Positions 1 through 45,680 of a stretch of DNA of 45,680 nt are shown piece after piece. The position numbers were made by a program, and so were the translations under genes. This DNA is from an uncultured Bacteroidales bacterium (GTDB lineage Bacteria > Bacteroidota > Bacteroidia > Bacteroidales > FEN-979), in the NCBI GenBank assembly GCA_903929315.1, contig CAIYUC010000229.1, positions 1 to 45,680 of the forward strand, read 5' to 3'. Position 1 is the stretch's first letter. Every line of letters begins with the position of its first letter. Below the pieces are notes generated by a model. The model ran no database searches. It was not told where the DNA came from and saw nothing but the letters and a program-made list of their open reading frames with translations.

Positions 1-110
1 AAGTCTTTGTGACCATTGTGAAAAACGTTGTGGCCTTTGTGGTTAATTCTTAAAGCACTGAACCACAATGAACACCAAGATTGCACAAAGCACACAAAGA
101 AGGAAAAATT
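1..110. repeat. Degenerate CACAAAG-type repeat cluster
   Basis: The first 110 bases carry CTTTGTG words on one side and CACAAAG words on the other (CTTTGTGACC near 5-14, GTGGTT at 39-44, AACCAC at 61-66, CACAAAG copies near 84-100). The stretch AACCACAATGAA also occurs inverted at about 36631-36642, so this is one copy of a dispersed element. The start of the element lies outside the window. No gene is supported here. Confidence 0.6.
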
Positions 111-132
111 ATCATCTGCCATACTTATTAGA

Positions 133-155
133 CAGCCCCTGAAGGGGATGAGGTG
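133..155. other. CCCC-TGAA-GGGG hairpin at the 3' end of kbl
   Basis: CCCC (136-139), TGAA and GGGG (144-147) form a short GC stem just past the stop codon of the minus-strand kbl gene. Nearly the same sequence (CAGCCCC, AGAA, GGGG, TGAGG) lies between two convergent genes at 37329-37350. It could act as a terminator or mRNA end structure, but there is no clear T tract, so this is inference. Confidence 0.35.
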
Positions 156-164
156 GGTGGGTTT

Positions 165-1364
165 CTATATCGCCCCCAATTTCTTTCCCGCTTTTTTAAA
201 TTTATCCAATGCAAATTCTATTTGTTCAGTAGAATGTGCTGCGCTGATCTGCACTCTGATCCTCGATTTTCCTTTTGGAACAACAGGATAATAGAAACCG
301 ATCACATAAATTCCTTCTTTCAGCAGGGCGTTGGCGAAATCCTGTGAAAGTTTTGCATCATTTGGCAGATGTCCTAAAAGGACAGGAACGATCGGGTGCA
401 CTCCTTCCACGATCCTGAACCCTGCATCCTGCATCCCTTTCCTGAATAATCTTGTATTTTCGAATAATTTATCCCTTAATGCCGTGGTCTCCGTCAGAAG
501 GTTCAGTACTTCGATTGTGGCGCCGGCAATGGCAGGAGTTAGTGAATTTGAGAATAAATAGGGCCTTGAACGCTGGCGTAATATCCCGATGATCTCTTTT
601 CTCCCGGAAATACATCCACCCGAGGCGCCCCCTAAAGCTTTACCAAAAGTCGTGGAAATAATATCAACCCTTCCCATCGCATTGCAATATTCGGCGCTAC
701 CCTTTCCGCTTGTGCCCAGGAATCCGGTTGCATGGGAATCATCTATCATGACCAGGGCTTCATACTTGTCGGCAAGGTCACAGATCTTATCGACCTGGGC
801 AATAATACCGTCCATGGAAAAAACCCCGTCCGAAACGATCAGTTTGAACCTTGCTTCGCCCGCATCATTCAGCACCTCCTCGAGGTCTTCCATATCGTTA
901 TTCTTATAAACAAACCGTTTGGCTTTACTGAGACGGACTCCGTCGATAATAGATGCATGGTTCAGTTCATCAGAAATAATAGCATCCTGTTCTCCCAGCA
1001 AGGGTTCAAAAACCCCGCCGTTTGCATCAAATGCAGAGGAATAAAGAATGGTATCGTCCATCCCCAGGAATTCACTCAGCTTTTTTTCAAGGTCTTTATG
1101 AACCTGTTGCGTCCCACAGATGAACCGCACGGAGGCCATCCCGAAACCATATCTGAAAAAATTCAGATTGGCAGCCGCCATAACCCTTGGCTCAGAACAA
1201 AGACCCAGATAGTTGTTTGCACAAAAATTCAGAACTTTCTTTCCACCATCGGTTTGAATTTCGACACCCTGCGGAGTAGTGAGGATGCGTTCGTTTTTAA
1301 ACAGACCCTCTGAGATAATGCTGTCAAGTTGTTTCTGAAGATGGCGCTGAAACCTGCCGTACAT
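165..1364 (-). CDS. kbl: Glycine C-acetyltransferase (2-amino-3-ketobutyrate CoA ligase)
   Basis: This PLP-dependent enzyme of the alpha-oxoamine synthase family interconverts 2-amino-3-ketobutyrate plus CoA and glycine plus acetyl-CoA, the second step of threonine breakdown in the cytoplasm. The 399 residues match the usual family length. Visible motifs are the N-N-Y-L-G-L substrate segment (51-55), S-x-x-D-A-N-G-G (110-117), the cofactor segment D-D-S-H-A-T-G (208-214) and the PLP-lysine motif T-T-F-G-K-A-L-G-G with Lys242. The gene stands alone; its usual partner tdh is not adjacent. A promoter-like TACCTTTG box lies about 35 nt upstream. A related family member such as 8-amino-7-oxononanoate synthase is possible, but the overall sequence fits Kbl best. 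Confidence 0.93.
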   Translation of the reverse strand: MYGRFQRHLQKQLDSIISEGLFKNERILTTPQGVEIQTDGGKKVLNFCANNYLGLCSEPRVMAAANLNFFRYGFGMASVRFICGTQQVHKDLEKKLSEFLGMDDTILYSSAFDANGGVFEPLLGEQDAIISDELNHASIIDGVRLSKAKRFVYKNNDMEDLEEVLNDAGEARFKLIVSDGVFSMDGIIAQVDKICDLADKYEALVMIDDSHATGFLGTSGKGSAEYCNAMGRVDIISTTFGKALGGASGGCISGRKEIIGILRQRSRPYLFSNSLTPAIAGATIEVLNLLTETTALRDKLFENTRLFRKGMQDAGFRIVEGVHPIVPVLLGHLPNDAKLSQDFANALLKEGIYVIGFYYPVVPKGKSRIRVQISAAHSTEQIEFALDKFKKAGKKLGAI

Positions 1365-1398
1365 AAAAGCTGATAAAAGTTGATTGTGAATCAGGGAA

Positions 1399-1432
1399 CA
1401 AAGGTAAAAATTAAGCTCTTACCATTGACCAA
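1399..1432 (-). promoter_or_regulatory. Bacteroidota-type promoter of kbl
   Basis: On the minus strand TACCTTTG (1406-1399) matches the -7 consensus TAnnTTTG. A TTG at 1432-1430 lies 23 nt upstream, inside the 17-23 nt range described for this phylum. The start codon is about 35 nt downstream. Confidence 0.5.
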
Positions 1433-1467
1433 CCCTGATGAATTTTAACAAGAATTCATAATTAATT

Positions 1468-1594
1468 GATGAACTGGTGAAGTGGTGAACTGGTGAGTTT
1501 TTCAATTGATACCTGATGTTCGATACGTAACGCGAAACGCGTGACAAATGATTGCTAATGGTTTACTATTGCCTAATGCCTGATGCCTATTGCC
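1468..1594. repeat. Octamer (GGTGAACT) and heptamer (TGCCTAA) tandem arrays
   Basis: In the gap between kbl and the MFS gene, 1468-1499 holds four 8-bp units of the type GGTGAACT, followed by a GAGTTTTTCAATT tail that recurs at 6486-6499. At 1570-1594 there are three and a half 7-bp units of the type TGCCTAA/TGCCTGA, the same unit as at 2976-3003. Between them is ACGCGTGAC (about 1538-1546), the reverse complement of the unit found inside ispG. Confidence 0.8.
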
Positions 1595-1634
1595 TTTTTT
1601 CAATAGTTGACTACTGACTTCGGGCAGGGGGATT

Positions 1635-2888
1635 TCATTTAAGATCCCTCAGATTAAGCTTGCGAAGTAACGGCGCTTTTTTTGCCGTGATCGCTACTAC
1701 GAGCAAGGTCATTACCCCGCCAAAGATCACGGAAGGAACCAATCCCATTAGTTTTGCTGCCACACCTGATTCGAATGATCCGATCTCATTTGATGAACCG
1801 ATAAAAATGCTATTGACCGAAGCGACCCTTCCACGCATTTCATCGGGTGTGATCAATTGCATTGTCGTGGCGCGGATGATGACGCTGATATTATCAAACA
1901 TGCCACTAAGGGCAAGCAAAACAAGAGACAGATAGAAATTTTTTGAGAGTGCAAATAAAATGATGCTCAGTCCAAAACCCGTAACGCCGATCATCAGATC
2001 CCTTCCTGCTTTTGACCTGGGTGGTTTGTATGCAATGATCAGGCTCATGATCAGGGCTCCGCACATGGGTGCAGCCCTGAGAAAACCCAATCCCTGCGGC
2101 CCGACTTTAAAGACTTCAGCAGCAAAGATCGGTAACATCGCTACAGCGCCTCCAAAGAGGACACCGAACATATCGAGCGTCATCGATCCTAACAAGATCT
2201 GATTCTTAAAAACAAAACGAAGGCCCGATGAGAGTCTCTGTAACAGCGACTCCTGATCTGAGGTGGGTGGCACCGGGTAATTCCTGACATTGATTAACAT
2301 CAGAAGCGCAATCACCATAAAAAACAGTACCATCACATAAGCGGTGATGACCCCGAAGAAACCATAAATCAACCCTCCTATTGCCGGACCGCTGATAGCT
2401 CCGATTTGCCAGGTAGTGCTGTTCCAGGTTGAAGAATTCGTATATAATTCACGGGGTACGATCTGAGCCATTAATGCAACCGTCGATGGATAAATGAAGG
2501 CCCTGGCGATGCCTGAAACAGCAACAACAAAGTAGACCGGTAATATTCCCAATCGTATGACAATACCCGGTAAATGAAAGCTGAAAACCAATAATCCAAC
2601 GGTCCCTGAAATAAATAAAATGATAAACCATAAAATGACTGTTTTCCGGTTGAAACGATCGGCCACATGCCCTGCATAAAGAGCAACAACAATAAAAGGA
2701 ATAGCTTCGAATAAACCGGTCAAACCAAGTGACAGCGGATCTTTTGTGATTTGATACACCTGCCAGCCCACAATGACCGATTGCATCTGGATAGCAACGG
2801 TCATTAAAAAACGGAACAAAAGGAAAAGGCGGAAATCCTTATCCTTCAATACCGCATAAGCATCGTGTTTTGGCTGGGGGCCTTGCAT
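1635..2888 (-). CDS. Major facilitator superfamily exporter (EntS/MFS_3-like)
   Basis: A 417-residue integral membrane protein with about twelve hydrophobic segments, the usual MFS size. The loop after the second segment reads G-H-V-A-D-R-F-N-R-K-T, the MFS motif A (G-x-x-x-D-R-x-x-R-K). The opening (L-K-D-x-D-F-R-L-F-L-x-x-R) and a conserved arginine-rich R-A-T-T-M-Q-L-I-T-P-D-E-M-R-G-R-V loop are typical of the enterobactin-exporter-like branch, so drug or siderophore efflux is likely; the substrate cannot be read from sequence. It is followed by an AAAAGTG array rather than another gene in operon, so it appears to be monocistronic. No frameshift is seen. Confidence 0.85.
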   Translation of the reverse strand: MQGPQPKHDAYAVLKDKDFRLFLLFRFLMTVAIQMQSVIVGWQVYQITKDPLSLGLTGLFEAIPFIVVALYAGHVADRFNRKTVILWFIILFISGTVGLLVFSFHLPGIVIRLGILPVYFVVAVSGIARAFIYPSTVALMAQIVPRELYTNSSTWNSTTWQIGAISGPAIGGLIYGFFGVITAYVMVLFFMVIALLMLINVRNYPVPPTSDQESLLQRLSSGLRFVFKNQILLGSMTLDMFGVLFGGAVAMLPIFAAEVFKVGPQGLGFLRAAPMCGALIMSLIIAYKPPRSKAGRDLMIGVTGFGLSIILFALSKNFYLSLVLLALSGMFDNISVIIRATTMQLITPDEMRGRVASVNSIFIGSSNEIGSFESGVAAKLMGLVPSVIFGGVMTLLVVAITAKKAPLLRKLNLRDLK

Positions 2889-2900
2889 TTATTCTCAACG

Positions 2901-3003
2901 AAAAGTGAAAAGTTAAAAGTGAAAAACTAAAAGTGAAAAGTGCTTTAGAAAAAGGTTGCGTTCTACTAATTCTATTGCCTAATGCCTGGTGCCTGGTGCC
3001 TAT
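2901..3003. repeat. Two heptamer arrays (AAAAGTG x6; TGCCTGG x4)
   Basis: Six 7-bp units of the type AAAAGTG occupy 2901-2942 and four units TGCCTAA/TGCCTGG/TGCCTAT occupy 2976-3003. The stop codon of the downstream minus-strand EF-G-like gene (3000-3002) lies inside the last unit, so the array reaches into the gene end. The TGCCTnn unit is shared with the array at 1570-1594. Confidence 0.85.
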
Positions 3004-5135
3004 TCTTCTTCTTTCTCCTGGTCTTCGTAAGCCTTCAGCAGTTTATCCTGGATCTCGCCGGGGACTTGGGTGTATTCGCCGAATTTCATGGAATAGGTAG
3101 CTCGTCCGCTGGTGATTGAACTCAATGCTGTCGAATATCTGTTCATTTCAGCAAGAGGCACTTTTGCAAGGATCTTCTGATAATTTCCTTCACTGTCCAT
3201 CCCCATGATAATTGCACGACGTCCCTGGAGGTCGGTCATGACATCGCCCATTTTTTCTTCGGGAACAATAACTTCTACGTCGTAAATCGGCTCAAGGATC
3301 TTTGGACCGGCATTTTTGAAAGCCTCCTTGAAGGCATGTCTGCCTGCAAGCCGGAAAGAAATTTCATTGGAATCTACCGGGTGCATTTTACCGTCGTAAA
3401 TACTCACCACGATATCACGGGCATAAGAACCGGTCAACGGCCCTTCTTCAATTTTTTCCATGATCCCTTTCAGGATGGCAGGCATGAACCGCGTATCAAT
3501 AGCGCCCCCAACTATGCAATTGTGCATTAATAATTTTCCGCCCCAATCCAGTTCGATCACATCCCTTCCACGGATCGGGAATTCATTTTGATCCTTCATC
3601 CCTTCCCTGTAAGGTTCGATCATCATATAAACTTCACCGAACTGGCCTGCGCCTCCTGACTGTTTTTTATGACGGTACGTCGATTTTGCAGATTTGGTGA
3701 TCGTTTCCCGGTACGGGATCTTAGGCGCTATAAACTCGATCCCGATCTTCTCCAGGTTCTCGATGGTCCATTTTGCAATATTAAGGTGAAGCTCTCCCTG
3801 ACCATGCAATAGAACCTGCCTGAGCTCCTTGGAATATTCCACGATGAATGTCGGATCCATTTTATTGATCTCACTCAGGATACTGCCGAGTTTTTCATCA
3901 TCGTTCTGGGTCTTTGCCTTGACAGCTACCCTGAACTTAGGTTCGGGAAAATGGATCGGCTCAATGACATCATCCGGATTTTTATTGGAGTTCAGGGTGT
4001 TGTTGGTGAATGTCGCCTTAAGTTTAATGGTTGCCCCGATATCCCCTGCAAGCAGCTTCTCCACCTTTTCACGGTTTTTCCCGTTCATCACGAACAACTG
4101 CGACAGCCTTTCCTTTGATCCTCTGTTGGGATTGATCATATCCATGGCTTCCGTGATCTCACCGGAATACACCTTAAAGAAAGAGACTTCCCCAAGGTGC
4201 GGCTCAATGGTAGTTTTAAATACCAATGCAGCGGCAGGATCACGAGGATTGAATTTCAGTTCCTTACCTTCCGTGGTTTTCACGCCGGGCATTTCATTCG
4301 GGGCCGGAACACCGGAAGCTATAAATTCAAGCAACCTTCCCACGCCAATGTTTTGCTTGGCGCCTATACACATAACCGGAAAAATGCTTCTTTGGATCAG
4401 CCCGGTTTTAAGTCCGTTTGAAATTTGTTCTTCCGTCAGCGATCCTTTGTCAAAAAACACCTCCATCAGGGACTCATCCTTCGACGCCAGTTCCTCAACG
4501 AGTGTATTATGCAATTCATCGGCCTTTGCTTTTTCACTTTCAGGAATGTCAAGAATTTCAGGTTTCCCTCCTCCCTGGGGATATTTATACATCTTCATCT
4601 TCAGAAGATCAATAATAGCGTTGAATCCGATACTGGGATTGACAGGATACTGCATCAGGGTGACATTTTTCCCGAACTGAAGCTTTAACTGCCTGACGGT
4701 CTCATCAAAATTAGCATGCTCAAGATCGAGCGAGTTGACGACAAAAATAACTGGTATGTGATTTTTATTGGTATGTCTCCAGGTGATCTCTGTCCCGACT
4801 TCAACACCGTTCTGGGCATTGACGACCATCAGGGCAGTGTCTGCGACTTTTAACGCTGCGACAACTTCACCTATAAAGTCGTCAAAACCAGGAGTATCTA
4901 TGATATTGATCTTTTTTCCATCATAGAGGGTATATAAGACAGAAGCGACAACGGAATTCTGCCGTTCAAGTTCGATCGGCCGGTAATCGGAAACCGTATT
5001 TTTATCCTCGACAGAACCCCTGCGGGAAATAACACCCCCTTCAAATAACATATCTTCACCGAGGGTGGTTTTTCCGGATTTAGCGCCGCCAATGAGTACA
5101 ATATTCCTGATCTCGTTAGTTTGAAATACCTTCAT
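3000..5135 (-). CDS. fusA2: Elongation factor G paralogue (EF-G2-like)
   Basis: A 711-residue translational GTPase-fold protein with the five-domain EF-G layout. The P-loop G-G-A-K-S-G-K-T (16-23) is intact. The G3 motif is D-T-P-G-F (80-84), with phenylalanine where canonical EF-G has the catalytic histidine. G4 reads N-S-L-D (134-137) instead of N-K-x-D. The N-terminus (M-K-V-F-Q-T-N-E-I-R-N-I) and these changes resemble the Bacteroides EF-G2 paralogue, reported to support translation during carbon starvation without GTP hydrolysis. It is therefore probably not the main fusA, which is usually in the str operon. It is monocistronic with a good Bacteroidota promoter, and its stop codon sits in a heptamer array. 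The family is certain; lack of hydrolysis is inferred from the missing histidine. Confidence 0.85.
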   Translation of the reverse strand: MKVFQTNEIRNIVLIGGAKSGKTTLGEDMLFEGGVISRRGSVEDKNTVSDYRPIELERQNSVVASVLYTLYDGKKINIIDTPGFDDFIGEVVAALKVADTALMVVNAQNGVEVGTEITWRHTNKNHIPVIFVVNSLDLEHANFDETVRQLKLQFGKNVTLMQYPVNPSIGFNAIIDLLKMKMYKYPQGGGKPEILDIPESEKAKADELHNTLVEELASKDESLMEVFFDKGSLTEEQISNGLKTGLIQRSIFPVMCIGAKQNIGVGRLLEFIASGVPAPNEMPGVKTTEGKELKFNPRDPAAALVFKTTIEPHLGEVSFFKVYSGEITEAMDMINPNRGSKERLSQLFVMNGKNREKVEKLLAGDIGATIKLKATFTNNTLNSNKNPDDVIEPIHFPEPKFRVAVKAKTQNDDEKLGSILSEINKMDPTFIVEYSKELRQVLLHGQGELHLNIAKWTIENLEKIGIEFIAPKIPYRETITKSAKSTYRHKKQSGGAGQFGEVYMMIEPYREGMKDQNEFPIRGRDVIELDWGGKLLMHNCIVGGAIDTRFMPAILKGIMEKIEEGPLTGSYARDIVVSIYDGKMHPVDSNEISFRLAGRHAFKEAFKNAGPKILEPIYDVEVIVPEEKMGDVMTDLQGRRAIIMGMDSEGNYQKILAKVPLAEMNRYSTALSSITSGRATYSMKFGEYTQVPGEIQDKLLKAYEDQEKEEE

Positions 5136-5187
5136 GATTAGTTTGTGTCTTAAATGATTGGAGAATACTATTTTATAAAAAGGGCTG

Positions 5188-5218
5188 CAAAGTTATAAAA
5201 TTGCCTTTAATCGCCAAG
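5188..5218 (-). promoter_or_regulatory. Bacteroidota-type promoter of the EF-G2-like gene
   Basis: On the minus strand CTTG (5218-5215), 19 nt, then TAACTTTG (5195-5188) matches TTG-N17-23-TAnnTTTG. The start codon is about 53 nt downstream, leaving a short 5' leader. Confidence 0.65.
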
Positions 5219-5280
5219 AGATTCTGTTACTTTTAGCTATATCTTTTTTGGAAGTGCCGGTTTTCTAAGGACTTTTACCA

Positions 5281-5336
5281 CGGAGTCACAAAGTCACAAA
5301 GTGTAAATGAATTGCTCGCGCGCGTTTGTAACGCGT
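5281..5336. repeat. TCACAAAG octamers and a GTAACGCGTGCGTAA stretch
   Basis: TCACAAAG occurs twice in tandem (about 5285-5300) and is followed by a GCGCGCG-rich stretch ending in GTAACGCGTGCGTAAT next to the stop codon of the minus-strand kinase gene. It belongs to the same class of short-period repeats as the neighbouring gaps. Confidence 0.5.
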
Positions 5337-5342
5337 GCGTAA

Positions 5343-6335
5343 TCAAATGCTTCCCACCAATTCCCGAATATTATCCCACTGCGCAGCCGTCATTTTTGAC
5401 CCCATCACCTCGATGACATTCCCGGCAAGGATGGCCCCGATTTCTCCGCAGCGCCGGATGGGCATCCCCAGCGAATGTCCGTACAAGAAACCCGAAGCAT
5501 AAAGATCCCCGGCACCTGTGGTATCGATCGGATGAACAGGTATGGCGCCTATTGTAACGATTTCTTTTCCCTGCATTATCAACGAACCTTTACTACCAAT
5601 CTTAACGATGACAATTTCACATTGTGATGCAAGCTCTTTCAGCGCTTCAACAGGTTCTTTTCCGGTGAAGGCTTTTGCTTCTTCTTCATTGGCAAAAACA
5701 ATATCCACGTATTTTTCAATGACTGAATGAAGGAATTCACGGTTTGCCGCGACAACATTGTAACTGGCAAGATCAATGGATACGGTCAGGCCGCATTCCT
5801 TGACAAGTTTAAGTGTTGTTTCAACCAGATTATGGTCCTGGACTAAAAAGCCTTCCATGTGGAAGTAATCATTTTGGTGATCAGTGAACAGTGAAGGGTG
5901 AAGAGTAGTTGTAATCGAATCAGCAGACAGTGTACCCGCTGCTCCTAAATAAGTCGCGAAAGTTCTTTCAGAATCGGGTGTTACGAGCGTTATCGCTCTT
6001 CCTGTTTCTTCTTTGCTATGGATCAGATGCGGTTCTACTCCTGCATTGATCAGTTCCCTGACAAAAAATCCCCCCAGTTCATCCTCCCCGATAGCGCCGA
6101 TATAGCCTGTAATGCCACCAAGTGTAGCAAGGCCGTGAATGGTATTTGCAGCCGATCCTCCCGCAGACTGGGTCCGTTTATAGTCTTTAAGAAGCGATAA
6201 TATCTGGCGGCTTCGTTCTTTATCAACCAGTTGCATACTTCCTTTGGGAAGCTCAAGCCGGTCGAGTATCTGATCGTCATCCAGCGGGATCATAATGTCC
6301 ACAAGGGCATTGCCCATGCCGAGGATCTTTTTCAT
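5343..6335 (-). CDS. PfkB-family kinase, adenosine-kinase-like
   Basis: A 330-residue ribokinase-fold sugar/nucleoside kinase. It shows the N-terminal G-N-A-L-V-D motif, PfkB signature 1 (G-G-S-A-A-N-T) and signature 2 (D-T-T-G-A-G-D-L-Y-A-S-G-F) with catalytic Asp277. Sequence style (R-T-F-A-T-Y-L-G-A-A near the middle, Y-F-H-M-E-G-F-L-V) is that of the adenosine-kinase-like branch, so phosphorylation of adenosine or a related nucleoside is likely, but a sugar substrate cannot be excluded. The loop L-H-P-S-L-F-T-D-H before Y-F-H-M-E-G is encoded by a heptamer array (5882-5902). The gene is single, with a TACCTTTG box upstream. Confidence 0.88.
   Translation of the reverse strand: MKKILGMGNALVDIMIPLDDDQILDRLELPKGSMQLVDKERSRQILSLLKDYKRTQSAGGSAANTIHGLATLGGITGYIGAIGEDELGGFFVRELINAGVEPHLIHSKEETGRAITLVTPDSERTFATYLGAAGTLSADSITTTLHPSLFTDHQNDYFHMEGFLVQDHNLVETTLKLVKECGLTVSIDLASYNVVAANREFLHSVIEKYVDIVFANEEEAKAFTGKEPVEALKELASQCEIVIVKIGSKGSLIMQGKEIVTIGAIPVHPIDTTGAGDLYASGFLYGHSLGMPIRRCGEIGAILAGNVIEVMGSKMTAAQWDNIRELVGSI
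5882..5902. repeat. In-frame CAGTGAA heptamer array inside the kinase gene
   Basis: Two exact CAGTGAA units and one GGGTGAA unit (21 bp, frame-neutral) lie in the coding sequence of the adenosine-kinase-like gene. They encode the variable loop in front of the conserved Y-F-H-M-E-G segment. Confidence 0.6.
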
Positions 6336-6358
6336 AAGTGCGGATTAAATGAGAAGGG

Positions 6359-6392
6359 CAAAGGTAGAAATTCTCGGGGGTTTTGCAGTCAA
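6359..6392 (-). promoter_or_regulatory. Bacteroidota-type promoter of the PfkB-like kinase gene
   Basis: On the minus strand TACCTTTG (6366-6359) with a TTG (6392-6390) 23 nt upstream. The start codon follows after about 23 nt. Confidence 0.5.
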
Positions 6393-6414
6393 CGTCGTAA
6401 GCGAAACTGAAAGA

Positions 6415-6528
6415 GTAACAAAGTCACAAAGTCACAAAACACTTGGTGAACTGGTGATCCCGATAGTTATCGGGAGGCGAACTGGTGAGTTTTTCAATTC
6501 CTGCATTCTGATTTCTGCATTCTGAATT
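6415..6528. repeat. Array cluster with an embedded palindrome
   Basis: Tandem TCACAAAG copies (6419-6438) are followed by GGTGAACT-type octamers that are interrupted by a near-perfect palindrome at 6458-6475 (arms TCCCGATA and TATCGGGA, 2-nt loop). After the palindrome the octamer resumes (GGCGAACTGGTGAGTT, then the same tail as at 1500). At 6501-6528 there are four 7-bp units of the type CTGCATT/CTGAATT. The next gene ends 7 nt later. Confidence 0.8.
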
Positions 6529-6534
6529 AAAGCG

Positions 6535-7434
6535 CTAAAGTATGCTGACTTTAATTGCTTTTATTCTATCTGAACCAATTGTTAACTTGAATAAGTAAAT
6601 TCCCGGGATAAAATTCTTTTTATTGATCTCCATCCCGTCTTTAACGCCCATTGATTCAATTACTTCACCAGTCCGGGAAAAAATCTCCAGTTTCATTGAT
6701 TTATTTCCTATGGTATTCTTTATGGATATAATGGAAACGTCAGTAACCGGGTCAGGATTGATCGAAAAAGTAACTTCGTGAGAAGTCTCCTCAATTATTG
6801 ATTCAATAAAAAAACAATCTGTATAGGATGGATTCAGCCAAAACAAAGAATCGTTCTGATAGAAACACATTAATTTATAAGTATCACCTCCAACGAAACC
6901 AAAATTACAATGTAACATGCCCGACCTGCTGCCCATACCTTCCACCCATTGATCCGTTTCGCCCATAAAGTCTTGACCGAGGTGCAGTTGTTTCCGGAGT
7001 GTGCCACCCACAAGTATGCTGTCAATGGATCGGACAATTAACGGGTATGACCGTAAAGAAATATTTTCCCCGGAATTATAAGAATCCAGCGCTGTGGGAG
7101 TTACCGTATCATCAATAGTTAAACCAAAATCATATAAAAGATATTCCTGGTTCGAAGTGTCCGTCCTGTAATAGATCTTTTTATCTGATGTCTCTCTTAT
7201 TAAGCCATATGATGCCCAATCCGGTTGAATTTCATTTGTTGTCCGGAGTACTTTTTTATAGATTGTTGCACCAACAGTGGTGTCTTTTCCGAACCTGATG
7301 AGTTCTGACCCAAATTCAAATCCCATTTCAGATATACCCATGGTATTCCATTTTTTCGTGGTATCAACTAATGTCTGGCTGATTAAAAGATTATGGATCA
7401 GCAATAAACAAAGAATGATAACGCCTTTTTTCAT
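6535..7434 (-). CDS. Secreted protein with T9SS type A C-terminal sorting domain
   Basis: A 299-residue protein of unknown function. Residues 1-20 form a signal peptide (M-K-K then a leucine/isoleucine-rich core ending L-I-S-Q). The middle, about 20-215, is a beta-rich region without a recognised motif. The last 75 residues (F-S-I-N-P-D-P-V-T-D through G-I-Y-L-F-K-L-T-I-G-S-D-R-I-K-A-I-K-V-S-I-L) are a typical type A sorting domain, which directs secretion through the type IX system and usually surface attachment. The same kind of domain ends the 1468-residue protein at 22146. No operon partner is seen. Confidence 0.8.
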   Translation of the reverse strand: MKKGVIILCLLLIHNLLISQTLVDTTKKWNTMGISEMGFEFGSELIRFGKDTTVGATIYKKVLRTTNEIQPDWASYGLIRETSDKKIYYRTDTSNQEYLLYDFGLTIDDTVTPTALDSYNSGENISLRSYPLIVRSIDSILVGGTLRKQLHLGQDFMGETDQWVEGMGSRSGMLHCNFGFVGGDTYKLMCFYQNDSLFWLNPSYTDCFFIESIIEETSHEVTFSINPDPVTDVSIISIKNTIGNKSMKLEIFSRTGEVIESMGVKDGMEINKKNFIPGIYLFKLTIGSDRIKAIKVSIL

Positions 7435-7772
7435 GATCGGTAATTTTTAAATCCGGATTATGCTTCAGGAATGAAATGAATTAATGATTTAACAACATAG
7501 TTTGTACCTGTCGCTACAACCATAATATTCTCTTACAAATATCAAAATTTATATTCGATAAAAAAATGTTTTGGCTTATTATTTTGGAGGTGCCGGAATT
7601 GCGGAGGAAAAGAGTAACAAAGTAACAGAAAAACGTGTCAGTCAGGACAATTTAATTACGGATTACGAATTACGAACTAAGGTATGATGGGTTAAAGGAT
7701 TGAAACCTGTACAAATCACTCTTCACTTATCACCAATCACCGATCACCGATCACCAATTAGACATCCGGTTC
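7435..7772. other. Gene-free gap with two heptamer arrays
   Basis: This 338-bp gap holds no supported gene. It contains ATTACGG/ATTACGA units (7656-7676, three units) and ATCACCA/ATCACCG units (7729-7756, four units). The ATTACGA unit recurs at 9626-9653, inverted at 9784-9797, and at 34483-34496. The ATCACCA unit recurs inverted at 8882-8902 on the other side of the aldo/keto reductase gene. The segment 7435-7600 is AT-rich and presumably holds the promoter of the upstream secreted protein, but no full promoter match was found. Confidence 0.7.
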
Positions 7773-8795
7773 TCACAATGGCCAACGACCCTGCATTTGC
7801 CGGTTTACCATCCATCCGGGATATTCGGATGCCAGGGCGCTGACATCATTGAGCTGCTGCATATCTTCAGGAGTCAGTTGCAAGTTAACCGATGCAATGT
7901 TGGAGGTAAGTTGTTGCAGGTTTCTTGCCCCGATAATGGTACTGGTAATAGCAGGTTGCTTTATTACCCAGTTAAGGGCCACGGTAGATGCCGGGACGTT
8001 ATGGCGCTGGCCAATTCCGGCCATCATATCGATAATGTCGTAGGCTTTTTGTTTGTTGACGGGAGGAAAATCGAATGAGTCGCGCCGGCTGTTGCCTGCC
8101 ACTTCGTTAGTACGGGTAAATTTTCCGGAAAGGAATCCTCCGGCCAGCGGGCTCCAGGGCATAATGCTCAGTCCTTCGTTCTGGGTTATTGGTATTATTT
8201 CGCGTTCGATGTCGCGTCCGGCTATGCTGTAATAGTTTTGTGAAGCCACAAATTTTGTCCATCCCATATTTTCGGCATAACTGTTTGCTTTCACCACCAT
8301 CCATGCGGAGTGGTTGCTTATGCCAATGTACCGCACCCTGCCGGAGCGCACAACATCTTCCAGCCCCCGCATGGTTTCTTCAATAGATGTAACCGGGTCT
8401 ACTCCATGGATGTAAAGAAGATCGATATGTGAAAGCCGAAGCCGCTGGAGGCTGTCGTTCACCGAGTCGATGATGTGCAACCGCGAGAGCCCCACCTGAT
8501 TTGCCCCCTGCCCCATACGTACCCTTACCTTGGTGGCAATCACCACCTCCTGATGCGGGATTCCCAGTTTTTTCAATGCTTCCCCCAGCATTGTTTCCGA
8601 TAGTCCTTCGGAATAAGCATTGGCCGTGTCAATAAAATTAATTCCACTATCCAAAGAGGTTTTTACGATTTGATTCACTTCGTCCTGGGGCACATGTCCA
8701 ATGTTTTGCCAATAACCTTTTCCTCCGAATGTCATGGTTCCTAAACAAAGCTCCGATACCAATATGCCTGTTTTTCCAAGTGGATTGTATTTCAT
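7773..8795 (-). CDS. Aldo/keto reductase
   Basis: A 340-residue NAD(P)H-dependent oxidoreductase with a TIM-barrel fold. The catalytic tetrad is visible: Asp56 and Tyr61 in D-T-A-N-A-Y, Lys89 in I-A-T-K-V and His130 in L-L-Y-I-H-G-V-D. The start M-K-Y-N-P-L-G-K-T-G is the usual opening of the YajO/Tas-like (AKR11-13) branch. The substrate is unknown; members reduce a range of aldehydes and ketones. The gene stands alone, has a TAGATTTG box just upstream, and is flanked on both sides by inverted copies of the ATCACCA heptamer. Its third positions look more GC-rich than in the neighbours, which could hint at transfer, but this is only an impression. Confidence 0.9.
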   Translation of the reverse strand: MKYNPLGKTGILVSELCLGTMTFGGKGYWQNIGHVPQDEVNQIVKTSLDSGINFIDTANAYSEGLSETMLGEALKKLGIPHQEVVIATKVRVRMGQGANQVGLSRLHIIDSVNDSLQRLRLSHIDLLYIHGVDPVTSIEETMRGLEDVVRSGRVRYIGISNHSAWMVVKANSYAENMGWTKFVASQNYYSIAGRDIEREIIPITQNEGLSIMPWSPLAGGFLSGKFTRTNEVAGNSRRDSFDFPPVNKQKAYDIIDMMAGIGQRHNVPASTVALNWVIKQPAITSTIIGARNLQQLTSNIASVNLQLTPEDMQQLNDVSALASEYPGWMVNRQMQGRWPL

Positions 8796-8818
8796 ATTTA
8801 CATTATTTATTAAGGATG

Positions 8819-8826
8819 CAAATCTA
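8819..8826 (-). promoter_or_regulatory. -7 box (TAGATTTG) of the aldo/keto reductase gene
   Basis: Read on the minus strand this matches TAnnTTTG 24 nt upstream of the start codon. No TTG lies at the expected distance, so only half of the promoter is supported. Confidence 0.4.
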
Positions 8827-8881
8827 CATTCTATTTTTTACTTCTTAATTGAGTAAAACAAATTAGCCTGAAGCTTGAATC

Positions 8882-8999
8882 GATTGGTGATTGGTGATCG
8901 GTAAGCATTGGATAACTACGAATAACAATGAATAACCATGAATAACTATGAAAAACCAAGAATAACAAGGTATAACAAGGAATAATCCTGAATCCCGAA
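8882..8999. repeat. Heptamer (GATTGGT) and decamer (GAATAACAAT) arrays
   Basis: This cluster fills much of the 346-bp gap 8796-9141, which has no gene. Three 7-bp GATTGGT/GATCGGT units at 8882-8902 are inverted copies of the ATCACCA unit at 7729-7756. Eight 10-bp units of the type GAATAACAAT follow in exact register at 8920-8999. The same decamer occurs again upstream of ispG (33193-33235). The rest of the gap (9000-9128) is AT-rich with no clear promoter match. Confidence 0.8.
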
Positions 9000-9128
9000 T
9001 AAATCTCACCAATTCCCTCCTTAACAAACTTTAACATTTAATTAGTCTCATTCTATTTAAATATGTTCTATTTTTACAGCCGATTATCTGCCTCGTAGAG
9101 TATGTATTTTATAAATCATTAATAATAT

Positions 9129-9133
9129 GGAGG
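9129..9133 (+). promoter_or_regulatory. Shine-Dalgarno GGAGG that fixes the start at 9142
   Basis: GGAGG ends 8 nt before the ATG at 9142. An in-frame ATG at 9127 overlaps this site and would add five residues in front of a proper signal peptide, so 9142 is preferred. Strong Shine-Dalgarno sites are uncommon in this window. Confidence 0.7.
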
Positions 9134-9141
9134 ATATAGCA

Positions 9142-9612
9142 ATGAAATTCAAGAGTTTATTTTTAACCGTTTTGGTTGTTACCGTATCAGGCTTATCATC
9201 ACTCAAAGCCCAGGAATGGTCGGCCGCACAAAAAGAAGTATGGAAAAATGTCAATGATTATTGGGCATTAATGGCCAAAGGTGATCTGAATGGCTTTTTC
9301 GAATATTTTCACACTGATTATATAGGATGGGATAATGGATCTACCCTGCCGTCAACCAAGGAAGAAATGAAAAAAATGTACACCTTTTTTTATTCCGGCG
9401 TAAAAGTCCCTTTTTATGAGATCAAACCGCTTGCCATCAAAGTGTATGGTGATTTTGCCTTTGCTGATTACAATTACGTCATGTTCATGGAAACTCCCGA
9501 TGGCAAGAAAAAAAGTGAAAAGGGCACCTGGACTGATATCCTGATGAAACAGGGCGCCAAATGGGTGATGATTGGTGATCATGGCGGAGCCACTGAGGAG
9601 AAAGCTCAATAA
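9142..9612 (+). CDS. Secreted SnoaL-like/DUF4440 (NTF2-fold) protein
   Basis: A 156-residue protein with an N-terminal signal peptide (M-K-F-K-S-L-F-L-T-V-L-V-V then S-L-K-A, cleavage before Q-E-W). The mature part has the NTF2-like/DUF4440 pattern: an N-terminal helix with W-x-x-x-x-x-Y-W-x-x-x-x-x-G-D-L-N-G-F-F-E-Y-F, the D-Y-I-G-W-D-N-G segment, and the final strands with W-T-D-I-L-x-K-Q-G-x-K-W-V-M-I-G-D-H-G. Such proteins act as small ligand-binding or enzyme-like domains in the periplasm; no specific function can be given. The gene is alone between two repeat-filled gaps. Confidence 0.75.
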   Translation: MKFKSLFLTVLVVTVSGLSSLKAQEWSAAQKEVWKNVNDYWALMAKGDLNGFFEYFHTDYIGWDNGSTLPSTKEEMKKMYTFFYSGVKVPFYEIKPLAIKVYGDFAFADYNYVMFMETPDGKKKSEKGTWTDILMKQGAKWVMIGDHGGATEEKAQ

Positions 9613-9625
9613 GCGTGATGATTTA

Positions 9626-9799
9626 ATTACGGATTACGGATTACGAATTACGAATTTTCAGGAATCCACCATTTGTCGCTCCACCGGTTCAGCTGTTAAC
9701 AGTCGGCAGTCAGCAATTCCTGGTCCCTATACTTTGAGCATCGAGCATCAAGTATCGAGCATCGAGTATCTATTATTTTTCCTTCCGTAATCCGTAATT
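9626..9799. repeat. Three heptamer arrays between two plus-strand genes
   Basis: Four ATTACGG/ATTACGA units (9626-9653), five GAGCATC/GAGTATC units (9736-9770) and two TCCGTAA units (9784-9797), the last being the inverted ATTACGG unit. The flanks CAGTCGGCAGTCAGC (about 9700) are of the same type. Together they fill most of the 242-bp gap. Confidence 0.8.
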
Positions 9800-9854
9800 A
9801 AACCGTTTGGCATAGCGTTTGCTTAATTAGTCCGCTTTAAAATAATTGAATAAA

Positions 9855-10835
9855 ATGGTAACCTGGGATAAATTCAAATGGATTTTTTTCTGTTTTCTGA
9901 TCCTTCATTTACCGGGTTGCTCCCAGGATCAAAACGAGAATCATAATCAAAACAAGGTTCAAAACATGAAAAATATGGAGTACAGGAAACTTACACCCGA
10001 AGAAACAAGGGTGATCGTGAATAAAGGCACGGAAGCGCCATTTACGGGAAAGTATGAAAAGTACGATGAAAAGGGCGTTTATGTGTGCAAGCGTTGTGGC
10101 ACTCCTCTATTCAGGTCCAATGATAAATTTGATGCCCATTGCGGCTGGCCAAGTTTTGACGATGCCATTTCTGGCGCCATAAAACGGATACCTGATGCGG
10201 ATGGTATGCGGACGGAGATCGAATGCGCCAAATGTGGCGCCCATCTCGGACATGTCTTCCTGGGAGAAGGATTTACTCCGAAAGATACCCGTTATTGCGT
10301 AAATTCCATTTCCATGGATTTTGACCCTGCCGTAAAAGCTGATCCAATCAAAAAGACAGATACTGCGATTTTTTCAGGAGGCTGTTTCTGGGGTGTGGAA
10401 TATTTTTTGAAAAAGGCCAAAGGCGTGATCTCTGCGGAAGTCGGTTACACCGGGGGTCATAAAGATCATCCGACATACCAGGAAGTCTGTTCGGGTACCA
10501 CGGGCCACCTTGAATCTATCGAGGTCGTTTTTGATCCGGGGAAAACCTCCTATGAGGAACTTACAAGGTTGTTCTTTGAGATCCATGATCCGACGGAGTG
10601 GAACCACCAGGGGCCGGATGAGGGCGAACAATACCGTTCGGCAATCTTTTATCTAAACGACGATCAAAAACAAACAGCCGAAAAACTGATAAAGCTGCTA
10701 AAGGAAAAAGGATACAATGTTGTAACTGAAGTTCGAAAGGCCACTAAATTCTGGGAAGCAGAGGATTACCACCAGGACTATTATAAGAAAAATGGCCATG
10801 CGCCATATTGCCACGGGTATGTCAGGAGGTTTTGA
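9855..10835 (+). CDS. msrBA: Bifunctional methionine sulfoxide reductase MsrB-MsrA lipoprotein
   Basis: A 326-residue fusion that reduces both methionine sulfoxide stereoisomers in proteins. It starts with a lipoprotein signal (hydrophobic core then L-P-G-C, Cys22), so it is probably a membrane-anchored periplasmic repair enzyme. The MsrB domain (about 40-160) has zinc cysteines 78, 81, 124 and 127 and the catalytic cysteine in R-Y-C-V-N-S (148). The MsrA domain (about 168-320) has G-G-C-F-W-G with catalytic Cys177 and a C-terminal Y-C-H-G-Y cysteine for thiol exchange. The order MsrB then MsrA is the reverse of the commoner MsrA-MsrB fusion. ATG at 9855 is preferred over TTG at 9846. Its 3' end overlaps the convergent tsaB by 14 bp. 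Confidence 0.93.
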   Translation: MVTWDKFKWIFFCFLILHLPGCSQDQNENHNQNKVQNMKNMEYRKLTPEETRVIVNKGTEAPFTGKYEKYDEKGVYVCKRCGTPLFRSNDKFDAHCGWPSFDDAISGAIKRIPDADGMRTEIECAKCGAHLGHVFLGEGFTPKDTRYCVNSISMDFDPAVKADPIKKTDTAIFSGGCFWGVEYFLKKAKGVISAEVGYTGGHKDHPTYQEVCSGTTGHLESIEVVFDPGKTSYEELTRLFFEIHDPTEWNHQGPDEGEQYRSAIFYLNDDQKQTAEKLIKLLKEKGYNVVTEVRKATKFWEAEDYHQDYYKKNGHAPYCHGYVRRF

Positions 10836-11547
10836 AATTCAGTCCTTTGACATTCGGTTTTCCGGCAATAAAATCCTTCAGGTAAAAGGGTTCGAAATAC
10901 GCCAGGTCTTCAAATTCTTTTCTAACATATCTATCTTCCGCGAGAGTAACCATATATTGTGCCGAGGCATTGAATTCATCAATAAAAATAGCATTTTCCT
11001 GTGATTTCAATACCTCACGGCATTTCGGGGTTCCATCTCCTCCGAAAATAATGGTATGACCTGCCAGGATATCCGAAAAAGAATCTTCCCAAATGATCTC
11101 TGCGCATGTTTCACGGATTTCATTGCCGTTGAAATCATAAAGAGCATAATAAACTTCCATCCGCCTGGCATCGATCATAGGACAGAAGAGAATCATGTTA
11201 TCCCATGCTGATTGCCGGATGCCTGATGCCATAGCCTGCAATGTAGGGACAGCTATCAATGGTTTATCCAATGCATAGCACAAACCTTTTGCCGTTGCAA
11301 CGCCAATCCTTAACCCTGTATAAGAACCCGGGCCCTCGCTGACTGCAATGGCATCAATGGCTGAAAGATCCAGGTTTGAAGATTTTAGTACCTCGTCGAT
11401 GAATCGTGTGATAACCGTAGCATGGATGTTCCTGATGGTGGATTCCCTCAATGACAGCAACTGCCCGTCACCGGCCAGTGCTATGGAGCATACATTTGTG
11501 GCGGTTTCGATATGTAAAATAAAAGACATGGAGTCGCGACCGGTCAT
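10822..11547 (-). CDS. tsaB: tRNA threonylcarbamoyladenosine biosynthesis protein TsaB
   Basis: A 241-residue ASKHA-fold protein that partners TsaD and TsaE in making the t6A modification at position 37 of ANN-decoding tRNAs. Typical motifs are L-H-I-E-T-A-T near the start and S-E-G-P-G-S-Y-T-G-L-R-I-G in the first third, then P-T-L-Q-A-M-A and P-M-I-D-A-R-R-M-E-V-Y. The start overlaps the stop of the upstream macA-like gene in an ATGA, suggesting translational coupling; M-S-F-I-L-H-I-E at 11529 is an alternative start. The loop A-S-G-I-R-Q-S-A between two conserved segments is encoded by three heptamer units. The 3' end overlaps msrBA convergently. Confidence 0.92.
   Translation of the reverse strand: MTGRDSMSFILHIETATNVCSIALAGDGQLLSLRESTIRNIHATVITRFIDEVLKSSNLDLSAIDAIAVSEGPGSYTGLRIGVATAKGLCYALDKPLIAVPTLQAMASGIRQSAWDNMILFCPMIDARRMEVYYALYDFNGNEIRETCAEIIWEDSFSDILAGHTIIFGGDGTPKCREVLKSQENAIFIDEFNASAQYMVTLAEDRYVRKEFEDLAYFEPFYLKDFIAGKPNVKGLNFKTS
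11213..11233. repeat. In-frame TGCCTGA heptamer array inside tsaB
   Basis: Three 7-bp units TGCCGGA/TGCCTGA/TGCCATA (21 bp). On the coding strand they read GGCATCA/GGCATCC-like, the same unit as the array in the GT9 gene at 43198-43267, and both encode an S-G-I-R segment. Confidence 0.6.
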
Positions 11548-12920
11548 TCCTTGGTGAAGAGATCCATCTTATCAACCTTGATAACCTTGTCGCCTTCCTT
11601 CAGCAGTTTAGATACAGCCGAATAGGGTCCGACAATGATTTCCTGGCCTTCTTTCAGCCCGGATAATATCCGGATGTAGGTATTATCCTGGATCCCTGTT
11701 TTAACATTGACTTTCTTTGCAGTACCATTCTCAAAAAGGAATACGCATTCCTGGAGTTCGGCCGCTTTTTTAGAAGAGGCCACAAACTCATGGTCATTAT
11801 CACCACCTGATGGTTTCTGCTTTTTCTTGGCATTCATTTTATCGAGGGTATCTTTGGTTGCTCTTGTAGTTACAGCCTGAATAGGCAGGGTCAAGGCATC
11901 CTTCGCTGTTTCCGTCTGGATTTCAACGGTTGCAGACATACCCGGACGGAAAGGTGAATAATTCGGGATCTTCGGATTCAGAAGATCTGCATAAGAATCT
12001 TTTACAAGATGGATCTTCACATTGAAATTGGTCACCTGGTCAACGCTGACACCTGTCGTATTGGCAGATGTCGCCATTTCTGTTACCACACCTTTAAATT
12101 TACGGTTGAGGTAAGCATCTACTTCCACCAACGCCGTATCGCCCATACTTACACGGACGATATCGTTTTCATTTACTTCTACCTGTGCTTCCATTTCATT
12201 GAGGTTGGCGATACGCATGATCTCGGTGCCACTGGAGAACTGTGAAGCACCGGTGACCCGCTCTCCTTTTTCAACACTTAATTTGGAAACCGTACCATTG
12301 CTCGGGGAGAAAATAGCAGTTCGTGTCAGGTCTTCCCTGGCTCTTTTCAAACCTGCTTCAGAACTCTTCACCATAAATTCCCCGGCTTTGATATCCTGTT
12401 CGGCTGCATCAACCTGGGCTTTAGCCACATCGAATGCAGATTTTGACTGGTCAAATTCAGCCTGGGAAATGACATTCTGCTTGAATAATTTTTCCTGCCG
12501 TTCATAATTCAATCGTGCGTTTTCAAATTGTGCTTTCATCTGGGAAAGCCGTGCACGGGCATTGGCAGTATTCGCCTGCTGGGAGTTCAATGATGCGACA
12601 CTCTGGTCATAGGCGGAAATGTAAATTTCAGGATCGATCTTGGCCAGCAGATCCCCTGATTTGACCTCATCACCTTCCTTGACATATAACTCCACGACTT
12701 CTCCGGAAATATAAGGACTGATCTTTATATCTTTCTCAGGCTGGATTTTTCCATTTGCAGAAACAGTTTGGATGATGGTCCTTTTTGTGACCTTTTCCGT
12801 GGTCACTTTTATCCCTTCATTCCGTTTGCCTTTGAAAATTGCAATAACGACAATGATAATGACGATCACTATGCTCCCGATAATGATCCAATTCCGTTTT
12901 TTCGATTTCTTTGAGGTCAT
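11544..12920 (-). CDS. Efflux periplasmic adaptor (MacA/HlyD-like membrane fusion protein)
   Basis: A 458-residue membrane fusion protein. Residues 10-30 form one N-terminal transmembrane anchor (I-I-G-S-I-V-I-V-I-I-I-V-V-I-A-I). The biotinyl-lipoyl half motif with G-K-I-Q-P and S-G-E-V-V-E-L-Y-V-K-E-G-D-E-V-K-S-G-D-L-L-A follows at about 55-95. A long alpha-helical hairpin lies at about 95-205, then beta-barrel and membrane-proximal domains. It bridges an inner-membrane ABC (MacB-type) permease and TolC. The tolC gene is immediately upstream (18 nt gap), but the ATP-binding/permease genes usually found next to it are absent; tsaB takes that place. Confidence 0.87.
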   Translation of the reverse strand: MTSKKSKKRNWIIIGSIVIVIIIVVIAIFKGKRNEGIKVTTEKVTKRTIIQTVSANGKIQPEKDIKISPYISGEVVELYVKEGDEVKSGDLLAKIDPEIYISAYDQSVASLNSQQANTANARARLSQMKAQFENARLNYERQEKLFKQNVISQAEFDQSKSAFDVAKAQVDAAEQDIKAGEFMVKSSEAGLKRAREDLTRTAIFSPSNGTVSKLSVEKGERVTGASQFSSGTEIMRIANLNEMEAQVEVNENDIVRVSMGDTALVEVDAYLNRKFKGVVTEMATSANTTGVSVDQVTNFNVKIHLVKDSYADLLNPKIPNYSPFRPGMSATVEIQTETAKDALTLPIQAVTTRATKDTLDKMNAKKKQKPSGGDNDHEFVASSKKAAELQECVFLFENGTAKKVNVKTGIQDNTYIRILSGLKEGQEIIVGPYSAVSKLLKEGDKVIKVDKMDLFTKE

Positions 12921-12938
12921 GGAGAGGTGGAAATTATT

Positions 12939-14390
12939 TTATTGGTTAATGCTGATGGGTTTACCCATATAGAAATTAAGAATGGTAGTTTTGAAAATAA
13001 AATCATATTTAGCCTGTAACAAGTCCGATTGTGATTTGATGAGGTCCTTTTTGCTGTTATTAAAATCAAACGAAGTTAACATTCCCACATCAAATTTCTC
13101 CTGTGTATATTTGAATGATTCCTGCTGGGCCTCTACCTGTATCACTGAGGAATTATATTTCTTTAATGAAGCTACAGCATCAGCATAAGCTTGTTCGATG
13201 CTTTTAAGAAGATCTCTCTTTTGGATGTCGAGATTGACTTCTGCCTTGTCTCTTTGTATTTTTGCCTGTGCAATTGCGGTACGACCCTGCCAGCCATTAA
13301 AAATAGGAATGCGCAGGTTGAACCCAAGAGATTTGTAATCGTTTGAAGAGATCTGATCGGAAAACGACTTCACGCGGTACGGATAATTTACATAGGGGGC
13401 CATAACAATCTCATGCGTTGTTTGCGTATATCCGACTGGATAATAAGTAGTATCGGGGGGTAGATTGGGATTTATCTCCTTCGATGCTCCGGAATAACCT
13501 GTTCCCCAGGAAGCGCCGACACTTAGTGTAGGTGATATCGAACCTCTTGCGATGGCAAGGTTCTTTTCATAACTTTTGACCCTTAGTTCGGCAGCTTTGA
13601 TCTCCGGTCTGTTCATTACTGCATAGGCAAACATCTGGTCGGGGGTAAAAAGTTCCTTTGGCGCTTCAACCGATTTCAAAGCAGGTTTTTCGATAACAAA
13701 ATCCTTTGCAACGGGAAGATCAATCAATTGCTGCAATGAAAGGCTGGAAATATTCAGGATGTTTTCTGCCGAGACCACGGCAAGCTCTTCAGTTGCAGCC
13801 TCTGCCTGAATGTTCAGTAAATCCCCTTTGGCGGAAGAACCGGCTTCAACTCTTTTTCCGATCCTTGAAACCTGGTCTTGTGTGACCGTTATTTGTGCAC
13901 GGGCTACCTCAAGTAATTCGGCATTCAGCAATATATCCAGGTAATAACCGGCTACTGCGAGGGAGATATTGTTCCGTAACACGTCAAGATCATAGTTACT
14001 TGCCAGGATATTGATCCGGTTTTGCTTTACCGTGTTTAATTTTGTAAACCCGTTGAAAAGGGTCATACTCGTTGCAATATAAAAGTTGTCAGAGCGTACC
14101 GTTGTCGTTGCAAAGGTATTTGTGTAAAGGTCGATCGTCTGACCAAAGTTCCAGGTATTGGTTCCACTGGCGTTAAGATCCGGCAACATGCTGAGAGCGC
14201 TTTGCAATAGTTGTTTTTTGTTCGTCTCTACGGTCAATACCTGGTTCTTGATATCGAGGTTATTGGTAAGAGCCCAATTGATACAGTCTTCGAGTGTCCA
14301 GATTTTTTGTCCGACAGATGCAGTTATGGTACATAGTAAAAGGAACAGCATCAGTATTCTTCTGTATGCTTTAATATCTTTGTTGTACAT
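12939..14390 (-). CDS. TolC-family outer membrane efflux protein
   Basis: A 483-residue outer membrane channel subunit, the usual TolC-family length. It has a signal peptide (about residues 10-27, ending S-V-G-Q), then W-T-L-E-D-C-I-N-W-A-L-T-N-N-L-D-I, the characteristic opening of OEP repeats in Bacteroidota. Two repeated OEP halves with long helices follow (A-x-x-Q-R-D-K-A-E-V-N-L in the second). It is the first gene of a tolC-macA-tsaB operon on the minus strand and has a TAATTTTG promoter box upstream. It probably works with the adaptor encoded directly downstream. Confidence 0.88.
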   Translation of the reverse strand: MYNKDIKAYRRILMLFLLLCTITASVGQKIWTLEDCINWALTNNLDIKNQVLTVETNKKQLLQSALSMLPDLNASGTNTWNFGQTIDLYTNTFATTTVRSDNFYIATSMTLFNGFTKLNTVKQNRINILASNYDLDVLRNNISLAVAGYYLDILLNAELLEVARAQITVTQDQVSRIGKRVEAGSSAKGDLLNIQAEAATEELAVVSAENILNISSLSLQQLIDLPVAKDFVIEKPALKSVEAPKELFTPDQMFAYAVMNRPEIKAAELRVKSYEKNLAIARGSISPTLSVGASWGTGYSGASKEINPNLPPDTTYYPVGYTQTTHEIVMAPYVNYPYRVKSFSDQISSNDYKSLGFNLRIPIFNGWQGRTAIAQAKIQRDKAEVNLDIQKRDLLKSIEQAYADAVASLKKYNSSVIQVEAQQESFKYTQEKFDVGMLTSFDFNNSKKDLIKSQSDLLQAKYDFIFKTTILNFYMGKPISINQ

Positions 14391-14456
14391 GAAATGAATA
14401 GTTAAAATATCATGAAAAGGATGATGATTTTGAAAAACCCTTATTTATGAAGCGTT

Positions 14457-14490
14457 CAAAATTAGACAATTTTACAAAGATTCAGATCAA
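14457..14490 (-). promoter_or_regulatory. Bacteroidota-type promoter of the tolC-macA-tsaB operon
   Basis: On the minus strand TAATTTTG (14464-14457) matches TAnnTTTG, with TTG (14490-14488) 23 nt upstream. The tolC start codon lies about 67 nt downstream. Confidence 0.5.
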
Positions 14491-14579
14491 TAAGGAAAAA
14501 TTTAACACATCCGTCACAAAAGTACACTCTTATCAGACGCTAAAAAGTTATCTTCGTTACATACGATTCCAATTCTTTT

Positions 14580-14587
14580 TATCTTTG
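14580..14587 (+). promoter_or_regulatory. -7 box (TATCTTTG) of the small lipoprotein gene
   Basis: This matches TAnnTTTG 29 nt upstream of the ATG at 14617. No TTG was found at 17-23 nt, so the upstream half is not supported. Confidence 0.4.
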
Positions 14588-14616
14588 TGCCTGATTATCA
14601 TTAAAAATGCAAAAAA

Positions 14617-14979
14617 ATGAAAAAAACTATTGTAGTATTATTTTCTCTCGCTTTTTTAAGCACAATGGTATTTTTTCCTTCATGTAACAGTAAAGACGCT
14701 ACAACGGGCAACCTACATTTAACGGTTATTGACTCAGTGGGAACTCCTTTATCTTCCATAATGGCCGCTATTTCAACCAGCAGGCAGAATGAGGTCGAGG
14801 GTACTTACAGTAACACCGGGTGGACCGATGCCTCAGGCTATGTTACATTCATTAACCTGCCTCCCGGCTATTACTGGTACGGAGTTCCCGGATGGAAAAA
14901 TTTCGGCGCCGTACAAGTATATGCAGGCCTCGATCAGTATGTCGTTTTAATGTTGAACGTCCCGTACCATCATCCCTAA
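14617..14979 (+). CDS. Small lipoprotein with a carboxypeptidase-regulatory-like domain
   Basis: A 120-residue protein with a lipoprotein signal peptide ending F-F-P-S-C (Cys23). The mature part reads G-N-L-H-L-T-V-I-D-S-V-G-T-P-L, then T-D-A-S-G-Y-V-T-F-I-N-L-P-P-G-Y-Y-W-Y-G-V, the pattern of a transthyretin-like/carboxypeptidase regulatory beta-sandwich. Such domains are common in surface proteins of Bacteroidota. No specific function can be assigned. It lies 66 bp before atpB, but it has its own -7 box and so does atpB, so they may be transcribed separately. Confidence 0.65.
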   Translation: MKKTIVVLFSLAFLSTMVFFPSCNSKDATTGNLHLTVIDSVGTPLSSIMAAISTSRQNEVEGTYSNTGWTDASGYVTFINLPPGYYWYGVPGWKNFGAVQVYAGLDQYVVLMLNVPYHHP

Positions 14980-14991
14980 GAAATAATTTCA

Positions 14992-14999
14992 TACTTTTG
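14992..14999 (+). promoter_or_regulatory. -7 box (TACTTTTG) upstream of the ATP synthase genes
   Basis: This matches TAnnTTTG 46 nt upstream of the preferred atpB ATG at 15046. No TTG is present at the usual distance, so this is a partial match. Confidence 0.4.
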
Positions 15000-15045
15000 C
15001 ACCACTTTTTTTTTGAGTAATAAAAATTCGCTAACCGAATCCCGC

Positions 15046-16189
15046 ATGCACGGTCGCAGAAATCTTGTAAAATACTTGTTTATTGCTTTCTTTTTCCTTT
15101 CATATCAGTTGGTATTTCCAAAGGTGCAGGAGGGGACTAATCTTATCCCTACCGATACTGCGAATGAAAAGCAAAGGGAAAATAAAACAGCAGGATCTTC
15201 AAAATTTGATGCAGGTAAAATGATCCTGGAGCATGTCACAGATACACACGATTGGCATATTTTCACTTTGGGTACAACGAATATCACGATTCCTCTTCCG
15301 GTTATTTTCATTTATGATGGGCAGATCTATTCATTTTGGAGCAGTAAATTCCATAACTCCAGCCATGCATACAAAGGCTTCTCGATCGCTGAAGAAGGTC
15401 CCGGCAAAGGGAAAATCGTCAAACTGAAGACAGACAAAATGGGAGGAACAAATCCGGCTGTTTATGATTTTTCAATCACGAAGACCGTTTTTGCAATATT
15501 ATTCAGCAGCATCGTTTTGATCATTATTTTCATGACGGTAGCCAATGCATACCGGAGTAATAAGGGCCAGGCGCCAAAGGGATTACAGAATGCAATGGAA
15601 CCGCTAATACTGTTTGTCCGTGACGATGTTGCAAAAAGCTCTATAGGGGAAAAGAGATACGAAAAATATGTTCCCTATCTTCTGACGATCTTCTTCTTTA
15701 TCTTATTCAATAATTTGATCGGGATCATCCCGATTTTCCCCGGAGGAGCAAATGTTACGGGAAATATTGCCGTTACGGGTGTGATGGCTGCATGTACCCT
15801 GATCATTACCACTTTTAGTGGTAACAGGCATTACTGGGTGGATATTATCAATACTCCCGGCGTTCCGTGGTGGTTGAAGATCCCCGTTCCCCTGATGCCC
15901 GTTGTGGAGCTCCTCAGCGTGCTTACAAAACCATTTGTATTAATGATTCGACTTTTTGCAAATATGCTGGCCGGACATATCGTGGTCCTGAGCTTTATCA
16001 GCATTATATTTATTTTTGGCGCTATGGCCGCCTCTCTTGGTTATGGAGTTTCTATCGTTTCCCTGCTGTTCATGGTTTTTATGGATCTGCTCGAAGTGCT
16101 TATTGCACTCATCCAGGCATATGTCTTTACATTGTTATCGGCATTGTACTTTGGTCTGGCATCCGCCGAACCGGAACACCATAAGCAAT

Positions 16190-16191
<2 letters not shown>
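15046..16191 (+). CDS. atpB: ATP synthase F0 subunit a
   Basis: A 381-residue proton-channel subunit. After a signal peptide (L-V-K-Y-L-F-I-A-F-F-F-L-S-Y) there is an extracytoplasmic extension of about 120 residues with H-V-T-D-T-H-D-W-H-I and I-P-L-P-V-I, as usual in Bacteroidota. Five to six transmembrane segments follow. The essential arginine is in R-L-F-A-N-M-L-A-G-H (residue 302). A TTG at 15013 would extend the protein by 11 residues; ATG at 15046 puts the signal peptide at the N-terminus and is preferred. The stop codon lies in the first unit of a GAAGAAT array. First gene of atpBEFHAG; subunits beta and epsilon are not encoded here. Confidence 0.95.
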
Positions 16192-16540
<349 letters not shown>

Positions 16541-16591
16541 GAAATGGGGATTGCCTGAAAGGTTGACGGTTGGTCAGACAATCAGGCTTCA

Positions 16592-16637
16592 CAGCCTCCT
16601 TCCTGCTTTCTCTTCTTAGGAGAGGAATAAGGTGGGG
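16592..16637. other. Pyrimidine-rich then purine-rich spacer element between atpE and atpF
   Basis: CTCCTTCCTGC and TTCTCTTCTTA are followed by GGAGAGGAATAAGGTGGGGG. The arrangement resembles the GC hairpin elements at 133, 17757 and 37329 (C tract, short loop, G tract, GTGRGG). The stem here is weak. A role in mRNA processing or attenuation between atpE and atpF is a guess. Confidence 0.3.
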
Positions 16638-16664
16638 GAATTAAAAACATTAAAAATTTAACAT

Positions 16665-17159
16665 ATGGAATTGGTAAGCCCCGGCATCGGCCTGATATTC
16701 TGGATGACATTGGCATTCCTTGCCGTGCTGTTCATTCTTGGGAAATATGCATGGAAACCTATAATGAAAGCGCTGAAGGAAAGAGAGATGTCCATCAGTG
16801 ATGCACTCAATGCCGCAGAATTGGCAAAAGAAGAGATGAAAATGCTTCAGTTCAGTAATGAAAAGTTAATGAAAGAAGCCAGGAATGAAAGAGATATCCT
16901 TCTTGCCGAGACACGAAAGATAAAGGACTCCATCCTTGAGGAAGCAAGACTGAAAGCGAACGAAGAAGCCAACAGGATCATCAACAGTGCAAAAGAAAGT
17001 ATCCATTTCGAGAAAATGGCTGCCATGACGGAATTGAAAAACCAGTTGGCAGATCTATCACTGGAAATCGCAAAAAAAATATTACAAAAAGAATTATCCG
17101 ATCCGCAGAAACAGGAAACCTATGTAAAAGAACTATTGGCTGACGTGAAATTCAATTAA
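16665..17159 (+). CDS. atpF: ATP synthase F0 subunit b
   Basis: A 164-residue peripheral stalk subunit. One N-terminal transmembrane segment (about 7-27: G-L-I-F-W-M-T-L-A-F-L-A-V-L-F-I-L) is followed by W-K-P-I-M-K-A-L-K-E-R-E and a long charged coiled coil to the end, which dimerises and binds delta and alpha. Length and layout are normal. It lies 124 nt after atpE and 24 nt before atpH. Confidence 0.93.
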   Translation: MELVSPGIGLIFWMTLAFLAVLFILGKYAWKPIMKALKEREMSISDALNAAELAKEEMKMLQFSNEKLMKEARNERDILLAETRKIKDSILEEARLKANEEANRIINSAKESIHFEKMAAMTELKNQLADLSLEIAKKILQKELSDPQKQETYVKELLADVKFN

Positions 17160-17183
17160 CTCTGCAACGAATTCAGATTATCA

Positions 17184-17744
17184 ATGAACGTTTCCCACAT
17201 CGCTGTTACCTATGCCAAGGCATTATTCGAGGTCGCCCTTGAACAAGATTCATTGGAAGAAGCGATCAGGGATATGAGGCTCATTCATGAACTTTGTCAT
17301 ACAAACAGGGATTTCACGTTGATGATCAAAAGCCCCGTTATTACATCGGAAAAAAAAATAAAAATCATCCGCGCTATTTTTGATAAAAAACTGTCCCCCT
17401 TAACGCTGACTTATGTGATTATTATCCTTCGCAAAAATCGTGAAGCTTTAATACCTGACATAGCAAGGGACTTTATTGAGCTGTACAAAGATTATAAAGG
17501 TATCCTGACTACTTATCTAAAAACTACTAACGTGATCGGTGAGGATGTTCGTGAGAAAATAGTGGCAATTTTGAAAAAGCAGACTGGTAAAGAAATTGAA
17601 CTGATTGAAGAAACCGATGCAGAAATGATCGGTGGGTTTATTTTACGATGGAAAGATCAGCAGTATGATGCGAGTATTCTGAACCAGATCAATAAGCTGA
17701 AAAAGGAGGTTGCAGCAATTAATTTGTATGTTAAAGGATTCTAG
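17184..17744 (+). CDS. atpH: ATP synthase F1 subunit delta
   Basis: A 186-residue soluble subunit that joins the b stalk to the top of the alpha3beta3 head. The N-terminal helical bundle starts [12 protein letters not shown] and the C-terminal part has the conserved [20 protein letters not shown] motif. Length is normal. An 83-nt spacer with a GC hairpin separates it from atpA. Confidence 0.93.
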
Positions 17745-17756
17745 ATAAAACTAACT

Positions 17757-17797
17757 TACTCCCCGCCCCGAATGGGGAGGGGTCGGGGGAGGGGGAG
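17757..17797. other. GC-rich hairpin between atpH and atpA
   Basis: CCCC-G-CCCC (17761-17769), GAAT, GGGG-A-GGGG (17774-17782) form a strong stem with one mismatch, followed by TCGGGGGAGGGGG. There is no T tract. It belongs to the same C-tract/G-tract element family as 133-155 and 37329-37350. Inside an operon it may pause polymerase or protect an mRNA end; this is inference. Confidence 0.5.
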
Positions 17798-17827
17798 AAA
17801 AGTAAATCATTATTAACCAGAAAGAAA

Positions 17828-19420
17828 ATGCCAGAAATCAAGCCCGCCGAAGTATCGGCCATATTACGCAAGGAATTGTCCGGATACCAGAATGAAGCCG
17901 AACTTGAAGAAGTAGGTACCGTCCTTCAGATCGGTGATGGTATCGCACGAATTTACGGACTTAATAATGCTGAATCCGGTGAACTTATCGAATTTGAGAA
18001 AAACGGTTTGAAAGCTATTGTATTGAATCTTGAAGAGGACAATATCGGTGCGGTCCTTTTGGGAGAAGCATATGAATTAAAGGAAGGGGATATCGTTAAA
18101 AGGACCCGTAAAATTGCTTCTATTGAAGTCGGTGAAGGACTTTTAGGACGGGTTATCAATACGCTCGGCGAACCCATCGACGGAAAAGGTAAGATTGCGG
18201 GAGAGCGATTTGAGATGCCGCTGGAAAGGAAAGCTCCCGGTGTGATCTTCCGTCAACCGGTAAACCAACCGCTTCAGACCGGCATTAAACCTATCGATGC
18301 CATGATCCCCATCGGTCGTGGTCAGCGCGAACTGATCATTGGTGACCGTCAGACCGGCAAAACGGCCATCGCTATTGATGCCATCATAAACCAGAAAGAA
18401 TTTTACGAAAGAGGGGAAATGGTTATTTGCATCTATGTTGCGATCGGACAGAAAGGCTCTACCGTTGCCAATATCCTTAAAACACTGGAGGAAAAAGGAG
18501 CAATGCCATATACGGTGATCGTTACTGCGACGGCATCAGACCCTGCTGCTATGCAGTTCTATGCTCCCTTTGCCGGCGCTGCTATCGGTGAGTTTTTCAG
18601 GGATACAGGCCGTTCGGCATTGTGCATCTATGATGACCTTTCCAAACAAGCTGTTGCATATCGCGAAGTGTCATTGTTATTACGCCGTCCCCCCGGACGT
18701 GAAGCTTATCCCGGCGACGTGTTTTACCTGCATTCCCGTTTACTGGAAAGAGCGGCAAGGATCATTTCTTCCGACGAAATCGCCCGTAAAATGAATGATA
18801 TTCCTGAATCCATCCGTCATCTGGTGAAAGGAGGCGGCTCATTGACCGCTTTACCGATCATTGAGACACAGGCAGGAGACGTTTCCGCTTATATTCCCAC
18901 CAATTGCATTTCGATCACCGACGGCCAGATCTTCCTTGAAACCGGTTTGTTCAATGCCGGTATCCGTCCTGCAATTAATGTAGGTATCTCTGTTTCCAGG
19001 GTTGGGGGTACCGCACAGATCAAGTCCATGAAAAAAGTGGCAGGCTCTTTAAAACTCGACCAGGCAGAATACCGTGAACTGGAGGCATTCGCAAAATTCG
19101 GTTCCGATCTTGACGCAAGTACCAAGATCGTGATCGATAAAGGTGCACGGAATGTGGAGATATTGAAGCAACCCCAATATACACCGATGTCTGTGGAAAA
19201 ACAGATCGCTATTATTTTCTGCGGTACACGAAACCTGTTACGGAACATTCCGGTGGATAAAGTTTCCAACTTTGAAATGGAATACCTGAATTTCATGGAG
19301 ATGAAACATAAAGAGGTATTAAAAAACCTGAAAGAGGGTATCATCCTTGATGAGCATATGAAGATCATGGAAAGTGTGGCTAAAGATATAACTCAGAAAT
19401 ACGAAGAAAAAAAATTATAA
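17828..19420 (+). CDS. atpA: ATP synthase F1 subunit alpha
   Basis: A 530-residue non-catalytic nucleotide-binding subunit of the F1 head. The Walker A motif G-D-R-Q-T-G-K-T is at 172-179. The sensor region [17 protein letters not shown] and the [12 protein letters not shown] loop are intact, as is the C-terminal G-I-S-V-S-R-V-G-G-x-A-Q segment. Length is slightly above the 500-515 of most species, within the normal range for Bacteroidota. atpG follows after 6 nt. The catalytic beta subunit must come from a separate locus. Confidence 0.97.
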
Positions 19421-19426
19421 CCTTCA

Positions 19427-20320
19427 ATGGCGGGATTAAAGGAAGTCAGGATCCGTATCGCATCTGTCAAAACTACGCTGCAGATCACAAGCGCTATGAA
19501 ATTAATGGCCGCATCCAAGCTCAGGAAAGCTCAAATGGCCATCCTGAGACTCAGGCCGTATGCATTAAAGTTGAATGAGATCCTGCAGAATTTAAGTTCC
19601 AGTATCGGGGATTCGGATGAAGATATGTACATTAAAAAACGGGAACCAGAAAAGATCCTGTTGATCATTATCGCTTCGAACCGGGGATTATGCGGAAGCT
19701 TTAACTTAAATGTCATCAAAGCAACAAACAATTTGATCTCGGGTACGTATGCCGCACAAAACCGGAAAAATAATGTAAACCTGATCTGCGTTGGCAAAAA
19801 GGTGTCGGATTATTTCAGTAAAAGGAATTATAATGTACTTGAGGTACGTGATGATCTATTCGATAATCTGGCGTATGAAAATGTGATTCCGTTAGCTGAA
19901 AAAGTCATGAAAGCCTTTATCAATAAAGAGTATGACGAGATTTTTATCATTTACAATCAATTTAAGAATGCAGCGGTTCAACAATTACAGGTTGAACAAT
20001 ACCTGCCGATAAAACCCCAGCCGGAAGTACATAAGGCGATCAAAACAACGGTTTTATCCAACTATATCTTTGAACCGGATAAAGAGACCATCATCCGGGC
20101 ACTGATCCCCAAATCCCTGCGGATCCAGTTATATAAAGCCGTCCTCGATTCGTTTGCCTCAGAGCAGGGCGCCAGGATGACTGCTATGCAGAAGGCAACC
20201 GACAATGCGCAGGAGATGATCAGGGATCTCCAGCTTTCTTACAACAAAGCGCGACAGGCCGCGATCACCAAGGAGCTTCTCGAAATCGTAAGCGGCGCCG
20301 AAGCGCTGAAAGGACAATAA
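19427..20320 (+). CDS. atpG: ATP synthase F1 subunit gamma
   Basis: A 297-residue central stalk subunit. The N-terminal coiled coil reads K-E-V-R-x-R-I-x-S-V-K-T-T-L-Q-I-T-S-A-M-K-L-M-A-A-S-K-L-R-K-A, and the C-terminal helix ends A-R-Q-A-A-I-T-K-E-L-L-E-I-V-S-G-A-E-A-L. Both are the classic family ends. The middle has I-I-A-S-N-R-G-L-C-G-S-F-N. It is the last gene of the operon and faces the convergent DUF3109 gene 29 nt away, with no clear terminator between them. Confidence 0.96.
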   Translation: MAGLKEVRIRIASVKTTLQITSAMKLMAASKLRKAQMAILRLRPYALKLNEILQNLSSSIGDSDEDMYIKKREPEKILLIIIASNRGLCGSFNLNVIKATNNLISGTYAAQNRKNNVNLICVGKKVSDYFSKRNYNVLEVRDDLFDNLAYENVIPLAEKVMKAFINKEYDEIFIIYNQFKNAAVQQLQVEQYLPIKPQPEVHKAIKTTVLSNYIFEPDKETIIRALIPKSLRIQLYKAVLDSFASEQGARMTAMQKATDNAQEMIRDLQLSYNKARQAAITKELLEIVSGAEALKGQ

Positions 20321-20349
20321 TCCCTGAAAAGCCCCGGCCACTGTCGCTA

Positions 20350-20901
20350 CTATATAATCTTCAGCAGCCTGTCAAACCAGGAACTACCATATTTTCGGAT
20401 CAGCGCTTCTTCCAGAAACTTGTATAAGGGTGTTTTTTGCTTTATCCCTTCTTCCAACGCCGGGTTACAGATATCCCATTTATGGTAATTCACTGCATCA
20501 TTTTCTTTCAGACGTTTGATCCGGATGGGATATAGATGACAGGAAACCGGCTTTTGAAAAGGTATTTTCTTTTCAACATAAGCCTTCTCAACGGCACAGC
20601 GGGCGATCCCATTTTCAAAATAAACAAAAGCACATTCTTTCCCTTCAACAAGAGGTGTAACATACTTTCCGGCAGCATCATAATCGAAAACACCCGTATT
20701 TTCAATCTCTTTTATTCCTTCCCCTCGCATGAACTGTTTGATCTCCTCAATATGATCCTCCAGCAATGAAATCTCCTCTTCTTCCAGTGGCGCACCGGCA
20801 TCGCCTTCAATGCAGCAGGCGCCTCTGCAGTTTGGCAAATCACAGGCGAAATGAACACTTGTAACTTCGTCGGAAATGATAGTTTTACCAAGGTTAATCA
20901 T
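20350..20901 (-). CDS. DUF3109 family cysteine-cluster protein
   Basis: A 183-residue cytoplasmic protein. It has eight cysteines in a conserved arrangement: Cys20, Cys25, Cys29 and Cys30 in F-A-C-D-L-P-N-C-R-G-A-C-C, then K-E-C-A-F, A-R-C-A-V, S-C-H-L-Y-P and I-C-N-P. This suggests binding of a metal or an iron-sulfur cluster, as in the YkgJ-type cysteine-rich proteins. The function of DUF3109 is not established. It starts 7 nt after the stop codon of the secreted-protein gene upstream, so the two are probably cotranscribed. Confidence 0.85.
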   Translation of the reverse strand: MINLGKTIISDEVTSVHFACDLPNCRGACCIEGDAGAPLEEEEISLLEDHIEEIKQFMRGEGIKEIENTGVFDYDAAGKYVTPLVEGKECAFVYFENGIARCAVEKAYVEKKIPFQKPVSCHLYPIRIKRLKENDAVNYHKWDICNPALEEGIKQKTPLYKFLEEALIRKYGSSWFDRLLKII

Positions 20902-20908
20902 AAATTAA

Positions 20909-21898
20909 TTAAAAATTATTAAGAAGAAATGCATTACTACATTCCTGGGCATTCAGGATGTGACATGTTTCGGTTGCATTAGGCGAATAACTGCAATCAA
21001 CCATATTTCCTCTCGGGTAGAAATTGTTACAAGCAGGATAAGGATTGCTGCAACAAAGAGGAGGAGGATAGCCATTATGTGTACATGTCCCTGTGAGTCC
21101 TGTTGCACAGCCATCCGTCAGGCTGGAAAAAGGTCCCCAGCAGATAAAGTCTACATCATGATTACCGCTTTGCGAGATAAATATGATGATATCACCTGCA
21201 ACCCCGACCTGCATATAAAACCATGCCGGGCAGGGTTCTGAACCCAGGCAGCCATAATTCGGGTATCCATTCACCGGGGGTGGCGCCTGACCGCTGGTCC
21301 CTGCAGGATAGGAATAAACATTTTCCGAGCATGCGACCTGGGCGCCATCACAAACCAACGAAACATCCATGGGACTGTCATGACCGTTATCTATGGGTTC
21401 AGCCGGCTTGTACAGACCTGAATTTCCTTCTTTGGGAGTTTCTTCCTGACTTTTGGCAGCCTGTTTTTGATCCTTTGCGGAATGATAAAAGTCTGCTATT
21501 GTCGATAGAAATTGAACCCTGTCACTCATGCTCGTTGAAAAAAGTGCAGAATCATTAAAGATCTCCCTTTTATCAGTCATATAAAATTCAATCCCTCTTG
21601 CTTCTTCATAGAAAAATAATCTTTCAGATCTATCAGAAAACATGGATAATCTCAGATAATAATAATCGTATTCATTGTCAGAATGATCAAACCGCACAAA
21701 GTTAGTGAGGGAGTCATCTGAGAGATACGCACAAGAGATAGAATCGGTAGTTGAATCCACGGAAAATAGAAATCTGCAATCGGTGGTCCTGCAGTGATTG
21801 ACATGACCAAAGACGGTAGTATAAGAAAGCAGGATTGCAAATGCACCCAGGCAAAGTTTTAACCCCGGAAAATCACCAAGACTTCTTCGTTCTTTCAT
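20909..21898 (-). CDS. Secreted cysteine-rich protein with a V-D-F-I-C-W-G-P-F domain
   Basis: A 329-residue protein. Residues 12-31 form a signal peptide (L-K-L-C-L-G-A-F-A-I-L-L-S-Y). Residues 35-160 contain no recognised domain. From about 180 to the end is a domain with repeated cysteines, a Y-G-C-L-G-S-E-P-C-P-A-W-F-Y-M-Q-V segment, H-D-V-D-F-I-C-W-G-P-F and P-x-G-N-M-V-D-C-S-Y-S. The same pattern is seen in many large secreted proteins of Bacteroidota, normally followed by PKD modules and a sorting domain. Here the protein stops right after the domain (A-F-L-L-N-N-F), 7 nt before the DUF3109 gene, so it may be shortened. It has no T9SS sorting domain. Confidence 0.65.
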   Translation of the reverse strand: MKERRSLGDFPGLKLCLGAFAILLSYTTVFGHVNHCRTTDCRFLFSVDSTTDSISCAYLSDDSLTNFVRFDHSDNEYDYYYLRLSMFSDRSERLFFYEEARGIEFYMTDKREIFNDSALFSTSMSDRVQFLSTIADFYHSAKDQKQAAKSQEETPKEGNSGLYKPAEPIDNGHDSPMDVSLVCDGAQVACSENVYSYPAGTSGQAPPPVNGYPNYGCLGSEPCPAWFYMQVGVAGDIIIFISQSGNHDVDFICWGPFSSLTDGCATGLTGTCTHNGYPPPLCCSNPYPACNNFYPRGNMVDCSYSPNATETCHILNAQECSNAFLLNNF

Positions 21899-22089
21899 AT
21901 GAAAGTGGAAGCAAATTATCAGGAGGTAAATTTAAAGGATTTTTTATTCGTCCCCAAAGAGAAAGAAAACTAATCCATTTTATCATTTCAAAGAACATAT
22001 GTTCGTAATAAACAATGCGGTGAAAAAGAATCTTTTAGTCACACTATAGAAAATTGCAATGCAGTGATATTATATATCTCCGGCTCCAT

Positions 22090-22120
22090 TTTGTTTATAC
22101 CGATATTGCCACTAACTTTG
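22090..22120 (+). promoter_or_regulatory. Bacteroidota consensus promoter of the giant T9SS protein gene
   Basis: TTTG (22090-22093), 19 nt, then TAACTTTG (22113-22120) matches the full consensus TTTG-N19-21-TAnnTTTG. The GTG start is 26 nt downstream. This is the best promoter match in the window. Confidence 0.75.
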
Positions 22121-22145
22121 CCCAATAGAAATAGTTAGATACGGG

Positions 22146-25100
22146 GTGAATAAATATATATTTGGGCTTCTTATTTATATTTCCGGTTTTGCATCCGCTC
22201 AACAATGGCATCAGCAAAATCCTATACCATCAGCAGAGGATTATCATTGCATTTTTTTTACCAGTCCTGACACAGGATTTATCATTGGCAGCGGGGGCAT
22301 CATCCTGAAAACAACAAACAGCGGAAATTCCTGGGTCAACGAAAACGGGAGTACACATAATATTTTGTATTCCGTATATTTCCCCACCCCGGCCACCGGT
22401 TATGCAGCCGGAGATTCAGGTACGATTTTAAAAACAACCAATGGCGGGTCGGATTGGTTCTTATTACCAACCGGTATTCCAAATAACCTGAAAGGGATTT
22501 TTTTCACGGATGTCAACACGGGCTATGTCGCAGGATCTTCCGGGACTATATTCAGAACAACCAATGGCGGATTAACCTGGAGCCCGGTCTATACCGGTAT
22601 TACCCTGACGATTCATGCAATTTATTTTACGGATGCCAATACAGGTTTTGCTGTTTCTGATAACGGGAAGATCTTAAAAACAACAAATGGCGGTCTTAAC
22701 TGGAATACAATCAATACCAGCGGAAATTCGTTATATTCTGTTTATTTTCCGTCAACTAATACCGGCTTTGCTGCAGGAGATGGCGGCCATATTGCAAAGA
22801 CCACAGATGCAGGGGCAACCTGGACCTATCCTTCATCCGGGACAAATAAAACTTTACGAAGTATTTTCTTTACAAATGGGAATACGGGCTACATTGTTGG
22901 TGATCAGGGAACTTTTTTGAAAACCACCGATAGCGGATCAACATGGATACCACAGGGAGGTCTAGGACAGGAAGATCTTTTAACTGTTTGTTTTACTGAT
23001 CCATCAATAGGTTTTATAGCCGGTGAGAAAGGAAAAATTTTAAAATCCAGCACCAGTGCTGCTTCCTGGGTAACTGCAGCGCCCTCGGGTTGGCGGAATG
23101 AATATTTTGGCGGTGTTTGTTTTTCCAGTGCAAATACCGGTTTTGCAGTTGGGGATAGTGGTATGATTTTGAAGACGATAAATGGCGGAACGACTTGGAT
23201 AAGCCTGAACAGCGGCACTCTACTGCGGTTGTCGGGAGTTCATTTTCCGACTGCTAACATCGGCTACGCAGTTGGAAAAAATGGGAAGATAATAAAGACC
23301 ACGAATGGTGGGAATACCTGGGTTAATCAGGTCAGCAATTGTTCCCAATGGCTCAAAGCCGTATATTTTAGTGACAATGATCATGGTTGTGCTGTCGGAG
23401 GCGGGGGTGCGATAATGATGACATCCGACGGCGGCGTTACCTGGGTTTCAATGATATGCTTGAGCGTTGAAAATGAAGATGTTTTTTTTACTTCCAACTC
23501 AACCGGTTATATTGCTGTAAGTAATGGTTTTATCATTAAGACAACAGATTACGGTTCGAATTGGAGCATTGTTTATCAGGGAAGTACGGAACCTTTGTAC
23601 GCTGTTCATTTCCCTTCTGTAAATACAGGTTATGCCGTTGGAAATAACGGTGAAATAATAAAAACGACAAACGGGGGTAATACCTGGATCCATCTTCCTG
23701 ATTTATATCCGGGCACCGGCTGTCAATTATTATCCGTGTATTTTCTTTCTGCAGATACGGGTATTGTTGTTGGAACGTCAGGGATACTGGCCAAAACAAA
23801 TGACGGTGGTCAGTCATGGATTACGTTGAATAGCGGAACCGATCAGTCTTTATCACGGGTTTATTTTATAAATGCCACCAAGGGATGGATGGTCGGATCG
23901 AATGGTGTCATTATCCATGGGCCATATCTTGACCGGCCCGGATTACCCACCGGACCTACAGCTTTTTGTCTCAATCCTCCCAATTCAACATACAGTACAA
24001 CCGCTGTATCAGGGGCAACATCCTATATCTGGTCACTTACACCTCCCGGGGCGGGAAACATTTCAGGAAACTTTACAACCGCTGTGGTAGATTGGAATAA
24101 TACCTATACAGGATTTGCTAGGATATCGGTACAGGCCCAAAGTTCAAATGGGATAGGGCCTTCGTTTTCAGACTCTTTACTCGTCAACATTTATATAGCG
24201 CCGGGTCCGGTCGGATCCATTTCAGGACCTGACACCGTATGTCCGGGGAGTTCCGGAATAATTTATACCGTCCCTGTTATACCAGGAGCGACAGGTTATA
24301 TTTGGACGGTACCTGCCGGGGCAACGATCATGATAGGACAAAATACCAATTCCATTACTGTTACTTTTTCCGGTTCTCCGGGTACCGGGAATGTGACAGT
24401 TTATGCAGTAAACACATGCGGCACTAGTAATACATCGACACTCCCGGTTTTGATTGCCGGTCTGGTGGGTACTGCAGGAGCTATAACAGGCCCTTCATTG
24501 GTCTGCCAGGGAACAAGTAATGTGATCTATTCTGTTCTTCCGGTGACAAATGCAACAGGATATACATGGACAGTACCACCGGGGGCTTCGATAGTGTCAG
24601 GACAAAATAACACTTCCATCCTGGTTAATTATTCCGGTTCCGCGATCTCAGGAAATATTACCATTTATGCAACCAGCATTTGTGGTAACAGTAATACATC
24701 CATACTCCCCGTTATTGTTGCCGGCTTACCAGGTACAGCAGGTTCTATTACAGGTCCATCAACGGTTTGCGAGGGAACAACTAATTTAACTTATTCGATT
24801 AGTCCTGTTATGAATGCTGCAAGTTATGCATGGACAGTACCGGGAGGCTGGGTTTTGGTAAATGGTCAGAACACTAACAGCCTGACAGTAAATACAGGCA
24901 TTAACGCAAACTCCGGTAATATCACAGTATATGCGGGCAATTTCTGCGGGAATTCAAATACCTCCGTATTGAATGTGATCGTGAATCCAACTCCCGCCCA
25001 ACCAGGACCGATAAGTGGATTGGATTCGGTATGTGCCGGTTCTGTAGCTCTTTCGTACACGGTTGATACGGTATCAAATGTTACAGGATATTCCTGGACA

Positions 25101-26552
25101 GTTCCGACCGGCTGGACTATTATGAGCGGACAGAACACGAACCATATTGCAACGAATACAGGACCAAGCGGAAGTTCCGGTAATATCGCAGTTTTTACTG
25201 TTAACTCGTGTGGAAATTCCACTCCATCCGTTCTTCCGGTTTATATAGAACCTTTACCTGACCAGGCGGGGACGATAACAGGTCCGGCGCTGATTTGTCC
25301 GGGGACGACAGGTGTTATCTATTCCCTTCAACCTGTGCTGAATGCCATAGGTTATATATGGTCAGTTCCGGCTGGTGATAGCATTACTGCGGGTCAGAAC
25401 ACGACATCTATAACCGTGACTTTCGGGATCACACCAGGTACCGGCGCCATAACTGTTCATGGAATAAATAACTGTGGTACAGGTCAAAGTTCCTCACTGC
25501 AGGTCACCATGCCTTCTCTGCCTGTTGCAAATGCCGGACCGGACCAGACTATTTTTTTTGGCACTTCCACATCACTCAATGGTTCTGCAGGTGGAGGTTC
25601 CGGAAACTATCTGTGGCATTGGGAACCGGCTAATTTATTAATAAATCCCAATGTGCAAAATCCTGTTACAACCCCATTGACGATGACCACCCTTTTTACC
25701 CTGACCGTAACGGATCAGACAAGTTCGTGTTCCGGTGAAGATACCACTATTGTGACGATCACAGGGGAAGCATTGAGCGTTGAGGTTTATGCCACACCAA
25801 ACCCGGTTTGCACGGGGAGTTTTACTCAACTTCAGGCCGTGGCAATGGGCGGAAGCAATAACTATTCTTATTTGTGGTCTTCAAATCCACCTGGATTCTC
25901 GTCGAATAATCCCTATCCCGTGGCATACCCCGCCGTGAATACCACGTACATTGTCGAAGTGAACGACGGGTATAATATTGTAACCGACTCTATTGGAGTA
26001 GTGGTAACTGCTTTCCCTTCAGTAGCAGGTGAACCATCAGGACCGGATACTGTCGATCTTAACTATGTTACAACCAGCGAATATACAACGACCGGCGCTG
26101 CTGAGGCAGATTATTATCTGTGGGAACTTCTTCCTGCTAATTCCGGTAATATCAGCGGATCCGGAACAACCGCTACTGTTTATTGGAATTCATCCTGGCT
26201 TGGTGAAGTATCAATCCGCGTTAAGGGCGTAAATGAATGTGGGGAGGGATCGTGGTCTGATCCCAAACAGACATTTTTAGACAACACCGGCACCACTGGG
26301 TTACAGGAATCGACAATAGACAGCAAAATTGTTCTTTTTCCGAATCCCGCTCATGAAAGATTTTGGATCAAAACGTATGGAATAAAGTCCGGGATTAAGA
26401 TCGTTTTGGTTAATGTTTTTGGAGAAGTAATAACCAGGAAAGAAATAAAGGTCGATAATTCATTTATGGATATTGCTGTAAATCCCGGAATCTATTTTGT
26501 GATAATTCAATCACAAGAACAGAAAATAATAAGAAAATTGGTCATTCAATAA
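22146..26552 (+). CDS. Giant T9SS-secreted protein with YCF48-like propellers and Ig/PKD-like repeats
   Basis: A 1468-residue surface or secreted protein starting at GTG. Residues 1-18 form a signal peptide. From about 20 to 592 there are 13 full and one partial copies of a repeat of about 43 residues with the core T-G-x-x-x-G-x-x-G-x-I-x-K-T-T-N-G-G-x-x-W, the YCF48/BNR-like beta-propeller blade; fourteen would make two seven-bladed propellers. From about 593 to 1385 lie about nine Ig/PKD-like modules, the central ones sharing I-T-G-P-x-x-V-C and Y-x-W-T-V-P motifs. A PKD-type module (A-N-A-G-P-D-Q) starts near 1135. Residues 1390-1468 are a T9SS type A sorting domain (L-F-P-N-P ... G-I-Y-F-V-I-I). 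Adhesion or carbohydrate binding is plausible; the true function is unknown. Confidence 0.88.
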   Translation: MNKYIFGLLIYISGFASAQQWHQQNPIPSAEDYHCIFFTSPDTGFIIGSGGIILKTTNSGNSWVNENGSTHNILYSVYFPTPATGYAAGDSGTILKTTNGGSDWFLLPTGIPNNLKGIFFTDVNTGYVAGSSGTIFRTTNGGLTWSPVYTGITLTIHAIYFTDANTGFAVSDNGKILKTTNGGLNWNTINTSGNSLYSVYFPSTNTGFAAGDGGHIAKTTDAGATWTYPSSGTNKTLRSIFFTNGNTGYIVGDQGTFLKTTDSGSTWIPQGGLGQEDLLTVCFTDPSIGFIAGEKGKILKSSTSAASWVTAAPSGWRNEYFGGVCFSSANTGFAVGDSGMILKTINGGTTWISLNSGTLLRLSGVHFPTANIGYAVGKNGKIIKTTNGGNTWVNQVSNCSQWLKAVYFSDNDHGCAVGGGGAIMMTSDGGVTWVSMICLSVENEDVFFTSNSTGYIAVSNGFIIKTTDYGSNWSIVYQGSTEPLYAVHFPSVNTGYAVGNNGEIIKTTNGGNTWIHLPDLYPGTGCQLLSVYFLSADTGIVVGTSGILAKTNDGGQSWITLNSGTDQSLSRVYFINATKGWMVGSNGVIIHGPYLDRPGLPTGPTAFCLNPPNSTYSTTAVSGATSYIWSLTPPGAGNISGNFTTAVVDWNNTYTGFARISVQAQSSNGIGPSFSDSLLVNIYIAPGPVGSISGPDTVCPGSSGIIYTVPVIPGATGYIWTVPAGATIMIGQNTNSITVTFSGSPGTGNVTVYAVNTCGTSNTSTLPVLIAGLVGTAGAITGPSLVCQGTSNVIYSVLPVTNATGYTWTVPPGASIVSGQNNTSILVNYSGSAISGNITIYATSICGNSNTSILPVIVAGLPGTAGSITGPSTVCEGTTNLTYSISPVMNAASYAWTVPGGWVLVNGQNTNSLTVNTGINANSGNITVYAGNFCGNSNTSVLNVIVNPTPAQPGPISGLDSVCAGSVALSYTVDTVSNVTGYSWTVPTGWTIMSGQNTNHIATNTGPSGSSGNIAVFTVNSCGNSTPSVLPVYIEPLPDQAGTITGPALICPGTTGVIYSLQPVLNAIGYIWSVPAGDSITAGQNTTSITVTFGITPGTGAITVHGINNCGTGQSSSLQVTMPSLPVANAGPDQTIFFGTSTSLNGSAGGGSGNYLWHWEPANLLINPNVQNPVTTPLTMTTLFTLTVTDQTSSCSGEDTTIVTITGEALSVEVYATPNPVCTGSFTQLQAVAMGGSNNYSYLWSSNPPGFSSNNPYPVAYPAVNTTYIVEVNDGYNIVTDSIGVVVTAFPSVAGEPSGPDTVDLNYVTTSEYTTTGAAEADYYLWELLPANSGNISGSGTTATVYWNSSWLGEVSIRVKGVNECGEGSWSDPKQTFLDNTGTTGLQESTIDSKIVLFPNPAHERFWIKTYGIKSGIKIVLVNVFGEVITRKEIKVDNSFMDIAVNPGIYFVIIQSQEQKIIRKLVIQ

Positions 26553-26674
26553 TAATTATGATTTTAAGTGTAATTTGAAAAAATCCTTCTAAGCAAAATA
26601 ATAGTGAGAATAAATACCATTTTTTACGGTTTGCAGTTATTAATGTACCCGAATTTTCAAGAGGTTGATTAAAA

Positions 26675-26730
26675 AGCCTAAGTGCGCCTTTGTGAAAGTT
26701 CGCACAAAGTAACACAAAGAATAAAATCCA
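26675..26730. repeat. CACAAAG-type repeat before the RND operon
   Basis: GCGCCTTTGTGAAAGTTCGC is followed by ACAAAGTAACACAAAG, forming a loose inverted pair of the same CACAAAG words seen at 1-110 and 36537-36642. No clear promoter match was found in the 234-bp gap. Confidence 0.45.
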
Positions 26731-26786
26731 AAACATTTAACTTTTTACTCACAGCCAACAGGAATGAGCATTAAAGAATATATTTT

Positions 26787-27839
26787 ATGAATAAGCAATT
26801 GGTTTACTTGTTTTTTTTACTATTATTTCCAATTCTTTTCAGTTCCTGTCATCCGGGAGCAAAAGGTAAGGACAAGGATACTAAACGTCCGAATAGCATA
26901 TCCTTTGTAGAGGGGTTTGTTGTGAAACCAACGGTTTTGGATCAGACGGTTATGGTTTCCGGAACCCTGAAATCTTTTGAAGAAACTGTACTGATGCCGG
27001 ATGTGGCAGGTCGTGTAGTAGTGATTAATTTACCGGAAGGTAAATTTGTAAAAAAAGGAACCTTACTGGTAAAATTGTTTGATGATGACCTGAAAGCAGG
27101 TCTTAAAAAACTGCAAACCCAGTTACAAATTGCGGAGCAGACGAAAAAACGACAAAGCGAATTGCTGAAAGTGAGTGGAATAAGTCAATTGGAATATGAC
27201 CAAACGGATTTACAGGTACACTCTATCCTGGATGACATCGAAGTGTTGAAAGCCCAGATAAGCAAGACAGAAATCGTTGCCCCGTTCGACGGTATAATAG
27301 GATTACGGAATGTCAGCGTGGGCGCCCAGGTAACCCCTTCCATAGCGCTTGCCACGATTCGCATGGTCAATGAACTGAAGCTGGATTTCAGTGTACCGGA
27401 AAAATACGGTAAAGAAATCAAGGAAGGTAAGAAAGTTAAATTTACCGTTCAGGGAGATGAAACAAAATATGAAGCAGAAGTGATGGCAAGTGAAGAAGGG
27501 ATCGATGCAAGCACCCGGAATCTCAAAGTCAGGGCTGTTGTGAAAACCAATCAAGCTTCATTGAAACCGGGGGCTTTTGCTAATGTGGAACTGGCATTAA
27601 GCGAAAAGAAAAATGCATTGATGATCCCTACCCAGGCGGTCATTCCTTCGGAACGTGATAAGCAAGTGATCATAGTTAAAAATAGAAAGGCAAAATTTGT
27701 CACTGTGAAAACCGGGGTACGGCAGGCCTCGACCCTGGAAGTATTGGAAGGACTTGAACCCGGAGATACTGTGGTAACAACGGGATTACTTTTTATTAAA
27801 CCGAAAGTCGAAGTGAAATTCTCAAAAGTTGTAAAATAA
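26787..27839 (+). CDS. RND efflux periplasmic adaptor (membrane fusion lipoprotein)
   Basis: A 350-residue lipoprotein adaptor. The signal ends L-F-S-S-C (Cys21), so it is anchored by lipid. The lipoyl halves appear as V-M-V-S-G-T-L-K-S and D-V-A-G-R-V-V-V-I-N-L-P-E-G-K-F-V-K-K-G-T-L-L-V-K-L (about 55-100). The helical hairpin is short (about 100-150), followed by A-P-F-D-G-I-I-G-L-R-N-V-S-V-G-A, a signature of MdtA/AcrA-type adaptors. It links the RND pump encoded 6 nt downstream with the TolC protein of the same operon. Substrates are probably drugs or other toxic compounds. Confidence 0.9.
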   Translation: MNKQLVYLFFLLLFPILFSSCHPGAKGKDKDTKRPNSISFVEGFVVKPTVLDQTVMVSGTLKSFEETVLMPDVAGRVVVINLPEGKFVKKGTLLVKLFDDDLKAGLKKLQTQLQIAEQTKKRQSELLKVSGISQLEYDQTDLQVHSILDDIEVLKAQISKTEIVAPFDGIIGLRNVSVGAQVTPSIALATIRMVNELKLDFSVPEKYGKEIKEGKKVKFTVQGDETKYEAEVMASEEGIDASTRNLKVRAVVKTNQASLKPGAFANVELALSEKKNALMIPTQAVIPSERDKQVIIVKNRKAKFVTVKTGVRQASTLEVLEGLEPGDTVVTTGLLFIKPKVEVKFSKVVK

Positions 27840-27845
27840 TTTTCT

Positions 27846-30800
27846 ATGACCATCTCTGACTTCGCAATAAAACGCCCTGTGGCCTCTATTGTGATGAGCC
27901 TTATCATCGTGCTGTTCGGAATAGTCGGTTATACTTTCCTGGGCATTCGTTTATACCCTGCCATTGACCCTCCTACAATCAATGTCCAGACAAATTATAC
28001 CGGGGCAAATGCCGATATCATTGAATCGCAGGTGACCGAACCGCTGGAAAAAGCGATAAATGGGATTGAAGGTGTCAGATCCATAGCTTCTTCATCATCG
28101 ACCGGGAACAGCAATATTACCGTTGAATTTAATGTAGGTGCAGACCTTGAAAAAGCAGCAAACGATGTTCGGGATAAAACATCACAGGCGTCGCGTAGCC
28201 TGCCACAGGATATCGATGCACCTCCGGTTGTTACCAAAGCAGATGCCAACAGCGACCCGATTATAACACTCGCTATACAAAGCACGACAATGAATGCCCT
28301 TGAACTGAGTGATTATTCCGAAAACGTGTTGCAGGAAAAACTTCAAACCATACCGGGCGTTAGCGCAGTCGGGCTCTATGGACAAAAGAGACCGGCAATG
28401 CGGCTCTGGCTTGACCCGGAGAAAATGGCTGCATACAATATTACGGCAGAAGATGTAAATAATGCACTGCAAAAAGAAAATGTGGATCTGCCGGGGGGAA
28501 AAGTAAGGGGAAACAATACGGAACTCATTGTAAAAACATACGGAAGATTGGTTACGGAAGAGGAATTCAGCAATATCATCATCCGGCAGGCCAATGACCA
28601 GATCATCCGGTTCAGTGATATAGGTGAAGCTATCCTTGGACCCGAGAACATTGAAACCGGGGTAAATATGAACGGTGCAGAAGGTATTACCCTGGTACTG
28701 ATTCCATTGCCAGGGGCGAATGATATTGAGATCGCCAACGAGTTTTATAAACGGTTTGATGATATACAGAAAAATCTTCCGCCGGGACTAAAGCTGACTG
28801 TGGGTTTTGATAAATCTATGTTTGTAAGACAATCCGTGAAGGATGTCGGCGAAACGTTAGCTATCGCTATTTCTTTGGTAGTATTGATTGTTTTCCTGTT
28901 TTTCCGGAATTGGATAATAGCATTACGGCCACTGATAGATATTCCTGTTTCGCTGATCGGCGCCTTTTTTATTATGTATCTTGCCGGGTTTTCCGTAAAT
29001 ATTCTTACACTGCTTGGCATAGTGCTGGCAACCGGGTTGGTCGTCGATGACGGGATCGTTGTAACGGAAAATATCTTCAAAAAGATCGAACTCGGTATGG
29101 ATAAATGGCAGGCAGCCTTTGCAGGAACAAGGGAAATTTTATTTGCCGTTATTTCAACTTCCTTAACACTGGCGATTGTCTTTATCCCGGTGATCTTTTT
29201 ACAGGGTTTTACAGGAAGATTGTTCCGGGAATTCGGTGTTGTCGTGGCAGGAGCCGTGCTGATCTCCGCATTCGTTTCGCTGACCCTTACGCCTGTGCTG
29301 AATGTAAAACTCGGCGGCAGCCTATCCCGGCATTCACGGTTTTCTACGGCAACGGAACCTTTCTTTGTTAACCTGGACAAAGGTTACCGGCGCCTGCTTA
29401 GTTATTTTATGAAACGGAAATTCGCTTCGTTCCTTATCCTGGGAATATGCCTGATCCTGATCTTTGTTTTGGGAAAAACGTTGAAGTCAGAACTGGCGCC
29501 TCTGGAAGATCATAGCATTATCCGTGCGAACCTTACTCTGCCTGAAGGAACGGATTATGATTTTACTGCAAATCTTATTAACCGTATTGTTCAATGTGAA
29601 ATGGACAGTATCCCTGAAGCAAGGCTTGTAGCTGGAAGAATTGCACCGGGAATGGTTGCGACCAATACCAATATAGGTTCTCTTCAGACATTTCTAACCC
29701 AACCCGGTGAACGTAAAGCAACTCAGCAGCAGATCTATGACAAACTTATCAGGTTGTACAAACGGTTTCCGGAAGCAAGAATAATCCCGAACCAGGAACA
29801 AACTATTTCCACTTCACTTTCAGCAGGTTCCCAATTGCCTGTTCAGTTTGTGCTGCAAAACCTGGATTTCAGCAAGCTTGAACAATTTCTCCCTAAATTT
29901 CTTGAGGAAGCCCGCAAAGATTCCGTGTTTAGTAATGTGGATGTCAATCTGAAGTTCAATAAACCGGAGTTAAACCTTACGGTTGACAGGTTAAAAGCTA
30001 CCAATCTTGGTGTGAATGTACTGGATGTATCGAATACGTTGGATTTTGCCCTGACAGGGCGCCGGTATGGTTATTTCCTGAGAAATGAAAAACAGTATTA
30101 TGTGATCGGTCAGGTTGACCGTGATTCACGGAGCGCCCCGGCAGACGTTACTGCGTTATATGTACGAAGTAACAATGGTAATATGATCCAGCTGGATAAC
30201 TTAATAAAGATGGAGGAAAACAGTGAACCACCGACGTTATATCATTATAACCGTTATAAGTCAGCCACTGTTTCCGCTTCGCTGGCTCAGGGAAGAACCT
30301 TGGGAGAAGGGATAGAGGAGATGAAACGTATTGCAAAAAAAGTACTTGACGGTACTTTTCAAACGGCGCTTCTAGGCCCATCAAGGGATTTCGCTGAAAG
30401 CAGCTCGAATACTTCTTTCGCGCTGGTCCTTGCTTTGGTACTGATCTATCTTATTTTAGCGGCTCAATTTGAGAGTTTCCGGGATCCCTTCATTATTATG
30501 CTCACCGTTCCTTTGGCAATAGCCGGCGCCATGCTGACACTTTGGGTTTTTGGACAGACACTGAATATTTTCTCCGAGATCGGAATGATCCTGTTGATTG
30601 GTTTAGTCACGAAGAATGGAATTTTAATCGTGGAATTTGCAAATCAGAAACGTAAAAAAGGACTGAACAAGGATGAAGCGGCATTTGAAGCCGCTGCCGC
30701 ACGGCTTAGACCCATCCTTATGACATCGCTCGCAACGGTTTTCGGGGCACTACCCATTGCCCTTGCACTGGGTGAAGGTGCACACAGCCGTGTACCATTG

Positions 30801-30944
30801 GGAATTGTTGTTGTGGGAGGATTGTTTTTTTCACTGATACTTACTTTGTTTGTTATTCCGTCAATGTATGTTTTAATGGCAAGTAAAAAGGAAAAGCAAA
30901 TAATTATCGATGAGCATGTTGAAGGACAGCTAATAACAAAATGA
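27846..30944 (+). CDS. RND multidrug efflux permease (HAE1/AcrB-like)
   Basis: A 1032-residue inner-membrane proton antiporter with the two-fold RND layout: one N-terminal helix (opening F-A-I-K-R-P-V-A-S-I-V-M-S), a periplasmic domain, six helices, a second periplasmic domain and five helices. The proton-relay aspartates Asp401 and Asp402 are in L-V-V-D-D-G-I-V-V-T-E-N-I. The late motif R-L-R-P-I-L-M-T-S-L-A-T-V-F-G-A-L-P is typical of the HAE1 class. Length matches AcrB (about 1050). It is the second gene of an adaptor-pump-tolC operon and ends 6 nt before the tolC ATG. Confidence 0.95.
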   Translation: MTISDFAIKRPVASIVMSLIIVLFGIVGYTFLGIRLYPAIDPPTINVQTNYTGANADIIESQVTEPLEKAINGIEGVRSIASSSSTGNSNITVEFNVGADLEKAANDVRDKTSQASRSLPQDIDAPPVVTKADANSDPIITLAIQSTTMNALELSDYSENVLQEKLQTIPGVSAVGLYGQKRPAMRLWLDPEKMAAYNITAEDVNNALQKENVDLPGGKVRGNNTELIVKTYGRLVTEEEFSNIIIRQANDQIIRFSDIGEAILGPENIETGVNMNGAEGITLVLIPLPGANDIEIANEFYKRFDDIQKNLPPGLKLTVGFDKSMFVRQSVKDVGETLAIAISLVVLIVFLFFRNWIIALRPLIDIPVSLIGAFFIMYLAGFSVNILTLLGIVLATGLVVDDGIVVTENIFKKIELGMDKWQAAFAGTREILFAVISTSLTLAIVFIPVIFLQGFTGRLFREFGVVVAGAVLISAFVSLTLTPVLNVKLGGSLSRHSRFSTATEPFFVNLDKGYRRLLSYFMKRKFASFLILGICLILIFVLGKTLKSELAPLEDHSIIRANLTLPEGTDYDFTANLINRIVQCEMDSIPEARLVAGRIAPGMVATNTNIGSLQTFLTQPGERKATQQQIYDKLIRLYKRFPEARIIPNQEQTISTSLSAGSQLPVQFVLQNLDFSKLEQFLPKFLEEARKDSVFSNVDVNLKFNKPELNLTVDRLKATNLGVNVLDVSNTLDFALTGRRYGYFLRNEKQYYVIGQVDRDSRSAPADVTALYVRSNNGNMIQLDNLIKMEENSEPPTLYHYNRYKSATVSASLAQGRTLGEGIEEMKRIAKKVLDGTFQTALLGPSRDFAESSSNTSFALVLALVLIYLILAAQFESFRDPFIIMLTVPLAIAGAMLTLWVFGQTLNIFSEIGMILLIGLVTKNGILIVEFANQKRKKGLNKDEAAFEAAAARLRPILMTSLATVFGALPIALALGEGAHSRVPLGIVVVGGLFFSLILTLFVIPSMYVLMASKKEKQIIIDEHVEGQLITK

Positions 30945-30950
30945 ATTTTA

Positions 30951-32250
30951 ATGAAGAAAATTTTTTTTTTCAATTCCGGTTATTTTCCTCTCCTTTTCTT
31001 TTTCTCATGCCCAGAAGCTGCTGAACCCGGATGAAGCCATAAGCATCGCCCTGAAAAATAATTATGATATCCTGGTTGCCCGTACTGCAGCAGATATAGC
31101 TAAAGTAAATAATACTGCCGGGAATGCCGGTATGTTACCAACAGTAGGAATTACAGGTTCCGATATCTACAACATAAATAATGTTAACCAGAATCTTTCA
31201 AATGGAAGCCAGATTACATCCTCCAACGCGGATGCAAATACATTTAATGCGGGTGTTGCCCTTGACTGGACCCTGTTTGATGGAGGAAAGATGTTTATTA
31301 CAAAGAAGAAATTAAATGAAATTGAAGCCTTAGGCGAAGTCCAGTACAAGGATAAAGTGATGCAGACAATGTATGATGTTACCGTTGCTTATTTTAATGT
31401 GGTAAAGCAGAAACAACAGCTCGAATCGTTTAATGAGGTGATCAATTATAACCGTGAAAGGGTAAAAATCCTTCAGGCGAGCTTTAATGCGGGTCTTTCA
31501 CCTAAAACAGATCTTTTACAGGCACAAATCGATTTGAATGTTTACCTGGAAAATTCAATCGACCAGCAAACGGTGATAATTACAACAAAAAGAACCTTGA
31601 ATCAATTAATGAATATGGATACTGATGCGCCTTTTGACGTGGAAGATTCCATTGTCCTCAATTACATCCCGGATAAAAATGAATTGATTAAAAAATTATT
31701 TTCCACCAATACCAGTGTGTTGTCATTGCAGAAGCAGGTAGATATAGCCAGATTAAGCCTGAAAGAATTTAACACCATGCGATTCCCGATAATAAATGTT
31801 TCTGCCGGTTACGATTTTTTGCAGAGTCGTAATTCTGCGGGAACCGTAACATCGAATCGTACCTATGGGCCGCAGTTAGGGGGAACCATTACTATCCCCC
31901 TTTATGAGGCGGGAAACATTAACAGGCAAATTAAATCTGCAAGACTTGGGTTTCAATCTGCCGGGTATGCTTTGGAAAGTATAAAACGGGATGTGAATAC
32001 ACAATTGCAAAATGCATTGACTGAATATGAAAACCAGCAACAATTGTTAAAAATAGAAAGAGATAATACGGCTCTGGTTAAAGAAAACCTGGATATTTCG
32101 ATGCAACGCCTGCGATTGGGCCAAACGACCTCCCTGGAAGTACGACAAGCGCAGGAGAGCTATGAAGATTCCCATACCCGCCTCATCAATTTTGAATATA
32201 ACACCAAAGTTGCCGAGACAAAGCTAAAACAGCTCCTGGCTGCATTATAA
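30951..32250 (+). CDS. TolC-family outer membrane protein with a frameshift in a T10 run
   Basis: The intended product is about 432 residues. From ATG 30951 the reading frame runs through ten T (30961-30970) and then stops early at a TGA near 31030. With nine T the same ATG gives M-K-K-I-F-F-S-I-P-V-I-F-L-S-F-S-F-S-H-A-Q, a proper signal peptide, and continues into L-N-P-D-E-A-I-S-I-A-L-K-N-N-Y and the rest of the TolC family protein. The 372-residue open frame starting at 31132 lacks the signal peptide and first helix. So this is either a phase-variable gene, a gene rescued by slippage on the homopolymer, or a sequencing error. The rest is intact, ending in the second OEP repeat. It is third in the RND operon. 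Confidence 0.82.
30961..30970 (+). repeat. T10 homopolymer that breaks the tolC frame
   Basis: Ten T residues follow ATGAAGAAAA directly. One T fewer, or two more, restores the signal peptide and the downstream tolC frame. Such a run near a 5' end is the classic shape of a slipped-strand switch, but it is also a common site of sequencing error. Confidence 0.8.
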
Positions 32251-32359
32251 CCAGCCGCATTTACTTTCTTCTATATGTATCCTATTCATGGATGTGACCA
32301 ATGGCTGTTTTTTTCTCTATTTTATATTTTCTGAAAATCCGGCGGGATTGAAAATTGAT

Positions 32360-32387
32360 GGTGTACAATTTACACGCCGTCTTTTTA
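32360..32387 (+). terminator. Possible rho-independent terminator of the RND operon
   Basis: GTGTA (32361-32365), a CAATT loop and TACAC (32371-32375), extendable by a G-C pair with a bulge, are followed by CTTTTT at 32381-32386. The stem is short and lies about 110 nt past the tolC stop. Confidence 0.4.
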
Positions 32388-32476
32388 TTTCATAATGCAG
32401 TATATCAGTGCTATATAAAATTATTTCAGGAACAATATTCCGGTTTTCCGTAATAACAAATTAATGGATTTCCGCA

Positions 32477-32508
32477 ATTGACAAGCCCTATGAGAAAAAC
32501 TACCTTAG
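32477..32508 (+). promoter_or_regulatory. Bacteroidota-type promoter of the 141-residue orphan gene
   Basis: ATTG (32477-32480), 20 nt, then TACCTTAG (32501-32508), one base from TAnnTTTG. The gene starts 58 nt downstream. Confidence 0.5.
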
Positions 32509-32566
32509 CGCCCAAATATCGAATGATGAACTAGCGTCATGTTTAATTAAATTCAAGGATAAAGAT

Positions 32567-32992
32567 ATGGAAAAGTCTTCACCCAAAAAATATTTGATGA
32601 AAACGGTTATTGCTATTAAAATCAGAGCCAAAAATGGAAATAATTCGGCTATAAAACGAACAGTAAAATGGTTAAAAGATGAATATTCAGCCACAGAATT
32701 GAAGCCTGAAATAAATGTTGATCCGAATGAGTGCACCATTTTAAGAACGAAAGAAAAACTCATTGGAATTTGTAATCAGAGTAACCGCAACGGAGCTTTT
32801 GAGCACGAAATGCAATTACTTTACGATAGAAATTGTAATATCATAATTTGTACAAGCCGCAACATCTCAAATGCCTTTGACTGTATCGAACACTATCGTG
32901 ATGAAGATTCCTCAAATGATCCTTTCAGGATTTACGAGATATCTGTTTCTACTACCAACCAGGTAAAGAAACTTTTACATGAAATGGTTTAA
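32567..32992 (+). CDS. Hypothetical 141-residue cytoplasmic protein
   Basis: I do not recognise this protein. It has no signal peptide or membrane segment. It is rich in lysine, asparagine and isoleucine, with five cysteines (E-C-T-I, I-G-I-C-N-Q, R-N-C-N-I-I-I-C-T-S and F-D-C-I-E). The central part N-C-N-I-I-I-C-T-S-R-N looks like a buried beta strand followed by a turn, and the pattern could fit a small alpha/beta fold. It stands alone with its own promoter upstream and a terminator-like hairpin downstream, which supports it as a real gene. Codon use is AT-rich. Function unknown. Confidence 0.65.
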   Translation: MEKSSPKKYLMKTVIAIKIRAKNGNNSAIKRTVKWLKDEYSATELKPEINVDPNECTILRTKEKLIGICNQSNRNGAFEHEMQLLYDRNCNIIICTSRNISNAFDCIEHYRDEDSSNDPFRIYEISVSTTNQVKKLLHEMV

Positions 32993-33045
32993 TTGACTCC
33001 TGCTAGAATAAGGCACATACTTTCCTCTGAATTTTAAAACCTCTT

Positions 33046-33081
33046 GACATACCCGTGACAATATGGCGTATGTCTGTTTTT
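33046..33081 (+). terminator. Terminator-like hairpin after the orphan gene
   Basis: GACATAC (33046-33052) and GTATGTC (33068-33074) form a 7-bp stem with a 15-nt loop, followed by TGTTTTT. It lies about 54 nt past the stop codon. Confidence 0.45.
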
Positions 33082-33175
33082 ATCATAATAGGCTTGGTGA
33101 TAACCCTATGCTTTTCAGAATTTAACTGTTTCGATGTATACCCGGTTATTGAAAATTTTTATTATTTATTAGTCG

Positions 33176-33183
33176 TACTTTTG
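33176..33183 (+). promoter_or_regulatory. -7 box (TACTTTTG) upstream of ispG
   Basis: This matches TAnnTTTG about 85 nt before the ispG ATG, with a TTG 24 nt upstream (33149-33151), just outside the usual range. The decamer array lies between this box and the gene, in the transcribed leader. Confidence 0.4.
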
Positions 33184-33192
33184 CCACTCATT

Positions 33193-33235
33193 TAATAACA
33201 ATGAATAACAATGAATAACTATGAATTACCATAAT
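33193..33235. repeat. AATAACAATG decamer array upstream of ispG
   Basis: Three to four 10-bp units AATAACAATG/AATAACTATG/AATTACCATA, the same unit as in the array at 8920-8999. They are followed by TGACTTTGTGACTAAATGACTAATGACC, a TGACTAA-type heptamer stretch that runs into the ispG start codon. Confidence 0.75.
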
Positions 33236-33267
33236 TACCTTAACTCCTCTAATGACTTTGTGACTAA

Positions 33268-34446
33268 ATGACTAATGACCAACCATATTCTCGCTTTAAC
33301 ACCCGTGTCGTAAACATAGGTGGTGTTCCCCTGGGAGGCAATAATCCTGTCCGCGTTCAGTCCATGACCAATACGGATACGTTTGATACGAAGTCAACAG
33401 TTGAACAGGCAATCCGGATGATCGAAAACGGTTGTGAATATGTCAGGATCGCTGTGCCGGGAATGAAAGAAGCTGAAAACCTAAAGGCCATCAAAAAAGA
33501 ATTAAAGGCAAGAGGTTATCAAACGCCACTCATTGCCGATGTTCATTTCAACCCGAAGATTGCTGAGATCGCAGCGACGATCGTTGAGAAAGTGAGGATC
33601 AATCCAGGTAATTGGATCGGTCACGCGTCACGCGTCACGCGTCACGTGTCACGAAATGATGGAAATGAGGAAGCTGTTGAACAAATAAGAAAAAAGCTTA
33701 AACCCATACTGAAAATCTGTAAAGAACATGGTACAGCCATCAGGATTGGTACAAATCATGGCTCCCTCTCTCAGCGAATCTTAAACCGTTATGGTAATAC
33801 TCCAATGGGGATGGTCGAATCAGCATTGGAGTTTGTTAGAATCTGTAATGAATCCGGGTTTCATGACATTGTGCTTTCCATGAAAGCCAGCGATACACGT
33901 TTGATGATCCAGGCAAACCGTTTGCTTGTGGAACGCATGAAGCAGGAAGGAATGAACTATCCTGTTCATCTCGGGGTTACCGAAGCCGGCTCGGGAGAGG
34001 ATGGAAGGATCCGATCGGCAATCGGTATCGGTAGCCTGTTGGCCGATGGCATTGGTGATACGATCCGCGTTTCCATTACGGAAGATCCTGAATATGAGAT
34101 CCCTGTAGCTTACAGCATCCTGCAGGCAACCGGCATCCGCATTACCCGTACCGAATATATCTCTTGTCCATCCTGCGCGAGGACACTCTTTAACATCCAG
34201 GAAACAGTTGAAAAAATAAAACAAAAGACAGGCCACCTTAAAGGACTTAAGATCGCTGTTATGGGTTGCATTGTGAATGGACCCGGAGAAATGGCGGAGG
34301 CACATTATGGTTATGTTGGTGTAGGAAAAGGAAAAGTGATGCTTTATAAAGGACAGGACCTCATTAAAAGGAATGTAGCAGAGACTCAGGCAGTCGAGGA
34401 ATTAGTTAAGCTCATTAAGGAAGGCGGAGATTGGATCGATCCCTGA
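33268..34446 (+). CDS. ispG: 4-hydroxy-3-methylbut-2-enyl diphosphate synthase
   Basis: A 392-residue iron-sulfur enzyme of the MEP isoprenoid pathway, converting MEcPP to HMBPP. The N-terminal TIM barrel shows V-R-V-Q-S-M-T-N-T-D-T, I-A-D-V-H-F-N-P-K-I-A, I-N-P-G-N and G-T-N-H-G-S-L-S-Q-R-I. The [4Fe-4S] domain has C-P-S-C-A-R-T-L-F and M-G-C-I-V-N-G-P-G-E, giving the usual three cysteines. The barrel resembles the long form common in Bacteroidota, plants and Chlamydiae, but the large middle A* domain is missing and the protein has the short length of E. coli IspG. Residues around 119-130 (G-H-A-S-R-V-T-R-H-V-S-R) come from a heptamer array. Single gene. Confidence 0.94.
   Translation: MTNDQPYSRFNTRVVNIGGVPLGGNNPVRVQSMTNTDTFDTKSTVEQAIRMIENGCEYVRIAVPGMKEAENLKAIKKELKARGYQTPLIADVHFNPKIAEIAATIVEKVRINPGNWIGHASRVTRHVSRNDGNEEAVEQIRKKLKPILKICKEHGTAIRIGTNHGSLSQRILNRYGNTPMGMVESALEFVRICNESGFHDIVLSMKASDTRLMIQANRLLVERMKQEGMNYPVHLGVTEAGSGEDGRIRSAIGIGSLLADGIGDTIRVSITEDPEYEIPVAYSILQATGIRITRTEYISCPSCARTLFNIQETVEKIKQKTGHLKGLKIAVMGCIVNGPGEMAEAHYGYVGVGKGKVMLYKGQDLIKRNVAETQAVEELVKLIKEGGDWIDP
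33620..33654. repeat. In-frame GTCACGC heptamer array inside ispG
   Basis: Five 7-bp units (three GTCACGC, then GTCACGT and GTCACGA) lie in the coding sequence after the conserved I-N-P-G-N motif. The unit is present inverted in the intergenic cluster near 1538. Confidence 0.85.
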
Positions 34447-34448
34447 CG

Positions 34449-34556
34449 GACAAGCGGTCAAGCGGGCAGGCGGTCAAGATCGATTACGAATTACGTGGCT
34501 TTTTATTTTTCGCTATTTCGCCATTTCGCTATTTCACCATTTCGCTATTTCACCCG
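34449..34556. repeat. Three short-period arrays between ispG and the DGK-like gene
   Basis: Four 8-bp units of the type GTCAAGCG (34449-34480), two ATTACGA/ATTACGT heptamers (34483-34496) and six 8-bp units TTCGCTAT/TTCACCAT (34509-34556). The stop codon of the minus-strand DGK-like gene (34550-34552) lies in the last octamer. Confidence 0.85.
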
Positions 34557-35503
34557 TTTCCCACAATGACTTTCAAACCCTGGGGTATAATTTCATAAAC
34601 GAATGGGCTATGCCCCAGTGATTCCCCGTCTGCTTCCAGATAGATCCTTTCTGTGGAGCGGATACGGATGGTTTTCCCGCGATAGGTCCTGACGATTGAC
34701 AAATTCACATGCGTTCCGTCATACAATTTTCTTGCATACCGGAGAACTGCAAATTTTGACGTTTTTATGATCAGGGTTGCATCGAGCAATCCATCATCAG
34801 GGATGGCAAATGGAACCTGCATCATTCCTCCTCCGTTATATTTGCAGATCCCCACATTCATAGAAAATATTTCTCCCTTAAACACTTGCTGGCCGTCAAC
34901 ATCGATAACAGCTTCGATGAATTTATATTGGAAAAGACCGGCAAATACAAAAAACAGGTAAGTAAGTGGCCCGCCTTTCCCTTTTTCTTTCATCAGGTTG
35001 GTCTTTTTTGCCACCAGGGCATCGTATCCCATCCCCGCAATATTTATAAAATAACGAATAAGTTGGGTTTCCTTTTTAAAATAGCTGATCTTGCCAACAT
35101 CCTGGAGGAATGTTTTTTCTTTTTTCAGGATTTGAATGGCTTTGGGATAATCGAAGGGGATCCCGAATGTCCGGCACCAGTCATTACCTGTTCCCACCGG
35201 GATCATTCCAACCGAGACTTCCGAAGGAGATACGGTTTTTTGCATATAAATGCCGTTCACAACTTCATTCATCGTTCCATCTCCGCCAACCACGATGATT
35301 TTTCTGTACCCTTTTTTAATAAATTCAGCAGAAAGATGCTTTGCATGGTCGCAATGTTCGGTAAGAACAGAATCGTAAATAAAGCCTTCTGCTTTTAACT
35401 TCCGGTCAATCGCCGGCCAATCCCGGGCGCCTTTTTTAACGCCTGCATTGGGATTGACAATAATCAGCCAAGGATTGGAAGGACTGGAAGCAAGTCCATT
35501 CAT
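34550..35503 (-). CDS. Diacylglycerol kinase/sphingosine kinase family lipid kinase
   Basis: A 317-residue protein from ATG 35503. The N-terminal domain has I-I-V-N-P-N-A-G and the nucleotide-binding G-G-D-G-T-M-N-E-V-V-N-G (73-77 for G-G-D-G-T), followed by P-V-G-T-G-N-D-W-C-R. The C-terminal beta-sandwich has G-G-G-M-M-Q-V-P-F-A-x-P-D-D-G-L-L-D, and ends E-A-D-G-E-S-L-G. These are the hallmarks of the DAGK catalytic family (YegS/DgkB-like), which phosphorylates diacylglycerol or related lipids. The open frame extends 84 residues upstream, but that part is not conserved-looking and covers the promoter of the divergent lipoprotein gene, so 35503 is chosen. The stop lies in an octamer array. 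Confidence 0.9.
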   Translation of the reverse strand: MNGLASSPSNPWLIIVNPNAGVKKGARDWPAIDRKLKAEGFIYDSVLTEHCDHAKHLSAEFIKKGYRKIIVVGGDGTMNEVVNGIYMQKTVSPSEVSVGMIPVGTGNDWCRTFGIPFDYPKAIQILKKEKTFLQDVGKISYFKKETQLIRYFINIAGMGYDALVAKKTNLMKEKGKGGPLTYLFFVFAGLFQYKFIEAVIDVDGQQVFKGEIFSMNVGICKYNGGGMMQVPFAIPDDGLLDATLIIKTSKFAVLRYARKLYDGTHVNLSIVRTYRGKTIRIRSTERIYLEADGESLGHSPFVYEIIPQGLKVIVGNG

Positions 35504-35596
35504 GGACAGGAATATTGTGAAAACTTTGGGCAAGTTAACTATTTTTTGGCAGACCAAAACAAAAGTTGGATAACCGATCCTGAATGATTTTTCCAT

Positions 35597-35604
35597 TAAC
35601 TTTG
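35597..35604 (+). promoter_or_regulatory. -7 box (TAACTTTG) of the lipoprotein gene
   Basis: This matches TAnnTTTG and ends 20 nt before the ATG at 35625. No TTG is present at 17-23 nt upstream. Confidence 0.45.
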
Positions 35605-35624
35605 CCTCTGCAACATTATTCCTC

Positions 35625-36446
35625 ATGAAGAAGATCGTTTTCTTCCTGCTTGTTTTCATTACAGGGTGCTCACCATCAGGTGGAAAGCATTCTGAAACGA
35701 ATCCCAAAAAACATTTGTTTTCCTTTAAAAAATTCCAGGGAAACTGGCTGATCAAAGACTATTTTGACAAGCTTAATTCCGGAACTTATGTTGGAAATCT
35801 CAATACTTCCGGTTATGGTATTACTGAGATTATGATTGATTCTGCTCGCCATGATTCCTTATGGCTTTTTACTGAAGATGATTACACTGAAAAGGTTCCC
35901 TTTAAAGTTATCGGTGACGATTCAATAATAGTGAAGGTGAATTCAAATGATTCATCCTGCATTTCTTTCATTGAAAAAATCGGGACTTTGGATGTCAAAT
36001 CCTTTAACCATGCCAGGAACTTCTCGTATTTTCATGCACCGGATTCTCTTCTTTCGGGGTTCTATCCAAAATCGGCCTTCAGAAGGGCCTTGAATTGCGC
36101 AATTACAAAGACTTCCTTTATCGTCTATGATCCCAAACTGGATCAACCTCACGGTACAAGTGCCACTCTGGATTGCCTTGGAAATGTGCAAGGGTTAAAG
36201 AATTTTAAGACCTTCCGTATCTATGTGAACGAGGCGCTTTCAAATTGCCGGGATGTGGACAGGATCGATTTCTCCGATGGGCATAAGACTTATTCTTTTG
36301 GTCTGACCCTGTTCCGGAATGGAATCTTTCTTTATCACTTGGTCCTCTGTGCAAAAAATACCGGGAAGCCCTACTTCCAGAAAGGTACTTTTTTCCTGGA
36401 ATTGGACCGGACAATTAAAAAGCCTGCACTTCAGGCAAAGAAATAA
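35625..36446 (+). CDS. Hypothetical lipoprotein
   Basis: A 273-residue protein with a lipoprotein signal ending F-I-T-G-C (Cys15). Residues 35-120 begin F-K-K-F-Q-G-N-W-L-I-K-D-Y-F and look like a beta-rich domain of the kind found in small lipocalin-like or DUF lipoproteins. Residues 170-260 form a second beta-rich part (I-Y-V-N-E-A-L-S-N-C, F-G-L-T-L-F-R-N-G-I-F-L-Y-H). I recognise no family. It is divergent from the lipid kinase gene and monocistronic. Probably anchored to the outer or inner membrane facing the periplasm. Confidence 0.7.
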   Translation: MKKIVFFLLVFITGCSPSGGKHSETNPKKHLFSFKKFQGNWLIKDYFDKLNSGTYVGNLNTSGYGITEIMIDSARHDSLWLFTEDDYTEKVPFKVIGDDSIIVKVNSNDSSCISFIEKIGTLDVKSFNHARNFSYFHAPDSLLSGFYPKSAFRRALNCAITKTSFIVYDPKLDQPHGTSATLDCLGNVQGLKNFKTFRIYVNEALSNCRDVDRIDFSDGHKTYSFGLTLFRNGIFLYHLVLCAKNTGKPYFQKGTFFLELDRTIKKPALQAKK

Positions 36447-36536
36447 TATCAGTTTTAATTACTCCTACGGGAAATCTAACAAGAATAAAGTTCTTCAATT
36501 GATTTTTCATACATAAAGCATACTTATAAAACATAT

Positions 36537-36642
36537 AACCACAAAGATCACAACGCCTGCCTAGCCGGTAGGCAGGCTTTACACCAAGTCCACAATGAAT
36601 AATTTCTTTGTGACCTTTGTGCAAACATGGTTCATTGTGGTT
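36537..36642. repeat. Inverted CACAAAG element with an embedded 9-bp-stem palindrome
   Basis: The element is bounded by AACCAC (36537) and GTGGTT (36642) with CACAAAG words pointing inward from both ends. At 36555-36577 a perfect hairpin (arms GCCTGCCTA and TAGGCAGGC, loop GCCGG) interrupts it. The outer words match the cluster at window position 1-110. Confidence 0.75.
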
Positions 36643-36678
36643 AAATAAGTAGTATTGTGCTTACTGTAAACTTAACTT

Positions 36679-37308
36679 ATGACTCGTGAAAACAAGTTTT
36701 CTTTATCTCTGATCATATTTATAATTCTTCTTCAGGGTCCGGGTTTGAAGGTAGAAGGTCAGACCAATGACAGTACTTTGTCCATAAAGTTTTTTACAAA
36801 AGAGAACATTGGAGTTGGTATCGGTCTTGGCTATTTTAAAACGGATATCATCAAAGGTTACCAGGTAAGAATAAAGAATGATGAAATATCCTATTCCATT
36901 AATACGATCAACGGAATCATTTTTTCACAAAGGACTGGCTTAGGAATCGGTCTAGGTGCGGAACCCTGGAAGGATGGCTTTTTTTTCCCGGTTTTCCTGC
37001 ATTTGTTCTACGATCTTGAACCGAAGGAAAATACTTTTTACGGGGCAATCAGCGCCGGTTATTCCTTTGGGAAACGTTACTCTACGGTTTTCTATGAATC
37101 CGGAACAGGGGGGTTTATGTTCAATCTGGGGATTGGTTACAGGACGAAGATTTCTAAGAGAGTAAATTTTGAATACGAGGTTTTTTATAACTTTCAGGCT
37201 ATCAAATCAAACTATTCCAATCATGTGGATTCTGTCCATGTGTCTCAGATAGACTATACCGTACCTTATCATTTCGCAGGATTCAGACTCGGAATAAATT
37301 TTCATTAA
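36679..37308 (+). CDS. Outer membrane beta-barrel-like hypothetical protein
   Basis: A 209-residue protein with a signal peptide (about 1-26, ending K-V-E-G-Q). The rest alternates short hydrophobic strands with G-x-G-x-G-Y and aromatic ends (I-G-V-G-I-G-L-G-Y-F, G-L-G-I-G-L-G-A, Y-G-A-I-S-A-G-Y-S-F-G, F-N-L-G-I-G-Y) and closes with F-A-G-F-R-L-G-I-N-F-H. This is the pattern of a small eight-stranded outer membrane barrel of the OmpA/OprF-like type. No specific family is recognised. It is convergent with the polysaccharide operon. Confidence 0.7.
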   Translation: MTRENKFSLSLIIFIILLQGPGLKVEGQTNDSTLSIKFFTKENIGVGIGLGYFKTDIIKGYQVRIKNDEISYSINTINGIIFSQRTGLGIGLGAEPWKDGFFFPVFLHLFYDLEPKENTFYGAISAGYSFGKRYSTVFYESGTGGFMFNLGIGYRTKISKRVNFEYEVFYNFQAIKSNYSNHVDSVHVSQIDYTVPYHFAGFRLGINFH

Positions 37309-37328
37309 ATGGTATTTACCTCCAAAAA

Positions 37329-37350
37329 CTCAGCCCCAGAAGGGGGTGAG
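37329..37350. terminator. Hairpin between convergent genes, possibly bidirectional terminator
   Basis: CTCA-G-CCCC, AGAA, GGGG-G-TGAG form a stem with one mismatch in the 53-bp gap between convergent genes. It has no clear T tract on either side. The core is almost the same as at 133-155. Confidence 0.4.
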
Positions 37351-37361
37351 GCAGGCTAAAC

Positions 37362-39026
37362 CTAAATTGGATCCTCTTCCTTCTTTCCGAAAAGGAACAA
37401 TGAATAAAAGAAGGCGAAGAAAGTTACTCCGGCCTGTGATTCTATGGTATCTTCAGGGATCATGGATAACATGACAATGATGAAAAATACCAGGAAGAAA
37501 TAGTCCGAAAATTTCCTCATTACCAGCGGAGGATAAAGGATCGCAAACAAAAACCATAATAGGCCGAAAATGCCAAACCCGACGAAGATTGACAAAAACT
37601 GGTTATGTGATCGCCATCGCTGATCTTTTGCAAGCCTGGAATGCATTTTTTCGTATTGCTGCTGAAAAGCTTCGTTCATATTGCCTGTCCCGACCCCCGT
37701 TAACCAGTAGCTTTTGATTATTCCCCAGGAAGCCTTCCAGAACTCCAGTCGCTGGATAAGAGAAGATCCTGTTGGATCACCTGTTTCCCGGTATTTGTCG
37801 AACCCGTATAAAATTTCATAGATTTTCCCGCGAATGCTGAATTCCTTCCGGTAAACAACATTGGCAATCCCATTCTCAATGTACCGGATATCCTCTTTTG
37901 TAAGCATGTTTACACCATCTTCGTCCCTTCTGAATCCCTTGGAAGCCAGAAATCTTATCAATGTGAACTTTATCTTTTGCTTTTTCTTATCGAGACTGTC
38001 AAAATTGATCTTGCTTCGTTTATTCCATGCCATTCTTAATTCATCCCACTGGATATAAGTAAAAATGTAATTACCATTTTCCTTCTCATGAAACTGGGGA
38101 TAATGGATATACCGGTTTCCCCTCGATGTGTAATGATCAAGTTTCGTTGTATCGACAGGACTTACTGCATAATAATCATGTACGACTTTATGCATGTATA
38201 AATAGATTCCGCCGATGCAAACAACCAGGGAAATCAATAAAGCTGCTTTAATAGAGGGTTTTTTGTTTTTTAATAAAAGAATGATTAGGAGCAGTATCCC
38301 TGTTATGATGGAGACAACAATACCGGTCGAGGCCTGGGAGATAACCAGGAAAACAATCAACCAGGAAAAAACAATGAAAAGTGCCGTTTTAAGCTTCCAG
38401 GTATAGGTTCTGCTCCGTATGATCAGATAACTCATCGTAAAAAGCGCGAAGCTGATCAGCAATCCAACGATAATGTGGGAAACCGGCTTGGAAATATCAC
38501 GGATATCGATATAATAATGATGAAACAGGTACCATGAATTGATCATCGTACGCACCACGACGGATGCGGTAAAAAGAAGCATTAGCCAGTAAAATTGTCT
38601 TTTCCCGAAAGCTTCTGATGTCGAGATGTATAATGGCAGAATGAGGATCGGTATTTTGGTCCGTAAGTCTTTGAGAGCATAATCGAAATCAGTAGTAAAC
38701 AGTAATCCTGCAAGATGTAAAAGATAGATGGAGCTGAAAATCAATGCCGGCTTATTCCGAAAAAAAGCCTTAAACCCACATGCAATGCTATCAAATAACA
38801 GGTAAAACGAATAGGGCACGATCCCTGATATGACCTTCCAACCTGAATTTCTTGTATAAAAATCCCTGAATTTCCTGAGGTTGTATCTTTCCAGTATCCA
38901 TGCGCCCGTCAGCACGAATTGCGCAATGCTCAATCCTAATTTGGACTGCGGCAATGATGCTATCATGATTGCGATCCCTGCTATATACCCAGCACGGATA
39001 AATTGTCTGAAAAACTTTTCAACCAT
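37362..39026 (-). CDS. O-antigen ligase/polymerase-like membrane protein (Wzy_C family)
   Basis: A 554-residue integral membrane protein with about ten to twelve transmembrane helices. A large extracytoplasmic loop (about 280-450) is followed by W-G-I-I-K-S-Y-W-L-T-G-V-G-T-G-N-M-N-E-A-F and H-S-R-x-x-K-D-Q-R-W-R-S-H-N-Q-F-L, the pattern of the Wzy_C O-antigen ligase/polymerase family (conserved histidine before N-Q). It joins or polymerises lipid-linked glycans on the outer side of the inner membrane. It is the last gene of the amidase-GT2-deacetylase-ligase operon, 8 nt after the deacetylase. Confidence 0.85.
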   Translation of the reverse strand: MVEKFFRQFIRAGYIAGIAIMIASLPQSKLGLSIAQFVLTGAWILERYNLRKFRDFYTRNSGWKVISGIVPYSFYLLFDSIACGFKAFFRNKPALIFSSIYLLHLAGLLFTTDFDYALKDLRTKIPILILPLYISTSEAFGKRQFYWLMLLFTASVVVRTMINSWYLFHHYYIDIRDISKPVSHIIVGLLISFALFTMSYLIIRSRTYTWKLKTALFIVFSWLIVFLVISQASTGIVVSIITGILLLIILLLKNKKPSIKAALLISLVVCIGGIYLYMHKVVHDYYAVSPVDTTKLDHYTSRGNRYIHYPQFHEKENGNYIFTYIQWDELRMAWNKRSKINFDSLDKKKQKIKFTLIRFLASKGFRRDEDGVNMLTKEDIRYIENGIANVVYRKEFSIRGKIYEILYGFDKYRETGDPTGSSLIQRLEFWKASWGIIKSYWLTGVGTGNMNEAFQQQYEKMHSRLAKDQRWRSHNQFLSIFVGFGIFGLLWFLFAILYPPLVMRKFSDYFFLVFFIIVMLSMIPEDTIESQAGVTFFAFFYSLFLFGKKEEDPI

Positions 39027-39034
39027 TTAATCAA

Positions 39035-39850
39035 TCAGGAGAATAATTTTGTCCTCCCTTTTTTTAATTTGATTTTAAATGTGAATAAACTGTCTGTACC
39101 TTTAATATCAATTCGTTTGAGTTCATAAGGATCACGAATGGGCAAGGAATTGATCCTGTTGCCTATCCTCACTGCAAAAATGAGCTTATAATCTCTGAAA
39201 AGCTCTTTCATCTGCATAAGCAGGGCCCGGTCTTTTTTTGGAAATCCACCGAAAGGATATGCAAGAACAGGAACAAAAGGTATCTTGTAAAAATCCAACG
39301 TATTTATGCAATTAGCAAGATCTTCTTTTATCTCCTCAATAGAGAAGTCAGCATAGTTCCTGTGAAGAAAAGAATGCAGTCCGATCTCAACTAAATCTGT
39401 TTTCGTTAATCCCTTTGTTATTTCAGGACGCAGTATCGGTTCCTCTCCTCTGTCCCAAATGTTTGTTTTTCCCATATAACCGACCGGGATAAAAACGGTT
39501 GCCTTAAAATGATATTTTTTCAAGAGTGGAAGTGCATGCGTGTTAAAATTTTCATATGCATCGTCGAAAGTAAGGATCAGGGGTTTTTTTGGTAAAGCTG
39601 TCCCGGCGCTGATCGTATTGTATAATTCTTCAAATGTAATGATAGTATATCCTTTCTCACGAATGAAAAACAGTTGTTGATCCAGTTTCCCGACAGGAAT
39701 AGTTAATCCATCGGCCTTGTCCTCTGACACTTTGTGATACATCAGAATGGACAGCCCTTTTTTGGGTGGAACAGGTAAACTATAATTGAGCATAAGTCCG
39801 ATCAGACAGAGGATGATAAGACCCGAAAATATGTACAGGATAATCATCAT
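39035..39850 (-). CDS. Polysaccharide deacetylase (NodB homology domain), membrane-anchored
   Basis: A 271-residue protein with one N-terminal transmembrane segment (about 2-23) followed by a NodB domain. Motif 1 is L-T-F-D-D-A-Y-E-N with the catalytic and metal-binding aspartates. Motif 2 is H-S-F-L-H-R-N-Y with the two metal-binding histidines. A P-F-G-G segment follows in the place of motif 3. It removes acetyl groups from a sugar polymer or lipid-linked glycan outside the cytoplasm. The start overlaps the GT2 stop by 4 bp (ATGA), indicating coupling. Confidence 0.9.
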   Translation of the reverse strand: MMIILYIFSGLIILCLIGLMLNYSLPVPPKKGLSILMYHKVSEDKADGLTIPVGKLDQQLFFIREKGYTIITFEELYNTISAGTALPKKPLILTFDDAYENFNTHALPLLKKYHFKATVFIPVGYMGKTNIWDRGEEPILRPEITKGLTKTDLVEIGLHSFLHRNYADFSIEEIKEDLANCINTLDFYKIPFVPVLAYPFGGFPKKDRALLMQMKELFRDYKLIFAVRIGNRINSLPIRDPYELKRIDIKGTDSLFTFKIKLKKGRTKLFS

Positions 39851-40617
39851 GATTGATCAGCTATTTCAATGGTTTTTGCAATTTTGACGGAAGTGTAAAA
39901 CGCGGCAAAAAACGCCCACATGAATCCCGGGTAACCGTCGAGTATTCCTCCGCGGATAAAATAATGAATGAAAAAGGTCACCGGGAATTTGAAGAAGACC
40001 CAGAATTTTGAAAATGATTTATTCGCCTTTCTATTCCCCTCTGCTGCATAGGATGTATAAGTATTGATTTTCTGAATGTGATGGGCAATATCATGATAAG
40101 AATAATGAATAATCTCTCCTTTCAGGCTCTCTAATGAATCTTCAACTTTAACATATTCATGGACAGGGACCTGAATAAAAACACCCTTTCTTCGATCAAA
40201 AAGCCGGATTGTTTTGGTTCTACCGGACATCTTCATTCTATGTCCCAGATAATACAACCGAATTGGAATGATGTAGCCTGAATTTACAGGATGAACATCA
40301 GTTTCCGGAAACTTATCTTCCCGGAAAAGAGATTTTATCTCAGATTTCAATTCATCTGAAATTGTTTCATCTGCATCAATGGAAAATATCCAATCATATT
40401 TTGCGTGATTGACTGCATATTGCTTCTGATTTGCATGAAGATCGAATGCCCTATAGAATACGCTGCATCCTTGCTCTTCACAGATATGAATGGTATTATC
40501 CGTTGATCCTGAGTCAATGACGACAACTTCATCTGCAATATCCCGCACTGAATTCAAACATTTCAGAATATTCTGTTCTTCGTTGAAGGTGATGATGACG
40601 ACCGAAAGTTTGTTCAT
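39847..40617 (-). CDS. Glycosyltransferase family 2 (WaaE/KdtX-like)
   Basis: A 256-residue GT-A fold transferase. The start L-S-V-V-I-I-T-F-N-E-E-Q-N-I and V-V-I-D-S-G-S-T-D-N-T are the family signature, and the metal-binding motif is S-I-D-A-D-E-T-I-S (about 77-85). The late Y-H-D-I-A-H-H-I-x-K-I-N-T-Y-T segment and a C-terminal hydrophobic stretch are typical of the WaaE-type branch that adds glucose to lipopolysaccharide core. It starts 7 nt after the amidase gene and overlaps the deacetylase gene by 4 bp. Confidence 0.9.
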   Translation of the reverse strand: MNKLSVVIITFNEEQNILKCLNSVRDIADEVVVIDSGSTDNTIHICEEQGCSVFYRAFDLHANQKQYAVNHAKYDWIFSIDADETISDELKSEIKSLFREDKFPETDVHPVNSGYIIPIRLYYLGHRMKMSGRTKTIRLFDRRKGVFIQVPVHEYVKVEDSLESLKGEIIHYSYHDIAHHIQKINTYTSYAAEGNRKANKSFSKFWVFFKFPVTFFIHYFIRGGILDGYPGFMWAFFAAFYTSVKIAKTIEIADQS

Positions 40618-40624
40618 GTCTTTT

Positions 40625-41419
40625 TTAGGTTTCTATTCTGAAATGATCCCAGCCGGGACCTATAGTAAAAGATCCACGGAAATCCTTCAATACTGAAACT
40701 GAAAGGATCGCTGAAAAAATAGTATTTTTCTTTTTTTCCCCGTTTGCGATGATCCTTCCTTTGGGATCCACGATCATCGATTCCCCCAGGTAAAGAGTTC
40801 CCTCACCATCATGTCCAATCCGGTTGACTCCTGCTACAAATGCGACGTTCTCAATTGCCCTGGCGACCAGGAGGGATTTGAATACATGTGACCTGCTGGC
40901 CGGCCAATTGGAAGGATAGATCAAAAGATCATATTCATATTCTTCCTCCTGCCATGTGTTCCTGCTCCAGACCGGGAACCTCAGATCATAACATATCAAT
41001 GGTAAAATTTTCCATCCTTTCCAATTGATTATGATCCTGGCCGATCCTCCGCTCATTAATTTATATTCATCTGTCAGAATAAAAAGATGTCTTTTATCAT
41101 AGCATTGAAAAAATCCATCAGGATACATGGCTACCAGGCGGTTGTAATATGACCTCTCCTCTCTTATAAGGATGCTGCCAATGACCATGCACTTTTTCCC
41201 TGAGGCTATTTCAGTAAGAAACTGCATTGCGGATCCATCCATGGTTTCCGCACAACGGTCAGGATGCATGGAGAACCCCGTATTGAACATCTCGGGAAGA
41301 ATGATCATATCGGTTGGCTCTTGCAGCTCACTGATCATCTTCCTGTAATTGGTAAGGTTCTTCAATGAATCCTCCCAGAAAACATCAGATTGTATAAGGG
41401 TTATTTTAAGATCATTCAT
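40625..41419 (-). CDS. Nitrilase-superfamily amidase (omega-amidase/YafV-like)
   Basis: A 264-residue carbon-nitrogen hydrolase. The catalytic triad is Glu43 (L-P-E-M-F), Lys109 (Y-D-K-R-H-L-F) and Cys143 (L-I-C-Y-D-L-R-F-P). The motif F-N-T-G-F-S and the K-R-H-L-F loop match the omega-amidase branch (YafV, Nit2), which hydrolyses 2-oxoglutaramate and 2-oxosuccinamate as a metabolite repair step after glutamine transamination. Its place at the head of a polysaccharide operon does not suggest a glycan role and may only be positional. It is divergent from pgk. Confidence 0.9.
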   Translation of the reverse strand: MNDLKITLIQSDVFWEDSLKNLTNYRKMISELQEPTDMIILPEMFNTGFSMHPDRCAETMDGSAMQFLTEIASGKKCMVIGSILIREERSYYNRLVAMYPDGFFQCYDKRHLFILTDEYKLMSGGSARIIINWKGWKILPLICYDLRFPVWSRNTWQEEEYEYDLLIYPSNWPASRSHVFKSLLVARAIENVAFVAGVNRIGHDGEGTLYLGESMIVDPKGRIIANGEKKKNTIFSAILSVSVLKDFRGSFTIGPGWDHFRIET

Positions 41420-41455
41420 AATAAAGTCAGGAGAATGAAAGAGTAAAATTAAAAA

Positions 41456-41491
41456 TTGTTACCGTTATCCTTTTGAATTATTTTAATTTTG
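41456..41491 (+). promoter_or_regulatory. Promoter-like element of pgk
   Basis: TAATTTTG (41484-41491) matches TAnnTTTG 25 nt before the pgk ATG. The nearest suitable TTG (41456-41458) lies 25 nt upstream, slightly outside the usual range. Confidence 0.4.
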
Positions 41492-41516
41492 CCCTGAAAT
41501 ATAAAAGCACCTCATC

Positions 41517-42707
41517 ATGCAAACGATTGATAATTTCAATTTTAAGAATATAAAAGCGCTTGTCAGGGTTGATTTTAATGTTCCATTAGACGATACTTAT
41601 CATATCACCGACACGACCAGGATCGATGCCACAATTCACACGATACGAAAGATCATAAACGATGGAGGATCCGTTATTCTTATGTCTCATCTCGGGCGAC
41701 CAAAAGGAGGCCCTGAAGAAAAATTTTCATTGAAACATCTGGTGCCTTACCTGGCGGAAAAAATGAACTGCCCGGTTTTATTTGCAGATGATTGCATTGG
41801 TGAAAGTGCGCAAAAATTGGCTGCCGGTTTAAAACCAGGTGAGATCCTTCTCCTTGAGAACCTGCGGTTTTATAAGGAAGAAGAAAAAGGGGATGAGGGC
41901 TTTGCAAAGAAATTATCTGCCCTGGGTGATTTTTATGTGAATGATGCTTTTGGAACAGCCCATAGGGCTCATGCTTCCACTACGGTAATCGCTAAATTCT
42001 TCCCAAAAACAAAAGCGTTTGGTTATGTCATGGCAAGTGAGGTCAGTAATCTCAATAAAGTGCTGAAAGAAGCCAAACATCCTTTCACCGCGATCCTGGG
42101 AGGAGCAAAAGTTTCAGGAAAAATCGAGATCATCAATCACCTTATGGACAAAGTCGATAACCTTATCATCGGAGGTGGCATGATGTTCACCTTTATCAAG
42201 GCATTAGGCGGAGAAGTAGGGAATTCAATGATCGAGGAAGAATTGCTGGATCTTTCAAGGAATATTGTGGAAGGAGCAAAGATGATGGGTGTCAACCTGT
42301 ATCTTCCTATAGATGCGGTGATCGCAGACGTTTTTTCAAATGATGCCAATATTAAAATTTGCAATGCATACGATATTCCCGATCCATGGATGGGGCTCGA
42401 TATCGGTCCGAACAGTTGCCAGAAGTTTGATCATGTCATTAAAAAATCCGAGACGATCTTATGGAATGGCCCTATGGGTGTATTTGAGATGGATCATTTT
42501 GAAGAGGGTACGAAGCTTATTGCACAGTCCGTTGCACAAGCTACGGAAAACGGGGCTTTCTCATTGGTTGGCGGAGGGGATTCCGTCGCTGCCCTTCATA
42601 AATATAATCTCGAAGATAAGGTCAGCTATGTTTCGACAGGCGGTGGAGCCATGCTGGAATATATTGAAGGAAAAAGCCTTCCCGGAGTAAAAGCCATCGA
42701 AGCTTGA
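41517..42707 (+). CDS. pgk: Phosphoglycerate kinase
   Basis: A 396-residue glycolytic enzyme that makes ATP from 1,3-bisphosphoglycerate in the cytoplasm. Signature segments are present: R-V-D-F-N-V-P-L near the start, [40 protein letters not shown], and the nucleotide-binding end G-G-G-D-S-V-A-A. Length is normal. The TGA stop overlaps the TTG start of the GT9 gene, so the glycosyltransferase appears translationally coupled to pgk. Confidence 0.97.
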
Positions 42708-43747
42708 AAAGCATCATCCTCAGCCGGATCGACAGTATTGGGGATGTTATTCTGACCCTTCCGATGGCCGGTGTGCTGAAAAAATACATTCCCGGTTGTC
42801 GCATTATCTTTCTAGGGAAATCATACACAAGACCGATAATTGAAGCCTCTGAGAATATTGATCAATTTCTCGATTGGGATGAAATCCGGAAATCTGGGGC
42901 CAGGGATCAGATAGCATACATCAACGCCATAAATGCAGATACAATTGTCCATGTTTTTCCTGTCCGTGAGATCTGCAAACTCGCTAAACAAGCCGCTATC
43001 CCTTCACGGATAGCAACATCTCACAGGTGGTTTACAGGATTGTACTGCAATGAATTTGTCCATTTCAGCAGGAAAAACTCCGACCTTCATGAAGCCCAGC
43101 TTAACCTTAAAATGTTGGCTCCTTTAGGAATAACAGGGGAATTTGCACTGACCGAAATACCGGATTTTTATGGTTTAACAAAATTCACTCCTTATCTGGC
43201 ATCCGGCATCCGGCATCCGGAATCTGGCATCCGGCATCCAGCATCCAGCATCCAGCATCCAGCATCAGCCAGCTTTAACCTCATCCTCCATCCAAAGTCC
43301 AAAGGCAGTGCACGTGAATGGGGCCTGGAGAATTTTTCCCGGTTGATCGAACTTCTTCCGGAAGAAAAATTTAAAATTTTCATCACCGGAACATTGGAGG
43401 ATGGGCTTTTGATGAAGGCTTTTCTTCAAAAGAACAAAAATAATGTGACTGATCTGACAGGAAAATTAAGCCTATCCGAACTTATTTCCTTTATTGCTTC
43501 CTGTGATGGCATGGTAGCAGCCAGTACCGGACCTTTGCATATTGCTGCCGCCCTCGGCAAATTCGCACTCGGCCTTTATGCACCAATGAAACCCATCTAT
43601 CCAAAACGCTGGGCCCCATTAGGAAAAAATGCGGGTTATCTTGTCTTCGATAAAGAAGGATGCACGGATTGTAAAAGGTCGGCGGATTGCATTTGTATTC
43701 GCAATATAAAGCCAGAAGAGGTCCTGGAAAAATTGGTGAACTGGTGA
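42704..43747 (+). CDS. Glycosyltransferase family 9 (heptosyltransferase-like)
   Basis: A 347-residue GT-B transferase of the lipopolysaccharide core type. The N-terminus [17 protein letters not shown] is the GT9 signature. The C-terminal half has [14 protein letters not shown], the nucleotide-sugar site. TTG at 42704 is chosen because the conserved N-terminus begins there; it overlaps the pgk stop. The linker between the two halves (about residues 166-190) is replaced or extended by a ten-unit heptamer array that encodes S-G-I-R-H-P-E/A-type repeats. The final residues L-V-N-W and the stop lie in a GGTGAACT octamer. An unusual cysteine cluster (C-T-D-C, C-I-C) sits near the end. Confidence 0.88.
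43198..43267. repeat. In-frame GGCATCC heptamer array inside the GT9 gene
   Basis: Ten 7-bp units (GGCATCC, one GGAATCT, then AGCATCC) run without a gap for 70 bp. Because 3 x 7 = 21, they encode a heptapeptide repeat ([21 protein letters not shown]). This is the longest array in the window and is fully coding. Confidence 0.92.
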
Positions 43748-43791
43748 GTTATTAGGAATGCAGTAATGCAGTAATGCAGTAATGCAGTAAT
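43733..43791. repeat. GGTGAACT and GCAGTAAT octamer arrays at the GT9 gene end
   Basis: GGTGAACTGGTGAGTT (43735-43750) contains the GT9 stop codon. Four exact GCAGTAAT units follow at 43760-43791. The left end of the IS4 element starts 3 bp later. Confidence 0.85.
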
Positions 43792-43794
43792 TTA

Positions 43795-43814
43795 ACTCAA
43801 GTTTCGGGGTTAAA
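43795..43814 (+). repeat. Left terminal inverted repeat of the IS4 element
   Basis: ACTCAAGTTTCGGGGTTAAA, identical over 20 bp to the reverse complement of 45419-45438. The match ends exactly here on both sides. Confidence 0.95.
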
Positions 43815-43900
43815 AAGCCCAATAATATAGATATAGACATATGTTAATAAAATGCTCATAACATTTCGGTAAAAAGAGTGGAGAAATCTCTGTATTTGGT

Positions 43901-43908
43901 TATCTTTG
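43901..43908 (+). promoter_or_regulatory. -7 box (TATCTTTG) of the transposase gene
   Basis: This matches TAnnTTTG 30 nt before the transposase ATG, inside the IS. No TTG lies at the usual distance. Confidence 0.4.
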
Positions 43909-43938
43909 AATTAGTTACAAACAAAAACACCAACAGGG

Positions 43939-45396
43939 ATGACTCCACAAAACAAAGGTATACAAAGTATCCATGAACTGCAAGGTTTTTTAAAGGATGA
44001 AAAGCAAAAAGAGTATTCCATCATCGGACTATTCAAACATTTTAAAAGCGATGAGCTTACAAACTTGTTCAGAGGCCTTAAAAGAAGAGGGATTCCATTT
44101 GGTGAAGCCTTCCTGAAATTAATTCTTATGACCGTAGGGCAAATGACCATATTCCGTTGTGTAAATAGTCAGGACAATAATGCCGATGGCGGTAAGGACG
44201 CATACTACGGCATTAAAAATAATCCCATGACTAATTGGAGAACCCTTGTACTTGTAATGTTTCTTCGGTTTGAGGTGTTAAAACAAAGATCTGTGACCAA
44301 CATTACCAATGGGATAAAGTGTTTTATTGCTGATGATACGGCTCTTGCAAAGCGAGGCAAAAAACTGGAAGGTATTAGCCGCATATGGGACCATGTCATT
44401 CATCGTTCAATTCTTGGTTTCAAAGGTCTTTTCCTGGCATATTGGGATAGCGTGAACATTGTCCCTATTGATTTTTCGTTACATAATGAGATAGGGAAAA
44501 AACCGGAGAAACCCTTTGGATTGAAGCCTGAGGAATTAAAATCAAGATATAAAAAAGATCGGCGTACCAATTTGCCCGGGACCGGCCGTTTTGCTGAAAT
44601 GCGGACAAGCAAGATCGAGTCGATTATCAGGATGATCAGTAATGCGATCAGTAAAGGCATCACGGCCGATTACCTGCTGGTTGATAGTTGGTTCATGTGC
44701 GAAGAGTTGATCCGGTTTATTTTTACTAAACCGGGTATGTACATTCTTGGGATGTGCAAATTTGGGAATCCCAAATATGAGATGAACGGTAAATTGTATA
44801 ATGCATCCAAACTGCTTGAAACGTGCAAGAAAACAATGAAAATAAAACGCTCGCGAAAACTAAAGGCTCATTATTACACCTTAGATGTTGCCTACAAAGG
44901 AATGGTGGTACGTCTTTTCTTCTCTCAATACGCTAATCAATCGTCATGGAATTTTTTATTGACGGATAATATGTCGTTAACATATTATGAAGCGATCAGG
45001 ATCTATCAGATTCGCTGGGGCATTGAAGTCTTCTTCAAAGAGGCCAAACAATATCTTAGGCTTGGTAAATGCCAATCAAACGATTTTGATGCACAGATTG
45101 CAGACATCTCAATCATTATGATCACTTACATGATGCTCAGCCTTAAAAAACGCTTCCAAGACTACGAAACAATCGGAGGAGTATTCAGGGATGTCCAAAA
45201 CGAGATGATCGAGGATACATTATCTGACAAACTTTTTGGGTTGTTTATTGAGTTGGTCTCGTCGATCCTATGCAGACTTGAAATAAACCCGCTTGAATTT
45301 ATTCAGATTATGCTTGAAGAAAATATACTGAGTGAATCGATAATTAATCTTCTTAGAAAAGAAATGGAAGAAAATAATCTTAGGAAAGCCTCATGA
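43939..45396 (+). CDS. IS4-family transposase (DDE)
   Basis: A 485-residue transposase that cuts and rejoins the element ends. The DDE triad is visible: Asp132/Asp133 in I-A-D-D-T-A-L-A-K, Asp249 in L-L-V-D-S-W-F, and Glu363. The IS4 signature Y-(2)-R-(3)-E-(6)-K is exact: Tyr356, Arg359, Glu363 and Lys370 in Y-Q-I-R-W-G-I-E-V-F-F-K-E-A-K. Length and the intact frame suggest that it is functional. The gene fills the IS, leaving 124 bp before and 22 bp after it to the inverted repeats. Confidence 0.95.
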   Translation: MTPQNKGIQSIHELQGFLKDEKQKEYSIIGLFKHFKSDELTNLFRGLKRRGIPFGEAFLKLILMTVGQMTIFRCVNSQDNNADGGKDAYYGIKNNPMTNWRTLVLVMFLRFEVLKQRSVTNITNGIKCFIADDTALAKRGKKLEGISRIWDHVIHRSILGFKGLFLAYWDSVNIVPIDFSLHNEIGKKPEKPFGLKPEELKSRYKKDRRTNLPGTGRFAEMRTSKIESIIRMISNAISKGITADYLLVDSWFMCEELIRFIFTKPGMYILGMCKFGNPKYEMNGKLYNASKLLETCKKTMKIKRSRKLKAHYYTLDVAYKGMVVRLFFSQYANQSSWNFLLTDNMSLTYYEAIRIYQIRWGIEVFFKEAKQYLRLGKCQSNDFDAQIADISIIMITYMMLSLKKRFQDYETIGGVFRDVQNEMIEDTLSDKLFGLFIELVSSILCRLEINPLEFIQIMLEENILSESIINLLRKEMEENNLRKAS

Positions 45397-45418
45397 ATAG
45401 TGAAATATCATGTTTTAA

Positions 45419-45438
45419 TTTAACCCCGAAACTTGAGT
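45419..45438 (-). repeat. Right terminal inverted repeat of the IS4 element
   Basis: TTTAACCCCGAAACTTGAGT, the exact reverse complement of 43795-43814. Confidence 0.95.
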
Positions 45439-45451
45439 GATCTGTATTATC

Positions 45452-45550
45452 ATGTGCCACCTCATGCAACTCGTTTAACTCTTCATTTACTTTTTCCCAG
45501 ACCTGTTCCTTATTTTCCCAGTCAAAACCGACACCGCTCGCTCCCGACTT
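45452..45550 (-). pseudogene. mazG (nucleoside triphosphate pyrophosphohydrolase) remnant
   Basis: Read on the minus strand this stretch encodes G-V-G-F-D-W-E-N-K-E-Q-V-W-E-K-V-N-E-E-L-N-E-L-H-E-V, the segment that in MazG follows the R-I-Q-E-K-A helix and starts the second MazG domain. Only about 33 codons remain. An in-frame TAA lies a few codons upstream, and the frame runs into the right end of the IS4 element downstream. The sequence left of the IS is not mazG, so both ends of the gene are gone. The rest of the window to 45680 is AT-rich with no supported gene. Confidence 0.6.
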
Positions 45551-45680
45551 TGACAGCAGATTGCCGTTTTAGCATATTTTTATTTTATAACTTACTGATA
45601 TTCATTTTTATAGAAAATAGAAATTTATATTTTTAAAAAAATGTAGTGGACACTTTATTAACAAAATGATTGTTAATAGT

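Follow-up and report, generated by a model that had tools for sequence, protein, structure and literature searches.

In the assembled sequence of an uncultured Bacteroidales bacterium, a ten-T run breaks the reading frame at the start of a tolC gene in an RND efflux operon

The stretch of DNA analyzed here (the window; 45,680 nucleotides from an uncultured Bacteroidales bacterium) carries three adjacent genes on the same strand, encoding a membrane fusion protein, an RND transporter, and a TolC-type OEP, which together make up a HlyD-RND-OEP tripartite efflux operon (Table 1). The distance of 6 bases between the RND stop and the tolC ATG lies within the range of 5 to 13 bases found in nine relatives (L003 to L011). 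One copy of this tolC locus was found in the assembly.

Table 1. Features of the RND efflux operon around the T10 run (positions in the window)
Feature	Position	Strand	Basis
HlyD/CusB-type membrane fusion protein gene, intact	26787..27839	+	ORF; PF16576 and PF13437
AcrB-type RND transporter gene, intact, 1032 aa	27846..30944	+	ORF; PF00873, E 6.5e-285
Alternative start ATG within ATGA, shared with the RND stop	30941..30943	+	Read from the letters; eleven T needed to put it in the tolC frame
tolC start ATG, 6 bases past the RND stop	30951..30953	+	Sequence reading
27-codon product and stop from ATG 30951 with ten T	30951..31034	+	Translation
T10 run within signal-peptide codons, where the frame is lost	30961..30970	+	Exact letters
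tolC/OEP body frame, stop-free, no usable start before 31132	30955..32250	+	ORF; PF02321 (OEP), E 2.5e-51

The run at the 5' end of tolC consists of exactly ten T. With this length, translation from the ATG at 30951 yields 27 residues, MKKIFFFNSGYFPLLFFFSCPEAAEPG, and then reaches a stop. The tolC body lies in another frame, which follows a TGA at 30952 to 30954, is open from 30955 up to the stop codon ending at 32250, and contains no ATG, GTG, or TTG before the ATG at 31132. Removal of one T joins the ATG at 30951 to the body, with the protein-level read-through MKKIFFSIPVIFLSFSFSHAQKLLN. The resulting signal peptide has 22 residues up to QK, equal in length to those of three relatives (L003, L004, and L005), and has serine at −3 and alanine at −1 relative to the likely cleavage site, the two positions addressed by the signal-peptide cleavage rule. 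The frame break at the tolC start is thus confirmed as a genuine feature of the assembled sequence. The original prediction had rightly placed the run in signal-peptide codons, and had stated that nine or twelve T restore the frame, which is right for the ATG at 30951; at eleven T, it is the ATG at 30941 that would be joined to the body. The length of the homopolymer sets the frame, as in slipped-strand phase-variable genes.

Downstream of the run the gene shows no decay. The body of 429 codons contains no stops, and its divergence was compared across five relatives by dN alone, since dS was saturated in most pairs and dN/dS could not be used. Relative to the outgroup G036, dN is 0.315 here versus 0.346 for G010 and 0.361 for G001, both of which have intact genes; relative to G018, it is 0.270 here versus 0.314 and 0.332, respectively. 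Since the body has no stop and does not exceed the intact relatives in dN, any loss would be recent. The gene is otherwise intact and, as judged from dN, constrained, a further property of slipped-strand phase-variable genes. The disconnected start could also mark a pseudogene on its way out, but this is highly improbable given that no other lesion occurs in the 429 codons, that dN is not raised, and that the neighboring operon genes are intact.

The same site was compared in 97 relative loci, 90 of which matched at an E value of 1e-20 and 27 of which were distinct with at least 50% identity. None of these 27 homologues has a run of at least eight bases between −20 and +75 of the tolC start, the longest being seven. 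All 27 present an ATG near the expected start. An open frame of 400 codons or more is present in 26 of them; in the remaining one (L006) the break lies within the gene, next to undetermined bases, and the start is unaffected. In L005 the residues IFFS are encoded as ATT TTC TTT TCT, without a run. Among more distant loci, only two have an eight-base run near the start: L078 (Flavobacterium cauense, 32% identical) has an in-frame T8 within its signal-peptide codons, and L049 has an A8 upstream of its ATG. The case of L078 shows that T runs do arise at the tolC start elsewhere, and this counts against our own reading. The conserved out-of-frame arrangement expected of programmed transcriptional slippage was not found, as the ATG is in frame with the body in all 27 homologues.

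An evolved phase-variation switch, in which run length is maintained to flip tolC reversibly and give mixed populations, was the main proposal of the original prediction, and the comparison of related genomes that it suggested as a check turned out unfavorable to it. The run does occupy signal-peptide codons in a gene for a surface protein, the gene body is preserved, 5' poly(A) and poly(T) tracts are reported to be preferentially placed and hypermutable (PMC2831843), and another T10, on contig 44, is likewise placed in signal-peptide codons, there in frame. However, close relatives should also carry the run if it were maintained for switching, and they do not: the tract is kept in 0 of 27 homologues, L005 encodes the same residues without one, and only L078 and L049 approach it farther away. 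Moreover, shuffled sequences average 2.05 T10 matches against the one in the window, and at least one occurs in 76 of 100 shuffles, so that the presence of the run is not above chance and is notable only for the frame break that it causes. No length variants were seen, the locus having one copy in the assembly. Long T runs are simply hypermutable, and ON/OFF switching at this site is unsupported and, in our judgment, unlikely.

The explanation that we favor, at close to even confidence, is a chance slippage allele, T9 to T10, in an ordinary functional tolC gene in which the hypermutable run is incidental. The sequenced population, or its majority, would carry an allele one base longer, produced by replication slippage and revertible by the same process. 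With ten T probably present in the DNA, translation would end after 27 codons and the pump would lose its outer-membrane channel. This explanation is supported by the other long runs of the assembly, most of which are in frame; against it, a miscount during assembly explains the same letters, and the species is represented by one assembly.

Such an allele would probably leak and not be shut off completely, since poly(T) makes bacterial RNA polymerase slip, one-base deletions included. In Escherichia coli, deletions by RNA polymerase brought a +1 reporter back into frame at 10% on poly(T8), but not on poly(A) (PMC6260861). Transcripts may accordingly be mixed in length, with a minority in frame through polymerase slippage giving low TolC expression, provided that the polymerase of Bacteroidales acts like that of E. 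coli. The likeness to this non-programmed slippage is that a one-base deletion restores the frame and predicts leaky expression, whereas the E. coli observations were made on reporter constructs and not with a Bacteroidetes polymerase (PMC6260861). The suggestion in the original prediction of a low constant level from slipping RNA polymerase is sound. Ribosomal frameshifting was also considered; with ten T it would have to be a +1 shift. Many bacteria are reported to select against runs of at least nine bases in coding regions (PMC1088944).

The idea that the run would switch the entire drug pump is too strong: the upstream RND and HlyD genes are untouched, the window contains a second HlyD and OEP pair (11544-14390, minus strand; OEP gene at 12939-14390), distant OEP matches number three in all genome-wide, at 21 to 24% identity, and slippage on poly(T) would be expected to leave some product. 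A more elaborate scheme, in which the run acts as a three-state rheostat hedging the channel of one pump among full, altered, and trace expression, is very doubtful. It would assign full TolC from 30951 to nine or twelve T, a product from the ATG at 30941 with a poor, acidic N terminus to eleven T, and only a slippage trickle to ten T, where no start fits.

Inactivation by 5' homopolymers is already known (PMC2831843), and efflux genes are known targets (PMC7431566). In farA of Neisseria gonorrhoeae, 316 of 332 predicted loss-of-function alleles are reported to be indels in a 5' T8 (PMC7431566). Both cases involve a 5' T run in an efflux-pump gene where one-base changes truncate the product, and farA is a recurrent hot spot. 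Unlike the present case, farA is documented by many isolates with length variants and by an association with niche (PMC7431566), whereas here there is one assembly, from another phylum, and the affected gene is the OEP gene of an RND operon. Hexarepeat deletions in gonococcal mtrC similarly abolish function through a slippage-prone repeat in a gene of an RND-pump operon, but they involve a dinucleotide repeat in the membrane fusion gene and are described with revertants and population data (PMC7431566). The 5' poly(A) of Listeria monocytogenes inlA likewise frameshifts to a very short peptide; it differs in being poly(A) and in that the frequency of variation was measured (PMC2831843). Among the literature matches listed, none by its title concerns a run switch of tolC in Bacteroidetes, which says little about absence.

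The rival that weighs most on the chance allele is an error of assembly or consensus, in which a true run of nine T was counted as one too many, or a run of more than ten was written as ten, with tolC intact; this is a serious possibility, if short of even. The assembly is a metagenome-type draft of 244 contigs whose nearest named relative is itself a MAG, and the in-frame starts of all 27 homologues agree with an intact gene. For singleton frameshifted genes confirmed by homology, sequencing errors are expected over genuine indels (PMC3711429). In its 4.31 Mb the assembly contains 822 A/T runs of eight bases, 168 of nine, 29 of ten, and none above ten. By comparison, there are 67 runs longer than ten and 313 of exactly ten in 22 relatives, from which about 6.2 longer runs would be expected here (P 0.0036; Fisher 0.0076), although 3 of the 22 also lack such runs.

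The behavior of the other runs was assessed by ORF length. This replaced a codon-usage test for frame switches, which was set aside for too little power: 19 of 394 runs were callable with the first settings and 59 of 394 with the second, plus one switch at L169:19417. The first ORF-length pass flagged 15 places, the tolC run among them, and 10 of the 14 others were inspected; one was a split gene (L160, at a C8 run), and the rest looked like ordinary gene ends or starts, save L173, L147, and L156. Of the 168 nine-base A/T runs, 109 distinct ones were examined: 57 belong to ORFs (40 internal, 12 at the start, 5 at the end), 41 lie outside, and 11 were flagged, 3 of which were explained. The ten-base runs comprise 28 distinct sequences in 29 places, one pair being identical: 9 are intact in ORFs, 14 lie outside, and 5 were flagged. 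Among the 16 flagged places in this genome (11 nine-base and 5 ten-base), breaks were established at tolC and L112; the run at 15006 in the window precedes the likely atpB start, L102 is an in-frame 81-codon ORF, L164:10620 and L147:1502 are apparently runs upstream of a gene, and ten other flagged places, holding small ORF fragments, were excluded from the counts of 57 and 11 given below.

No ORF break was established among the 57 nine-base runs in ORFs, versus 2 broken ORFs among 11 ten-base runs (Fisher 0.024; small numbers, with flagged rows left out). The second of these, at L112:1501-1510 (contig 121), is an A10 whose one surplus base interrupts a small ORF, as at tolC; a second frame break upstream in that ORF means that it may be a real pseudogene. 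At L127:1501-1510 (contig 234), an A10 lies near the start of a 221-codon ORF without a Pfam match and with no in-frame ATG before the run; it escaped the ORF-length criterion and, if broken, adds to the ten-base breaks. The ORF preceding it is one that we take to be yajC-like. In the control genome G001 the 25 ten-base runs (3 intact internally or at starts, 3 at ends, 1 flagged, and 18 outside ORFs) are too few for a comparison of rates.

Taken with the breaks at ten-base runs, the ceiling at ten makes a run-length artefact, including a true run longer than ten, a serious rival to the chance allele, and the caution about assembly error in the original prediction was well placed. Both patterns were noticed post hoc, and the ceiling concerns one genome among 23. 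A C8 on contig 66 that splits a gene, again by one extra base, points the same way, but real slippage yields the same one-base pattern. Further arguments against an error are that nine-base runs look well resolved in the same assembly and that six other ten-base runs in ORFs or at ORF starts are in frame. The ordinary case is most likely: a chance slip, or an assembly miscount, at an error-prone run and not an evolved switch. If the ten T are real, the gonococcal type of 5' poly(T) loss of an efflux gene extends to an uncultured Bacteroidales lineage; if not, the case shows how intact pump genes can appear broken through the homopolymer lengths of a draft assembly.

Other runs in the material presented features of their own. 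The T10 of contig 44 (L104) encodes MKPKLLSIFFFLSALSFGS within a 519-codon ORF. In the window, a frame break at the T9 at 15006-15014, before atpB, was considered and rejected, the likely start being the ATG at 15049 with the run upstream. The gene split by the C8 of contig 66 (L160:3431, at about 23431) encodes a C13-peptidase/beta-helix/Por-secretion-tail protein, and its two frames around the run measure 471 and 677 codons. Of its paralogues, one on contig 95 is open over 1143 aa, and one on contig 163 stops at a similar position without a long run; the C8 is either a poly(C) contingency locus or an error. Two relatives of this surface protein in the same-genus genome G001 (L269 and L272) contain in-frame stops or frame breaks and hold T8 and A8 runs.
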